Of a stretch of DNA of 52,148 nt, positions 1 to 52,148 are shown in pieces. Position numbers and translations under genes: made by a program. The stretch lies in IMG/VR virus record IMGVR_UViG_3300020171_000007, positions 1-52,148 of that record; one strand, given 5' to 3'. Below the pieces are notes generated by a model. That model did no database searches and had not been told where the DNA came from. It saw only the letters and a program-made list of their open reading frames with translations. Source of the DNA: a virus. Every line of letters starts with the position of its first letter. The stretch's first letter is position 1.

Positions 1-127
1 AAGGGGCCATTCCATTAGGGTAACCTATATCACTACAATTTCTCGCAGTGCTGGACTATATCTTCCACAATATCAGTGGTTCGACGTATAGTCTCTGAGG
101 GAACCTTACTTCCAAATCTTGTATTGG
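1..127. repeat. Left copy of 127-bp terminal direct repeat
   Basis: Bases 1-127 are identical to 52022-52148. An exact overlap of 127 bp equals a common assembler k-mer, so this most likely marks a circular or circularly permuted molecule rather than a biological terminal repeat. The join falls inside the group I intron and capsid exon 2. Confidence 0.95.
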
Positions 128-916
128 TCATAGTCACATATCTTGTTTTGGATCTCTCTATGGCATCATCTAAACGATCTTGTTTTCTGCGGCAATAAAA
201 CTTAAATCCAGCTTGTATAGCAGAAGGCAATGAGATACTCACGATCAATCTCCTAGCATGATTCGGATTTATATGTTCTTCAACCTGCTTGCCTATAGTC
301 TTTATCCTAAGAATCCTTAGCAAATCAGGAAATTGAGTAACAAAACCTTTAGTTCCAGAGAAGGACAATCTATAAAAGAATCCATCTCTGCAATCTTTGT
401 TAGCCTGCTTAAGAATTGTTCCGTCAGTATCCATCAACCCAGCTAAGAAGTTCAACTTGGTCTGCTTGTCAGCCTCCCAAATAAAGTCTGGTATTTTTGT
501 CTTAGCTGCAGTTGCCATCACCACAAAACCTGTAAACTTTTGGTTATACCATATTAGCTTATCAAGGACAGTACCTTTCTCCGTAGTTTCTTGATACCTA
601 TGAGGTTTTAGATCTGTAATACACATAGAGACATCAAGAAAACATTTTGAGATTATCTCGTGATCCATACACTTTATACCTACCGAATATACACGATTAT
701 ATGGATTCCAAGAGTACCAACCATCACCAAGCCACGCCCCAAAAAAATATGCTAACTTTGACCAAAAAAGTTCTTGGTCTTCCCTGCTGATTGCCGATTG
801 TTCATTCATATCTTTTTCCTTTTTGCACTTAGGCAGAAAAAGCTTTACGGTGTTCCAGCATATAGTCGAATTCTCATGATTTGACAAAGCTTCAATCATG
901 ACCCCTACCCTATCTG
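24..916 (-). ncRNA. Group I intron interrupting the major capsid gene
   Basis: Read on the minus strand, the intron starts CAGATAGGGTAGGGG and ends GATATAGG. The upstream exon ends in U and the intron ends in G, as group I introns require. P1 forms between exon UACCU and intron GGGUA, with a U-G wobble at the splice site. The 3' core is clear: R-like GACTATA (93-87), S-like AAGATATAGTCC (64-53), P7 pairing GACUAU/AUAGUC (93-88 with 60-55), and a P8-like hairpin CCAC/GTGG (79-76 with 68-65). These match the group IA phage style. Joining the exons restores an uninterrupted capsid N-terminus. The core lies inside the coding region of the resident endonuclease. Splice sites were placed by eye and may be off by a few bases. 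Confidence 0.85.
33..809 (-). CDS. Intron-encoded LAGLIDADG homing endonuclease
   Basis: A 258-residue protein with two LAGLIDADG helices: AYFFGAWLGDG at about residues 20-30 and FLAGLMDTDG at 121-130. This is the monomeric two-motif architecture that cleaves an intronless allele to spread the intron. The reading frame is open further upstream to 899, but I chose the ATG at 809 because AAAAAGGAAAAAG lies just before it and the upstream part is needed for the 5' half of the ribozyme. The last about 20 codons coincide with intron elements P7 and P8, so this stretch is constrained both as protein and as RNA. The stop codon sits 9 nt before the predicted 3' splice site. Confidence 0.9.
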   Translation of the reverse strand: MNEQSAISREDQELFWSKLAYFFGAWLGDGWYSWNPYNRVYSVGIKCMDHEIISKCFLDVSMCITDLKPHRYQETTEKGTVLDKLIWYNQKFTGFVVMATAAKTKIPDFIWEADKQTKLNFLAGLMDTDGTILKQANKDCRDGFFYRLSFSGTKGFVTQFPDLLRILRIKTIGKQVEEHINPNHARRLIVSISLPSAIQAGFKFYCRRKQDRLDDAIERSKTRYVTMTNTRFGSKVPSETIRRTTDIVEDIVQHCEKL

Positions 917-996
917 AGGTATAAAATCTGCTCTCTCCAACTCATAGGGCGCTGATCTGTTATCCAGTCCCCTGTCCCACGCATCCCTAAAAACAT
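917..996 (-). CDS. Major capsid protein, exon 1 (N-terminus)
   Basis: ATG at 996 follows a strong GAGGAGGTAAC ribosome binding site. It encodes MFLGMRGTGDWITDQRPM then SWREQILY plus two bases of the next codon. The segment resembles the conserved N-terminus of SU10/DUF5309-type capsid proteins (GTGDW, RP, then YPNG-APLTA). The frame meets a stop eight bases into the intron, so unspliced RNA gives only a 28-residue peptide. Exon 2 continues at base 23, equivalent to 52044 at the right end. The spliced protein is 431 residues. Confidence 0.85.
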
Positions 997-1019
997 ATTA
1001 GTTACCTCCTCAAAAGAAA

Positions 1020-1044
1020 AGTTTGTTTAATTGTTAAACGATCT
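1020..1044. repeat. 25-bp palindromic repeat, copy 1
   Basis: Outer arms AGTTTG and CGATCT around TTTAATTGTTAAA. It lies between the stop of the 1055-1417 gene and the ribosome binding site of the capsid gene. Confidence 0.9.
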
Positions 1045-1054
1045 CAATCACCTC

Positions 1055-1417
1055 TTACGGATAGTCATACCCAGAGGGGAACGTAGTCGTAATCGCCGCC
1101 AGCGGATGCCAGAACAAGCCATCGCTGTACATCAGGAGCCGATCGCACTTGTTGTTGAGTACTACATCGGCCCAGCATTCAGAGTCGTCCTTGTCAGTTA
1201 CAGTGATTGTGTTGACTACGTCAGCAGCCCTCACAACGATTGAGTAAAAGCGGCCCTTAGCCTCTGAAACAGAAGGGAGCACAAGTACCATTGGAGCAGT
1301 AAGTGCACTCGGCCGCACCACGTAGTCGCGCGTAGTCATCTCAACCGAAGCTGCAGGGTCGATGAACTTGTCGACTACTTCTTTGTCATGCTCAGCAAAA
1401 CGATCTTCTAAACCCAT
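1055..1417 (-). CDS. Small virion-associated protein upstream of capsid gene
   Basis: A 120-residue protein with no family I recognise. It has alternating hydrophobic stretches suggesting beta strands and a GLFWHPL motif near the C-terminus. Its place between scaffold and major capsid genes, on the same strand and 3 nt after the scaffold stop, fits a capsid decoration or cement protein. That is inference from position and size. GTTACC with GGAGG-like bases precedes the start. Confidence 0.55.
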   Translation of the reverse strand: MGLEDRFAEHDKEVVDKFIDPAASVEMTTRDYVVRPSALTAPMVLVLPSVSEAKGRFYSIVVRAADVVNTITVTDKDDSECWADVVLNNKCDRLLMYSDGLFWHPLAAITTTFPSGYDYP

Positions 1418-1421
1418 ATTG

Positions 1422-2348
1422 TTACCTCCGTGATAAAGTTGTGTTCATCTCATCAATTTCACTTTGAAGAGATGAAGTGTTTGGTTTGTCAGACTTTTGT
1501 CTTAGATTCCCTTTCTTACCTGGGAGACGAGGAAGTTTATCTTTCTCTTTATCATCTCCCTTAACCGCGTTCTTGTGAAGCTCCAGTCGTTTCCTAGCTT
1601 CAGGAGCTACCTGACTCATCAGCTCGTCATATTTCTTGTCTGGGTTCTTAGCGGCGATCTCTTCAAATACAGCAGCTACGACACGCTTAAACGGGACAAG
1701 GTCTTTATTGTCAGCATAGAATTTGTCACTTGATTCCTTGAGAGCGGTGATGATGCTCAGGTTGTGCTTGACTATGTCAGGCAGAGCACGGAGAACACCT
1801 TCGGTTGCTATTTTCTTAGAATCAGCGACTCCCTTTGTGTAGACTGAATTGAGAATCTTGTTAAGTGCATCCTTGTCACGAGTTAGATCATCGAGATCGA
1901 GTTCACCGATGAAGTCTTGTTCATCGAGAGTGAGGGGCTCTTCCTTGGGCTCCTCTTTCTTGACATCTTCTTTCTTTGGCTCTTCTTTCTTTACAGGAGC
2001 TTCTCTTTTCTCTGGCTCCGCATTTAGCCGGGCTCGAAGGTTAGCGATGATGGTGTCTTTGTCGGTCTCATCATCGTCCTTATCTTTGTCCTTATCTTTA
2101 TCAAGATCCTTATCAAGATCCTGATCCTCATCATCCTTATCCTTATCCTTATCCTTGTCATCTAGATCTTTATCATCTAGGTCTTTGTCTTTGTCTTTGT
2201 CAAGATCCTTATCCTTATCCTTATCTTTATCTTTATCATCCTCATCTTCAGAATGATCTACAGGACCTGGATCACCTAACGCACCGAGCATAGCTTCGAT
2301 CTCATCTTTCACATCAGTTTTCTTTTCGTCTTTATCTTCGTCTGCCAT
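1422..2348 (-). CDS. Putative scaffolding protein with Asp/Lys repeat tract
   Basis: A 308-residue, very acidic and charged protein without cysteine. Residues about 35-100 are an almost pure run of DK, DKDL and DD repeats, encoded by tandem AAGGAT-type hexamers (2055-2240). A Pro/Glu/Lys segment follows, then an alpha-helical C-terminal half. Highly charged, helical, low-complexity proteins placed just before the capsid gene are typically scaffolds or capsid-assembly proteases' partners. No protease motif is visible. The tandem hexamers should make its length variable between relatives. An AGGAGG sequence precedes the ATG. Confidence 0.7.
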   Translation of the reverse strand: MADEDKDEKKTDVKDEIEAMLGALGDPGPVDHSEDEDDKDKDKDKDKDLDKDKDKDLDDKDLDDKDKDKDKDDEDQDLDKDLDKDKDKDKDDDETDKDTIIANLRARLNAEPEKREAPVKKEEPKKEDVKKEEPKEEPLTLDEQDFIGELDLDDLTRDKDALNKILNSVYTKGVADSKKIATEGVLRALPDIVKHNLSIITALKESSDKFYADNKDLVPFKRVVAAVFEEIAAKNPDKKYDELMSQVAPEARKRLELHKNAVKGDDKEKDKLPRLPGKKGNLRQKSDKPNTSSLQSEIDEMNTTLSRR

Positions 2349-2370
2349 AATCTGTTTCCTCCTTTGTTTG

Positions 2371-2395
2371 AGTTTGTTTAATCATTAAACGGACT
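2371..2395. repeat. 25-bp palindromic repeat, copy 2
   Basis: Arms AGTTTG and CGGACT. On the minus strand its first two bases are the AG of the TAG stop of the 2394-2852 gene. The next gene's ribosome binding site follows. Confidence 0.92.
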
Positions 2396-2852
2396 ATTTT
2401 AACGCTATCTGACGTGACGTCTCTTTCCAATATCCATGAGTTGTAACGCCACCATCTCCGCCGATATTTACTAGTTCAAGAATATCATTTGTTTTAGCAG
2501 CAAAAGTTGAGAGTGCTGGGAGCTGATTGAGATAGATATTTCCACCTAAAGCAGCGCCATCAACAATACCTATGTTGTTATCCTGGAAGATAAACTTCTT
2601 TGTCTGACCCTCAACACCTCCATAAATCTTTGCAATGTTAGCTGCACCACCTGCATCTGTGATTAGAATCTCATAACCAAAGGTTCCAACTTCAGTCCCT
2701 ACAGTTAATGCAATAGCTCCAATTGCAATAGTGAGAGCAGTCACACCTACTCCAGAGCCTGCAGAGAGGGCATTGATACCTGCTCTAGCTTCTCTTATAT
2801 ATGCAGGATGGGAACTAATCATCTCAACATCAGTCGGTTTTGTTGCGTCCAT
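2394..2852 (-). CDS. Small structural protein, Gly/Ala-rich
   Basis: A 152-residue protein. Residues 24-60 are small and hydrophobic (SAGSGVGVTALTIAIGAIAL) and the rest looks beta-rich (NIYLNQLPALSTFAAKTNDI). I do not recognise the family. It sits between portal and scaffold genes, so it is probably a virion or head protein. Its ATG at 2852 lies inside the end of the preceding gene in another frame, behind GGAGGAG, so the two are translationally coupled. The stop codon TAG runs into palindromic repeat copy 2. Confidence 0.55.
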   Translation of the reverse strand: MDATKPTDVEMISSHPAYIREARAGINALSAGSGVGVTALTIAIGAIALTVGTEVGTFGYEILITDAGGAANIAKIYGGVEGQTKKFIFQDNNIGIVDGAALGGNIYLNQLPALSTFAAKTNDILELVNIGGDGGVTTHGYWKETSRQIALK

Positions 2853-3132
2853 CTTTTTTCTCCTCCAGTCTTGTTTTGAGCAAGTCTAGGAATACATCAG
2901 GGAGACTTAAAAAATAGTCTACGGCCTTCTGTCTTCCATTAAGATCTCCCATATGTAATAGGACTGATGCGGTAGAGGGGTTCTTCCCTTCAGCATCGTC
3001 GACTATTGCCATCATCTCCCGATTGAATCCTTCTTTCCATGCTGAGAGCTCTTCAGTTATATCAGCCCAAAGAATAGATTCTTTGAATTCCTCAAGCTGA
3101 TCAACAGTTGCTCTGATTTGTACCTGTTCCAT
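2830..3132 (-). CDS. Conserved small protein between portal and head genes
   Basis: A 100-residue, mostly helical, acidic protein (MEQVQIRATVDQLEEFKES at the start) with a lysine-rich tail. No recognisable enzyme motif. It starts one base after the portal stop and overlaps the next gene by 23 nt, as in a tightly coupled head operon. Function unknown. Confidence 0.6.
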   Translation of the reverse strand: MEQVQIRATVDQLEEFKESILWADITEELSAWKEGFNREMMAIVDDAEGKNPSTASVLLHMGDLNGRQKAVDYFLSLPDVFLDLLKTRLEEKKDGRNKTD

Positions 3133-3133
3133 C

Positions 3134-6100
3134 TCACACCCCTGTAGGGACTAAGTTGCCCTGCTGGACTTGGCTAGCTACCCTATCATCAGGCATTGTT
3201 GTAGTCTCAATCCTTCCCATGTTCCTTTTAAAGTCTTCCACATTCTTAGCCCCTAATTGCTGAGCGATGTAGGTGAAGATTCTGGTTACATCAAACTGCT
3301 GCATTAGCTCAGGAGTGGTACCTATGACTTTGAACAAGTCAATCCATGAACCAGAGAAATTCCCACCTGGGATGGAACCGTCTCTTACGATCAGATCATA
3401 GTTAATTGCTAGGTCTGAGGGATTGACTCTGGCTCTTCGTGCATCTCCGAAGTTCTTCACAAGCTGCTCTGCGTATCTTCCTACTGTAGAGACATAGGTC
3501 GCCTGTTTCATATATTGCTGAGTGTGAACGGCGAATTGAGTTCCTATATCCTGCATGAACTGCATACCTATGATCATTGCAAGTCTTTGTAATCGGCTCA
3601 CTGCAGATCCCCGAGTACCTTGGAACTCAGCCGAAGTCAATCTCTCCGGTCCACCTTGACGAAGAGAACCTTGCATTGACTGATCGGCTCCAGAGATTCT
3701 ATCCATCCACTGGGTGATGTAAGATGAATCGGCTATATTTCCACGAGTTATGTCGTTGACTTGGAGTTGCTGAACTACTTTATCAACTCCTCTTCCCCAT
3801 GCAGGCCTTCGCAAGCGGATGAGTTTGCCCGGCTGAGGATCTTTCAAGTCCTCGATGTTAACCAAATAGGGGTCGACGACCAACATGTCGTTTATAGCTT
3901 TTCTCACATTAGCTACATGACTTTGTCCGCAGATAGATACTTTACCATTCCTTCTTACAACTGTTAAGTGAGTAGAGTTCTCAAAGCAGTATACCTTACC
4001 TTTATACTGCATATCAGTTGTATTTCTAGTAGTAAGTGTAGCCCAAGGAGCGTCTTTATTCACATTTAAGTAGTAGAAAGGTTTTCCACTACTAGTATAA
4101 CTATCATGAATATGACAACTATACCCAAGTTTTATTGCTACCTCCTGGAGGTCATTAGATAATTGTCTACTTTCAGTACCTATCTTATATAGATTACTAT
4201 GACCATCAAAGACATGCCCATCACCTTTAACAAAACACTCAAAGAAATGGCTTAATGTAATCTTATCAGCATTCCTTATTACATCAGGCACTTCCTTATA
4301 TTCTCCAGTAGTACCTCCATGATAGCAGTTAGTTTCTAACCACTTATAAAAAGCCTTGTCAGTAATAGTCCACTGCCAGGCCTCTTTATTCTTATCATAA
4401 TACTTATTTACATGAAAAGGAAGATTATTAAAGTGATAGTCTATACTATCAAAGTGCTGTTTCTTAGACTGTTTAACTGTAATTGAGTGTGTACCACTTG
4501 ACTTTCCAAGTGTTATAGAACCATCACTAAGGAACCACCCAAGAAATCCAGCCATAAGACCAGCATCAATCTGTACATTACCCTGCCTTGGAAGTCTTCC
4601 AGTACTACCCTTTCTCTTTGCTTGTTCTATTACTATAGGCTGAGGTTGTACTCCACAGAAGTGCACAGCCATAGGAATCTTAAACTCATCCCACTCACTT
4701 TTCTCAAATATCTTGCTGGCTTCTTTAAACTCAGTTACATCTGAATGTCTATACTTTCCAAACATATTATGATTAGGAGTAACAGCCAGACTATATCTCT
4801 TAGAATCAAAGAGCTTAAGAATTCCATCATAGTCATACTCAAACCATTGCTTAGGAACCTCAAACCACATAGAACCATTACTAGGATCAACAGTAGCAAC
4901 ATCTAAGTTAGCTTTTTTAGCCTTAGCTAAGTTAACCCACCCAGCACTTGTCAACACCTCAGTTATATCATCATAGCAATTAAAGAGGAAATCAAGAGTG
5001 TGTTGTAAGCCATAAAGAACCTCCATTCGACCGATAGGTGTGATTGAATAGCCATCGTATTCCGGACTTGCTACGGCCATAGGGTATTGACCATGATTAT
5101 GGTCAGCTCTCTCACACGCTATAATCACATCATCTCCAGCCAGTTCAAAGTACCATTTTTCTGGTGCTTCACTCTTACTCAATTTCCACTCACGAGGAAT
5201 TAGAGTGATATACATTCTAATTCGATCGACTGGAGAGATAGTATCTGAAATGGCCCGGTGCATATCGGTAGCGCCACCATGCCGAGTATTACGATCGCTT
5301 TGGTCAAGTGCTAAAGTTGATCGCTTGTTCTTTTTAGTTCTTAGGTATTTTACATTGAAGAGGCCGGAGTCCGGCTGGTTCTCTTCACTAAGTAAATTAA
5401 CATAACTATCACGCTCTACCCAACCTATAAATTCACCCTTCTGAATATTATCACTGGAAACAGACGGATCAGGTAGCCACATGTAGGGATCTATGTTGGA
5501 CAGAGCATTGCCTTCAAATAAGAGACCTGAAACAAACTGGTTCATATTCTGAGTATCTTCACCAAACTCAGACTGTGTAGTCACTGATGCTTTTACAACT
5601 TTCCTACCATACTGTCGGCGCCATTCAGGTATCCCAATTCCTATTCCGTAACCTAAGGAATCACGGAGAACTGTGTGGACTGCCAGGGGAACCTTATTCT
5701 TAATACAGTGAAGTCTAATGACTAACTCCATTAGCATTGCTCCTACAGTATCATCATCTTCCACACCTTCATATTGGAACATAGGGTCTTGGAAGAAGGC
5801 CATTGATAAGTAGGTTAGCAATGCTTCAAGCATTGAATAGCTATAGGGAAACACTATGCTTACAGGCTTGGAAGAGTCCTTATTTTTAAGTGTTTCTTCC
5901 TTATCCTTCAAAGGCATATAGGTAGTCAAGGTCTTATCTATCTCACGCCAAGAATCAAAGCGCTTAGAGATTTCATTCCTTGACATTCTAGCCCGTTCCC
6001 AGATTTTGGATCGGAGCTTTTTGTGGAAATCGCTGTCGGGTCTAAGATCTAGCCCATTAGGATATTTATAGTTGAAGTCTTTTCTATAAACATCGCTCTT

Positions 6101-6136
6101 CCATCCGTCTGGTTCGCCAACTACGATATAGGGCAT
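3134..6136 (-). CDS. Portal protein precursor containing an intein
   Basis: A 1000-residue precursor. Residues 1-386 and 739-1000 together form a 648-residue portal-like protein. The first part has RLHCIKNKVPLAVHTVLRD and later GLQHTLDFLFN. The second begins SHVANVRKAINDMLVVDPYL and ends in a helical region typical of short-tailed phage portals. The portal makes the dodecameric DNA gate at the capsid vertex. Residues 387-738 are an intein, listed separately. Position downstream of terminase and upstream of scaffold and capsid genes supports the call. Insertion falls in what looks like a conserved helical segment (FLFN/SHVAN), as is usual for inteins. Confidence 0.85.
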   Translation of the reverse strand: MPYIVVGEPDGWKSDVYRKDFNYKYPNGLDLRPDSDFHKKLRSKIWERARMSRNEISKRFDSWREIDKTLTTYMPLKDKEETLKNKDSSKPVSIVFPYSYSMLEALLTYLSMAFFQDPMFQYEGVEDDDTVGAMLMELVIRLHCIKNKVPLAVHTVLRDSLGYGIGIGIPEWRRQYGRKVVKASVTTQSEFGEDTQNMNQFVSGLLFEGNALSNIDPYMWLPDPSVSSDNIQKGEFIGWVERDSYVNLLSEENQPDSGLFNVKYLRTKKNKRSTLALDQSDRNTRHGGATDMHRAISDTISPVDRIRMYITLIPREWKLSKSEAPEKWYFELAGDDVIIACERADHNHGQYPMAVASPEYDGYSITPIGRMEVLYGLQHTLDFLFNCYDDITEVLTSAGWVNLAKAKKANLDVATVDPSNGSMWFEVPKQWFEYDYDGILKLFDSKRYSLAVTPNHNMFGKYRHSDVTEFKEASKIFEKSEWDEFKIPMAVHFCGVQPQPIVIEQAKRKGSTGRLPRQGNVQIDAGLMAGFLGWFLSDGSITLGKSSGTHSITVKQSKKQHFDSIDYHFNNLPFHVNKYYDKNKEAWQWTITDKAFYKWLETNCYHGGTTGEYKEVPDVIRNADKITLSHFFECFVKGDGHVFDGHSNLYKIGTESRQLSNDLQEVAIKLGYSCHIHDSYTSSGKPFYYLNVNKDAPWATLTTRNTTDMQYKGKVYCFENSTHLTVVRRNGKVSICGQSHVANVRKAINDMLVVDPYLVNIEDLKDPQPGKLIRLRRPAWGRGVDKVVQQLQVNDITRGNIADSSYITQWMDRISGADQSMQGSLRQGGPERLTSAEFQGTRGSAVSRLQRLAMIIGMQFMQDIGTQFAVHTQQYMKQATYVSTVGRYAEQLVKNFGDARRARVNPSDLAINYDLIVRDGSIPGGNFSGSWIDLFKVIGTTPELMQQFDVTRIFTYIAQQLGAKNVEDFKRNMGRIETTTMPDDRVASQVQQGNLVPTGV
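3923..4978 (-). other. Intein with LAGLIDADG endonuclease domain inside portal
   Basis: A 352-residue in-frame insertion. It begins CYDDITEVLTSAGW, which matches the intein N-terminal splicing block with Cys1. It contains two LAGLIDADG motifs, LMAGFLGWFLSDGSI and FFECFVKGDGHVF. It ends VYCFENSTHLTVVRRNGK followed by VSICGQ, with Ser as the first C-extein residue. The usual C-terminal His-Asn is replaced by Gly-Gln. Inteins ending in Gln and inteins lacking the penultimate His are known, so splicing is plausible but unproven here. Boundaries are confident to the residue because the flanking portal sequence joins cleanly. Confidence 0.88.
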
Positions 6137-6146
6137 CTTGTCTCTC

Positions 6147-7328
6147 CTAAGCTTTAACGTACTTCATAGTGATCATTATCTTGGCTACGGCGCTACCAAG
6201 TCTGTATTTGATGGTTAAGGGGTTTTGAGCGGCTGCTGTCCCGATACAGAGTTTTACGTCTGTATCTATGTTATAGACACAGTTTCCAGAGTCTACTTGT
6301 GGAGTTACTGTGCCGGTTGAGTCTATTAAGAAGGTAGCATTTGCATCTATTACTCCAATTGAAGAAACAATTACTTCAACCTTTGCAGCATAGTTGGCTA
6401 AGATGGTTGGGAGTGCTTTGACACCATCATCTGCTATTGCTGCAGCATAACGCCAGTCTTCAACCGCTCCAATAGTTACTGGACCTGGAGCTATGTTCTG
6501 TGCAAGAATCACTTCAGCTATTGACTTAGGTAGCCATTTAGTAGTAGGATCATTCCATTGCATTAAGTCATTATTAGATATTCCAGCTAAGTTAGCATCT
6601 GAATGAGTTGAGACTGCATGAGCCTGAGCATGAGAAGCAGCTACTGTAGCAGCTACTGCAATGTCTGTATTGGTAGCATCTACTGGCAATCCATTAGCAT
6701 TTGCCTTCAACATCTGTCCAGAGGTAGCAGTCGAAGAATGATCTAGAGTATCTATAATGCTGTGTAAACGAGCATGAGCTGATCCAAGAGTTCCGTAGAG
6801 AGTGTCGAAGTAAGTTTTGAGGAATGCTTTAATCTGTGTCCAGGTAGATGTAACTAATACATCAGCCGCTACACTATCTCGATAGACTACTTTGTCTGCA
6901 TCTATGGGAGGATTCTTAGCCGTCAATGTATTAAGGATAGTAGATATTCTATATTTACCAGCTATAGCAATCCACCTTTCAGCGCCCACACCTGCAGCAT
7001 CCATAATATAGGGAGCACTGACAGCCGGACCACCAACATCATAGACATAGGTAGTGTATTCGTTAAGGCCTGGACTAACTACTTTATAAGCCAAGACCAA
7101 CATACCATTAGTCCCTGCAACAGATGCTAACTCAGTAGGATTGTCTATATCAGCAACTGCTACCGGATAAAGTAATCCCATATCAATGAGCCTAACTAAA
7201 TCATTAGATGCTACTGGTGCAGCAGTGCATGATATAGGATCTTCTACCTCCATAGACTTATCATAATCTCCATCATCATACTGATGGACATTGAGAAGAG
7301 ATCCAATTCTGATTTGTCTTAAAGTCAT
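6147..7328 (-). CDS. Putative fibre-like virion protein
   Basis: About 393 residues starting at ATG 7328; an in-frame TTG lies two codons upstream. The N-terminal 130 residues look like a compact beta domain. Residues about 180-270 carry the alanine- and histidine-rich style common in phage fibre stalks (SAHARLHSIIDTLDHSS, SHAQAHAVSTHSDANLAG). The C-terminal 100 residues are beta-rich (VTIGAVEDWRYAAAI onward). It sits between the holin-like gene and the portal gene. I infer a virion-attached fibre or whisker, not a catalytic protein. No good ribosome binding site is visible; palindromic repeat copy 3 lies immediately upstream instead. Confidence 0.55.
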   Translation of the reverse strand: MTLRQIRIGSLLNVHQYDDGDYDKSMEVEDPISCTAAPVASNDLVRLIDMGLLYPVAVADIDNPTELASVAGTNGMLVLAYKVVSPGLNEYTTYVYDVGGPAVSAPYIMDAAGVGAERWIAIAGKYRISTILNTLTAKNPPIDADKVVYRDSVAADVLVTSTWTQIKAFLKTYFDTLYGTLGSAHARLHSIIDTLDHSSTATSGQMLKANANGLPVDATNTDIAVAATVAASHAQAHAVSTHSDANLAGISNNDLMQWNDPTTKWLPKSIAEVILAQNIAPGPVTIGAVEDWRYAAAIADDGVKALPTILANYAAKVEVIVSSIGVIDANATFLIDSTGTVTPQVDSGNCVYNIDTDVKLCIGTAAAQNPLTIKYRLGSAVAKIMITMKYVKA

Positions 7329-7335
7329 TGTCAAT

Positions 7336-7360
7336 AGTCCGTTTAATGATTAAACAATCT
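7336..7360. repeat. 25-bp palindromic repeat, copy 3
   Basis: Arms AGTCCG and CAATCT. On the minus strand its first base is the last A of the TAA stop of the 7360-7584 gene. It fills the gap to the next start codon. Confidence 0.92.
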
Positions 7361-7584
7361 TAAATACTATACAGTTTAGTGTTAACAGCTTTTGTTAAAT
7401 TATCTAACTTTTCATTTATGTTATCTATCTTCTCTATCAACAAAGCCTGGCATGAAGACCTGATTTGAATACAGTTTTCCTTATTCATCTTACCATTATC
7501 TCCTATAGCTTTGCCAGCTATACCGGCTACTAACGCTACTACAACTCCACCAAGGACAGTTTCTATCACAGTGTAGCCCTCCAA
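7360..7584 (-). CDS. Small membrane protein, holin-like
   Basis: A 74-residue protein with one membrane segment (VLGGVVVALVAGIAGKAIG, residues about 10-28) followed by a short Cys-x6-Cys stretch and an amphipathic helix (LIEKIDNINEKLDNLTKAV). One-membrane small proteins in late operons are often holins or spanin-like lysis proteins, but the only recognisable endolysin is 8.5 kb away. It could equally be a virion membrane-contact protein. Its start overlaps the terminase stop by 19 nt. Confidence 0.5.
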   Translation of the reverse strand: MEGYTVIETVLGGVVVALVAGIAGKAIGDNGKMNKENCIQIRSSCQALLIEKIDNINEKLDNLTKAVNTKLYSI

Positions 7585-9110
7585 TCCTCTATTGGCTTAT
7601 CATAGTTTAGTTCTTTATATTCAGCTTCCATGTCTTCAGGATTTTCCTTAGGACTGAAGTATCTTTCTCCAAGCTCAAGCATTTCAATGAGATAGGCCTC
7701 AGCATCCATTAGATCCCAAAGGGCAGATCGAGGAAACATTAGAAGCTGTTGTTCGAGCTTCCTAATTCCAGCACAAGAGGCATTGTGGTAGATGTAGCCT
7801 CCTCGGTAGTAAGGAACTAGTTCTTTAACACGAAGCTCTTTCTTCATCCCTCCGCGAGCCTTAAGCCAGATCAATTCAAAGAACGATCCACGCCTAAACA
7901 TCTCATTCTTGATCGGCTGCCTGATAAATTCATTAAGGGATGTTTCCTCAATCCCTAGTACTTTTGCACCTAGCATCTGAGCCATTCCGAACATAGCGTC
8001 GTAGATCTCATCAGGGTACATTTTCTCAGATATTACATCTCTGATGAAGATCTTGGCACTGTTAAGATCTATGCCGATTCCCATTATTGCAGTCTCAGCC
8101 GAGTGAATCTTGACCGTTTTAGCAGGATCCATAATGACTACTGTTTCAATGTTCTGGTCTTGTTGAACCTCAACATCGAGCATTTTAAGATCATTCTCAT
8201 TCCCATGCCTATCAGGAGGTAAGTTATAGTAATGGAAGTATTCAGTTCTGAATGCAGAGTCTTTTGTTGAGATAGGGAGATTCCTAAGCTCACGGAAAAA
8301 GACATCTGTTTGTCCAGCCTCAACATGCTGTTCCCATTCCTTCATGATGTCTGCATCTGACATAAAGTCTGGTGCAGTAGATTTAAAGTTATCATCACAA
8401 GCTTCGAGACGTACAGACTTCCATTCGTTAGAATCTAGTAATTTCTGAAGCACAGCATCTTCGTGCTTTAGTGTGTCGATGTAGACTATTTTCCAGTCTC
8501 TAGCCATAGGACCTATACGTGGGATAGCTTTTATTACATCTGCATAGAGCCACTCATACCAGCCCTTTCTGATTTCATCATTAGTTATTTTATCTGGGTC
8601 TTCAAGATCATCTATGATTATTAAGCCAGGTCGGTCGTTCTTGAATAGAACTCCACGCACCTGCTGTCCAGCACCTCTAGGCCAGACCAGAGTATCAAAT
8701 GCTACCCAGGCTTTTTTACTAAAGACTTCATCAAATTCAGCGTTGACTACGCTGTGAGATTTGAAAGAGCCGAAGAAGGATCTTATCTCCTTATTGGTTA
8801 CTAGTTCACGCCGAAGATTCTCGGTTTGTAGAGATGCAGCATCATGACTTTTGTTTATGTAGACAATGAATCCAGTATGACGGAACAAGATCCATCTAGC
8901 CATTAATGCCAAGGCAACGATGGAGGTCTTTCCCCAACCACGAGGAGCAGCTATGGCTACTTTCTGATCAGGCCCATCAATTAGATCAAATATCTTCCCA
9001 TGCACTTGCTCAGCAAAAGGCAAGGTAAAGCGCTCAGGAAAGAATGTAGAAGCGGTCATTCTTGTTGAGACGCTACATTTAGCTAATATATTTTGAATGT
9101 CCTGATCCAT
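7566..9110 (-). CDS. terL: Terminase large subunit
   Basis: A 514-residue DNA-packaging motor. Walker A is APRGWGKTS (residues 55-63) and Walker B is LIIIDDLED (163-171), in the N-terminal ATPase domain. The C-terminal RNase H-like nuclease has VVIMDPAKT (D328), GIEETSL (about 387-393) and a later DLMDAEAY acid. Length is normal for the family. It pumps DNA into the prohead through the portal, encoded about 1.4 kb downstream. ATG 9110 overlaps the stop of a 33-codon upstream gene (TAATG), so translation is coupled. Confidence 0.95.
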   Translation of the reverse strand: MDQDIQNILAKCSVSTRMTASTFFPERFTLPFAEQVHGKIFDLIDGPDQKVAIAAPRGWGKTSIVALALMARWILFRHTGFIVYINKSHDAASLQTENLRRELVTNKEIRSFFGSFKSHSVVNAEFDEVFSKKAWVAFDTLVWPRGAGQQVRGVLFKNDRPGLIIIDDLEDPDKITNDEIRKGWYEWLYADVIKAIPRIGPMARDWKIVYIDTLKHEDAVLQKLLDSNEWKSVRLEACDDNFKSTAPDFMSDADIMKEWEQHVEAGQTDVFFRELRNLPISTKDSAFRTEYFHYYNLPPDRHGNENDLKMLDVEVQQDQNIETVVIMDPAKTVKIHSAETAIMGIGIDLNSAKIFIRDVISEKMYPDEIYDAMFGMAQMLGAKVLGIEETSLNEFIRQPIKNEMFRRGSFFELIWLKARGGMKKELRVKELVPYYRGGYIYHNASCAGIRKLEQQLLMFPRSALWDLMDAEAYLIEMLELGERYFSPKENPEDMEAEYKELNYDKPIEDWRATL

Positions 9111-9211
9111 TAGAGATCCTTTATCCTCACTACCGGCCCGTTCGCTGCCCCGGCCTTGGTACCGAGGTCTTTAACGTAAAAGAGCAGGTGTGGAGGGCAG
9201 AATTTAATCAT
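9110..9211 (-). CDS. 33-residue peptide upstream of terminase
   Basis: A short frame encoding MIKFCPPHLLFYVKDLGTK then AGAANGPVVRIKDL. It has a good ribosome binding site (AAAGGAGCCTT, 5 nt spacing) and a TAATG stop-start overlap with the terminase gene. No recognised function. It may be a real micro-protein or serve mainly to bring ribosomes to terL. Confidence 0.5.
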   Translation of the reverse strand: MIKFCPPHLLFYVKDLGTKAGAANGPVVRIKDL

Positions 9212-9220
9212 AAGGCTCCT

Positions 9221-9733
9221 TTAGGTAATAGTCATTCCTGTCGGGCGGGCGGCATCTACGGAAGACGTTACCCTTGCATATGCCACCGAACCACCAGCTG
9301 CTGCTAAGGCCCCGGCAAGAGTCATTGTGACAGTAAGTACAAGGCCGGAATCTCCCACTCCAATAGTGGCGTTTTTGAAATCCGAGGTCAGCGCTTCGAT
9401 TGTGCCACCAATAGAGGTTGTGGAAGTGCAAACATACCGAGCTATACCACCATACGCCGTATTTCCTGAGCTGATCGATGCAATAGTCAATTCAATAATA
9501 TGCGTCGCCATTGTTGCCTGGCTCGGAAAGGTTATATTCACAGCAACTGTGTTATCAAGCGATCCCGCGAGGGCAAATAACTCTGTAAATATCCCACCGT
9601 GTTTTTCATCTCCCGTAAACACCGGACTTGCCTTCGGTGCCTTACTCGACAGCAACGCCGTTTCGTCAACCGTGAGAAAAAATCCAGTTACGGCGTCTTT
9701 AATATACTTGAAAAATCCTATTTGATCCGGCAT
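9221..9733 (-). CDS. Beta-rich virion protein next to spike gene
   Basis: A 170-residue protein. It begins MPDQIGFFKYIKDAVTGFFL. The C-terminal two thirds are Ser/Thr/Ala-rich beta strands (NTVAVNITFPSQATMATHII, TIGVGDSGLVLTVTMTLAGA). No family recognised. It lies between the spike and terL and probably encodes a tail or capsid appendage component. This segment and the 5' end of the spike gene have a higher GC content than the neighbouring portal region. Confidence 0.5.
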   Translation of the reverse strand: MPDQIGFFKYIKDAVTGFFLTVDETALLSSKAPKASPVFTGDEKHGGIFTELFALAGSLDNTVAVNITFPSQATMATHIIELTIASISSGNTAYGGIARYVCTSTTSIGGTIEALTSDFKNATIGVGDSGLVLTVTMTLAGALAAAGGSVAYARVTSSVDAARPTGMTIT

Positions 9734-9744
9734 TTTGTCTTCCC

Positions 9745-12528
9745 TTATCTAATAAATGCTCTGACGGTTATTGTTATTGCTGACCATGTAAGGTTTGATG
9801 CGTTGTATTCAATTTTCCTTGTGCTATCTATCTTCACCCACATATCCGCATAGTTGACGACGTTTGCAACCTGAGTGGCGATGGTAGAAATATTAATCGC
9901 ATTACTATTCCCATTTAGGCGAAAACTTAATGTAGATGCTGCTGCATCGTCTTGTATGGATACGCGAAGCAATACATATCTCGAAGCTCCAAAACCTGTC
10001 AATGGGGTGGACAAATCCAAGTCTCGCCACGTTCCGTCTGTGGTCAGGTCGGTAAGTATGAAACTTGCCGCAGCAAGATCACCAAGGTCATGGAGCGTTC
10101 CATACTGTGTCAACAGAATATGTTCGTCTATATCGAAAATAAAATCTCCGTCTTCTACTGCACGGGTAATGGAAGTAGCAGACATGCTGTAATGATTGTC
10201 CCGTGATGTTCCGGCTACCTGAACTATGCTATCAGCAATAGTTGATTCATCACCTTTTGTTATGTGAGATACGTTGAGATCGCCCCCGAAATAAATGCCT
10301 TTAGAACTCACACCACCAGCTAAAACTTCCTCCACGTTCTCATAGAAGAACCGAAACATGGTTATATTTGCGTGAGCATAGACCACATAGGTTGGCGTTG
10401 GGACTGATGTGACTGCAACATATATCTGGGAATCCCTGATGCTTAACCCTACTATTGAAGAAACTCCATCACCAATATAGAATCCATAACGAGGGGCATA
10501 GATGGCTGGTTCTCCCGTGATATCTTCAAAACTCAAATTAAGAGAAGCACTGGTTGTGGTATCTATCCACACAAAGGCTAGGCCGCCTTGCATCAACGGA
10601 CCACTTCCACAATACCACCACCCTCCTGTGACATGAAAGTCCAATGCACCCTCAATGTATATCCCGATAGCCCCCGTACCGCCAAGGGCTATCATATCCG
10701 TGCCGTATAGATTTGTTACAGTATTTGACTGTGCGCCAGTTGCGATGGTCTGGAATGAAGATGCCGCAACAAGAGAGTTATTCTTTGAGGTCGCAAACAC
10801 CTTCCCTGCTGGATAAGCGTTTACAAACTGGCACCCATAGTAACTATTGACTTCAGAACCATAAGAATAAATCGATGCTACCGTAAACTCCGACGTATAA
10901 TCATTCATCACGTTAAAGAACTTATGTCCTCCGCCACCCCCTCCACCACTATTTCGAGCAAGAAGGAACCCGTATGTAGGTGAAGTTGTTGGATCACCGT
11001 GAAGTGTGAAATCCCTGAATACTTGATTGTTAGAGCCGGTTAGATCAAAAGCGACTCCTGTATGTGCTGCCGTGATCTTACTTCCACCAAAAGACGTACC
11101 AGAACCATAACCTTCAAATACTATCTGGTAACTGAGATTTGTGGCGTTGATAGGCGTTGTTGCGGTCCCAGTCCCGATCCGCACCTTACCCCCGGTATTT
11201 GCAATAGATGCTATGGCGTTGGTCATTTGAAGACCGTAATCAGTACCTGGCCACCATTCCGGATAAATCTCCTTCACATACCCGCTGATTGTAACTATCC
11301 CAGTACCTGATAGCCAATTATACCTACCTACGTCGGGGTTAGGAATGCTCATCGTAAACGCCCCGTGGCTAATTAAAGCCCCAGGTACTATCTTAAACGT
11401 CACATTGGTATAGGCTGACCAATCGACGTTAGAGGAGATTACCCAGGTGCCGGGACGAAGGAGAAGAGTAGTCTTATTTACTACTCCTATTGCGGTGAGA
11501 GCAGATTGGATAGTGGCTTGAGTAAAGGAAGTGCCATTTCCATAGTCATATAAGGCATCTACTTCATAAGGAATAAAACCAGGAGATGAAGCACTTAGTA
11601 TCAATGCTGTTAATGTAGTTGCAGGGGTATAGGTAAGACCACCCGTAATTGCAACACTTCCAGTACCAGCAAAAGGATTGAAATAGTAAGGTCCTATATC
11701 TACTTGTTTGACGCTAGTTAAAGTAAGTGTCTGTGCACCAGCTATTGTTAGGTCTCCACCTCGATTTATTTTTATCTGGATGTTGGAAGGGATAGATAGA
11801 CTGAAGGCAACTGGAGATGAGACATTGACTTCGAGGACTACTTTGGCTGTGTCAATACAAGTTACGGCATAAGTGATAGAGGTGAACCAGGCTAGGTTAA
11901 GAGTAGGTCCATCTCGGAAGTGGAAGTGACCGGCTCCAGCCATTATTTGATAGTTGCCAGCCTCAATCTGGCCGATGTTAGAGACGTTAATGAGAGTGTT
12001 GACTGTGAGGATGTTTCCTGGAGACTCCCACTTTAGGGTTACGTTATTTCCAGGAGAGTAACTTGCAGTAATAGTTTGAGGCTTGGAGACTATCAAAGTT
12101 ACTGTATCATTAGTGGTTACAGCAAAAGCTGACTCAATGTTATTGAACCAACCAGTTTTGAGAATAGTGCCTGAGGCAAAGTCTATATTTCCAGGGCCAG
12201 TGAAGATTCGGCGGTTTTCAGCTATGATATTCTTAGTGTTGATAGTGAGCTGGCCAGTGTTAGTAATCATGCCATCTCGTTCAAATTTGAGAGTAACATT
12301 AGCTGGCACTGTTAGAGTTGAGACTGTCTGAGTGCCAACAATTACTACAGTTCGTTGGTTAGCACCGACTGCAGTAATGGCATCGTTGAGAGTGGCATAA
12401 GCACGAGAGTCAGTCCAGATGCCAGAGGCACTAGTGACTATGATGTCAGAGAAGAATTCAGCTCTTGCACCTGTAGAGATAGTCAAGAGGAGAATTATCG
12501 AGAGAAGGAATGCTTTTATGTTTTTCAT
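9745..12528 (-). CDS. Tail spike-like beta-helix protein with signal peptide
   Basis: About 927 residues. ATG 12528 is preferred over the one ten codons upstream because GGAG lies 7 nt before it. The N-terminus KNIKAFLLSIILLLTISTG-ARA is a classic cleavable signal peptide. The body is a succession of short beta repeats (for example LKFERDGMITNTGQL, LKWESPGNILTV, IKINRGGDLTIAG), which suggests a right-handed beta helix as in receptor-degrading tail spikes. A glycine run and a beta C-terminal domain follow. No catalytic residues can be assigned by eye. Signal peptides are not expected on virion spikes assembled in the cytoplasm, so the protein might instead be exported by the infected host. Confidence 0.7.
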   Translation of the reverse strand: MKNIKAFLLSIILLLTISTGARAEFFSDIIVTSASGIWTDSRAYATLNDAITAVGANQRTVVIVGTQTVSTLTVPANVTLKFERDGMITNTGQLTINTKNIIAENRRIFTGPGNIDFASGTILKTGWFNNIESAFAVTTNDTVTLIVSKPQTITASYSPGNNVTLKWESPGNILTVNTLINVSNIGQIEAGNYQIMAGAGHFHFRDGPTLNLAWFTSITYAVTCIDTAKVVLEVNVSSPVAFSLSIPSNIQIKINRGGDLTIAGAQTLTLTSVKQVDIGPYYFNPFAGTGSVAITGGLTYTPATTLTALILSASSPGFIPYEVDALYDYGNGTSFTQATIQSALTAIGVVNKTTLLLRPGTWVISSNVDWSAYTNVTFKIVPGALISHGAFTMSIPNPDVGRYNWLSGTGIVTISGYVKEIYPEWWPGTDYGLQMTNAIASIANTGGKVRIGTGTATTPINATNLSYQIVFEGYGSGTSFGGSKITAAHTGVAFDLTGSNNQVFRDFTLHGDPTTSPTYGFLLARNSGGGGGGGHKFFNVMNDYTSEFTVASIYSYGSEVNSYYGCQFVNAYPAGKVFATSKNNSLVAASSFQTIATGAQSNTVTNLYGTDMIALGGTGAIGIYIEGALDFHVTGGWWYCGSGPLMQGGLAFVWIDTTTSASLNLSFEDITGEPAIYAPRYGFYIGDGVSSIVGLSIRDSQIYVAVTSVPTPTYVVYAHANITMFRFFYENVEEVLAGGVSSKGIYFGGDLNVSHITKGDESTIADSIVQVAGTSRDNHYSMSATSITRAVEDGDFIFDIDEHILLTQYGTLHDLGDLAAASFILTDLTTDGTWRDLDLSTPLTGFGASRYVLLRVSIQDDAAASTLSFRLNGNSNAINISTIATQVANVVNYADMWVKIDSTRKIEYNASNLTWSAITITVRAFIR

Positions 12529-12543
12529 CTTAGGTCTCCATTT

Positions 12544-12568
12544 AGTTCGTTTAATCATTGAACGGACT
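12544..12568. repeat. 25-bp palindromic repeat, copy 4
   Basis: Arms AGTTCG and CGGACT with TTTAATCATTGAA core. It supplies the last codons and the TGA stop of the radical SAM/glycosyltransferase gene. Confidence 0.9.
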
Positions 12569-14651
12569 GAGCCGCAGCCATCTTATCACGCCAACTAATG
12601 CCGCGTCGTCTAGCTTCACCAATAGGCATCTTTACTTGATAATTCATCCTTGGTAAATTCCACTTCTTATCCATATAGAGGCGATTCTTCTTGAGTAAGG
12701 CATCTACATCGAACCCCTCCTTAGCATGGATTAGAGTGAAGGTGGAACGACCTCTATGGTATATGCAAGTGTCGATTGCAAACTCTGTCTTGTATCCAGC
12801 TGCTCGAGTGGCTAAGTTGTAGTCGTTGTCATCCCACATTCCCATCTCGTAATTTGGATCGAGGAGTCCGACTATGTCTATTACTTCTCGCTTAATCACA
12901 CCACAGAGGAAGGCAACGAAAGGAGTGGCACAGGTACGACCACTGTAATGGGTTTCAAGATAGCGATTGATCTCTTCCATTGACATATTGAGTTGATTAG
13001 GGACTATAGTGTCATGCAATGAAAGACTATGATGAGAGTCCATCATTCCGTGGCCACGAGGGTCAGGCATAGTTAGTGAGCCTATGATCCCCATCCTTGG
13101 GTCACGCTTGAGGGCGTTGACTAGTTTGCCAAGCCAACCTTGGGATACTATAGTGTCATTGTTTAGGAGGCAGACAAAAGGTGCAGTAGATGCCTCTATA
13201 CCACGATTCACAGCCTCAACAAAACCTTCATTCTTTTCCAGCTTGATTGTTAGATGAGGCATATCTTGGATTACTTCTTCTACCTTCGACGTATCTTTGG
13301 AGGCATTATCTACCCAGATTAAACGGTAAGGTATGTGAGTGCACTCTCGAATGCTATTGAAGCAGGCTAGTGTTAGTTCAGTGTTTTCGTAGGTAGGCAC
13401 TATTATATCACAAGCTGCATTTTCCACTATATTTCCCTCTCCTCGTAATCCACGAAGGACGGCATCTAAATAGCCATAGTCAACATTCTTTACTTTACGT
13501 CCTGAAGGGCAGCGATTGTAGCTATTTCGGTCAAGCAGAGACAGTCCTTCTTCAATGCACTGCTCACCGAGTTCACATCCTGGGTATGGAGTGAAGAAGG
13601 CCCAGGAAGGCATCTCTGCATTAATGGTGTCAGCCATTCTTGCTGTAGCCTGGATGTCGGATTTAGTCTCCCAAGGTAGGCCGAGCATGTAGTTGGCGTA
13701 GATCTTAGCTCCTGTACTCCTGACTATCTTCGCCGACTCAAGATTTTGCTCTACAGTGGTTCCCTTCTTCATGAGATCAAGGATTCGCTGTGAGCCAGAT
13801 TCAAATCCTACGGAGACAAGTTCCCAGCCGACCTTAACTAATCGTTTTACTAAGTCTGGATGATCACAGACTCCATCGGCTCTGCATGAAGCCCAGAAGG
13901 GAAGGTCAATTTCAGGGTAGCGTTCAATGAATTCCTCAAGCCATTTAGGCTGGATTAGGAAAGTATCGTCGTGGATCATGATGCAGTCTGGATGGTAAGT
14001 ATCTTTGAGCATCTGAAGCTCAGCGATCATGCTATCTACAGAGCGCCGACGTAGTTTTCTGCCAAAGTGGTTGTGTTCGATAGGTTGACAGAAGGCACAT
14101 TCATAGGGACAGCCACGAGCTGCCATTACAGATATCATTCGCTCTCTTCCAGGACCATACCACCAACCTTTTACTGGTTCGACAGGGTCACGATAGATAG
14201 AACGATCCATGAAAGGGAGGAGATCGAGCTCTTGTGGCTTCTCTCCGAAGATTTCTCGGTCGAAACTCGAGGGATTAGCTAGGAATTTAGGGAAAGTGAT
14301 CTCACTTTCGCCGTGGAAGACGTAGTCTATGGAAGGATTTTCGAGGATTTGATCTGAAGCAGCCGTTACGTGGTAGCCGGCGACTAAAGTCTTTGCTCCG
14401 AGTTCTTTTGCGATCTTAATTACTTGCATACCGATAGAGTAGTAGGAGCTTTTGAGACCAAAAGATATTAAATCATATCCTTGGAGGACTAATTTTAATT
14501 CTCTATCATTGGACAGAGTCTTCATATCAAGAAAGTCTACATCACAACCAGCTTTTTGGGCGGCTGTGTAGGTCATGCCAGCGCCGTGGTCATGCCAGGC
14601 GTCTAGACCTTGTCCTTGATAGGGATAGAGAGCTATGATTAAGGTTTTCAT
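12555..14651 (-). CDS. B12-binding-like radical SAM / family 2 glycosyltransferase fusion
   Basis: A 698-residue fusion. Residues 1-130 look like the Rossmann cobalamin-binding domain of B12 radical SAM enzymes (LIIALYPYQGQG; GYDLISFGLKSSYYS). Residues 175-370 are a radical SAM barrel with C181-x3-C185-x2-C188 in MAARGCPYECAFCQP, the ligands of a 4Fe-4S cluster. Residues 412-640 are a GT-A glycosyltransferase family 2 domain (DIIVPTYEN, LIWVDNASKD, LLNNDT, MWDDND). The ATG at 14651 overlaps the stop of the methyltransferase-NTPase gene (ATGA). Substrates are unknown; a glycan or lipid-linked sugar on the host surface or virion is plausible. Both halves keep their key residues. Such a fusion is very unusual in a phage. 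Confidence 0.85.
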   Translation of the reverse strand: MKTLIIALYPYQGQGLDAWHDHGAGMTYTAAQKAGCDVDFLDMKTLSNDRELKLVLQGYDLISFGLKSSYYSIGMQVIKIAKELGAKTLVAGYHVTAASDQILENPSIDYVFHGESEITFPKFLANPSSFDREIFGEKPQELDLLPFMDRSIYRDPVEPVKGWWYGPGRERMISVMAARGCPYECAFCQPIEHNHFGRKLRRRSVDSMIAELQMLKDTYHPDCIMIHDDTFLIQPKWLEEFIERYPEIDLPFWASCRADGVCDHPDLVKRLVKVGWELVSVGFESGSQRILDLMKKGTTVEQNLESAKIVRSTGAKIYANYMLGLPWETKSDIQATARMADTINAEMPSWAFFTPYPGCELGEQCIEEGLSLLDRNSYNRCPSGRKVKNVDYGYLDAVLRGLRGEGNIVENAACDIIVPTYENTELTLACFNSIRECTHIPYRLIWVDNASKDTSKVEEVIQDMPHLTIKLEKNEGFVEAVNRGIEASTAPFVCLLNNDTIVSQGWLGKLVNALKRDPRMGIIGSLTMPDPRGHGMMDSHHSLSLHDTIVPNQLNMSMEEINRYLETHYSGRTCATPFVAFLCGVIKREVIDIVGLLDPNYEMGMWDDNDYNLATRAAGYKTEFAIDTCIYHRGRSTFTLIHAKEGFDVDALLKKNRLYMDKKWNLPRMNYQVKMPIGEARRRGISWRDKMAAAQSVQ

Positions 14652-15595
14652 TGAGCATCCTTGTTAATTTCTATTATATTAGTCCAACCGAGATCTCTTA
14701 ATAATTGAGCTGCACGAATTTTGAAGTCGAAGAAGCTTAATTCATAGCCTTCTATTATTATGTCCCTATTGATGCATCTACTTAACCATTGATCTAAAGT
14801 ATTGATGAAGAAGTCAAGGTATTCCTGAATAAGATGTCCTCTGACAAGATCAGAATAATAAGCAGCAGAAAATAACTTATTTGCATCTCTAGTACAATCA
14901 TTTCTCCAGGTAGCAGAAAGATTGTCAGTCATCAAGTGCTTATGATTAAAGTAGGTCTGAGCCAAGGTTGTCTTCCCTGTTCCACCTTCCCCTGAGATTA
15001 AGATAGCTTCAGGGATTGAAGGAGTTGGACCTGACAGGTGGAAGACGTGCCGGTTGGAGTTATCAGGGCTTATTGTAGGGCCTAGATCTTGGACACAAGA
15101 AAAGTGCTTACGAGTTATTCCGGCGAAGGCTGGAACTGATGGGATGTAGATGTTTCGATAGGTGGAAGTGAAGATATTATCTACTGACTCATTAATCCAG
15201 AGGTCACAGATGACTTGTTTGGCGCACCGAGCAAATAGTTCAAAGAGAGTATCTAGATCTTTGATATAGTGGAGCATTCCAGAAGCTATGATTATGTCAT
15301 AGTTTCCATGGACTTCTTCAGCTTGTTCACAGCGGAAGATTAGTTCTGGGAAGATTTTTCTTGCTTGTTCTATTGTTGATATATCAGTGTCAATACCAGT
15401 TACTTGACGAGCTCCAGCCTGCAAAGCAAGATAGCCTAGCATCCCTGTGTTGCAGCCAATGTCAAGGACTGTTTTATCAGTGAAGTCAATGTTTGGAGTG
15501 AGTTGCTCAAACTTAGTTTGAGTATCTATCATACCTTCTTGTATGACTACTCCATCTTTGACTATCTTTTGATAGTTAGTAGATCCCATATTCAT
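14648..15595 (-). CDS. SAM methyltransferase / P-loop NTPase (kinase-like) fusion
   Basis: A 315-residue protein. Residues 30-190 form a class I methyltransferase with motif I VLDIGCNTGMLG (43-54), an acidic residue at the end of beta 2 (GIDTD) and IIIASGMLHYI. Residues 195-315 are a P-loop domain with Walker A ISGEGGTGKTT (200-210) and a kinase-like helical tail (IIIEGYELSFFD). The domain pair suggests methylation and phosphoryl transfer on the same substrate. It is translationally coupled to the radical SAM/glycosyltransferase, so both probably act in one modification pathway. Alternative start at the second Met. Confidence 0.82.
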   Translation of the reverse strand: MNMGSTNYQKIVKDGVVIQEGMIDTQTKFEQLTPNIDFTDKTVLDIGCNTGMLGYLALQAGARQVTGIDTDISTIEQARKIFPELIFRCEQAEEVHGNYDIIIASGMLHYIKDLDTLFELFARCAKQVICDLWINESVDNIFTSTYRNIYIPSVPAFAGITRKHFSCVQDLGPTISPDNSNRHVFHLSGPTPSIPEAILISGEGGTGKTTLAQTYFNHKHLMTDNLSATWRNDCTRDANKLFSAAYYSDLVRGHLIQEYLDFFINTLDQWLSRCINRDIIIEGYELSFFDFKIRAAQLLRDLGWTNIIEINKDAQ

Positions 15596-15605
15596 TAGAG
15601 TTCCA

Positions 15606-15630
15606 AGTCTGTTTAATGATTAAACGATCT
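15606..15630. repeat. 25-bp palindromic repeat, copy 5
   Basis: Arms AGTCTG and CGATCT. On the minus strand it encodes the final Ile-Val codons and TAA stop of the DUF1353 gene. Confidence 0.92.
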
Positions 15631-16009
15631 GATCCATTACACTTTTTTTATGATAAGCAGTCCAGCCACCCAAAACTACTCCCCAGTACATAGAATAACG
15701 AACAAAGAAACTCTTACCTCTTACCTTCATTGCTTCGAAGAAGACGTTGTCAGCTTTAGAGCGGCTGACTTGAGGGACTGAATCTGTTCGATAAAGATAA
15801 TCATGAATCACCGCTTCACGATGAGCCCTGTCACCAAAGAGTGAGTAGGCAATAGGGACACGAGGGACAGAGGCGAAGTCAGTCTCAAATCCAGTAGGAA
15901 CTTCAACCTTTCCAACAATGTCACTGATATAGACTAATGGTGAGTTAAGGCACCAGACAGTGTCATTGTTGATGAGTTTGCATTCTAACTCTGTACAAAA
16001 TTCAGCCAT
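15620..16009 (-). CDS. DUF1353 family protein
   Basis: About 129 residues starting at ATG 16009, which overlaps the endolysin stop as TAATG. The DUF1353 signature is present: VEVPTGFETDFASVPR followed by AHREAVIHDYLY. The biochemical role of this family is not established. It is common beside lysis or tail genes of phages. A longer frame reaching 16075 is open but would overlap the endolysin by 66 nt. Confidence 0.85.
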   Translation of the reverse strand: MAEFCTELECKLINNDTVWCLNSPLVYISDIVGKVEVPTGFETDFASVPRVPIAYSLFGDRAHREAVIHDYLYRTDSVPQVSRSKADNVFFEAMKVRGKSFFVRYSMYWGVVLGGWTAYHKKSVMDQIV

Positions 16010-16329
16010 TAAGAGTTCCCATCCCATAGTATGCTGAAGTGGTTTCCGTCTGGCTTTTTGAAATCTCCTCCCCATCTATTGATCGGGTCTAGAGCTTTCC
16101 ACGCTTGACCTAAGCGGCTGTAGGATTCTGAATCCCTAAGATATTTATCTTTTTCAAACAAGTTAAAGTCCTGAGCCAGCCTAATAAAATGATTGGAGTT
16201 TTTCATATGCCCTACTCCATCATCATCGAAGGATTCTCCAAAGGTGATTTCATAACCTTGTTCATAAGCCCAGAGGACCAACTTGGCTATGTTTAGACAA
16301 AAAGCTTGCTGAGCATCTAAGAGGCGCAC
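16009..16329 (-). CDS. M15-family peptidase endolysin
   Basis: A 106-residue zinc peptidase of the M15 type (VanY / L-alanyl-D-glutamate endopeptidase-like). Probable zinc ligands are H47 and D54 in NHFIRLAQDFNLF and H97 in WGGDFKKPDGNHFSI, with the Asp in GGD nearby. It would cut the peptidoglycan stem peptide to release progeny. It is compact, with no separate cell-wall-binding domain and no signal peptide, so it needs a holin. Its ATG overlaps the end of the small terminase gene by 13 nt. Confidence 0.88.
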   Translation of the reverse strand: MRLLDAQQAFCLNIAKLVLWAYEQGYEITFGESFDDDGVGHMKNSNHFIRLAQDFNLFEKDKYLRDSESYSRLGQAWKALDPINRWGGDFKKPDGNHFSILWDGNS

Positions 16330-16988
16330 TGGATCATAACCTCCATTTCTTTGTTGGGGCTGTCTTGACTGGAATTAATGGGAATGGAATTGGAAAGGAC
16401 AGTATTCGGATGCTGCGCCTCCGGCTGAGGAGTTACATCTATTATAAGGCCAGATTCTTGAGCCGCCTTGAGCCCTCTGGATTTGAAGGCTTCGATCTCA
16501 GCCACTGTGAGTGAAATGTTAGTTGATTGAATTTTAGTCGGTGCTCGGAGGCCAGAGAGCTCAAGTAAAACAGTATCGGCTACATCTTTGCGATCCCTGA
16601 CAGTGGCGGCTCCATCTTCATTGTCAAAGATCTCATGGTAAGTTTGAAGGGCTTTGTTGGTTAGGATTCGGATTTTTTCTGAGATTTTTTTTGCATCCTC
16701 ATCTCTAACATTCCTAATCTCAGCCAGTTTCTTCTGGCCAAGTTCTGAGTTTAGAGTGAGAGAGACAGTAGCTTCGCTGATATTGAGGATGTCGGCTATA
16801 TCAGTTTGTTTGTAGCCGCGAGCAGCTAGATTAATGATCTCATGTGAGCGCTGCCAAAGGGCTTTGATTTCATACCTTTTGCGCGGCTGATCTTCTGGCG
16901 TTCGGCGGAGATCTTCATCTCTAAAGTCGAATCCATAAAGACCATTTCTTGTCTGGACACCTTCCATGAAATTCACCATTCCATACAT
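16317..16988 (-). CDS. terS: Putative terminase small subunit
   Basis: A 223-residue protein with a helix-turn-helix at about 54-78 (AARGYKQTDIADILNISEAT), then a coiled helical oligomerisation-like segment (KKISEKIRILTNKALQTYHE), then a disordered Gln/Ser/Pro-rich tail. This is the usual architecture of TerS, which recognises phage DNA and feeds it to TerL. TerL lies 7 kb downstream on the same strand, an unusually long separation filled by lysis, modification and spike genes. First gene of the late transcript. Methionines at 1, 4 and 8 are all possible starts; none has a strong ribosome binding site. Confidence 0.7.
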   Translation of the reverse strand: MYGMVNFMEGVQTRNGLYGFDFRDEDLRRTPEDQPRKRYEIKALWQRSHEIINLAARGYKQTDIADILNISEATVSLTLNSELGQKKLAEIRNVRDEDAKKISEKIRILTNKALQTYHEIFDNEDGAATVRDRKDVADTVLLELSGLRAPTKIQSTNISLTVAEIEAFKSRGLKAAQESGLIIDVTPQPEAQHPNTVLSNSIPINSSQDSPNKEMEVMIQCAS

Positions 16989-17006
16989 TCTTTACTTATA
17001 GATTAC

Positions 17007-17036
17007 ATTATAACACACCTACATAGGAGATGTCAA
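17007..17036 (-). promoter_or_regulatory. Late-arm sigma70 promoter
   Basis: On the minus strand, TTGACA (17036-17031), 18-nt spacer ending AGGTGTGT, TATAAT (17012-17007). An AAATGTAC box (17055-17048) lies exactly 11 nt upstream of the -35. Transcription would start near 17000, just before the small terminase gene. Confidence 0.85.
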
Positions 17037-17055
17037 GGCATATCTTCGTACATTT

Positions 17056-17297
17056 TAATAACCTAAATGGCCTAAATGTTAACTATTCTGAATCACCAGA
17101 CTGAAGCGGCTGAGATTGTTTAATCATTAAACGATCTCACTAACTAATTCCAAAGGCGTAGCCTTTGTACCACAATGGGGGTTTATTAAATCTTTGGATA
17201 AAATGTGGAGCTGGTAACCCCGCGCACTATGGGATCAGAATCCCCCATCGACTTTTCGTCAATGATTTCAATAACATAGGCCTAGACAAAATAAACC
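17056..17297. other. Divergent control region with hairpins
   Basis: No gene is supported here. It holds palindromic repeat copy 6, a perfect hairpin CAAAGGC-GTA-GCCTTTG (17151-17167), an inverted repeat ATGGGGG / CCCCCAT (17175-17181 with 17242-17248) and an inner hairpin GGGAT-CAGA-ATCCC (17230-17243). It sits between the divergent late and early promoters, so operator, origin or small-RNA roles are possible. Confidence 0.5.
17113..17137. repeat. 25-bp palindromic repeat, copy 6
   Basis: Arms AGATTG and CGATCT, fully pairable with one G-T. It lies in the divergent promoter region, about 77 bp upstream of the late -35, outside any gene. Confidence 0.93.
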
Positions 17298-17325
17298 TTG
17301 ACAATGTTGCTCAGTGTGATATGAT
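17298..17325 (+). promoter_or_regulatory. Rightward sigma70 promoter
   Basis: TTGACA (17298-17303), 16-nt spacer, TATGAT (17320-17325). It would drive the 17416-17781 gene. It lacks the AAATGTAC box seen at other promoters. Confidence 0.75.
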
Positions 17326-17415
17326 GCATCATCCGATATGGATAGCGTTCATTGACAACTGAATATGAGGTGGTTCAGGGTGTACACAACTTGCCCGATG
17401 AAAGGGGTGTATATC

Positions 17416-17781
17416 ATGGACATGAATGAAGTCATCACCAATATCACGTTAACAAAGGTCACTTCCATTTCACCCGACAATGAGTCGAAGAAGGAAGGGA
17501 TCAAGAAAACTATCAACTTGAGAGTAAAGTTCGATGGCGCCAAATTGTCAGGCTTATTCGACGCCGCTCTCGAGTCAACTGTTGTCAAGTGGGCCAATGG
17601 AACTGGCCGTCCGAATTTCGACAAGTGGACTGACCGACAGACCGTTGACATTTCCTTCCTAGCTCCGGCTACGAAGGCTGTTGAGGACCCGATGGATGCA
17701 GTCATCCGTTGTGCCGCCGCCGAGAAAATGACTGTTGAGGCGTATGTTGCGAGAGAGTACGCGAAAAGAATGAAATCCTAA
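17416..17781 (+). CDS. Hypothetical early protein with own promoter and terminator
   Basis: A 121-residue protein starting MDMNEVITNITLTKVTSISP. ATG 17416 is chosen because it follows GGGG at a suitable distance and lies downstream of the promoter. N-terminal half looks beta-rich (KTINLRVKFDGAKLSGLFDA), C-terminal half helical. It is more GC-rich than nearby genes, as is the 22685-23068 gene, whose layout is similar. Flanked by its own promoter and an intrinsic terminator, it is a one-gene unit, probably highly expressed. I do not recognise the family; a nucleic-acid-binding role is only a guess. Confidence 0.7.
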   Translation: MDMNEVITNITLTKVTSISPDNESKKEGIKKTINLRVKFDGAKLSGLFDAALESTVVKWANGTGRPNFDKWTDRQTVDISFLAPATKAVEDPMDAVIRCAAAEKMTVEAYVAREYAKRMKS

Positions 17782-17813
17782 CTAATCCACGCCTTTGAAC
17801 CACCTCAATAATT

Positions 17814-17840
17814 AAGCCTACCTAATCAGTAGGCTTTTTT
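17814..17840 (+). terminator. Intrinsic terminator
   Basis: AAGCCTAC, 7-nt loop, GTAGGCTT followed by a T run. An 8-bp stem 32 nt after the stop of the 17416-17781 gene. Confidence 0.92.
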
Positions 17841-18106
17841 ATTGCTCTTCGATTCACCATACTATGGCTCTAACCTTGGGACTACAGCTTGCCAGACTAT
17901 GCGATCAATAGTTCGTTTAATCATTAAACAGACTATTGCTAAATGTACCATTCCAAGACCTTGTCTGTAGTACTCTGGATCACCAGACCGGCCAGCTCAC
18001 CAGACCGGCTCAGGCTAGGATTCTGGAGCTGGATTCAGACTAGACTACAACCAAGATTCTGGAGCTAGAATTCTGGATCCTTGATCCAAATGTACAGTGA
18101 TACACC
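17841..18106. other. Non-coding region with short direct repeats
   Basis: No gene is supported. CACCAGACCGGC occurs at 17981-17992 and 17998-18009. GATTCTGGAGCT occurs at 18019-18030 and 18055-18066, with a related AATTCTGGATCC at 18069-18080. Clustered direct repeats beside a promoter resemble iterons or activator sites; an origin of replication is possible but unproven. An orphan AAATGTAC box is at 17940-17947. Confidence 0.5.
17910..17934. repeat. 25-bp palindromic repeat, copy 7
   Basis: Arms AGTTCG and CAGACT around the common core. It lies between the intrinsic terminator and the direct-repeat cluster, outside genes. Confidence 0.92.
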
Positions 18107-18135
18107 TTGACATTGAAAGGTAGGTTGTGTATGAT
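18088..18135 (+). promoter_or_regulatory. Sigma70 promoter with AAATGTAC upstream box
   Basis: AAATGTAC (18088-18095), 11 nt, TTGACA (18107-18112), 17-nt spacer, TATGAT (18130-18135). It drives a structured leader and then the HNH gene at 18373. Confidence 0.85.
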
Positions 18136-18154
18136 TGTATTATGGATATTATGG

Positions 18155-18338
18155 TTAGTGCCTAGTGCCTTAATGCTGTTCTGTAGCAAGCCCATTGGCC
18201 ATTGGCCGTTGGTCTTAGTGTGAAGACTGAGGAGAGAGAGAGAAAAAAAAATCAACAAAGAAGGAAGAACCTCTTCTTCTCAACACTCACGGATGGATGG
18301 GTGGTGCTACAGAATGGGACTACAGCACGAGGCACTAA
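18155..18338 (+). ncRNA. Structured leader or small RNA
   Basis: Arms 18155-18188 and 18305-18338 pair over 9, 4 and 10 bp (TTAGTGCCT, GTGC, TTCTGTAGCA with their complements). Inside are GTCTT/AAGAC and GAAGA-ACC-TCTTC hairpins and a polypurine run. It begins about 20 nt after the promoter -10 and ends 34 nt before the HNH start, so it is a long 5' leader or processed RNA. No known family recognised. Confidence 0.6.
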
Positions 18339-18372
18339 GCATATTAACAATGGGAAGGAGCCGAAGTAAACT

Positions 18373-18915
18373 ATGTTGGTTCAGATAGATAGAGAAATGC
18401 CTATGTTTGGATGCTGGCTATGTGATAAGAAGTATCCAAGTATAGATGGGATGCCTATTCATGTAAGGTATGGAGTAGGAGAGGGTGTGTTGGTTAGACA
18501 TCTATGTGGTATAAGTAGATGTATTAATCCTATGCATTTAATGAGAGGTAGCGCTAGACAGAATACAGATGATAGAATAACCAAAGATCTTGTTATAACA
18601 GAGTACTTAAAGGATTTAATGAAAGGTAAGTTAAATACTCTATCTGAACCGATCTGCGATGATATAGAGTATTCCTACCTAAACATATTCAGTGAGTACT
18701 GGTTCTATAGATGGAAGATAGATAAAGGAATTACACAGAGTATGATAGAGGAAGAAGTAAATAGTAGATGGAGACTTACATTTAAGAAGATAATGGAGGA
18801 TGAAGAATATATAGAAGATATAGGTTTAGAGATATATAAAGATCAGATGAGAATGGCTATGATGTTAATGAGAGAGTTAAGACATAGAGATAATATAACT
18901 ATATTGGAGGTATGA
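18373..18915 (+). CDS. HNH endonuclease-like protein
   Basis: A 180-residue protein. Residues about 40-75 (VLVRHLCGISRCINPMHLM, then GSARQNTDD) match the HNH fold of the type His, Cys-x4-Cys-x-NP-x-HL, Gly, Asn. The remaining 100 residues are helical, charged and AT-rich in codons, with no recognised domain. Free-standing HNH genes in phages are usually homing endonucleases. Together with the next gene it starts a rightward unit behind a structured leader. Confidence 0.75.
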   Translation: MLVQIDREMPMFGCWLCDKKYPSIDGMPIHVRYGVGEGVLVRHLCGISRCINPMHLMRGSARQNTDDRITKDLVITEYLKDLMKGKLNTLSEPICDDIEYSYLNIFSEYWFYRWKIDKGITQSMIEEEVNSRWRLTFKKIMEDEEYIEDIGLEIYKDQMRMAMMLMRELRHRDNITILEV

Positions 18916-18916
18916 G

Positions 18917-19399
18917 ATGAAGGGGAAAGAGTATGCTGTGGATAGTACTAAGGGAACTAGTATGATCAATCCTTTGAATTATAAAGGGGATGTATTAGTT
19001 CAGGTGTGGGTGGATAGTAGAGTGTTGGCTACGCTGTGTAGGTGGATGGATGGGAAGGGGAACTATTCAAGATTTATGAGTCAGATTGTTAGGAGGCCAT
19101 TGGAAGTGTTGGTTGACTTCTTGGTGACTAATAAAGAGGTTGAGCTGGTAGATGATACAGCCGAAGCAAGATCTATGTTGGAGAGAAGGTATCAGGTGAA
19201 CTTGAATAGAGGTAATAGAGGTGAGAAGAATGCCTTGCATAATATGACGCTATCAGATAGGAGAGGAGATCTAAGTGAGAAGATAGGTGAGAGTAAAAAG
19301 GTTAATGATGTTAGTAGGCCTAAGAGGGGAATGAGTCCTTTGGCTCAACAAGCTATAGATAAGTATAAGGAGATGTTTCCTGATGAGTATAGACCATAA
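18917..19399 (+). CDS. Hypothetical protein, possible DNA-binding
   Basis: A 160-residue protein. Residues 25-75 (VLVQVWVDSRVLATLCRWMD then GNYSRFMSQIVRRPLEVLVD) look like a strand followed by two helices, as in ribbon-helix-helix-like proteins, but this is weak. The C-terminus is polar and ends in a short helix. Starts one base after the HNH stop. Its TAA stop donates the first base of palindromic repeat copy 8. Confidence 0.6.
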   Translation: MKGKEYAVDSTKGTSMINPLNYKGDVLVQVWVDSRVLATLCRWMDGKGNYSRFMSQIVRRPLEVLVDFLVTNKEVELVDDTAEARSMLERRYQVNLNRGNRGEKNALHNMTLSDRRGDLSEKIGESKKVNDVSRPKRGMSPLAQQAIDKYKEMFPDEYRP

Positions 19400-19423
19400 G
19401 TCCGTTTAATCATTAAACGATCT
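19399..19423. repeat. 25-bp palindromic repeat, copy 8
   Basis: Arms AGTCCG and CGATCT. Starts at the last A of the preceding TAA stop and is followed by a ribosome binding site for the next small gene. Confidence 0.93.
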
Positions 19424-19436
19424 GAGAGGTAAGAGT

Positions 19437-19523
19437 ATGGATTTCTTCTATGTCATGGGAATCTGGTTCTTCATCTGTTGGGTTATAGTTGAGCTCAAAT
19501 GTTGGTATAAAGACAATCGTTAA
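19437..19523 (+). CDS. 28-residue single-span membrane peptide
   Basis: MDFFYVMGIWFFICWVIVEL then KCWYKDNR. It is one hydrophobic helix with a basic tail, behind GAGGTAAGAG. Small membrane peptides of this kind are common in phage early regions; function unknown. Confidence 0.55.
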   Translation: MDFFYVMGIWFFICWVIVELKCWYKDNR

Positions 19524-19551
19524 AGTGTGTTATTTGAACTGCTGAATCTAC

Positions 19552-19580
19552 TTGACAAATGACTGAAGGTGTGTTATAAT
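19552..19580 (+). promoter_or_regulatory. Consensus sigma70 promoter
   Basis: TTGACA (19552-19557), 17-nt spacer, TATAAT (19575-19580). The 14 bases AGGTGTGTTATAAT are identical to those of the late promoter. No AAATGTAC box. It drives the cluster of small genes from 19642. Confidence 0.9.
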
Positions 19581-19641
19581 GAGCATAATGATAAGAAATG
19601 GCAATTATGCCGAAATAAACTATTGATGAAAGGAGAAAGTG

Positions 19642-19785
19642 ATGAAGTACAAGATGGATTATAAGAAAGGTTGCCAGTGGGTATCAGATCCTATCAACGA
19701 CGCTATGTTGGAGAGTCTTCCCTGTGTGAAGGAGAAGGGAGCAGATGAGAAGACCTGCGCTAAGTGTTCTTTTAAGAAAGTATAG
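19642..19785 (+). CDS. Small Cys-containing protein
   Basis: 47 residues with four cysteines (KKGCQW, LPCVK, KTCAKC), a possible zinc or metal site. AAAGGAG precedes the ATG. First gene after the promoter at 19552. Function unknown. Confidence 0.65.
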   Translation: MKYKMDYKKGCQWVSDPINDAMLESLPCVKEKGADEKTCAKCSFKKV

Positions 19786-19803
19786 TTTTCAAGGAGAAAG
19801 ATC

Positions 19804-19932
19804 ATGGATAAGAAGGTGTGTTGTGTAACTTGTGGTAAGATGGTGGATGTAAAGACTATAAAGTATGGTGAAGGACAAGTTGCTATATGTCCTTTGTGTG
19901 GGAAACTGGCATATAATAAGAAGGGAGAATAG
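19804..19932 (+). CDS. Small zinc-ribbon protein
   Basis: 42 residues with CVTCGKM and CPLCGKL, two CxxC knuckles separated by about 23 residues. This is a minimal zinc ribbon likely to bind nucleic acid or protein. AAGGAG ribosome binding site. Confidence 0.7.
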   Translation: MDKKVCCVTCGKMVDVKTIKYGEGQVAICPLCGKLAYNKKGE

Positions 19933-19934
19933 TT

Positions 19935-20141
19935 ATGAAGATAAGAATTGTAATTGTAGATGTTGGATATTCTACACCTTCAGGTGATTCTCATACAGTC
20001 TGGGCTATACCTTTTGAAAGCCTTAGAAAAGCAAAGGAATATGCTCAGAAGATTAAACAATACTGGGAAAAGAAGAAGATAAACCCAGGTAAACGTTGTC
20101 GTCCTATAACATATAGCAGTGTTCAGGTACAAAAGCATTAG
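19935..20141 (+). CDS. Hypothetical small protein
   Basis: 68 residues beginning MKIRIVIVDVGYSTPSGDS, a strand followed by a basic helix. Follows the zinc-ribbon gene by 2 nt. No recognised family. Confidence 0.6.
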   Translation: MKIRIVIVDVGYSTPSGDSHTVWAIPFESLRKAKEYAQKIKQYWEKKKINPGKRCRPITYSSVQVQKH

Positions 20142-20161
20142 AAATAAGGGAGGAATAAGTT

Positions 20162-20332
20162 ATGGAATTCATTGCTAAGTTGGATAAGAAAGGCTTTGAT
20201 GGTAAGCGTCAAAGGTACACCTTTCCTAAGATGGACAGAGGATTTGATACGGCTAATGCAGACATAGCCGGAGTCATCTATGTGAAGGTAGGAGTTGAGG
20301 TGCCTGAAGAAATTACTATTGAGTTGAAGTGA
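20162..20332 (+). CDS. Hypothetical small protein
   Basis: 56 residues (MEFIAKLDKKGFDGKRQRYT onward) with alternating strands and a clear GGAGGAA ribosome binding site. Function unknown. Confidence 0.6.
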   Translation: MEFIAKLDKKGFDGKRQRYTFPKMDRGFDTANADIAGVIYVKVGVEVPEEITIELK

Positions 20333-20333
20333 A

Positions 20334-20528
20334 ATGGAAAAGACTCGTTATCAAATAACTATCAATTGGCAAGGTGAACTCCACTCATTCTATCGTCATG
20401 CTACTTCAGCCGATCAGGCCTTGAGGTATGCTATTAGGGAACTTGCTCGCAAGGTAGATTATTCAGCGAGGTTTGTTAGGAGCTATGTAATGGATGCTAA
20501 TTCAAGGAGATGGAAGGTAGAGAAATGA
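20334..20528 (+). CDS. Hypothetical small basic protein
   Basis: 64 residues with a beta-beta-alpha-like pattern (RYQITINWQGELHSFYRHAT, then a helix SADQALRYAIRELARKV). Starts one base after the previous stop. Function unknown. A small GCGCA-CGC-TGCGC hairpin follows at 20533-20545 without a T run. Confidence 0.6.
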   Translation: MEKTRYQITINWQGELHSFYRHATSADQALRYAIRELARKVDYSARFVRSYVMDANSRRWKVEK

Positions 20529-20599
20529 CTAAGCGCACGCTGCGCATCTATTCACTTATTCAGTCGGTCAATAGTTTATTTATTTGAAGGAGAAGGGAA

Positions 20600-20782
20600 A
20601 TGAGAGAGCCTTTGAAGGAAGTATTGATGAGAAGGGATGAGATGACTGAGGGAGAAGCAGATGATATTATTAATAGGGCTAAAGAGGATCTTTATGAGAT
20701 GTTAGAGAAGGGAGAAGATCCTGGAGATATCTGTGAAGACTGGTTTGGGTTAGAGCCAGACTACATAGATGATTTGATGTGA
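20600..20782 (+). CDS. Small acidic protein
   Basis: 60 residues, strongly acidic and helical (EMTEGEADDIINRAKEDLYE). GGAGAAGGG precedes the ATG. Its TGA stop overlaps palindromic repeat copy 9. Acidic small phage proteins can be DNA mimics or host-protein inhibitors, but nothing specific is visible. Confidence 0.6.
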   Translation: MREPLKEVLMRRDEMTEGEADDIINRAKEDLYEMLEKGEDPGDICEDWFGLEPDYIDDLM

Positions 20783-20806
20783 GTTTGTTTAATCATTGAA
20801 CGAACT
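20782..20806. repeat. 25-bp palindromic repeat, copy 9
   Basis: Arms AGTTTG and CGAACT with a TTTAATCATTGAA core. Begins at the A of the preceding TGA stop. Confidence 0.9.
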
Positions 20807-20834
20807 AAGCAACTAACGAAAGGAGTAAAAGCTA

Positions 20835-21161
20835 ATGGTTACTAAAGAAGAAGTAGAAGTAGCAAGAGTAGATGCGGAAAGGGCTCATATCAAACTTGGA
20901 TTGGCAAAGGATATATTTAAGAAGGCTGAGGAATGTTACTATGTTAAATCAAAGAGGTTTCGTCAACTTGATTATGAGCTGGCGAAGGTAGATGGGAGAC
21001 TTAAAGTTCTACCGCCGAGTGGAACAAGAATTAAGAAGGAAGTCAAACCAGCCGAGTTATCTCTGGATCAGATCAAGAGTATTATGGAAAAGCTCGGCAT
21101 CACCATCTCTATTGATGAGGGGGAGGAAACTCTGGAGGTAGAGGATGAGAAGGAAGTTTAA
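20835..21161 (+). CDS. Hypothetical helical protein
   Basis: 108 residues. The first 60 form a charged coiled-coil-like helix (EEVEVARVDAERAHIKLGLA), the rest an acidic tail. AAAGGAG ribosome binding site. Overlaps the next small gene. Function unknown. Confidence 0.65.
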   Translation: MVTKEEVEVARVDAERAHIKLGLAKDIFKKAEECYYVKSKRFRQLDYELAKVDGRLKVLPPSGTRIKKEVKPAELSLDQIKSIMEKLGITISIDEGEETLEVEDEKEV

Positions 21162-21243
21162 TCTAATAGATATGTTTGAGGCTTTTGTGGCAGGCTTTTT
21201 ATCGGCCCTGGCTATTGCCTATTTAATTATTCTACTAAACTAA
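21145..21243 (+). CDS. 32-residue membrane peptide
   Basis: MRRKFNLIDMFEAFVAGFLS then ALAIAYLIILLN. It is a basic N-terminus and one membrane helix, overlapping the previous gene by 17 nt behind GGAGGTAGAGG. Function unknown. Confidence 0.5.
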   Translation: MRRKFNLIDMFEAFVAGFLSALAIAYLIILLN

Positions 21244-21296
21244 ATCCTGACCTTAGTCTTCGGATTAGGCAGGTGGATTTTAGAAGGGAGAATACT

Positions 21297-21539
21297 ATGA
21301 ATTTCAACTATTGTCATGACCAGTGTAAGCATAACAAGGGAGCCAGACACTATTGGGATGAAACTGTGGATGGCAAGAATGTAAGGAGAAGGAAATCAGA
21401 TGCTTCTAACAAGAAACTCCAATGTGAGCTTGGTTACAGCCAGACTATAGCCAGTCACAAAGCCTTAGTCAATTCGCTTTCTCAAGGCACAAGAATCTGT
21501 GCGAAACTGAAGAAGCTATTTGAAAAGGAGGTGAAATGA
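21297..21539 (+). CDS. Hypothetical Cys/His-containing basic protein
   Basis: 80 residues starting MNFNYCHDQCKHNKGARHYW. Cys and His spacing (C-x3-C, then two later Cys) suggests a metal site. Start chosen for GGGAG upstream; the frame is open eight codons further. Function unknown. Confidence 0.6.
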   Translation: MNFNYCHDQCKHNKGARHYWDETVDGKNVRRRKSDASNKKLQCELGYSQTIASHKALVNSLSQGTRICAKLKKLFEKEVK

Positions 21540-21841
21540 TGCTCAAGCGCCCTATTCCACCTTGGAAGCGCCGAGATCATCTATTTACACCATCTAACAT
21601 AACCAAGCTTGAATTTGCATCTGCGAGGGATAAAGTAGTGAGAAGATTTAGTCTGAAGATAAAGCCGAAACCTCTACCTAACGGCCCTATAAAGCATCTG
21701 ATGAATAATGGAGTTTATCTATGCCTCAGAGCCGAAGAAGAGTTTTATGAAAAGTGTGGTGAAGAGGCCTTAATGTTCTCGGGACCTCAGTTGCCTAAGA
21801 ATAGGTCTGGAGAACCTGATCAATTTTACTTGGAGGGTTAG
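21536..21841 (+). CDS. Hypothetical protein
   Basis: 101 residues, basic and proline-rich in the first half (LKRPIPPWKRRDHLFTPSNI). Overlaps the preceding gene by 4 nt with GGAGGTG upstream. No recognised domain. Confidence 0.6.
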   Translation: MMLKRPIPPWKRRDHLFTPSNITKLEFASARDKVVRRFSLKIKPKPLPNGPIKHLMNNGVYLCLRAEEEFYEKCGEEALMFSGPQLPKNRSGEPDQFYLEG

Positions 21842-21845
21842 AACT

Positions 21846-21989
21846 ATGATTCACATCTGTAAGAGGTTCAAAACAGTCTTAAAGAGAAAAAAGATTAGAT
21901 ATATAGTAGCTTGTAGAGAATGTGGAAAGAAGCGGCTTCTTATATCAATGCATAGCTTAGCAAAGCCAAAGCATTCTCTTCCTATATAA
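21846..21989 (+). CDS. Small basic CxxC protein
   Basis: 47 residues, very basic (MIHICKRFKTVLKRKKIRYI) with ACRECGKK. Two further Cys/His residues could complete a zinc site. Starts 4 nt after the previous stop; GGAGG precedes it within that gene. Confidence 0.5.
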   Translation: MIHICKRFKTVLKRKKIRYIVACRECGKKRLLISMHSLAKPKHSLPI

Positions 21990-22005
21990 ATGAATAACTT
22001 GGATC

Positions 22006-22053
22006 AAATGTACCAAAATACACCTTTACTTTTGGTTGTAGGTGTGTTATATG
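22006..22053 (+). promoter_or_regulatory. Promoter with AAATGTAC upstream box
   Basis: AAATGTAC (22006-22013), 11 nt, TTTACT (22025-22030), 17-nt spacer ending AGGTGTGT, TATATG (22048-22053). The bases ATACACCTT before the -35 also match the 18107 promoter. Drives the HNH gene. Confidence 0.75.
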
Positions 22054-22086
22054 TATTATAACAAATCATCAAATACCGAGGACTAT

Positions 22087-22518
22087 ATGCAAGGACAAGA
22101 TCCAAATAATACTGATGCAAAGAGATTCTGGTCTAAGGTAGATATTAAAGGCCCAGATGACTGCTGGAATTGGAAAGCGGCTTTAAGAGGAGAATACGGA
22201 AGTTTCTATCTTACAAGAATAGAACGATATGCACATAGAGCTGCTTGGATACTTACTAATGGAGAGATCCCTAAAGGTATGGACGTACTTCATAAGTGTG
22301 ATAATAAAAAGTGTGTTAATCCTAATCATCTTTATGTAGGAACTCAAGTTGATAATTGGAGAGACATAAAAGAAAGGTTATCTTATAATCTTAAAAAACG
22401 CTCACCAGAGGAAATAGAGCAAATAAGAGATTTAAGAAGCCATAAATTTACCTTATGTGAAATAGGAGAATTATTTAATATCCACCATTCTACAGTAATA
22501 AACTATTGTAGGCAGTAA
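22087..22518 (+). CDS. HNH homing endonuclease
   Basis: 143 residues from ATG 22087, chosen because GAGG precedes it and the upstream ATG at 22042 lies inside the promoter. It contains RFWSKVDIKGPDDCWNWKAA, then AHRAAWILTNGEIPKGMDVL, HKCDNKKCVNPNHLYVGT and NWRDI, the complete HNH_3 zinc-finger nuclease signature. A C-terminal helix-turn-helix (HKFTLCEIGELFNIHHSTVI) would read the target site. It is free-standing and has its own promoter, as homing endonucleases often do. Confidence 0.9.
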   Translation: MQGQDPNNTDAKRFWSKVDIKGPDDCWNWKAALRGEYGSFYLTRIERYAHRAAWILTNGEIPKGMDVLHKCDNKKCVNPNHLYVGTQVDNWRDIKERLSYNLKKRSPEEIEQIRDLRSHKFTLCEIGELFNIHHSTVINYCRQ

Positions 22519-22574
22519 CCACAACAGGAAAAGATTTAGTCATTAAGTTACGAAAAATGAAAGGAGGAAAAGCC

Positions 22575-22586
22575 ATGCGTACCTAG
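22575..22586 (+). other. Strong ribosome binding site before a 3-codon frame
   Basis: AAAGGAGGAAAAGCC is followed by ATG CGT ACC TAG. The translation start looks functional but stops after three codons. It may be a truncated gene remnant or a translation-controlling mini-frame. The 22519-22684 gap otherwise holds only palindromic repeat copy 10. Confidence 0.4.
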
Positions 22587-22626
22587 TTCTATCCCTATAC
22601 TCAATCACCTCAGTCATTGTTTCCCG

Positions 22627-22651
22627 AGTTCGTTTAACAATTAAACGATCT
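22627..22651. repeat. 25-bp palindromic repeat, copy 10
   Basis: Arms AGTTCG and CGATCT, core TTTAACAATTAAA. Intergenic, upstream of the 22685 gene. Confidence 0.9.
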
Positions 22652-22684
22652 CACTAACCCTCTTTATTGAAAGGAGATTTTAAG

Positions 22685-23068
22685 ATGGAAAAGCTCATTA
22701 TCGAAGCGAAGGTTCCAGAGAAGAAGGAAGGCGACAAGGTTGTTAGGAAGCAGATCGGGCCGGTTCAGATCTCTGTCGAGACTGGATCTACAGCGGCTGA
22801 GATGATCCAGCTGTTCGGCGACAAGGCGGTCAAAAGCAACGCCGATGCAAACTGGACGGTCACTATCCAGAGCAACATCCGTGCCAGGTTGCTCAAGGGT
22901 GAGAGCGCTGAGACTATTCAAGCCGGTCTCGGTCAGGCCAAGCTCGGTATCGCAGTGAAGGGTGCCAAGGTCGATCCGATCCAGGCCTACATGGCTATGT
23001 TCGCTACGGCAACTCCCGAGCGCCAGAAGGAGATGCTGAAGGAGCTGGCTGCGAAGGCTGCGAAGTAA
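22685..23068 (+). CDS. Hypothetical conserved protein, probably highly expressed
   Basis: 127 residues from ATG 22685 behind AAAGGAG. Beta-rich N-terminus (MEKLIIEAKVPEKKEGDKVV, VQISVETGSTAAEMIQLFGD) and a helical, Ala/Lys-rich C-terminus. Clearly more GC-rich than neighbours and with regular codon choice, suggesting high expression. A stable hairpin follows 17 nt after the stop. Family not recognised; a DNA-binding or replication accessory role is a guess from context. Confidence 0.7.
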   Translation: MEKLIIEAKVPEKKEGDKVVRKQIGPVQISVETGSTAAEMIQLFGDKAVKSNADANWTVTIQSNIRARLLKGESAETIQAGLGQAKLGIAVKGAKVDPIQAYMAMFATATPERQKEMLKELAAKAAK

Positions 23069-23084
23069 CATTCTCAGATCTCAA

Positions 23085-23108
23085 TGGGGCGGCTTGTATA
23101 GCGCCCCA
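23085..23108 (+). terminator. Stable hairpin after the 22685 gene
   Basis: TGGGGCG, 10-nt loop, CGCCCCA: a 7-bp GC-rich stem. No T run follows, so it may be a transcript-stabilising or processing hairpin rather than a full terminator. Confidence 0.5.
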
Positions 23109-23125
23109 ATACTAAGGAGGAAGTT

Positions 23126-23410
23126 ATGAGTATGAATAACATAGAAAAAACTGCAAAAGAATCCTCAGCATCCAGACTTCTAGCTTCCTTTGAAGAGCTT
23201 TCAAGAAAAGCTCAGGAGATAGCTGCTATAGTTGAGGACAGAACTGAGAGTGTTACAGACACAAGACCAGTACCAACAGACAAAGAAAAAGACAAAAATG
23301 AGGTAGAATCATACCTTCCCTCGTTGTTTGAGCGCCTCAGGGAGTCTGCATGGGCTATTGATGCGGCTCTAAATAAAATCTCAGATATCATGCGAAGACT
23401 GGAGCTGTAG
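23126..23410 (+). CDS. Hypothetical helical protein
   Basis: 94 residues, two charged helices (SASRLLASFEELSRKAQEIA; LFERLRESAWAIDAALNKIS). AAGGAGG ribosome binding site. Resembles small coiled-coil accessory proteins; function unknown. Confidence 0.65.
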   Translation: MSMNNIEKTAKESSASRLLASFEELSRKAQEIAAIVEDRTESVTDTRPVPTDKEKDKNEVESYLPSLFERLRESAWAIDAALNKISDIMRRLEL

Positions 23411-23425
23411 TTATTCCTCTTCATC

Positions 23426-23512
23426 GAATCCTCCAGGCCACAGGGCGCCTTCAGATCGCAACTGCGCCAGTTTGATCTGGCTGAATGTAACCTGTTAAAG
23501 TCTGGAGGGTTC
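23426..23512 (+). ncRNA. Candidate structured RNA upstream of ligase gene
   Basis: Outer arms GAATCCTCCAG (23426-23436) and CTGGAGGGTTC (23502-23512) pair over 11 bp with one G-T. Inside, CAGATC (23451-23456) pairs with GATCTG (23474-23479), enclosing AACTG-CGC-CAGTT. Nested helices of this length in an intergenic gap of 165 bp suggest a functional RNA or regulatory leader for the DNA ligase gene. No known family recognised. TTTT follows the outer stem, so termination or attenuation is possible. Confidence 0.55.
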
Positions 23513-23575
23513 TTTTGAAGTGACAATGTACAGTCTCTCACTATGACGCAACCAAAATGAAAGAGAGCAAAAGCT

Positions 23576-24418
23576 ATGCCTGAGTATCAGCGCTGGAAAG
23601 GAATAATGAAGTGCTATCCATTCTCTGAAGAACGCTTAGCAAAATGGACTCCTCCATACATAGTCCAACCTAAATACGATGGTGTCCGCTGTCGTGCTAT
23701 ACCTCTTGAAACCTCAGCCGATCGCGGCTTCATGTTACTATCAAGTGAAGAGAATGTAGTCTTTGGGACTCCTCATCTTAATATCATCCTTATGACATTA
23801 GGTCTTCGTGGTGAACTGGATGGAGAACTATACTGCCACGGTATGTCCTTTGAAGAAATACTATCTATCACTTCTCGTTCAGTCAATCTCCATCCAGATC
23901 ATAGAAGGATCCAGTTTCACTGCTTCGACATCATCAATGACCAACCTCAGATGAAGAGGCAGTTGATTATTGAGAATCTTCGTGGTCTAAGTCCCTGGAT
24001 TCAGGTGGCTCCATTCTGGCTTTGTAGTGATCTTAGTGATGTGAAGGAGACCTATGATAAGATTATTAAACTTGGTTATGAAGGAATTATAGTTCGTCAC
24101 CAGCTTGCGCCATATGAAGTTAAGCGATCACTCTGGGTGATGAAATTCAAACCTAAACGACAGGATATTTATAAAATAGTCGGGTGGAATGAAGAAGTCT
24201 CTATCAACGGTACACCTAAGGGCCGGATTGGTTCTTTAGTATTCTCCAGTCAAACAGATGATATCTTTAGTGTCAGTGCTGGATTAAATGATGATAGTAA
24301 AGCAAAGCTCTGGATTATTCGTGAGGAGTTAGCAGGGAAGAGTGCGATAGTTCATTATCAGCATTTGACAGATAGGAAGATTCCTAAAGGATGTTTTAAC
24401 TTAGAAATTATTGACTAA
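23576..24418 (+). CDS. ATP-dependent DNA ligase
   Basis: A 280-residue compact ligase. Motif I is KYDGVR with the nucleotidyl-accepting K33. Later signatures are ELDGELYC (motif III region), YEGIIVR (motif IV) and LWVMKFKP (motif V). The C-terminal 80 residues form an OB-like domain (WNEEVSINGTPKGRIGSLVF). It seals nicks during replication and recombination. Short viral ligases of this size are typical. It opens a replication/recombination block. Confidence 0.92.
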   Translation: MPEYQRWKGIMKCYPFSEERLAKWTPPYIVQPKYDGVRCRAIPLETSADRGFMLLSSEENVVFGTPHLNIILMTLGLRGELDGELYCHGMSFEEILSITSRSVNLHPDHRRIQFHCFDIINDQPQMKRQLIIENLRGLSPWIQVAPFWLCSDLSDVKETYDKIIKLGYEGIIVRHQLAPYEVKRSLWVMKFKPKRQDIYKIVGWNEEVSINGTPKGRIGSLVFSSQTDDIFSVSAGLNDDSKAKLWIIREELAGKSAIVHYQHLTDRKIPKGCFNLEIID

Positions 24419-24434
24419 AGAAAGGAGTAAGAAA

Positions 24435-24818
24435 ATGAACAGATCATTCTATGTAGCAGGCGTCCAATTTAGACCTCGGGGTGAGATTGACAAAGCTGTG
24501 AGGGAAATGAAGGTTGGTGATAAGCTTGGACTTTATCCAGAGCCAACTAACAAGTTCGATCCGAACGCTGTTAAGATCTTATTTGAACCGGCAGATGGCC
24601 CAGGAGATGTAATATTCTTAGGATATGTTCCGAAGAAGTTTTCTTCTGAAGTAACAGCTATGATGGAGATAGGTGCTGATATTGAGTGCATAGTTGAAAT
24701 AGCTGATCCTGCAGCCAAGACCTATGAGATGATTAAGGTGGTTATTAGAGAGGTCTCAGACGAAGCCGATGAAGATGAAGATGATCACTTTGATTGTACC
24801 TCTGAAGGGAGCTTATGA
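24435..24818 (+). CDS. HIRAN-domain protein
   Basis: 127 residues from ATG 24435, behind AAAGGAG. The stretch SFYVAGVQFRPRGE, then LYPEPTNKFDPNAVKILF and LGYVPKKFSSEVTAMM is a HIRAN domain, which binds 3' DNA ends or stalled-fork structures. The C-terminus is a very acidic tail. Next to DNA ligase, it likely acts in repair or recombination. Confidence 0.85.
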   Translation: MNRSFYVAGVQFRPRGEIDKAVREMKVGDKLGLYPEPTNKFDPNAVKILFEPADGPGDVIFLGYVPKKFSSEVTAMMEIGADIECIVEIADPAAKTYEMIKVVIREVSDEADEDEDDHFDCTSEGSL

Positions 24819-25216
24819 TGAAACTCTACTGTGCAAACTGTGGAAAGCGACTGCAGATTACCAGGATAGCACTCCCTAAGTACTCAACAATAGTTGATGC
24901 TGCCCAGTGGCATGAGTGCTCAGCCGATATCATCCCTATCGAACTTCAGACTAACGAGTTTGCTCCAATCAAAGAGGGAAAAGATAAGTTTGTTCAATCA
25001 TTAAACGATCTTAGACCCTTAAGATCTGTTCCAATTTCTGAAGGCAAAGTAATCAGACCATCTTCAATGACTGGAACCGACACTCTCCGAGATCAACGAG
25101 TTGGTCTTGAGGATCAGCCCAAATCCTCTGCACCCACCTCTGTCTTATCAATGATAGAGAGAATGCATCCTACTGAACCTGCCAATGAGCTGAATGAACC
25201 TGAAAGTGGGGAATGA
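24815..25216 (+). CDS. Zinc-finger-like protein with internal palindrome
   Basis: 133 residues. N-terminus MKLYCANCGKRLQITRIALP with a later HECS forms a likely zinc knuckle; the rest is polar and disordered. Palindromic repeat copy 11 is translated in frame as KFVQSLNDL within a linker between the zinc part and the tail. Overlaps the HIRAN gene stop. Confidence 0.65.
   Translation: MMKLYCANCGKRLQITRIALPKYSTIVDAAQWHECSADIIPIELQTNEFAPIKEGKDKFVQSLNDLRPLRSVPISEGKVIRPSSMTGTDTLRDQRVGLEDQPKSSAPTSVLSMIERMHPTEPANELNEPESGE
24987..25011. repeat. 25-bp palindromic repeat, copy 11 (inside a gene)
   Basis: Arms AGTTTG and CGATCT with core TTCAATCATTAAA. One of two copies located within coding sequence. 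Confidence 0.9.
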
Positions 25217-25219
25217 GTT

Positions 25220-25507
25220 ATGAAGGTCTTTATTGTTAATAAGAGTGCACACGACTTTGGGCCGGCTGAAAAGTATGGAGAAGTGGTATTTCTCTCAGAA
25301 GGCTCGATGAACAGATACGCGACCAACTCCATGATTAGACAGTTTGGAGACATCATGAAGGACTCCTCACCTGATGATAAGATAGTGCCGTGTAGCTTGA
25401 ACGTGATGAACTCTGTAGCTTGTGCGATATTCGCTCATAAACATGGGAGGCTTAATTTGCTTCTGTTTAAGGACGGTCTCTATATTGAGAGAAACCATGT
25501 ACTCTAA
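25220..25507 (+). CDS. Hypothetical conserved phage protein
   Basis: 95 residues (MKVFIVNKSAHDFGPAEKYG; VMNSVACAIFAHKHGRLNLL). The ordered alpha/beta look suggests a small enzyme-like or binding fold, but I cannot name a function. Spaced 3 nt from the previous gene. Confidence 0.65.
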   Translation: MKVFIVNKSAHDFGPAEKYGEVVFLSEGSMNRYATNSMIRQFGDIMKDSSPDDKIVPCSLNVMNSVACAIFAHKHGRLNLLLFKDGLYIERNHVL

Positions 25508-25523
25508 TGAAAGGAGAATGAAA

Positions 25524-25685
25524 ATGATAAGCGAAAGAACTTTACGAAATTGGAGAAGGGGTGCACTCAAAGGTAAGGATACCTTGGAGCTTGTGGAAAT
25601 GATAAAGTATGTGGATACAAGTAATGAGCGCATCCTTCGGCTGACTCAAGACTTACTAGACCTTCACCTAATACGAAAGGGGTAA
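25524..25685 (+). CDS. Hypothetical small helical protein
   Basis: 53 residues (MISERTLRNWRRGALKGKDT). The first helix pair resembles a helix-turn-helix reading 'ERTLRNWRRGAL', so a DNA-binding role is possible. ATG 25524 is chosen because AAGGAG is 7 nt upstream. Confidence 0.6.
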   Translation: MISERTLRNWRRGALKGKDTLELVEMIKYVDTSNERILRLTQDLLDLHLIRKG

Positions 25686-25690
25686 AAACT

Positions 25691-25879
25691 ATGGACTACA
25701 TTGAAGAAGAGTATCTCGATGATGGACTCTATGCTGCTTATGATGGTTATCAGATTATCTTAGCTGCAAATGATAAAGTGAGTGGCAAACCTACTGACCA
25801 AGTAGCTCTCGATCCTGGAGTAGTTATTACCTTCATAGAATATGTAAAGTGTCTGAGGAAGAAAGGAATTCCTATATGA
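25691..25879 (+). CDS. Hypothetical small acidic protein
   Basis: 62 residues, acidic N-terminus (MDYIEEEYLDDGLYAAYDGY). AAAGGGG precedes it. Its last codons overlap the nuclease start (ATGA). Function unknown. Confidence 0.6.
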   Translation: MDYIEEEYLDDGLYAAYDGYQIILAANDKVSGKPTDQVALDPGVVITFIEYVKCLRKKGIPI

Positions 25880-26877
25880 ACTTCCCTCTCCCTTCTCATC
25901 CCTCATGGGACATAAAGGACTCATCAAAGCTTGATAGCTATCTCCAATGCCCTCGTTACTATCTCTATCGCTATCTATTCGGCTGGACCTTGGACCTTCC
26001 AGCTCATGATCTTATCTTCGGAGATGCTTTTCACCGAGCTCGTGAGCACCAGTTATTGTTCGGCTATGATGATATACCTGGAGCCTGGAATGCTTTCATG
26101 GCTGTCTATAGAAAGGAATTCGATCCTCCTTCAGACCCAATCTACAGACCTAAAGATCCTACAGCCGTTCTCGGTGCTTTACAGAAGTTCGCTCAAGAAC
26201 ACAGCCACGATCTAGTCGATAATAAGATAGTTAGTCTTGACGGTCAGAAGATGACGGAAATAGCCGGAACCGTCCCTGTTGATGATAAGCGAGTCCTCCA
26301 CTATCGAATGGACTCTATCATGCAGCGCTGTGAAGATGGCATGATCTTCAGTTGGGATCATAAGACTACATCAGGCAAGTGGATTCATGACACTCGCTGG
26401 GACCAGGAACTATACCTTTCAATCCAGAACGGTACCTACACTCATTGCCTCTACTGCATGTTTCCAGTTGAACAAGTCCTCGGTGTGGAGTTTGTGAAGA
26501 CGGGATTTGAATATCTGAACAAAGGAAGCGCTAATCGTCCAGCTGGGTATCATGCAACTATTCGTCCTATCCAAGCGTTCAAGAATCCAGAGCAGATGAA
26601 TACCTGGCTTTGGAATGTTAATACTAGATTAGATGAGATCGAAAGAGATATGGATCGGCTGAGTCATTGTTCTGAGAATGATGATGTCTTGATGGCATTC
26701 CCTATGAATCCAAGATCTTGTACAAGTTATCGTGGATGCGAGTTTCATGACTTCTGTTTGACTTGGCAGAATCCATTGAGGAGATGTTATGAGCCTCCGC
26801 TGGGATTTATTGAGAAGTTCTGGAATCCGGCGGAGAGAGAAGCGACGGTGAAGAAAGACTTAAGATTTCAAATGTGA
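25876..26877 (+). CDS. PD-(D/E)XK nuclease, RecB/Cas4-like
   Basis: 333 residues from ATG 25876. Motifs: QCPRYYLYRYLFGW (C25), GDAFHRARE (H53), D146 in YRMDSIM, and WDHKTTSG with D161-x-K163, which complete the PD-(D/E)XK active site. A C-terminal cluster SCTSYRGCEFHDFC with C25 could bind a 4Fe-4S centre, as in Cas4 and AddB. It likely resects DNA ends for the Sak4-like annealing system encoded 0.4 kb downstream. Confidence 0.88.
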   Translation: MNFPLPSHPSWDIKDSSKLDSYLQCPRYYLYRYLFGWTLDLPAHDLIFGDAFHRAREHQLLFGYDDIPGAWNAFMAVYRKEFDPPSDPIYRPKDPTAVLGALQKFAQEHSHDLVDNKIVSLDGQKMTEIAGTVPVDDKRVLHYRMDSIMQRCEDGMIFSWDHKTTSGKWIHDTRWDQELYLSIQNGTYTHCLYCMFPVEQVLGVEFVKTGFEYLNKGSANRPAGYHATIRPIQAFKNPEQMNTWLWNVNTRLDEIERDMDRLSHCSENDDVLMAFPMNPRSCTSYRGCEFHDFCLTWQNPLRRCYEPPLGFIEKFWNPAEREATVKKDLRFQM

Positions 26878-26887
26878 GGAACTCAAC

Positions 26888-27103
26888 ATGAACTGGAAAC
26901 CTGAATCAAAGCGTAAACTTTGGGCTATGAAACGAAACTGGCTCATTAAAAGACTTCGTGGTGCTCACTCTATATTCTCAGGTGAGGGTATGGAGTTTAT
27001 AAGGACACTAATTCCTAAAGAGGAATGGGTTCTTCTTAATACCCTTAATAGTGGTATAGGAAGATTAGTAAATAAAGTATCAGAAAGTAAATGGAAGGAG
27101 TAA
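26888..27103 (+). CDS. Hypothetical small basic protein
   Basis: 71 residues, basic and helical (MNWKPESKRKLWAMKRNWLI). Located between the nuclease and the Sak4-like gene; function unknown. Confidence 0.6.
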   Translation: MNWKPESKRKLWAMKRNWLIKRLRGAHSIFSGEGMEFIRTLIPKEEWVLLNTLNSGIGRLVNKVSESKWKE

Positions 27104-27108
27104 AAGCA

Positions 27109-27288
27109 ATGACCTCAGAAATCAAACAACTAATAGAGTGGATAGCAGAAAAATCAGAAGGTGAATCTGCTTTTCTTACCTCATTTCCTGTATGGAATAT
27201 AAACTCCCATGCATTATTAGATGAGATAGTTAATATATTTAATCTATCAAAAGAAGAAGTAGGCAAGATAGTAAATAAGGAGGTATAA
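27109..27288 (+). CDS. Hypothetical small acidic protein
   Basis: 59 residues (MTSEIKQLIEWIAEKSEGES). ATG 27109 follows AAGGAG. Stops one base before the next start. Function unknown. Confidence 0.6.
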   Translation: MTSEIKQLIEWIAEKSEGESAFLTSFPVWNINSHALLDEIVNIFNLSKEEVGKIVNKEV

Positions 27289-27289
27289 A

Positions 27290-28105
27290 ATGCCTTACGA
27301 TGCACAAGCTGAACTAAACAGAGTCCGTGATTACTACAAAGGTGACCCTCTTCAAAAGCGCTTCAGTGTTCTGCTCTGTGGAGAGACTAATGCCGGCAAA
27401 ACCTTTACACTAAGAACAGCCCGCAAGCCTATCCATATAGATTCATTCGACCCTGGCGGAACAAAATGCTTGCGTGATCTCATAGATTCAGGCGATGTAG
27501 TCGCTGACACACGCTATGAAAACGATGATCCTTTTTCACCTGGCGCTTATGCTGACTGGAAGAAAGCTACTGACATCAGATTCCAAATCGGCTACTTCAA
27601 ACAGTTCGGAACGTATTGCTTAGATTCCGCTACCACCTTTGGCATGGCTGTCATGAACTATGGTCTTGCAGGAAAGAGCCGGGCTGGTGAAGCTCCTCAG
27701 ATGCGCATTGACTATGTTCCTCAGAAGACTGAGATGACTAATTATTTCAGAAAACTGATGAACATCGGCTGTGACTTTATTCTCACTGGCCATCTTCGTG
27801 AGATAAAGAAATTGATTAGCATGGATACAAAGACTGGTATAGCAAGAGAAGAAATCAAGTATCGTTTCTATACCACCGGCCAAGCTGTAATTACTATCCC
27901 TTTACTATTCGATGAGATCTATGTTATCGTTGGGAAGGAAGGTAGGGATGGTCCAGTGCGTGAGATGCTTATTGATTCTCTTGGTACCTACATAGCCCGA
28001 TCAAGGCTAAAATCAAAGGGATTACTCAATGCTATTGAACCGCCTGATATTAAGGCTTTATTGAAAAAGGCTGGATTTGATCCCCAAGATAAACCTAGAT
28101 TATAG
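27290..28105 (+). CDS. Sak4-like RecA-fold ATPase (annealing/recombination)
   Basis: 271 residues. Walker A GETNAGKTFT (31-40), then GTYCLDSATTF as Walker B, and an ordered RecA-like core. It matches the phage Sak4/AAA_24 group, which work with single-strand-binding partners in annealing or strand-invasion recombination. Neighbours (nuclease, ligase, probable ssDNA-binding protein at 31266) support this role. Confidence 0.82.
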   Translation: MPYDAQAELNRVRDYYKGDPLQKRFSVLLCGETNAGKTFTLRTARKPIHIDSFDPGGTKCLRDLIDSGDVVADTRYENDDPFSPGAYADWKKATDIRFQIGYFKQFGTYCLDSATTFGMAVMNYGLAGKSRAGEAPQMRIDYVPQKTEMTNYFRKLMNIGCDFILTGHLREIKKLISMDTKTGIAREEIKYRFYTTGQAVITIPLLFDEIYVIVGKEGRDGPVREMLIDSLGTYIARSRLKSKGLLNAIEPPDIKALLKKAGFDPQDKPRL

Positions 28106-28111
28106 TTTCCG

Positions 28112-28136
28112 AGTTCGTTTAATCATTAAACAATCT
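28112..28136. repeat. 25-bp palindromic repeat, copy 12
   Basis: Arms AGTTCG and CAATCT. It lies 6 nt after the Sak4 stop and runs into GGAGG of the next gene. Confidence 0.93.
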
Positions 28137-28147
28137 GGAGGTTCTCT

Positions 28148-28363
28148 ATGATTGACTGGAGGAAGCCAAAGCAGCGGCGCCGGGACGAGCTTCACGGAAA
28201 AGTGGACTGGAAACGGGCAAGGGCAAAGTTCTGGACGGTTTGCTGTTTCACCGTCTTCGCCTCCCTCATGTTTCTTGCAGGGGCGATCTACGAATCAATC
28301 CAGCCTATTCATAAGGCGAAGATCTGGAATCAGTATGAGAGTTCACGGATAACGGGACATTAG
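28148..28363 (+). CDS. Small membrane protein
   Basis: 71 residues. Basic N-terminus (MIDWRKPKQRRRDELHGK), one membrane helix (FWTVCCFTVFASLMFLAGAIY, about 29-49 in 20-residue windows), polar tail. It is more GC-rich than flanking genes. GGAGG ribosome binding site. Function unknown. Confidence 0.6.
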   Translation: MIDWRKPKQRRRDELHGKVDWKRARAKFWTVCCFTVFASLMFLAGAIYESIQPIHKAKIWNQYESSRITGH

Positions 28364-28744
28364 CCATCGGACCTGTTCTTTGAAAGCCGTGTTCTTAAAA
28401 AGACGACAAAGGCATGGGGATTCGCCAAGAACCATGTACGCCTTATAGTACGCTAAATTGGCTATTGACTATAAGGATGTAACAAATCGTCACCTCTGGC
28501 GAGAGGAAACCGGAGACAAGAGCTTCGGGCATGGCTTTCTTATTATGCTCTTTGAAAGGTTATCATGCGGCGTTGAAGGAAACGCTAATCCAATAGCTGT
28601 CGGTTTAGGCCCGATAGCGTCCAGAGTCCTACTGGTGGGTCGCAGGATGAATGTCAGGAGTTGGGAAAAGCGAACCCAATATAGCTCCCGATAGCTGGTA
28701 CTCAAGCCCAGCCATGATGACCTTTTTTAAAAAGGAGTAATGAA
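28364..28744 (+). ncRNA. Structured non-coding stretch upstream of broken LAGLIDADG gene
   Basis: About 380 nt without a supported gene and rich in helices: GTTCTT/AAGAAC, a 9-bp stem CCTTATAGT/ACTATAAGG (28441-28449 with 28469-28477), CCTCT-GGCG-AGAGG (28493-28506), GCGTT/AACGC, GCTGTCGG/CCGATAGC and TTGGG/CCCAA. The density of helices suggests a folded RNA such as an intron or phage-type large RNA. I could not recognise a group I or group II core, so the class is open. Confidence 0.5.
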
Positions 28745-29126
28745 ATGGATCAAATAAATATAGCTTGGGTTGCTGGATTGTTCGACGGTGAGGGTTGTGT
28801 GTTGACGCGATGGCCGAAAAAAAAGAGAAGCAACATTAGAAATAAAAATGGTTCACAAGCCGTCATTAGAGAAACTTATATTGGTTGTAGGCGGCAATTT
28901 AACGCGGCGGCTAAAAAACGGAGGATTTGGAAAACGAACGCAGTGGCGTTGGCGTGTTAGTGATGCACAAGCCGTGATTGTCGGAAGACTGATGTTGCCG
29001 TACCTTTGTGAAAAGAAGGAACAGGTCGAGGCACTTATTGCATTCAAAGAAGCCAAAGATGATTGTTCCAGAACCAAGTTTGCTGGGATAATTAAAACAT
29101 TGAAACATAAAGAGTTTGATTGGTGA
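28745..29126 (+). pseudogene. LAGLIDADG endonuclease gene with a frameshift at a poly-A run
   Basis: The 5' part encodes INIAWVAGLFDGEGCVLTRW, a LAGLIDADG motif. The frame then drifts, while another frame gives MVHKPSLEKLILVVGGN, GFGKRTQWRWRVSDAQA and MLPYLCEKKEQVEALIAFKE, the expected C-terminal half. Removing one A from the A8 run at 28817-28824 fuses both into a continuous protein of about 126 residues. It is therefore a recent frameshift, a slippage-dependent gene or a sequencing error. Imperfect direct repeats (TCAAGCCCAGCCATGAT at 28702 and TCAAGCCCGGTACATGAT at 29128) flank it. Confidence 0.8.
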
Positions 29127-29157
29127 TTCAAGCCCGGTACATGATAACCGACAATAT

Positions 29158-29269
29158 GCTGGCGTGGCGGAAGAATAGAGACGCTAATTGGCTTAAGGTT
29201 ACACAGGGTGGGCAAGCCTTTAACCATTGAAACATCCTGTCCATGCAGGTATCAAATCCTGCCGCCAGC
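29158..29269 (+). tRNA. Decayed tRNA (Leu-like)
   Basis: A 7-bp acceptor stem GCTGGCG/CGCCAGC (29158-29164 with 29263-29269) and a D-arm of leucine type (TGGCGGAAG..AGACGC). The T-arm GCAGG/CCTGC has an 8-nt loop TATCAAAT, one base too many. The middle is about 25 nt too long for a tRNA, the anticodon stem is poor, and no discriminator-CCA is encoded. TTAA at the anticodon position hints at anticodon TAA. Probably non-functional as a tRNA, or disrupted by insertion. Confidence 0.4.
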
Positions 29270-29304
29270 CCCTAACTATAAAGGCTCAAAGGAGGTGATA
29301 CCAA

Positions 29305-29598
29305 GTGACCAAACAAGAGGTAGAGGAAGTATTCCTTGCAATAAAAGAAATGGTTGACAAGATCCCATCACAAGTGGCTACTCTTTTGGAAAAATTTAAG
29401 ACTATTGAGTTTAATGGCGAGAGTCCAGAAAATATGAAGGCTATATTTGAATTGGACTGTATAGCGATAAATTTTCGAGAGGGTTTAGGAAAGTTTATCC
29501 ATATTTTAAGATGGGGAAATTATTTCTACGATCCCGACGGAGACGATTTCACTTTTACGTCTGGTGAGCAAAATCTATCAGTCCGTTTGGATTGTTAG
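29305..29598 (+). CDS. Hypothetical protein
   Basis: 97 residues starting at GTG behind an ideal AAAGGAGGTGAT. Helical N-terminus (TKQEVEEVFLAIKEMVDKIP), beta C-terminus (RWGNYFYDPDGDDFTFTSGE). No recognised family. An ATG directly abuts the stop codon and opens a nine-codon frame. Confidence 0.55.
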   Translation: MTKQEVEEVFLAIKEMVDKIPSQVATLLEKFKTIEFNGESPENMKAIFELDCIAINFREGLGKFIHILRWGNYFYDPDGDDFTFTSGEQNLSVRLDC

Positions 29599-29798
29599 AT
29601 GTCGGGGGGCAGCGCATCCGACTTATAAACACGCTGATTGGCTTGTATATAAAGGAAGGGGGTGGTGCCCGTGACGATTGATCCTAATCTGACTCCTAAT
29701 GGGCACAGGCCGGGGGACGCATCCGGCATAAAACACGCTGATTGAAAGGGGTGATGCTTGTGATCAATCCATTACCTGGTCAAGCAATAGGGCGTTAG
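29599..29798 (+). repeat. Two hairpin repeats with tiny reading frames
   Basis: GTCGG..CCGAC (29601-29622) and GCCGG..CCGGC (29709-29727) are each followed by a nearly identical AAACACGCTGATTG. Stem bases differ in a compensated way. Short frames lie here: 29671-29745 (GTG start, 24 codons, overlapping the second hairpin) and 29760-29798 (GTG start, 12 codons), each with a strong ribosome binding site. They look like duplicated gene starts or leader peptides. Confidence 0.45.
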
Positions 29799-29851
29799 TC
29801 AGGGGCCGGTCCGAGCTGACAATCCAAGACGAGACCGGAGGAGGAGTGAAG

Positions 29852-30127
29852 ATGCAGAAATATGAATGTAAATATGATGAAATATCTGGCTACACGGTTC
29901 CATCTGATAAGGGCAACTTTTACCTCGTCTCCGAAGTGGATGCCGCCCTTGCGGAGAAGGATAGGGTAATTGCCAAAACTATTCAGTTCGGTCTTGAACA
30001 TACGGACCAAAAGAATAAGCAGATCGCCATGCTGGTCGCCGAGAACAAGCGGCTGAAGGAGGAGGAGGCGGCAAAGTATAAAGCCTTCTGGGAACAGTCC
30101 CGGATGGCCAGACGGATGGAGGTGTGA
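29852..30127 (+). CDS. Coiled-coil hypothetical protein
   Basis: 91 residues from ATG 29852 behind GGAGGAGGAG. N-terminal half YECKYDEISGYTVPSDKGNF, then a coiled coil (KQIAMLVAENKRLKEEEAAK). A 22-bp DNA segment of the coiled coil recurs in the next gene, so the two share copied modules. Confidence 0.6.
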   Translation: MQKYECKYDEISGYTVPSDKGNFYLVSEVDAALAEKDRVIAKTIQFGLEHTDQKNKQIAMLVAENKRLKEEEAAKYKAFWEQSRMARRMEV

Positions 30128-30128
30128 G

Positions 30129-30650
30129 GTGGATAAAGTTAAGGAGTTTATTAAACACTCAAAATGGTGCCTTGACAAGACAATTCAGCCATGTATTGCA
30201 AATTGTCAGCTCACGGTAGAGCAACAGAGAGAAGCCATTTCTATTATCGAAACTCAGTATGAGCAGATCGCCACGTTAAAAGAGCAGATAATTATACAGA
30301 AAGGTATGATAGGATGGCGAGATGGTAAAATGCGGGAACAACTTGAACAGATCGCCACGCTGAAGGAAGAAGGTCAAGAGGGCGCAAGAATAAATAATCA
30401 TAATGTTGAGGTGTTATCTCAGCAGATCGCCGCCCTGACCACCGAGTTAATAAGATGGAAAGCAGTATCTCCTGACAGGTGTAATCTTGAATATATTCTC
30501 TCTCTTGAAAATAATAGCAAGACCCTGACCGTCGAGAACAAGCGGCTGAAGGAGGCGCTGGACACCATAGAAAGTATGGCGACAGATACTACCCATGACA
30601 TACAAGGAATCGCCCAAACCGCCCTCGGGAAGGAGGAAAGCCATGACTGA
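30129..30650 (+). CDS. Coiled-coil hypothetical protein
   Basis: 173 residues starting at GTG. Repeated heptad units EQIATLKEQ, EQIATLKEE and QQIAALTTE, then VENKRLKEALD. This is a long parallel coiled coil built from reused DNA segments, like variable accessory proteins of enterobacterial phages. GC-rich and AT-rich patches alternate, indicating patchwork assembly. Function unknown. Confidence 0.6.
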   Translation: MDKVKEFIKHSKWCLDKTIQPCIANCQLTVEQQREAISIIETQYEQIATLKEQIIIQKGMIGWRDGKMREQLEQIATLKEEGQEGARINNHNVEVLSQQIAALTTELIRWKAVSPDRCNLEYILSLENNSKTLTVENKRLKEALDTIESMATDTTHDIQGIAQTALGKEESHD

Positions 30651-30741
30651 TTTAGTGGACGCAATTAGAGTACTATCGATTGTGTTGGCACTGGGGATTT
30701 TGGCATTAGTAATAGCTATTTTAAGTGGGAGGAAGCCATGA
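30643..30741 (+). CDS. 32-residue membrane peptide
   Basis: MTDLVDAIRVLSIVLALGIL then ALVIAILSGRKP. It is a single membrane helix with basic end, behind AAGGAGG, overlapping the genes on both sides by 4-8 nt. Function unknown. Confidence 0.55.
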   Translation: MTDLVDAIRVLSIVLALGILALVIAILSGRKP

Positions 30742-30989
30742 GTGATTGTCCTGTGTGTAAGCAAGAATACACCATCTATGGATGCCAGTGTCTGAAGGTT
30801 GGCGAGCCAGTTCCTTTGGATGGCAGCATTACATCCTACAAGGGACTGGAGGAGATCTCAAAGATCACAATGCGTGAGGCGGCATTATCCGAAACGCTGA
30901 CGCCCAAGATCAACGAGATCATCGAGAGGGTGAATCTCCTGACGAATTTCTTGATCAGGCGGAAGAATAAGGAGGTTAAAAATGTCTAG
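30738..30989 (+). CDS. Small Cys-rich protein
   Basis: 83 residues. CPVCKQEYTIYGCQC is a likely zinc knuckle, followed by a long helix. Overlaps the previous gene (ATGA) and the next. Function unknown. Confidence 0.6.
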   Translation: MSDCPVCKQEYTIYGCQCLKVGEPVPLDGSITSYKGLEEISKITMREAALSETLTPKINEIIERVNLLTNFLIRRKNKEVKNV

Positions 30990-31236
30990 TAAAAAAGAAG
31001 AAGCAAAAGCATATGAGAGATTAAGGAAAGTATTTCCAGGATGTAATGTATCCTTAGACTGCAGACATGAGTCTTGGTATCCTAAACCTTATTACAGAGC
31101 CTATGCAGATAGCTCTGATGGTGTTGGAGGAAGTTTTGGACAGGGAGATACTCCCAATGAAGCAATAGACAATCTAATCAGAAGAAAGGAGGAGCTTAAA
31201 CAAAAGATGATAGATGAGAAAGAGAATGCCAAATAA
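30982..31236 (+). CDS. Hypothetical small protein
   Basis: 84 residues with an alpha-beta-beta-alpha pattern (FPGCNVSLDCRHESWYPKPY; DTPNEAIDNLIRRKEELKQK), similar in form to phage double-stranded-RNA-binding-like or host-interaction folds. No specific function. Confidence 0.6.
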   Translation: MSSKKEEAKAYERLRKVFPGCNVSLDCRHESWYPKPYYRAYADSSDGVGGSFGQGDTPNEAIDNLIRRKEELKQKMIDEKENAK

Positions 31237-31265
31237 CCTAAACCACTTTTTGAAAGGAGAAAGAA

Positions 31266-31724
31266 ATGTCATTAGTAGATTACAGTTCAATGGAAAAGGA
31301 AATCGCTGAAGCTCCGGAACCTACTATCATCACCAAAGGAACCGAGGTCAAAGCCAGAATCATCGGAGTAAACTCTGGTGTCAGCGAAAAGAACTTCGCA
31401 ACTTGGTATATGCCCAGATTCGATGTTCCTGCTGAGCCGAACTCAAAGGAATTCAATGCATTCTTCTGGGATCTGGCTGATCTCTCCAAGCTGGAGCCGA
31501 AGCAAGCAGCCGGCGCTCTCCGTGATTTCAAGAACTTCGCGGCCTGCTTTGGTCTGGATTACTCCAAGCCTTTCGACTGGGAAGACTCCCTGTTCGGCCT
31601 CGAAGGCTGGATCATAGTTGGAGTTGGTAAAGACACTGGATTTGGAATCCAGAACAATGTCTCGAAGTATCTGAACAGAGGTGGAGCAACAACTGCACAG
31701 TCTACAGAAGGTGCTCCATTTTAG
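31266..31724 (+). CDS. Probable ssDNA-binding accessory protein
   Basis: 152 residues. Beta-rich with GTEVKARIIGVNSGVSEKNF, WIIVGVGKDTGFGIQNNVSK and an acidic-aromatic C-terminal tip APF. The pattern resembles DUF669-like proteins that accompany Sak4 or ERF recombinases. C-terminal small-residue tail plus final Phe is typical of SSB-type partners. The assignment is tentative. Its TAG stop begins palindromic repeat copy 13. Confidence 0.55.
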   Translation: MSLVDYSSMEKEIAEAPEPTIITKGTEVKARIIGVNSGVSEKNFATWYMPRFDVPAEPNSKEFNAFFWDLADLSKLEPKQAAGALRDFKNFAACFGLDYSKPFDWEDSLFGLEGWIIVGVGKDTGFGIQNNVSKYLNRGGATTAQSTEGAPF

Positions 31725-31747
31725 TTCGTTTAACCATTAAACAATCT
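31723..31747. repeat. 25-bp palindromic repeat, copy 13
   Basis: Arms AGTTCG and CAATCT, core TTTAACCATTAAA. Starts at the AG of the preceding TAG stop. Confidence 0.92.
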
Positions 31748-31751
31748 AAAT

Positions 31752-31823
31752 GGATGCAGTAGCAGGGGTGGTTCACACGAAGACACTGCACAGCAAATTC
31801 CGGCTGGCTTAGCTACTGCATCC
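31752..31823 (+). ncRNA. Long intergenic hairpin
   Basis: GGATGCAGTAGC (31752-31763) and GCTACTGCATCC (31812-31823) form a perfect 12-bp stem around 48 nt. It starts 4 nt after palindromic repeat copy 13 and ends 26 nt before the next start. Candidate regulatory RNA or processing site. Confidence 0.5.
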
Positions 31824-31848
31824 TTTAGACTAAAGAAAGGAGATTAAG

Positions 31849-32157
31849 ATGAACAAAGTTCAATTCATGACTCATGTAGAAGATGCTTTTGCTCGTAGGA
31901 AGGAGCTTCTCAAGAGGAAGGAGAAGGAGTATTCGAGTGGAGGAGATAGACTGGAGCAGTTCTACCGTGCAGGTGCAGCTCAGAACATCCTTCCCACTGA
32001 AGCCCTAATGGGAATGGCTGCAAAGCACTTCACTTCCATCGCAGATATGTGTAAGGATCCTTCAAACTATACCTCAAATCAGTGGTTTGGGAAGCTCGAT
32101 GATCTGAGAAATTATATGGATCTTCTCGATGCTCTTGTTACAGATTTGGAGGAATGA
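31849..32157 (+). CDS. Hypothetical helical phage protein
   Basis: 102 residues, all helical (FARRKELLKRKEKEYSSGGD; RLEQFYRAGAAQNILPTEAL; KLDDLRNYMDLLDALVTDLE). The EYSSGGDRLEQF segment recurs in small phage proteins near nucleotide-metabolism genes. It sits 4 nt before dCMP deaminase. Function unknown. Confidence 0.6.
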   Translation: MNKVQFMTHVEDAFARRKELLKRKEKEYSSGGDRLEQFYRAGAAQNILPTEALMGMAAKHFTSIADMCKDPSNYTSNQWFGKLDDLRNYMDLLDALVTDLEE

Positions 32158-32161
32158 GGTT

Positions 32162-32716
32162 ATGACTTGCGAGACGGTACAACATGGTACAATTTCAAAA
32201 TCTTGGGACAATTACTTTCGCCTGATCTGTCAAGCAGCCGCTTCAAAATCTCCATGCCTTTCTCGCAAGATAGGTGCTATCCTCGTGAGGGATCGTTCGA
32301 TAGTCTCGACCGGCTACAATGGTCCTTCACGAGGGATTCCTCATTGTGGTAAGGAAAGAATGAATAGTGATAAACTTCTATCAGATAAACTAATACATCT
32401 ACACGCAGGATTTAATTTATGGCGAGATATCTGTCCTCGTCAACTGATGCAATATAAGAGTGGAGAAGGTATGGAGTGGTGTCCAGCTCAACACGCTGAG
32501 GAAAATGCCATCTCTAACGCAGCTCGACTAGGTGTCTCGGTGCTTGGCTCAACTTTGTATATGAACAGTGTTATACCATGTAAGAATTGCTTCGGGACAC
32601 TAATTAATAGTGGGATCACCGAAGTAGTAATCGACGAAGTCAAGTCCTATGATAAGTATACAAGTTACTTAATTGATAACTCTGATATCAAGATAAGGAG
32701 ATTTGAATGTCAGTAA
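32162..32716 (+). CDS. dCMP deaminase
   Basis: 184 residues from ATG 32162. HAEENAI (H111, catalytic E113) and PCKNC (C140, C143) form the zinc site of the cytidine/deoxycytidylate deaminase family. An extra H/C-rich loop (IPHCGKE) resembles the second zinc site of phage dCMP deaminases. It makes dUMP for dTTP synthesis. No thymidylate synthase is seen. Confidence 0.92.
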   Translation: MTCETVQHGTISKSWDNYFRLICQAAASKSPCLSRKIGAILVRDRSIVSTGYNGPSRGIPHCGKERMNSDKLLSDKLIHLHAGFNLWRDICPRQLMQYKSGEGMEWCPAQHAEENAISNAARLGVSVLGSTLYMNSVIPCKNCFGTLINSGITEVVIDEVKSYDKYTSYLIDNSDIKIRRFECQ

Positions 32717-32877
32717 CCTATCTCACTTGGTGGGGATTCTCTATCAATGAAGGTGGAGGGCCAGTTAATATCCATATGTCTTGGATAAGATCTGGATATT
32801 GGTTCTATTTTTATATCTTCATTTTCGGGTGGAGATACTATAAGATATTTGAGAGGAGAAATTATGACAGATCCTGA
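32707..32877 (+). CDS. Small aromatic-rich membrane protein
   Basis: 56 residues with SGYWFYFYIFIFGW as a likely membrane segment. AAGGAG precedes ATG 32707. Overlaps the deaminase end and the next gene. Function unknown. Confidence 0.55.
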   Translation: MSVTYLTWWGFSINEGGGPVNIHMSWIRSGYWFYFYIFIFGWRYYKIFERRNYDRS

Positions 32878-33127
32878 TTATAAGCCTAGATTTTCATTTG
32901 AAATCTCTGAAGAGCAAATGCTTCGCGCTAACAATCTCCTCGCTCAATATGGTCTACGCAAAGCTATCTTCGGAAAGATTTTAGATGATGTATTAGACGC
33001 TATAGAGTCTAATGCCGGTATGGCTATCGGTCTCCTTATGTCGGAGAAGGTAGTCATGAATGGGATAGTGACTTGCTTAACTAATAGGTTACCTAAACCC
33101 AAGAAAGGTGGGAAGAAAGATGGATAA
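32864..33127 (+). CDS. Hypothetical protein
   Basis: 87 residues from ATG 32864 behind AGGAG. FEISEEQMLRANNLLAQYGL and a lysine-rich tail. It may be a small dimeric helical protein. Function unknown. Confidence 0.6.
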   Translation: MTDPDYKPRFSFEISEEQMLRANNLLAQYGLRKAIFGKILDDVLDAIESNAGMAIGLLMSEKVVMNGIVTCLTNRLPKPKKGGKKDG

Positions 33128-33344
33128 AGTAATAAAGCTCACCCATGATTCCCTAATAGCTCTAATACAGGGAAAGAAGTTACATGTTATAGTTGAGGAT
33201 AGTCATTTCATTTTCTTACCTCCTACTGATAGAGTATTCGTAACTCATGAGCAGCTTATCGCTATGAGACATCAAGATCAGATGAGAGTACTTAACTTTA
33301 TAAGGTCTTTAGCTTCATATACACAGGAGGAGAAAGATGGCTGA
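33120..33344 (+). CDS. Hypothetical small protein
   Basis: 74 residues from ATG 33120 (MDKVIKLTHDSLIALIQGKK). Overlaps its neighbours on both sides. Function unknown. Confidence 0.55.
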   Translation: MDKVIKLTHDSLIALIQGKKLHVIVEDSHFIFLPPTDRVFVTHEQLIAMRHQDQMRVLNFIRSLASYTQEEKDG

Positions 33345-33552
33345 CTTAGATGATCTCGGCTATCCATCAATCATAGATATGGAAACTGATGAGGCTATTG
33401 ACTTGCTCCGTCAGATCCGTCTATCTCGAAGGACGCCTGACAAGAAACCTTCAACTCGAACTACAACGAAGAAAACTTTAGCAAAGGTAACTACTGCGGT
33501 CGACGCTAACATGGCTGCTGAACTCTTAAGACTTCTCGGAGGAATACAATGA
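33337..33552 (+). CDS. Hypothetical small protein
   Basis: 71 residues: acidic N-terminus, basic Thr/Lys-rich middle (STRTTTKKTLAKVTTA), and a helical end (AAELLRLLGGIQ). Overlaps the ParB-methyltransferase start (ATGA). Possibly a partner of that protein. Confidence 0.55.
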   Translation: MADLDDLGYPSIIDMETDEAIDLLRQIRLSRRTPDKKPSTRTTTKKTLAKVTTAVDANMAAELLRLLGGIQ

Positions 33553-34895
33553 ACAGTATCCAAGTTGGCCGTGTCGGTATGGTATCTCCAACCCAAGTAA
33601 CCGTAACAGAAAATCGTGCCCGAGAGATCATGGGAGATCTAGATGAACTCGAAGCTAGCCTAAAAGAAAGTGGCCTCATCGCTCCATTAGCAGTGAAGGA
33701 TAATAAAGATGGAACCTTCACACTCCTCGCTGGTGAGCGGCGCTTTACAATTCTTCAGCGAAATCAGGTACCAGAGATTCCAGTTCGTATCTATGACCAA
33801 GATCTCTCTGATATAGAGATGAAGGTGATTGAAAAATCTGAGAATTTTTTCCGCAAAGATATGGAGTTTTGGGAGCTGGATAAACTCACCTTGGAAATCC
33901 ACAGGATGCAACAGGCTTTGCATGGAGCTAGTTCACCTGGCCCAGGGGACTCCGGCTGGTCTGTTGAAGACACCGGAGACATGATAGGTGGTGTGTCCAA
34001 AGCTACTGTCTCCCAGGCCATTAAACGGGCTGAGCTTCGTGAAGCTATTCCTGAAATCTTTGATGATTGTAAGACTGCAGCCGATGCACTCAAGTTGATT
34101 AAGAAACTCGATACGGCTGTACTCCAGCAAGCTCTTGCAAAGCAGATTGAGGAAAGGACTGAGACCGGCTCTTCGTTAATGCAGCTCTCAAAATCCTATA
34201 TTCTAGAGAATTGTTTTGTAGGGATTAAGAAAATCCCTGCTGGCGTGTTCCATCTTGTGGAAATAGATCCTCCTTACTCCATCAAGATCATGGAGCAGAA
34301 GAGAGCTGAAGGAGAGTCTCAGTATATAAAAGCTGATTACAATGAAGTTCCTGCCACCATCTACATGGATGGAGACGGACGTGATTGGCTTGGGATGAAG
34401 TATCTTTTCAAGGAGTGTTATAGGGTTATGACAGAGCACTCTTGGTTACTCTGCTGGTTTGGTCCGGAGCCTTGGTTTGAGGAGATGTATAATGCTATTA
34501 AGGGAGCAGGATTTGAAACAACAAGGATGTGTCCTATTTGGGTTAAGCCTTCTGGCCAAACCAAACAGCCGGAAACTAAACTCCCAAATTCATATGAGAT
34601 GTTCTTCTATGCCTGGAAGGGTCGTCCGGCTATTGCAAGACAAAGAGGTGGCAATACCTTTGTTTATTCACCTGTTCCACCGCAGCAGAAGTCTCATCCA
34701 ACTGAGCGCCCTCTCGATATGATGAAGGATATTTATGAGACCTTTGTCTTTCAAGGTTCTAGAGTTCTCATTCCTTTTCTTGGCTCCGGCTCTGGATTGA
34801 TTGCGGCTCATCAGTTAGGAATGACTGGCGTAGGATTTGAGCTGACCAAAGCATATAAGGATTCATTCTTGGTTAGAGCTCATTCGTTGAAATAG
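33549..34895 (+). CDS. ParB-like / DNA methyltransferase fusion
   Basis: 448 residues. Residues 10-160 are a ParB/Sulfiredoxin-like domain (LKESGLIAPLAVK, LLAGERRFTIL with GERR 62-65) plus a helix-turn-helix (GGVSKATVSQAIKRAE). Residues 215-448 are a beta-type DNA methyltransferase: catalytic DPPY 240-243, HPTERP 383-388, and SAM-binding PFLGSGSGLIAA near 409-420. Motif IV precedes motif I, so N4-cytosine or N6-adenine methylation is expected. Such fusions may protect phage DNA or mark it for the phage's own nucleases. The TAG stop begins palindromic repeat copy 14. Confidence 0.87.
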   Translation: MNSIQVGRVGMVSPTQVTVTENRAREIMGDLDELEASLKESGLIAPLAVKDNKDGTFTLLAGERRFTILQRNQVPEIPVRIYDQDLSDIEMKVIEKSENFFRKDMEFWELDKLTLEIHRMQQALHGASSPGPGDSGWSVEDTGDMIGGVSKATVSQAIKRAELREAIPEIFDDCKTAADALKLIKKLDTAVLQQALAKQIEERTETGSSLMQLSKSYILENCFVGIKKIPAGVFHLVEIDPPYSIKIMEQKRAEGESQYIKADYNEVPATIYMDGDGRDWLGMKYLFKECYRVMTEHSWLLCWFGPEPWFEEMYNAIKGAGFETTRMCPIWVKPSGQTKQPETKLPNSYEMFFYAWKGRPAIARQRGGNTFVYSPVPPQQKSHPTERPLDMMKDIYETFVFQGSRVLIPFLGSGSGLIAAHQLGMTGVGFELTKAYKDSFLVRAHSLK

Positions 34896-34918
34896 TCTGT
34901 TTAATCATTAAACGATCT
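34894..34918. repeat. 25-bp palindromic repeat, copy 14
   Basis: Arms AGTCTG and CGATCT. Starts at the AG of the methyltransferase TAG stop; the polymerase ribosome binding site follows. Confidence 0.93.
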
Positions 34919-34935
34919 TGAATAAAGGAGCTTCA

Positions 34936-37455
34936 ATGCGACGAACTTTTGTCCCGCCCTCAGGTGACCCTTCAGCCAAACTTGCCGGCTGTGGGGAACA
35001 ACCAGGGTATCAAGAAGTACGCGCTAGACCACCTAAACCTTTCGTGGGTCCTGCTGGTCAGGGCTTAGACGAATGCTTGCTCATGACCAAGATTCCTAGA
35101 CGTGAGATTTATCTCACTAATGTAATCAAAGATCTTGATGCCCCACTCAAGCATTACATAGACCTAAACACCCGAGGAAGTTGGACTGTTTCGGCTGAAG
35201 GTCTTGAGTATATAAATGAACTGGGACGGGAGCTTCGGGCGCTCAGCCTCAATGTTATCGTAGCTTTCGGTAACATAGCCCTCCTCGCTCTCTGCAATAG
35301 GGTAGGGATTACTAAATGGAGAGGGTCTGTCTTAGAGTCCACTCTCGTCCCAGGTTTGAAGGTAATTCCTACCTTTCATCCTGCTACCTTCATTCCGCCA
35401 AAGTTTAATTTCCTAAACAAACCTATTATCTGCGAAGACCTTATGAGGGCTAAACATGAGTCTCAATCCAAAGACGTTAATAGAATTGCAAGATCTATCC
35501 ACACTCGCTGTGATTTTAATCAGACGATCAACACTCTCCGTCATTGCTACAGGGTCGGAAGACTTGGCCAGATCATTGGTATTGATATTGAAGTTATTAA
35601 CAGAGAAGTTGACTGTATAGGAGTTAGTTGGTCTCCAACCGAATCCATCTGCATTCCTCTCAGACATTCTGGAGGAGATTTCTTCACGCCAGAAGAAGAG
35701 CTCTCCATCATGCGAGGAATTGCCTATATCATCCAAGACGAAAACATAGCTAAGGTCGGCGCTTCTTTCATCTTCGATACTCAATTCTTATTCCACAAGT
35801 ATGGAATCGTCCCTCGTGGTGAACTCCACTGTACACAGATAGCACAGAAGATTGCTTATCCAGATTTTCCAGCCGGTCTCGATGCTGTCACCACTATGCA
35901 CACAGACATTCCTTACTACAAAGCCGATGGTAAGCAGTGGATGAAGATGGGGTATGGAACTTGGGATCAGTGGTGGAACTATAATGGTCTGGATGCTTTG
36001 GTTCCGGTAGATACTCTATCTAAGCAATTTGAAGTTCTCAAGCATCAGGGTAATGCTAAGACCTACGATAGGCAGCATAAGCTAATCAAGCCTCTCATCT
36101 ATATGTCTGAGCGTGGGATCTCTATTGATGTAGAAGGCATGATGATTTATGAAGGAGAACAGCACAAGATCCTTGATGAATTAGATCTTCAACTCAAAGC
36201 TGAAGTTGGCCGAGACATCAACTACAATTCACCCAAGCAACTGATGGAGTATTTTTACAAGGATCTTGGCATCAAACCTTATAAGAAGAAGAATGCTCAG
36301 GGAGCTTATAATGAATCAATAGATGTTGATGCTCTAAAACGCATTGTTAGACAGGGCACTAAGGCTTCAACCGCTGCTCGTATCATGTTAGATATTCGTA
36401 GCCTTAGTAAACGTATCTCTACTTATTTGAACATAGGAAAGGTGGATAAAGATGGACGCTATCGCTCAAGTTATAAGCCAGTTGGTGCTGAGACTGGCCG
36501 TCTTAGTTCTGGGGAGACAATCTTTGGTACTGGAGGTAATCAACAGAACTGGCCCCACGACTTACTCCGTTTCTTCCTCTTCGATGAAGGTTACATTGGA
36601 TACTCATTCGACCTTAGTCAAATTGAGAATAGAATTGTGGCCTATGTTGGAGGAGTCCTCACACAGATAGAAGCATTTGAAAAGGGTATTGACCTTCATA
36701 CCCTTACAGCCTCAATTATCTTCAACAAACCCTATGATCAGATCTCCAAAGTAGATGGATCATCATCTCTCGGTGACGGTCGTCAGAGTGAACGCTATTG
36801 GGGGAAAAAGCTAAATCATGGAACTAATTATGATGAAAGCTATAAAAAAGTCGCCTTAGTAAATGAATTACCTGAGTCTGAGGCCAAACAACTAATGGAG
36901 GAGATTCATCAAGGCTATCCTCAAATCCGGAGTGGTTATCATGCTACTATTCAAAATATGCTTAAGGAAAATAGAACCATTACGAACCTATTCGGTCGCA
37001 CTAGACTATTCCTTGGTCCAGTGTTTCCTTCTTATCCTAACGTCCCACAGCATGCTTGTACTGAGACGTACAGACAAGCCTATGCCCAACTCCCTCAATC
37101 TACTTGTGCTGATAAGATAAATGAGCAAGGGCTGGAATATATCTATTACAATCAGCACTTGTTTAGACCATTAGAATTGTTAGCACAGATTCATGATTCT
37201 ATTGTATTTCAGATTCCTCTAACTATCCCATGGGAAGAGCATGCTAGGATGCTTCTGTTGATTAAAGCATCACTTGAAACTCCTTTATTCTGGCATGAGA
37301 GAGAGATCAAAACTCCGGTTGATCTGGCTATGGGAAAAACTATGTGCAAAGAAGAAATGACTGAGATGAAAAGTAAAGATATCCCAAGCAGTGAGTCCGA
37401 GCTAGCTCTAAAGCTGGAATCGATCTATACAAAACTCCTCTCGAAGAAAAGCTAA
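34936..37455 (+). CDS. UDG-like / 3'-5' exonuclease / family A DNA polymerase
   Basis: 839 residues from ATG 34936 (AAAGGAG upstream). Residues 10-160: uracil-DNA glycosylase superfamily fold (GEQPGYQE, PFVGPAGQGLDECL, YLTNVIKD, PTFHPA), without the Fe-S cysteine set. Residues 210-360: exonuclease with D217/E219, D281 and Y349..D353. Residues 380-839: polymerase A with motif A SFDLSQIENR (D559), motif B R620..K624..Y632 and motif C QIHDSIV (H753-D754). Two oddities: the position aligned to E. coli F762 reads His628, and the motif C Glu is Ser755. It is the replicative polymerase. Confidence 0.92.
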   Translation: MRRTFVPPSGDPSAKLAGCGEQPGYQEVRARPPKPFVGPAGQGLDECLLMTKIPRREIYLTNVIKDLDAPLKHYIDLNTRGSWTVSAEGLEYINELGRELRALSLNVIVAFGNIALLALCNRVGITKWRGSVLESTLVPGLKVIPTFHPATFIPPKFNFLNKPIICEDLMRAKHESQSKDVNRIARSIHTRCDFNQTINTLRHCYRVGRLGQIIGIDIEVINREVDCIGVSWSPTESICIPLRHSGGDFFTPEEELSIMRGIAYIIQDENIAKVGASFIFDTQFLFHKYGIVPRGELHCTQIAQKIAYPDFPAGLDAVTTMHTDIPYYKADGKQWMKMGYGTWDQWWNYNGLDALVPVDTLSKQFEVLKHQGNAKTYDRQHKLIKPLIYMSERGISIDVEGMMIYEGEQHKILDELDLQLKAEVGRDINYNSPKQLMEYFYKDLGIKPYKKKNAQGAYNESIDVDALKRIVRQGTKASTAARIMLDIRSLSKRISTYLNIGKVDKDGRYRSSYKPVGAETGRLSSGETIFGTGGNQQNWPHDLLRFFLFDEGYIGYSFDLSQIENRIVAYVGGVLTQIEAFEKGIDLHTLTASIIFNKPYDQISKVDGSSSLGDGRQSERYWGKKLNHGTNYDESYKKVALVNELPESEAKQLMEEIHQGYPQIRSGYHATIQNMLKENRTITNLFGRTRLFLGPVFPSYPNVPQHACTETYRQAYAQLPQSTCADKINEQGLEYIYYNQHLFRPLELLAQIHDSIVFQIPLTIPWEEHARMLLLIKASLETPLFWHEREIKTPVDLAMGKTMCKEEMTEMKSKDIPSSESELALKLESIYTKLLSKKS

Positions 37456-37464
37456 GGAGCTCTA

Positions 37465-38658
37465 ATGTCAAGAAATCTTCCAGACTGGATAGATTCTTTT
37501 ATGGAACTAACTGATAACTCTGAACCTCCAATACTCTTCCGTAAATGGGCAGGAATCTCTGCTATTGCTGCAGCACTTCAGCGTAAGGTTAGGGTTGAGC
37601 TTGGCTTGTCGTTGACGTTCTATCCTAATCTCTACATTGTATTAGTAGGGCCAAGTGCGACGGGCAAAGGGACAGCGATGAAGTTTGCCTCTGACATTAT
37701 CGAGCAGATCCCAACTATCCGCTTGAGTGCTCAGGCTACTTCACTCCAAGCCCTGATACGTAGGATGAAGGAAACTAACTTAACCGATATAGACTTGATT
37801 ACAGGCGAGCAACAATATCACTCATCATTAACTATCTTCAGCACTGAGTTTACTGTATTCTTAGGCTATCATAATCAGGAGTTGATCGCGGCTCTGTGTG
37901 AATGGTATGACTGTCATAGTCGCTGGACTTATGAAACGATAGCGAGGAAGAAAGAAGAGATCGTCGGCGTCTGGGTTAATATCTTTGCTGGAACTACACC
38001 TGATTCTCTTCAGAGTTCACTACCCCTTGAATCCATCGGAGGTGGACTTACCTCTCGAATCATCTTCATAGTTGAAGAGCGCCGAGGTAAACTAGTAATC
38101 ATCCCTACAAAGACCCAGCGAGAGTTACAGCTACAGCAAATGCTAGTAAATGATCTAGAGACAATCTCTCAGTTGTCTGGGAAGATGCAATACACAGATG
38201 AGTTCCTTGAGACTTATTCAGACTGGTGTGTCTATGCAGATCAACATAAGCCATTTCATGATAGGAAGTTCGATGGCTACTGTGGTCGGCGGAGAAAACA
38301 TCTGCTAACTCTATCTATGATCTGCTGTGCGAGTCACTCAGATGAAATGATAATGGCTTCGGCTGATATAGAAAGGGCAATAGCGCTTTTGGCCGAAGCA
38401 GAGATCCGTATGGGTACTGTATTCAAAGGTATGGGAAGGTCTGGTTCTTCAGATTTGATCAACGAAGCTATTGTGTTTATAGTCAATAGCCAAGTCCCTG
38501 ACATTCCCTTATGGCAGTTTGCTAGAAACTTTGAAGGTGATATGGATAAAGTTGAGATGGATAGAGTACTTTTAACACTTGAATCTATGAATATAATCAA
38601 GATTATCAAGCGGCCAGGAGCTGATTCAATACTTCATATATTAGACTTTGGTAAATAG
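37465..38658 (+). CDS. DUF3987-like P-loop ATPase, possible replicative helicase
   Basis: 397 residues. Walker A GPSATGKGT (62-70) after FYPNLYIVLV, Walker B-like SLTIFSTEFTVFL, and FAGTTPDSL sensor region. A C-terminal winged-helix-like end (LWQFARNFEGDMDKVEMDRV). The pattern matches DUF3987-type phage proteins that sit beside DNA polymerase and are thought to act as helicase or primase-helicase. No primase motifs are visible. It is the last gene of the rightward arm. Confidence 0.7.
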   Translation: MSRNLPDWIDSFMELTDNSEPPILFRKWAGISAIAAALQRKVRVELGLSLTFYPNLYIVLVGPSATGKGTAMKFASDIIEQIPTIRLSAQATSLQALIRRMKETNLTDIDLITGEQQYHSSLTIFSTEFTVFLGYHNQELIAALCEWYDCHSRWTYETIARKKEEIVGVWVNIFAGTTPDSLQSSLPLESIGGGLTSRIIFIVEERRGKLVIIPTKTQRELQLQQMLVNDLETISQLSGKMQYTDEFLETYSDWCVYADQHKPFHDRKFDGYCGRRRKHLLTLSMICCASHSDEMIMASADIERAIALLAEAEIRMGTVFKGMGRSGSSDLINEAIVFIVNSQVPDIPLWQFARNFEGDMDKVEMDRVLLTLESMNIIKIIKRPGADSILHILDFGK

Positions 38659-38681
38659 ATCGTTTAACCATTAAACAAACT
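38657..38681. repeat. 25-bp palindromic repeat, copy 15 (between convergent arms)
   Basis: Arms AGATCG and CAAACT. It shares bases with the TAG stop of the rightward ATPase gene and with the TAA stop of the leftward 2255-residue gene. It is the only sequence separating the two arms. Confidence 0.94.
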
Positions 38682-41600
38682 TATCTAGCTCTAAGCTTAC
38701 CAACCTCTATCTTGAATTCATCAGAGATAACTCCTCCAGCTTTCTGGACTATATCTATCTCACTCTGAATCTGTGCTCTTTCAGCCTCTCCAGCCCTATC
38801 AAATCTCTGAACAAATAATCTAGCTCTAGCCTCTGTATCTGGCGTTCCCTTCAAGGCCAACCAGAAGGAGCGGTTAGGTAATCCCTTAATGTTTTCTTGG
38901 AACTTAAAACGATCTTTCAGCCGATCATAAGTATCACGATCCTTTGTTGCGGCTGCAGTTTTGGTAATATAGTCAATGACCTCTTTCCTTGACGTACCTT
39001 CTTTGTAAAGGTAAGCTTCAACAACTGTGTCTAGGCCTCGATTCTCTATCCACCTTTCAAGTGTACTCATTGCCCTAGCATCTGCAACCGGCTGAGCGTA
39101 TTGAGAGTAAGGATTAGTAATCCCAATGAATCTTTTGACAACTGGAATCTTTGACAAAGCCTCAGCCAGATGCATCTCTTTCTTATCCTTAGGAAGATCA
39201 CCTAGCAGCTTCTCATATCCTTGCCCAACAAGCCAACTCCACATAGACCCACCTGTTATTAGTTGCTCTACTGCAAACTTAGTACGCTCAGGAGACATAC
39301 CTGTTAATGCACCAAAGTCAATAGCAGCTTGAGGAGTCTGACCTGGAATGTATTCCTCTTTACTCTGAGGCCAGCCTAGAGGTTTGTCAGTCTTCTTCCA
39401 AATATCTTCATCGAGCCAGAAGTCTTTATTAATAACATAACCAAACACTGCACCAGCAGTAGGTGGCAATGAACTAATTCCAACCGGAGATAGCTGTGTC
39501 AATGAGTTAGTAACAGCCTCAACATCTACAGGATTTCCTAACCATTTATCAGTGCAGGCCTCAAAAAAAGTCTTAAAAAACTTCTGTCCAGGATCGATAG
39601 GGATCTTGAAGTAAGGATACCTTGTCTGTCCTTTCTCATCAAGGAAACTAAAGCCATCACCGAGAGGAATGACTAAGTTATTTTGCATATCTATATTACC
39701 CTGCAGAGCCTCCATAGTTTCTGGATTAAGCTTCCTATTGGCTATATAGAGACCAGATACAAGCGCTGCAAACTGAGCAAGTTTGTATGTAGAAACAAGG
39801 GCCGTTCCACTACCTGGTTTGAAAGCCCTGAACATTCCCCTTGTACCCTGAACAGCTGCATTAAGATAAGGTATCCCATTATCAAGGGCTTTAGTAATCC
39901 CTCCACCTTGACCAAAATCCATATAATCACGAGCTGCAAATGTAGCCTCTTGTGTAATCTTCTTATCCTTCAAAGCTTCTTCAAACGAGATGCCTTGTTC
40001 GTTAGCTCTGTTTCTAATAACTCTTTCACGGATAGCCAGCCTAGTCATGATCTCAGTCGTCTCACCGAAGTAACCTAGAAAATCCTGAACCTTATCAATC
40101 CCACTCTCAATATGTCTACCACGTTGGAGTAGTCTTCCTTGATGGACTAAGAACTCCATCCCTCCGCCTTCTCTGATATAGTCTTCATATCGACCTTTGC
40201 GAAGTATAGCATCACCAAAGATAGCTGCTTGATCTCTAGCCATCTGAAGACCGAACATAGGGAGATTAGGACTATAAGTAGATCTCCATGCCTTTCCATC
40301 GAATTCTCTGGCTGTGTACCAAGTATGCATTACATCTCTGGGTAGATTGGCTAGAGCAAATCCCCAGTCTATTCCAGTAGCAAAGGTTCTTAACACTGGA
40401 CTTCCAGATGCATAACGTAGGAATTGACTAAGCTTATAACTCATCTCAGGATTATTAGTAATCCATTCTCTAGCCATCTCAGGAGATAGATAAATAGCTT
40501 TACGTTCACCCTTTTCATATACAAAGATACGGTCCCATCCTGAAGGAATCCTATCTTCAGGTTTCTCCTTAACTGCAACAAAAGGATTATCCGGCTGAGT
40601 CCTTGCAAGATCAAGTAGATTCTTATTAGCTGCATTATTAAGTATGCGACCATAAGCTCTATTGAATACCTCTAAGGCCATAACCTCAGATGAAGGCTCA
40701 AAGATATCCGTATCTCGTCCATGGGCTAAGGACTCAACACCTGAGTCATAGACAGTTCGAGTACGCTTACCTATCTTAGATTGATAGCGTTTGTCAAAGA
40801 CATCAACAAGTTTGATTCGACGGTAGTTGTGGGATGCTAATGCATCGTGCTCTTCAGAGGAAATCAACTCAGCATCGAGCATATCTTTCAAAGGCTTCTT
40901 CATCCAATCGAAGTAGGCTCCAGCTCGCTGGTTTAATATCTCAGCGCGTTCAGGAGATAGTTTCTCTGTATATTGGAAGAGTTCTTTATATGAAGCAGCC
41001 TCGACTGGCGTGAGACCTTCGGGAAAACTAAACTGTTTAGTTGTCTTATATTTCCCAATGTCTAGCATACGATCAGCGAGGATCAAGTTATCAAGAATCC
41101 TTTTTTCATTCTTACTCAGTCCATCATAGACCTCTCCACGCATCTGCTTGAGTTGCTGAGCTGCAAGCGATGAGGCACCTTTACTTAGATACATCTTCTG
41201 GATAATCTCATAGCCATCGTTACCGAGTTGATCAAGTAACTCTCTTCGTATATTTCCAGACCTATCAACGAAAGATCTGGTTAGTTCTTCTTTAGTTCTT
41301 TCAATAGCCTCGCCAGGCTTAAAAGCTTTCATCCCTCGTGCCTTAGCTGTATAAGCAGCAAGGGCTTTAGCACCCTCGACTATTTTCTTAGTTGCTTCGG
41401 TAGGATCTAGGCCCATATAAAGGCTGAGTCCAGAGGGGTGTGTCTTTGTTTTGCCTGTTATATAACTAACTGCTGATTTAAGTCCATTTACATCCTCTGC
41501 TTCTAACATCCTATCTAGCGTCTCCCAAGGAGGTTCAGCTTTCCTCTGCTCAGGAGTCATCTTCCTTCTCCACTCACTCAACCTAGATTCCATCTCACCA

Positions 41601-44600
41601 GGGTCTTTCAAATAACTTTCAGTACCTGATTTAGTTATATACTTATCTACAGTATCTTTTAAAGAACTCATTTCTTCTGCAGCCCTAGTCTGTAATCCAT
41701 TTATTATATCACTTACACTTTTAGCTTTCATACCCATATTAAAAGCTATATCTATATTTTCAAGCTCCCTTTTTAATTCTGGTGTTTTAGCCCTGCTCTT
41801 TAGTTCTTTTAAGAAAGCATCAAGAATCTTTGCATTTTCAGCCTCAGGACTAGTCCCTCTAAATCTCGACTTCATTATCTCATTCACAGCATGCTGAGTT
41901 TCATGAACAAAGGTATCTTGCCAATCTCCACTTATATGAATTGTTCTAGTTTTATCATCATAGTATCCATTCTCACTCTTCTTCTTAGATTCTTTATTTA
42001 TATCTACTTTTACTTCTCTAAGCTCTGGAATAGCTTTAAGTAACTTCGAGTCACCTATATAAGCTGGAAGATATCCATGTGAGATATTCCCTTTATTTAC
42101 ATGATCTATAGTACTCTGGCTTAAAGGTTTAATATCTTCTGGACCTATCTCATATCTCCACTTTCCATCTTTTGCTAGCCAATAGCCAGTCTCTTCAAAG
42201 ACCTCTCTATTACGATAAAGATCATCAACATAATAAGGGTTCTTTTCTGTGCCTATATTTCTAGTCCCTACTTTAATTTTCTTAAGAAGATCCTTCACCA
42301 TCTGAGGAGCTTCACTGATAGGAATCATCATGTTAAGCTGTATCCCACCACCAGTTCGTGCTGCAGCTAATCTACTTTTAACATCTCTACGTTTTAACTC
42401 CCAATCAGCACTACCAGATACCATATCTTTAGATTTTAAGAATGTTTGCCAACCTTCAAGAAAAGCACGATTTAATTTTGCACCACGTCTTAATTCAATA
42501 GAACCTATATCAATGCCTAAATCTAGTGCAGTTTCATATACTGTTTGACGTAGCGACTGGCGTTTTTTATATGTCCAGCTTCCAGGCATGACTGGTTTAT
42601 CTGACAGAGCAGTAATAAGATCTATAAGTTTAGGTAGGTCTTTATCTTTCATTATATTTTTAGGGTGTAGTTGATAGTCACCACGTACATCAGCAAGCAT
42701 CTTACCCCATTGATCTTTACTTAACTTAAAGATATCCTTAATCTGAGTAGGATCAACTCCCATATTAAAAGTTGTTCCACCCCCAGTCTTATCTATCCTA
42801 TCCTGAACCTCATCCAGCTGCTTCTCAAGCTTTGCTATAAGCTCATCATTAGGCTTATCTGCATTATTTTCCTTCTCAAGTCTATTCTCAATCCGCTCAA
42901 GTTCGTTCTCCAACTTTTCTACTGGTGAGTAGACTTTATTCTTCAATTCCTCTTGAACTCTAAAGTGACCATAAACATCTTTCTGTTGAAAAGGTTTAAG
43001 TTTATCAAAGGTTGTATGATAGAAATCCTTAACATATTTAGCTAGTTCTATAGGATCAACTCCCATAGTTAGTTTTGCTTCAGTTCGTTTAATTGTTAAA
43101 CGATCTGATTGTCTCGCCCACTTAGCAGCCTCTCTCACAGTATCTTTCCAAGCTCTGAAGTCGACTGTCTTATCAAACTTAGTCTCAAGATTATCAGCCC
43201 TTGTTGCTAACTCACTCAGCCCATTCCTAACCTTATCAATAGGAACATCTTCCCCATTGAGATAGCGATTAGCTTCGTTGATTAAGTAACGTGTGAAAAC
43301 CTCAGGCGTTGCATCTATTTTATCAATCTTGTCTTGCATCAACTTCTTAAGATTATTAGTATGCTCAACATCTGAGTTACGAAAAGGATGATTGTCTTGC
43401 TTGAGTGCCTCAGGTTCAGGCGTTCCAGTCTGGAGGTCTAGATCGGTGATTGGCAAAAATTTCTTTTTTGCTTTTAGTTTAGCTTTCGGCTCACGAATAT
43501 ATCTCCCATCTTCCCTTTTTACAAAATCTGTTTGTCTATCAAAGAACCCAGTCGCATCTACAACAGGACTTGTCTCTATTCGTAGATTATTTTGATCTGC
43601 AACCTGTCGAATTTGATTTAGGATCTTAGTTCCTTCTCCTTGCCGTCTTAAATCCTTAGGAATTTTTATAGTATCCAGACTAATACCTTGTGTTCCATCA
43701 GGATAATATATTGCGGAGAACTTAAAAGGCACATTAGGATAGTCAGACTGTATCTTTTCCTGTAAAGCAGGTACTACATCTATTGCCTTTCCCTCCACTC
43801 TCTTCACTTTAACTTTAGCTTTCAGCTTAGCCTTAGGCTCTATAATCTCTAGATCAGCCCTTGGAGCAGCCTCAATCTTATCCCCTTCCTCCAAGATAGC
43901 TCTCAAATCAGGATCGAGTTCTTCAACTTTAATCTCAGGCTCTTTTCCTTCTTTAATATCTTTGACCTCCTGCCCCTTCACCTCAAGCTCTGCTTTTGCC
44001 TCTATTGCAGCCTTAGCTTTTTCCTCAATCCTCTTCGCCTCAAGCTCAATCTGAACCTTCTCAACTTCAGCTACTTTAACCTGAGCCTGCTGTAATACTT
44101 CAGAAGGAATCTGCTCACCCTCTGCTGGAGACGGTGGAGTCTTAGCCTTATCAATCCTTGTATTAAGATCAGTTAAATCCTGTGCTACCTCAAATCTCAT
44201 ATTCTTTGGTAGTCCTTTATAGAGAAAGAATGTATCTAAAGCTATATCAAATAAGACATCACCCATAGGCCTATCGGTAAAAGGATTACCGCCGACTTCA
44301 GCCGCTCTATATGCATTAAGCCCTACCAATCCAGTAAGGATTCTGGCTCCTGTATCCCATCCTTCCTTAGGAAACATCCCTCTTGATGCACCGAAGATAG
44401 TCCCAATCATAGCGCCAGACTTAGTACCTTCCCAGATCTTTCCTGCAGCTTGAGTAAAGGTAACTTGTTCAAGAGCTTCACCGGTAGCTGATAGACCAAG
44501 CGCTGGACCTAACAAGACAGAGTCTCGTAAAGCACTCTTAAATATACGAGAAGCTACAGCCTCATTCTGGAATGCTTTAGGAAGGAAATTTAGAACAGGC

Positions 44601-45448
44601 TTAACTAACTTCCCTGCTATCATTATAGGAGCTGTATAAAGTCCAGCTAATGAGCCAAGTGCTTCTCCTACATAACCTGGAGTGTCTGTAGCAGGAAATT
44701 CTACTTCACCTATCAAGCCTTTTTTGATGGCTGGAGCAAGACCAAGCGTTGACATTGAGATGAAGGAACTAGCAGCCTTCTCAACAAACTCAGGCGACTG
44801 TCGATACTTATCCAGAGGAATACCTTCCTCTTTAGCCATGTGCATTACTAAGGCTTGAGCCTTAGCACCTTCTGATAAACCCCTTACATTCTCAACGCCG
44901 AACAAACCAGTGAGAGCATCAATTCCTCGTTCGATGAAGTTAGGTTTATCATCACTCCGACTAATGCTTTGAACCGGCTCAAGAAACTCTTCATATCCTT
45001 CAGGTACATTACTCTTCCCTGGATATGTAGTAGTTCTTATCCCACCTTTGATTGTAGAAGTTACTTGCATAGACATTGAAGGAGCACCTTTCCAGGCCTC
45101 GTCAATGTCAACCTCTTTCTTTCTCAAACTACGCCGCATAGGAACAGCTTCACGTTTAATAGCTTCACGCTTAGCTGCTTCCTCTGCCACACCAGGCATC
45201 AACTTACCAAACAAAGCTATAGGATCATAAGCTTCTACATTGATAGGAGGTTCAGCCGGAGTAGGAGTCTTAACAACCTCCTTTGGAGTATCAGGATCAA
45301 GCAACTCAAGATCGGCTCTCCTTTTTCTCCTCCCTCCAGCTGCAATTTCCCTAGCCAGTTCATCAGGATCCTGTCCGGTAGGGACTTTTATATCAAAAGG
45401 TGGTAGGTTAGAGTTAGGCTCCAACAATTCAAGATCAGCCCTCATCAT
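38681..45448 (-). CDS. 2255-residue polyvalent internal virion protein
   Basis: The largest gene. N-terminal 120 residues have repeated RADLELLEP/RADLELLDP/RADLEIIEP motifs. Residues about 200-400 carry hydrophobic segments (LGLAPAIKKGLIGEV; AVASRIFKSALRDSVLLGP). A long charged coiled coil follows (450-540). A GNAT-like patch is near 600 (KIPKDLRRQGEGTKIL). A zinc-peptidase motif HETQH is at 1182-1186. The last 900 residues resemble large polyvalent-protein domains. Recurrent MGVDP/MGLDP motifs mark module starts. Such proteins are packaged in the head and injected with the DNA. Last gene of the late arm. Confidence 0.75.
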   Translation of the reverse strand: MMRADLELLEPNSNLPPFDIKVPTGQDPDELAREIAAGGRRKRRADLELLDPDTPKEVVKTPTPAEPPINVEAYDPIALFGKLMPGVAEEAAKREAIKREAVPMRRSLRKKEVDIDEAWKGAPSMSMQVTSTIKGGIRTTTYPGKSNVPEGYEEFLEPVQSISRSDDKPNFIERGIDALTGLFGVENVRGLSEGAKAQALVMHMAKEEGIPLDKYRQSPEFVEKAASSFISMSTLGLAPAIKKGLIGEVEFPATDTPGYVGEALGSLAGLYTAPIMIAGKLVKPVLNFLPKAFQNEAVASRIFKSALRDSVLLGPALGLSATGEALEQVTFTQAAGKIWEGTKSGAMIGTIFGASRGMFPKEGWDTGARILTGLVGLNAYRAAEVGGNPFTDRPMGDVLFDIALDTFFLYKGLPKNMRFEVAQDLTDLNTRIDKAKTPPSPAEGEQIPSEVLQQAQVKVAEVEKVQIELEAKRIEEKAKAAIEAKAELEVKGQEVKDIKEGKEPEIKVEELDPDLRAILEEGDKIEAAPRADLEIIEPKAKLKAKVKVKRVEGKAIDVVPALQEKIQSDYPNVPFKFSAIYYPDGTQGISLDTIKIPKDLRRQGEGTKILNQIRQVADQNNLRIETSPVVDATGFFDRQTDFVKREDGRYIREPKAKLKAKKKFLPITDLDLQTGTPEPEALKQDNHPFRNSDVEHTNNLKKLMQDKIDKIDATPEVFTRYLINEANRYLNGEDVPIDKVRNGLSELATRADNLETKFDKTVDFRAWKDTVREAAKWARQSDRLTIKRTEAKLTMGVDPIELAKYVKDFYHTTFDKLKPFQQKDVYGHFRVQEELKNKVYSPVEKLENELERIENRLEKENNADKPNDELIAKLEKQLDEVQDRIDKTGGGTTFNMGVDPTQIKDIFKLSKDQWGKMLADVRGDYQLHPKNIMKDKDLPKLIDLITALSDKPVMPGSWTYKKRQSLRQTVYETALDLGIDIGSIELRRGAKLNRAFLEGWQTFLKSKDMVSGSADWELKRRDVKSRLAAARTGGGIQLNMMIPISEAPQMVKDLLKKIKVGTRNIGTEKNPYYVDDLYRNREVFEETGYWLAKDGKWRYEIGPEDIKPLSQSTIDHVNKGNISHGYLPAYIGDSKLLKAIPELREVKVDINKESKKKSENGYYDDKTRTIHISGDWQDTFVHETQHAVNEIMKSRFRGTSPEAENAKILDAFLKELKSRAKTPELKRELENIDIAFNMGMKAKSVSDIINGLQTRAAEEMSSLKDTVDKYITKSGTESYLKDPGEMESRLSEWRRKMTPEQRKAEPPWETLDRMLEAEDVNGLKSAVSYITGKTKTHPSGLSLYMGLDPTEATKKIVEGAKALAAYTAKARGMKAFKPGEAIERTKEELTRSFVDRSGNIRRELLDQLGNDGYEIIQKMYLSKGASSLAAQQLKQMRGEVYDGLSKNEKRILDNLILADRMLDIGKYKTTKQFSFPEGLTPVEAASYKELFQYTEKLSPERAEILNQRAGAYFDWMKKPLKDMLDAELISSEEHDALASHNYRRIKLVDVFDKRYQSKIGKRTRTVYDSGVESLAHGRDTDIFEPSSEVMALEVFNRAYGRILNNAANKNLLDLARTQPDNPFVAVKEKPEDRIPSGWDRIFVYEKGERKAIYLSPEMAREWITNNPEMSYKLSQFLRYASGSPVLRTFATGIDWGFALANLPRDVMHTWYTAREFDGKAWRSTYSPNLPMFGLQMARDQAAIFGDAILRKGRYEDYIREGGGMEFLVHQGRLLQRGRHIESGIDKVQDFLGYFGETTEIMTRLAIRERVIRNRANEQGISFEEALKDKKITQEATFAARDYMDFGQGGGITKALDNGIPYLNAAVQGTRGMFRAFKPGSGTALVSTYKLAQFAALVSGLYIANRKLNPETMEALQGNIDMQNNLVIPLGDGFSFLDEKGQTRYPYFKIPIDPGQKFFKTFFEACTDKWLGNPVDVEAVTNSLTQLSPVGISSLPPTAGAVFGYVINKDFWLDEDIWKKTDKPLGWPQSKEEYIPGQTPQAAIDFGALTGMSPERTKFAVEQLITGGSMWSWLVGQGYEKLLGDLPKDKKEMHLAEALSKIPVVKRFIGITNPYSQYAQPVADARAMSTLERWIENRGLDTVVEAYLYKEGTSRKEVIDYITKTAAATKDRDTYDRLKDRFKFQENIKGLPNRSFWLALKGTPDTEARARLFVQRFDRAGEAERAQIQSEIDIVQKAGGVISDEFKIEVGKLRAR
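43082..43106. repeat. 25-bp palindromic repeat, copy 16 (inside the polyvalent gene)
   Basis: Arms AGTTCG and CGATCT, core TTTAATTGTTAAA. Translated in frame as DRLTIKRTE, directly before the KLTMGVDP module boundary. Confidence 0.92.
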
Positions 45449-45454
45449 ATACTC

Positions 45455-46696
45455 CTATTTAAGTGGATACTTAATCATCTGTGATTCTCCGTTAGGCCAT
45501 ATAACTTTCCACACCATAGTCTTGCCATCCTTATCCCATTCGGCGCTTTGGATTTCTCCGTTCCTAGCAATGATAGAGTCAACAACAGCCTTGGCTTTAA
45601 ACTTTGTCATTTCAGTACTTACCTTTCCAAGATCAGTACCATATCTAAACTCAACATCCTTATGATATTCATCAGCTCGTTTAGTAATGTCTGTATTAAA
45701 TTTACCTGAAGAGAAATAGTTTTGAGTCTCCACCGCATTGAAAGCCTTTTTCTCTTCAAGCCTTTCACCTAGATTAATAGCTCCAGCCTTAGCCATTTCA
45801 GTCATCCAGGTATTGAATGATCCCTTGTAACCATCCTTCACAGCCTCATCGTAATCCTTCTTATGAGTGGTCTTAGCCATATCTTGGAATTCTGTAAAGG
45901 TTCCTTTAAAGCCTTGACCCTGTGCGAATTCATAGTTTTTAACGGCTGCTGTCTTATCATCTTTATTTAGCTTCTGATAAGCAAGGAAGTCTTTCTGAGT
46001 CATCTTAAAGGGAACACCTTCGACTGTGACAGAAGGAGTCTCAGCTATAGTACGTGCTTCTGATTCCTTGGTAAGCTGTCTCTTATAAGGAAGTTCAACC
46101 TCTGCAGCCTCTCTAGCCCTTGTCTCTGCAGAGCCTTTATAAAAAGACTCAACTAAGTCTCTATAGCTCTGCCCTCTCAGTTTATCCTGCTCGCTCTTCA
46201 TCCCCATTAACGAAACGAGGTCTTGTGTAGTCAAGCCAGCCAGATCAGCAGGATTTACATTTAGCTCTGGTTGGCTAATAGCGAAAGGGTTTGCGACGTT
46301 TGATCTACTCCCTTGTATTGGAGTAGGAGCACTAGTAGGTGCTAATGAAGGCTCAGTTTTGAATGTACCCTCTCCACCTAAGAAACTACTATACAACGCA
46401 GAATCTGGAGGAGCATTCAAAGTTAGGCCGGCGCTACTAAGCGTACCCTTAGAACCATCCGGCCCTAGTAACTGTTTTATCAGCTTCATGAAATTCTGAG
46501 ACTGAATATTCTGCTGTGTTATAGCATTGATATTAGTCGGTTGAAATCCTTTGTCTGTATTAGCACCGTAGGCACTAAGATCAGCTCCAGCCCCTGCTAA
46601 GTACTGCAGGAATAGTTTATTCTGGAGCAGAGAACTTAAACCTCCAGCTCCACCTCCTCCACCTATCCCTTCCATCGCACTCATATCTGGTATCAT
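45455..46696 (-). CDS. Internal virion / injected protein
   Basis: 413 residues. The first 60 are Gly/Ala-rich with GGGGGAGGLSSLLQNKLFLQ; residues 60-200 are polar and disordered; the C-terminal half is helical with repeated TFTEFQDMAKTTHKKDYDEA-like units, similar to tandem repeats GFKGTFTEF / GYKGSFNTW. Position between other large late proteins suggests an ejected virion component. No enzymatic motif. Confidence 0.55.
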   Translation of the reverse strand: MIPDMSAMEGIGGGGGAGGLSSLLQNKLFLQYLAGAGADLSAYGANTDKGFQPTNINAITQQNIQSQNFMKLIKQLLGPDGSKGTLSSAGLTLNAPPDSALYSSFLGGEGTFKTEPSLAPTSAPTPIQGSRSNVANPFAISQPELNVNPADLAGLTTQDLVSLMGMKSEQDKLRGQSYRDLVESFYKGSAETRAREAAEVELPYKRQLTKESEARTIAETPSVTVEGVPFKMTQKDFLAYQKLNKDDKTAAVKNYEFAQGQGFKGTFTEFQDMAKTTHKKDYDEAVKDGYKGSFNTWMTEMAKAGAINLGERLEEKKAFNAVETQNYFSSGKFNTDITKRADEYHKDVEFRYGTDLGKVSTEMTKFKAKAVVDSIIARNGEIQSAEWDKDGKTMVWKVIWPNGESQMIKYPLK

Positions 46697-46714
46697 TTTT
46701 AGACCTCCAATCTA

Positions 46715-47611
46715 TTAACTCATCATTCCTATAGCTGCTCCAAGAACACCACCAATAACTGCACCAGGAGGACCACCAATCATTGCACCTGCAGCTGCTC
46801 CACTTAATGCACCTCCTAATACTGATGCAGTCTTGTTCTTCCCAGGCATATTGGGAACTACTGTACCTCCACCTATAGCGGCTAATAGATTCGAGCCATG
46901 CTGAAAGACCTCAAGATCCCACTTTGCATCGGCTTCATCTATTGAAGCATCTTGATCAGTCTGCTCTTTCTTTGCCACAATCTTTATTCGACTAGCCTCA
47001 ACAGATATTCTTACAAGACTCTCTTCCCAGCCAATTCTTCTTGCCATCATCTGTATCATTTGATCAACTACACTTACTCTCTTATCATTCAAAACTATAC
47101 GAAGATTAGAAAGATACTTGGCCACATCTCTTGCTTGAAATGATTCAATGATAGCCTCGCCAATAGGAAATGCCGATGATACTACTGCATTAATATCTTG
47201 CATCCCACGTCTGAAACGAGGTAAGGCTCTTGTAGTAATGTTATCATCTAATTGATTTTGAAAAGCAACTACATCAGCAGTTATATTTGCTTCTCCAACT
47301 CCATCAAGAGTTAGACCAGCTTGAGCATAGAAAGCTGCCCAGTTTACTGTATCTGATAGTCCGGCTAAGATTGCAGCAAAGGAAGTTACCTTTGTCTCAT
47401 AAGCTGCAATAGCTGCATCTGGATTATAGGCAACTAATCCAATCCAAGGTGAGCTACCTAAAGCTGAATCCATAACCTCTGTTATAGACTTCTCTATTGT
47501 GTCAACTCCTGTAGCATTAAGCCAGTCTTTATGAATGGTCTCTAAATATGCAGCATGACTTACTGCACCTGAACTTCCACCACCACCTGATGAACCCATA
47601 AGCACCTCCAT
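46715..47611 (-). CDS. Internal virion protein with Gly-rich membrane-active tail
   Basis: 298 residues. Helical body with VSSAFPIGEAIIESFQARDV; the last 40 residues are GGALSGAAAGAMIGGPPGAV then IGGVLGAAIGM, a glycine-zipper that could insert into membranes. Such tails occur in phage ejection proteins that form a channel for DNA entry. GGAGG ribosome binding site follows palindromic repeat copy 17. Confidence 0.6.
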   Translation of the reverse strand: MEVLMGSSGGGGSSGAVSHAAYLETIHKDWLNATGVDTIEKSITEVMDSALGSSPWIGLVAYNPDAAIAAYETKVTSFAAILAGLSDTVNWAAFYAQAGLTLDGVGEANITADVVAFQNQLDDNITTRALPRFRRGMQDINAVVSSAFPIGEAIIESFQARDVAKYLSNLRIVLNDKRVSVVDQMIQMMARRIGWEESLVRISVEASRIKIVAKKEQTDQDASIDEADAKWDLEVFQHGSNLLAAIGGGTVVPNMPGKNKTASVLGGALSGAAAGAMIGGPPGAVIGGVLGAAIGMMS

Positions 47612-47612
47612 T

Positions 47613-47637
47613 AGATCGTTTAATGGTTAAACGAACT
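47613..47637. repeat. 25-bp palindromic repeat, copy 17
   Basis: Arms AGATCG and CGAACT, core TTTAATGGTTAAA. On the minus strand it encodes the terminal Phe-Val and TAA stop of the acetyltransferase-like gene. Confidence 0.92.
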
Positions 47638-48073
47638 TATTTACTTCCAAAGAGATAAAAGTGTAATCTATATTACCATTATACTTCTTTGCAAGTTCAA
47701 CTAAATAAGGATTAGCTGAATATGCCATTATACTATGACACCCTTTTGATTTTGCATACTTGAGCAATGACTCAAAACCTTCAGTCCAACTATCTGGGTT
47801 AATAGGATCGTATCCATAAAGACAGTATAGTAATAAGTTTCTTGTATCACTTGCATCGTCATAAAGAAATTGTGTAACTAGAATAGCCTCAAACTTATTT
47901 TCTGGTCTTGTGTAAGAAGCCCAGACCTCAAGTTTTCCACTTAGCATAGATGAGAGTATTCTGTTCATCTTATCAGGATGATCTCCTACGATTGGAGGTA
48001 GAGATTCTTCCATAGCATATTTAATAATAGGCCAGAATTTAGAAATTTGATCTGGTAATAGTTTTGTAAGCAT
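47627..48073 (-). CDS. GNAT-like acetyltransferase-fold protein
   Basis: 148 residues. The order MLSGKLEVWASYT, EAILVTQFLYDD, LLLYCLYGYDPINPDSWTEG, LLKYAKSKGCHSIMAYSANP matches the small phage GNAT-fold proteins in head-tail operons. The acetyl-CoA loop is poorly conserved, so it may be structural. The stop codon lies inside palindromic repeat copy 17. Confidence 0.55.
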   Translation of the reverse strand: MLTKLLPDQISKFWPIIKYAMEESLPPIVGDHPDKMNRILSSMLSGKLEVWASYTRPENKFEAILVTQFLYDDASDTRNLLLYCLYGYDPINPDSWTEGFESLLKYAKSKGCHSIMAYSANPYLVELAKKYNGNIDYTFISLEVNKFV

Positions 48074-48076
48074 ATC

Positions 48077-49471
48077 CTACTCCTTTTGTTGTCCTCGGAT
48101 TCCAGGTGCATAGACTCCCCGGAGTCCACGTAAGTCTGTCATCTTATATCGGGCTTTGATGTAACTAAGCCTTGTTGAATTGTAGATTGCCTCAAATCTT
48201 AAACGAAATCTGAAGGCATCTCCTGAGGCAATAATAGATGCTATGCTTTGATCATTCAAAGGTTTGTAAGCGGCTGTTGCCCATGTAGCGTTGTCATGAG
48301 TATAGTCCAATCCAGCTACAGCGCCTTCAACTACAAATGCATCTGCCTCCATAGACATCACAGTCTTCTGTCCCTTATAGCCCATATCAAAAGGTTCAGT
48401 GCAGATAGCTGGGAATCCAGAATCTATTGCGTCAGGAATCATATAGGAATTATTATTGCTTCTCCACACAGCTGAAGGATGTTGTAAGATCTCAGTCAAT
48501 CCATAAGGGGATAACAAGAAGGTCTTTGTACTATTCCCAATATAGAAGTCCCTCTTCTGAGGATCATAGGAAACTATGATGTCTTCACCAGCAAGCTGCT
48601 GAATAAAAGATTGATAACCAAGCTCTTTAACTCCCTCTGTAGTTACCTCTCTTAATATATAGTCCTCACCAACATAGACATGGCGTCTTAAGGAACCATT
48701 CATAGCTCCTTGATTAATGATACCTATGTCATCGAGTTCTTTGAATCCAAAAGTTGTAGCCGGCTCACCTACTGGAGCCATCAGAGTTATTCCTTTTGAA
48801 GAATAACCAATGACTACATCACCTAGCCTTCTTACATGTCTAACTATTCCACCGTAAGGACAGCGTCTATAGCCGGCCTCATTTCCTTCGTCAGGAGTAA
48901 AGTCCATGGAGCCAATCTTAGACCATACATAGAAGGTCTCATCACAGTCATGCCAAGCACCAACTACACCACCACCCACTGCCTGACCTTTAAGGTTGCA
49001 GATAGTTCTCATCAAAGGAATAGTTGCTGTTGCAAGTGAAGGAACCCATGTAGCTAAAGTTGGATTCCAAGCTATCATAATAACTCCATTCACCATGATA
49101 GCATACTCACCAAAGTCAGCCATCTCCATCAAGGTACCTTTGCCAAATGTAAGCTCGTCAACATCGAAGATGTGTGTTACTACTGAGTGGTCTGCGCTGA
49201 GACTATACACAGAGTCTTGTTGATTAGTAGTATCCCTAATCACCAAGATATTAAAAGCATCTCCTGTTATGAATTGAGGAAAGGGCCAATCATAGTACTT
49301 ATCAACAGTAACAGGAATAGGATCATCTAATAACACATGAGCCTCGAGTCTAGCCTTTCCACATCTGAATCCTAAACACTCAAGTAAGAACTGAGCATTA
49401 ACAATATTCTTTTCTTCAGGACTCAAGCCATTCTTTAAAGCTTCGTCAATGAGGAGTTCAAACTCTCGCAT
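48077..49471 (-). CDS. Propeller-like tail (nozzle/stabilisation) protein
   Basis: 464 residues made of repeating beta blades (YAIMVNGVIMIAWNPTLATW; VVIGYSSKGITLMAPVGEPA; DIIVSYDPQKRDFYIGNSTK). This resembles nozzle or DNA-stabilisation proteins of short-tailed phages such as P22 gp10-type. The place after the adaptor gene agrees. It supports a podovirus-like tail. Confidence 0.65.
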   Translation of the reverse strand: MREFELLIDEALKNGLSPEEKNIVNAQFLLECLGFRCGKARLEAHVLLDDPIPVTVDKYYDWPFPQFITGDAFNILVIRDTTNQQDSVYSLSADHSVVTHIFDVDELTFGKGTLMEMADFGEYAIMVNGVIMIAWNPTLATWVPSLATATIPLMRTICNLKGQAVGGGVVGAWHDCDETFYVWSKIGSMDFTPDEGNEAGYRRCPYGGIVRHVRRLGDVVIGYSSKGITLMAPVGEPATTFGFKELDDIGIINQGAMNGSLRRHVYVGEDYILREVTTEGVKELGYQSFIQQLAGEDIIVSYDPQKRDFYIGNSTKTFLLSPYGLTEILQHPSAVWRSNNNSYMIPDAIDSGFPAICTEPFDMGYKGQKTVMSMEADAFVVEGAVAGLDYTHDNATWATAAYKPLNDQSIASIIASGDAFRFRLRFEAIYNSTRLSYIKARYKMTDLRGLRGVYAPGIRGQQKE

Positions 49472-49500
49472 GGGATTTCCCTCTTCTCTTGATCTTCATT

Positions 49501-49525
49501 AGTTCGTTTATCAATTAAACGATCT
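49501..49525. repeat. 25-bp palindromic repeat, copy 18
   Basis: Arms AGTTCG and CGATCT, core TTTATCAATTAAA. It lies directly after the TAA stop of the 49526-50032 gene. Confidence 0.9.
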
Positions 49526-50032
49526 TTAACCACCACCTGGCAGTTGGGAGTCAGTCAGCAGCTTTTTTTCTTTCTTAGCCATATCATCTTCAAGTTCCTC
49601 GATTAGGTAGCTTTTGACCTCGATATCTTTCATCTCAGGCTTCCAGAGGAATGAGATCCAGATGCCGGTTACGATCTCTTCACTTGGGGTGAGAGAGATC
49701 TCAAGACAGTCACCAGCCTTGACATCTATCTTAGGCTCAATGAATAAGGTCTTGCGATCTAGAATGAATCCTTTCATTGTAGATCCTATATCATTGAATA
49801 GCTTAACCTCTACATTGACGCCTTTCTTAGGTTTCTCGTTCAGCCGAATGAATCCCTTCGTCACAGTCCCATCACAAGGAAACATATAGCGAAGGATGGC
49901 ACCTTCTACTTTCTCCCCAAACACTGCGTTGGAGATAGGATAAGGTGTGATGAGAGCGACTGTTCGTTTGCTAGCCCTTCGCATTAAGCGCTGAGTGACT
50001 ACTTCAAGATGTTCAATTCTCTTGTTATCCAT
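49526..50032 (-). CDS. Virion-associated protein
   Basis: 168 residues. Helical N-terminus (KRIEHLEVVTQRLMRRASKR), a beta-sandwich-like middle (GTVTKGFIRLNEKPKKGVNV), ending in SQLPGGG. Located between adaptor and nozzle genes with a one-base spacing to the adaptor stop. Family not recognised; probably a small head or tail component. Confidence 0.55.
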   Translation of the reverse strand: MDNKRIEHLEVVTQRLMRRASKRTVALITPYPISNAVFGEKVEGAILRYMFPCDGTVTKGFIRLNEKPKKGVNVEVKLFNDIGSTMKGFILDRKTLFIEPKIDVKAGDCLEISLTPSEEIVTGIWISFLWKPEMKDIEVKSYLIEELEDDMAKKEKKLLTDSQLPGGG

Positions 50033-50755
50033 CTACCCCTCCATTTCGCTGGACTCAGCTATTAACTCCTCAACTAAGTCAAAACCGATCTGTTGCATAT
50101 CAGTCTTTATTACATTACTCCAGTCATTCAGACCTTGAGTGTTTCGGTTAGGTATTTCGGTAGCTCTCATAGCGGCTGAGATTAGGAGTAGAGGATGGAC
50201 AGCAGACCAGTAGTTTTCATCTGTGTCATTAACCAACTCAGTCGAATAAAATAGCCCGTTGATCATTATAGTTAATTTTTCACTCGCTGGAACACTAACT
50301 AATATGGCATTATACTCATGAGCATTTCCAGCAGGATTATCTATCCATCCGGTAAAGGATTCCAATGAGAGAGGTGTAGCATTCTCTGGAATATAGCGAG
50401 TGATACAAGGGGCGTAGTAGAGTGGCTCACCTGTTGAGCGTGAGCTAGGAAGGCCAGTTAGATAGCCTTCAACTAAATCTTGCAATCGCTTCTTCTCAAG
50501 CTGCCATTTAGCTGTAGTTGAGCCAGCCCAGACTTCTTTGATCGCTCTACAGTATGGAAACTGGACTGAATAGAATCCTATGTTAAGGAATCTATAGCAA
50601 GTTCCCCAAGATTTCTGAGTCTCATCGAGACGATCTAGAAATTTACGTCCTTCGTTGATAAAGAAGTCAGCGCCTGTATCAACTCCAGCATCGGTTACTA
50701 GATCAAACCGTCCGGAGAGCTCACGGAACTTTTGACGAGTTTGAAGTAAGTTCAT
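50033..50755 (-). CDS. Head-to-tail adaptor protein
   Basis: 240 residues. The N-terminus MNLLQTRQKFRELSGRFDLV and ADFFINEGRKFLDRLDETQK match adaptor proteins that sit below the portal in short-tailed phages. A central beta part (YNAILVSVPASEKLTIMING) and a helical end follow. First gene after the capsid. Confidence 0.7.
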   Translation of the reverse strand: MNLLQTRQKFRELSGRFDLVTDAGVDTGADFFINEGRKFLDRLDETQKSWGTCYRFLNIGFYSVQFPYCRAIKEVWAGSTTAKWQLEKKRLQDLVEGYLTGLPSSRSTGEPLYYAPCITRYIPENATPLSLESFTGWIDNPAGNAHEYNAILVSVPASEKLTIMINGLFYSTELVNDTDENYWSAVHPLLLISAAMRATEIPNRNTQGLNDWSNVIKTDMQQIGFDLVEELIAESSEMEG

Positions 50756-50769
50756 TTTAACTCCAATTC

Positions 50770-50815
50770 AAAATAAGCTGTGGGAGAGGAAAAGGAGGAA
50801 AACCCCTCCCACAGC
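50770..50815 (-). terminator. Hairpin after the major capsid gene
   Basis: A perfect 10-bp stem: CTCCCACAGC (50806-50815) with GCTGTGGGAG (50777-50786), 19-nt loop, followed on the minus strand by TTATTTTG. It probably attenuates transcription after the capsid gene so that capsid is made in excess. Confidence 0.65.
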
Positions 50816-50828
50816 CGTTCGGCCTGAA

Positions 50829-52044
50829 CTATGCATTCAAGCCTACACCATTAAGGACTCCGCATTTCTGAGGAAGCCCAAATTCGAGACCGGCTTCAGT
50901 AAGGAACTCCTCATTGATTCCGTCAACGCGCCGCTGACCGTAACCCTCAGAATGGGTCTTGTTCGAGGACTCACCGTAGAACGAGGTATCGTCAATGAAG
51001 CGATAGCCGAGTTCTTTGGGCTCCAGAACAATCCCCATGTTACGAGTAGTCGCATCGTAACTGAAGAGAGGGTGAGTTTTCATCTTGATGGTTCCGAAAG
51101 GAGTGATCCAATTCAGAATTTCCATCCCGTAGATCTTCTGCCCAGCAGTGAGATTCATCTGGCCTTCAGTCCGTGCCAGAGCATCAATGCCGAGGAGAAA
51201 TCCAGAACCACAGAGGACCAGTTTCTCAGAACTGCCATAGCGGAAGATCTGCTCGAGCATGTTCCTGAGCCAGAGTCCACCACCGAGTACGTTAGTCCAT
51301 GCAAGACCAGCGTAGGTAGCATTGAGTGTGTAGTCGTCGCAGTTGGCTGCAGCATACTGACGGATGAAGTTGATCACACCCATAGTGGTACGCTCCGGCT
51401 TTCCGTTGTCGCCGGTGTTCTCAGTCCGAATACCCCAGAGGTATGCAAGCTCCATTTCCCAGGAGTGCATTTCCAGAGCTTCAGCCTTAGCCTTCTGGCG
51501 CTGCTCGGGAGTTCTCAGTTTGGTCTTGAGAGCCGTCCGAGTCATGCTCAAAGGCGTTCGGAAGATCTGCGTGTAGTTGTAGACCTTCGTCGGGTTAAGA
51601 GCGATGGCGTCCGGCATCTCGCCACCCTCAGGATTGATATTGCCGATGATCTTGAAAGTGTCGCAGTCGGACAGATCATGGGCTACAGAGTTGTCGTCGT
51701 TCTCGAGGAGCTTGATAGCGAGAACGGAGTTAGTGGTTCCACGCACTACCTCAGTTACCTTCCCAACTACATCGACTCGATAGTCAGATGCATCGCGAAG
51801 AAGGATCTGATGGCCCTGACGAATCCGGTTAGCAAGAACCGTAGTGATCTGAGCATAGACTACATCACCAGCTACTCCACCACCTACATAGGCAGCAGAC
51901 AGATCAGGAAGAGTGTAGATGTTAGCTACGGCTCCACCGACTGCAGTTTGCTCCTGGGTCCACCAGTGGAATTGCGGATCGTCTACAGCCTCAGAACCCA
52001 TCATTGACAGGATAGCCGTCAAAGGGGCCATTCCATTAGGGTAA
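50829..52044 (-). CDS. Major capsid protein, exon 2 (SU10/DUF5309-like)
   Basis: 405 codons read from the first base after the intron (52044, equal to base 23). Contains YPNGMAPLTAILSMMGSEAV, TPEQRQKAKAEALEMHSWEM and IYGMEILNWITPFGTIKMKT, the HK97-like fold of SU10-type capsid proteins. Taken alone, the reading frame could start at ATG 52031, but that lacks the conserved N-terminal 31 residues supplied by exon 1. Splicing is therefore needed for full-length capsid. Followed by a strong hairpin. Confidence 0.92.
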
Positions 52045-52148
52045 CCTATATCACTACAATTTCTCGCAGTGCTGGACTATATCTTCCACAATATCAGTGG
52101 TTCGACGTATAGTCTCTGAGGGAACCTTACTTCCAAATCTTGTATTGG
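52022..52148. repeat. Right copy of 127-bp terminal direct repeat
   Basis: Identical to bases 1-127; shows that the contig closes on itself. Confidence 0.95.

Follow-up and report, generated by a model that had tools for sequence, protein, structure and literature searches.

A radical SAM-glycosyltransferase fusion in a putative exchangeable glycan island of uncultured phages

The DNA studied here, called the window below, is the whole 52,148-bp virus record IMGVR_UViG_3300020171_000007, which comes from an uncultured phage. Its minus strand carries a cassette of two genes, joined by an ATGA overlap. One encodes a methyltransferase with a P-loop domain (MT-P-loop), the other a fusion of a B12-type radical SAM (rSAM) enzyme with a family 2 glycosyltransferase (GT2). 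The initial annotation had proposed two overlapping genes at 12555-15595, and open reading frames (ORFs) are found at exactly these coordinates. The features are collected in Table 1.

Table 1 Features of the cassette and its surroundings, in coordinates of the window.
Feature	Position	Strand	Evidence or remark
Sigma-70-type promoter TTGACA-18-TATAAT, TG-extended, 12/12	17007..17036	-	Directly upstream of terS
Terminase small subunit-like (HTH) gene, first of the operon (terS)	16317..16988	-	Pfam/PHROGs; kept at island head in relatives
M15 peptidase endolysin	16009..16329	-	PF13539, 31.1 bits vs cut-off 25
DUF1353 protein	15620..16075	-	PF07087, 8e-24
MT-P-loop fusion, 315 aa	14648..15595	-	ORF at these coordinates; Pfam; model
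Domains of MT-P-loop: class I SAM methyltransferase, aa ~20-190; P-loop kinase-like, aa ~195-315	14648..15595	-	
Walker A GEGGTGKTT, aa 202-210	14966..14992	-	G, GK and T invariant in five homologues
Walker B-like DIIIEGY region, about aa 278-283	14747..14764	-	
B12-type radical SAM-GT2 fusion, 698 aa	12555..14651	-	ORF at these coordinates; Pfam; NCBIfam; model
N-terminal cobalamin-binding-like Rossmann domain, aa 1-130	14262..14651	-	PF02310 above cut-off; model
CPYECAFC = CX3CX2C [4Fe-4S] motif, aa 181-188	14088..14111	-	Cysteines invariant in ten homologues
GT-A fold GT2 domain, aa 411-668: VDN (D448), NND (497-499), DDND (607-610)	12648..13421	-	Pfam, motifs, structure
Beta-helix-like 'spike' gene, Sec-type leader	9745..12528	-	ORF open from 12558
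Terminase large subunit (terL), downstream border of island	7566..9110	-	PHROG 38, 3e-55

Read along the minus strand, the order is terS-like gene, M15 endolysin, DUF1353, MT-P-loop, rSAM-GT2, 'spike', a 170-aa ORF and terL. The cassette had been placed between the lysis genes and the spike in one operon. This stands, with the terS-like gene as an additional member upstream of the lysis genes. The true start of the 'spike' gene is probably 12528, beyond the stop of the cassette. No sequence relatives of this protein were found in the PDB or in phage records.

The promoter is a perfect match, of which composition alone would give about 0.013 in 13 kb. It occurs at the same site, some 47-57 nt upstream of terS, in five relatives (given here by our handles), perfectly in L016 and L035 and with 10-11 of the 12 positions in L002, L003 and L011. 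None was seen at this site in L007, L008 and L015. Rfam and tRNA scans of the window gave no match. The window also holds DNA-related genes: a deoxycytidylate-deaminase-family gene, a DNA methylase and UDG-polA.

Four enzymatic domains with intact motifs had been described for the two genes, and Pfam, conservation and confident models bear this out, for the P-loop by way of weak AAA-type matches and the Walker motifs. On the fusion, Pfam finds Glycos_transf_2 (PF00535, 71.5 bits, cut-off 23.3), Radical_SAM (PF04055, 65.6 bits, cut-off 29.5) and B12-binding (PF02310, 35.8 bits, cut-off 32.1). PHROGs gives weak glycosyltransferase and methyltransferase matches for the cassette. In an alignment of ten fusions, the other nine 59-73% identical to that of the window, C181/C185/C188, D448-N449, N497-N498-D499 and D607-D608 are all invariant. 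NCBIfam puts the rSAM half among B12-binding radical SAM enzymes (HpnJ, BchE, TIGR04013, AprD4-like), with scores far under every curated equivalog cut-off; the best is HpnJ (1e-35, 123.4 vs 577.6 bits).

The AlphaFold2 model of the fusion has a mean pLDDT of 84.5, from a 23-sequence alignment. Its first ~400 residues match AprD4 (Z 30.9), MgmA (29.6), OxsB (27.9), CysS (26.2) and TsrM (25.7), and AprD4, MgmA, OxsB and TsrM align with it across both the Rossmann and the rSAM domain. Over residues 410-675 the matches are GT-A enzymes at Z ~20-22, among them chondroitin polymerase, TarP and polypeptide GalNAc-transferases, the best being polypeptide GalNAc-T2 at 21.9. Such matches are evidence of fold and not of substrate. 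The rSAM fold is common to methylases and to the dehydratase AprD4, and AprD4, the top match, is not a methylase.

By its CX3CX2C motif and predicted Rossmann domain, the fusion is a member of the B12-binding (class B type) radical SAM superfamily. By profile, motifs and predicted GT-A fold, it is equally a family 2 glycosyltransferase.

In the partner gene, the methyltransferase half matches Methyltransf_25 (PF13649, 42.8 bits, cut-off 27), and motif I, D-x-G-C-N-x-G, is invariant in six homologues. The AlphaFold2 model (mean pLDDT 82.3, alignment of 6 sequences) resembles class I methyltransferases at Z ~17-18, including the sugar enzymes TylM1, DesVI and CalS10. With this predicted Rossmann fold and motif I, the half is a class I SAM methyltransferase.

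Methyltransferases occupy the entire structural match list of the MT-P-loop protein. For the P-loop domain, Pfam gives weak AAA-type matches around Walker A. In a profile search, the best match over most of the domain (profile positions 6-121) is PezT, E 0.002, among many AAA ATPases at similar E. PezT is a zeta-type UDP-GlcNAc kinase. A homologue with its domains in reverse order (L057) matches AAA_33 at 5.6e-5, under the cut-off of that family. Of this domain only the Walker A/B motifs are solid, and its likeness to PezT is weak and mixed with that to AAA ATPases.

Against their nearest relatives, both cassette genes have a dN of ~0.21, with dS saturated (1.8-3.3). Since dN is this low while dS is saturated, both genes appear to be under strong purifying selection, with dN/dS a rough indication because of the saturation. 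It is very improbable that the rSAM domain is catalytically dead or structural only, given that the cluster cysteines and most core residues are invariant in the ten fusions, that dN is so low, and that the gene is also conserved where it stands alone, at 68-75% identity.

Scans of viral contigs place the rSAM-GT2 pair in about 20 IMG/VR contigs. In 20 of the 21 relatives, the rSAM domain has a GT2 homologue beside it, near it or fused to it. The lone exception, L022, lacks its upstream flank, and its near-twin L021 has the GT2. There are three arrangements: rSAM-GT2 fused, in the lineage of the window; GT2-rSAM fused, in L010; and separate genes close together, in L017, L019, L020 and L021. 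In the L010 record (77.9 kb) and in the L017, L019, L020 and L021 fragments, searches with the terL and the major head protein of the window gave no homologue. The fused, reversed and separate forms are good evidence that rSAM and GT2 are functional partners and that the pair has been transferred between unrelated phages. In a tree of the rSAM domain, the phage proteins are far from three bacterial ones and the unfused and reversed proteins group together (92/89), with many inner forks open.

A scan of genomes from 84,980 species of bacteria and archaea gave a single match, on a phage-like contig (L024) in a groundwater MAG. The bin belongs to a small-genome phylum. No fusion was found in 192 genomes of that phylum, and rSAM or GT2 alone reaches ~34% identity or less among the matches listed. 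Within the databases scanned, we could find the rSAM-GT2 fusion only in phages.

The MT-P-loop gene behaves differently. It is present in just three of the 21 rSAM relatives, of which two (L021/L022) are near-identical. Identity to the window protein is 74% in L012 (on the same contig as L002), 45% in L021/L022 and 36% in L056. On the L056 fragment the gene occurs with other glycosyltransferase and methyltransferase genes, and no rSAM was detected there. In L057 the reversed fusion adjoins glycosyltransferase and terminase genes. As judged from this distribution, the gene is optional in the island. Two further phages (L056, L057) pair MT-P-loop with other glycosyltransferases. The idea of one fixed four-domain unit is thus not supported, and a fixed four-domain pathway was dropped. 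An unfused distribution with unrelated neighbours was looked for in the relatives: rSAM and GT2 stay linked even unfused, whereas MT-P-loop is partly dispersed.

What lies between terS and terL varies from phage to phage. In L005, L011, L013, L015 and L016 this site holds GT2 and sulfotransferase-like proteins, and in these, and also in L014, a rhamnosyltransferase-like domain (Rhamno_transf) is fused to the C-terminus of the core protein. The sulfotransferase-like P-loops at the site in L005 and L011, like the other assignments of this kind, are either under Pfam cut-offs or come from motif reading. L006 has a methyltransferase and a GT92 there, and L007 and L009 have methyltransferases and small glycosyltransferases. 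L035 and L041 carry an NAD epimerase (nucleotide-sugar epimerase) and other glycan genes, and the core is not seen there. In L037 the site is empty and reads terS-spike-terL. The glycan role in the initial annotation is supported by these epimerase, sulfotransferase-like, rhamnosyltransferase-like and other glycosyltransferase and methyltransferase genes at one site.

The 'spike' gene, present in the operon of the window, adjoins this site in many relatives, though not all. It was not found in the fusion-bearing 50-kb L009 record, in a search that had no positive control. Judging by this case, presence of the gene does not track presence of the cassette.

With somewhat better than even confidence, we read the two genes of the window as one version of an exchangeable phage glycan-decoration island between terS/lysis and spike/terL, which would make, in the cytosol, a methylated glycan with a radical modification and, in some cases, sulfate or phosphate groups. 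What is observed comprises the domains with their intact motifs, the layout of the operon and the link to sugar-modifying genes; from these we infer the steps. The swapping of decorating genes suggests diversifying pressure on a surface formed by glycans.

Transcription would start at the terS promoter, and soluble cytosolic enzymes would then assemble a short glycan, with GT2 as the domain that transfers a nucleotide-activated sugar. Before or just after this transfer, the fused rSAM domain may change the carbon skeleton of the sugar by radical chemistry. C-methylation or deoxygenation is proposed on the basis of a fold group that includes AprD4, an aminosugar deoxygenase, and cobalamin-dependent C-methylases. 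The MT-P-loop protein might add a methyl group, and a phosphate too if its P-loop is a kinase, analogous to the WbdD cap. Exchangeable neighbour genes could supply methyl, sulfo and possibly phospho groups. The phosphorylation of the sugar suggested earlier depends on the weak likeness of the P-loop to PezT and zeta-type kinases.

As acceptor, a phage virion protein is our first choice, at about even confidence. A host surface glycan ranks after it, as a tentative candidate. The virion is favoured because the enzymes are soluble, there is no flippase or membrane glycosyltransferase, and the genes sit with those for lysis and packaging.

It is possible, if rather doubtful, that the island instead alters the host surface (O-antigen or capsule) during infection, which would block superinfection by related phages or stop virions sticking to debris. 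Surface polysaccharide loci typically contain genes of the epimerase, rhamnosyltransferase-like and sulfotransferase-like kinds, and in many relatives the site is beside the spike-like beta-helix gene. For viruses of methanogenic and methanotrophic archaea, O-antigen genes have likewise been discussed as a means of surface alteration (PMC9723712). Yet the cassette has no flippase and no bactoprenol-linked membrane glycosyltransferase, and no clear membrane segments were seen in the 19 cassette proteins examined (max KD19 1.72). Lysis and packaging genes in the same operon would leave little time for surface replacement. Integrase was found in none of the ORFs scanned, hence there is no sign of lysogenic conversion, and this absence points to a lytic lifestyle.

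An unlikely alternative is that the two genes are unrelated cargo, with MT-P-loop in a separate role such as a small-molecule or RNA methyltransferase with an ATPase. Its rarity among the rSAM relatives, and its occurrence in L056 with no rSAM detected on the fragment, would fit. Against this, it always adjoins glycosyltransferase or glycan genes (window, L012, L021/L022, L056 and the reversed L057), and in the window the two genes overlap.

Nucleic acid had also been named as an acceptor. Phages do use glycosyltransferases on their DNA bases, and thymidine hypermodification also involves radical SAM enzymes and P-loop kinases. Hypermodification of phage DNA by the cassette is nonetheless hardly credible, as no dUMP/dCMP hydroxymethylase or other base-writing gene is present among the window ORFs scanned with Pfam, a set that leaves out many small ORFs, and the neighbours in relatives are polysaccharide-type genes.

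Glycosylation encoded by phages is a known phenomenon. Going by its genes, the cassette would be a form of it, within which the fused rSAM-GT2 and the gene swapping appear to be new. Mycobacteriophages Che8, Corndog and Myrna use glycosyltransferases on their own capsid and tail-tube proteins (PMC12363180). These glycosyltransferases are likewise phage-encoded, but no radical SAM, sulfotransferase-like or MT-kinase partner is named in the account consulted, and the phages and hosts are unrelated. The GtrABC serotype-conversion cassettes of temperate phages are phage-borne glycosylation genes too. They consist of the GtrA flippase and membrane glycosyltransferases, whereas the cassette of the window has no GtrA-like flippase or membrane glycosyltransferase and its phage is apparently not temperate. 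Conversion of the GtrABC type was dropped, as the cassette proteins examined show no clear membrane segment that would point to such components.

WbdD of E. coli O9a is a methyltransferase joined to a kinase, and caps the end of a glycan with phosphate and methyl (PMC3482155). Its kinase, which carries a coiled coil, has the fold of eukaryotic protein kinases, whereas the window protein has a P-loop domain (GEGGTGKTT) and no match to any protein kinase family. Membership of the WbdD type was therefore rejected, and the comparison is one of analogy.

AprD4 acts on aminosugars, and so do the class B cobalamin radical SAM enzymes GenK and GenD1 (PMC5461906). By model, AprD4 has its B12-type Rossmann and radical SAM fold in common with the window protein, which is 15-19% identical to the enzymes of this group that have solved structures. 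We know of no member of the group with a fused glycosyltransferase.

B12-type radical SAM enzymes and O-antigen or glycosyltransferase genes are mentioned, separately, for the archaeal viruses noted above (PMC9723712). In one library of open-licence papers, no paper was found that unites phage, radical SAM, cobalamin-binding and glycosyltransferase, in line with the original impression that this architecture had no described counterpart. Within this scope, neither the fused enzyme nor the swapped island appears to have been described.

The terL of the window is 46% identical to that of the Desulfofustis phage LS06-2018-MD01, and ~25% or less to the other named phages listed. CRISPR spacers link LS06-2018-MD01 to Desulfofustis (PMC10370329). 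This likeness makes an anaerobic host plausible. A bolder and quite speculative reading is that an exchangeable island, much like a serotype locus, lets phages of anoxic environments coat their virions with sugars that are radical-modified (C-methyl or deoxy), O-methylated, sulfated or phosphorylated. The enzyme used would be a single protein that both modifies and transfers, of a kind unknown in cells. If true, phages would own a system for diversifying glycans that compares with the O-antigen loci of bacteria, and the fused radical SAM glycosyltransferase could give new sugar chemistry. The gene set may serve to probe the role of glycans on the virions of environmental phages: masking of receptors, protection or avoidance of unproductive binding. 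The three natural arrangements, fused, reversed and separate, are also evidence of a B12-type radical SAM enzyme working directly with a glycosyltransferase.

A protein search of 50,697 phage records gave no full-length relative of either cassette protein. The closest radical SAM protein there is gp36 of Streptomyces phage SF3, at 25% identity, and its gene adjoins thymidylate kinase and Nudix genes.

The spike-like beta-helix protein (9745-12528) carries a Sec-signal-like leader at its N-terminus, as do all 12 of the homologues examined; one example from these proteins is MKNIKAFLLSIILLLTISTGARA. Such a leader is an unusual feature in a virion spike. The protein was not found in L006-L009 and L014, relatives that all bear the radical SAM-GT2 fusion.

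In L010, a phage record with a reversed GT2-rSAM cassette, a transposase-like gene (1897-2814), which on reading its sequence appears to be of the IS1595/ISXO2 type, lies between glycosyltransferase genes of that cassette. A B12-binding radical SAM gene also occurs in Streptomyces phage SF3 (7848-9347), but in a different setting, next to thymidylate kinase and Nudix genes.

The portal-like protein has a LAGLIDADG motif in a region (about aa 418-739) that relatives lack; this region is probably an intein.

Further features of the window
Feature	Coordinates
ORF resembling LAGLIDADG homing endonuclease	33-899
Portal-like protein, 1000 aa	3134-6136
N6/N4 DNA methylase fused to ParB-like domain	33549-34895
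DNA polymerase A with N-terminally fused uracil-DNA glycosylase domain	34918-37455

The window's second perfect TTGACA-(16-18)-TATAAT site is at 19552 on the plus strand, amid rightward genes.
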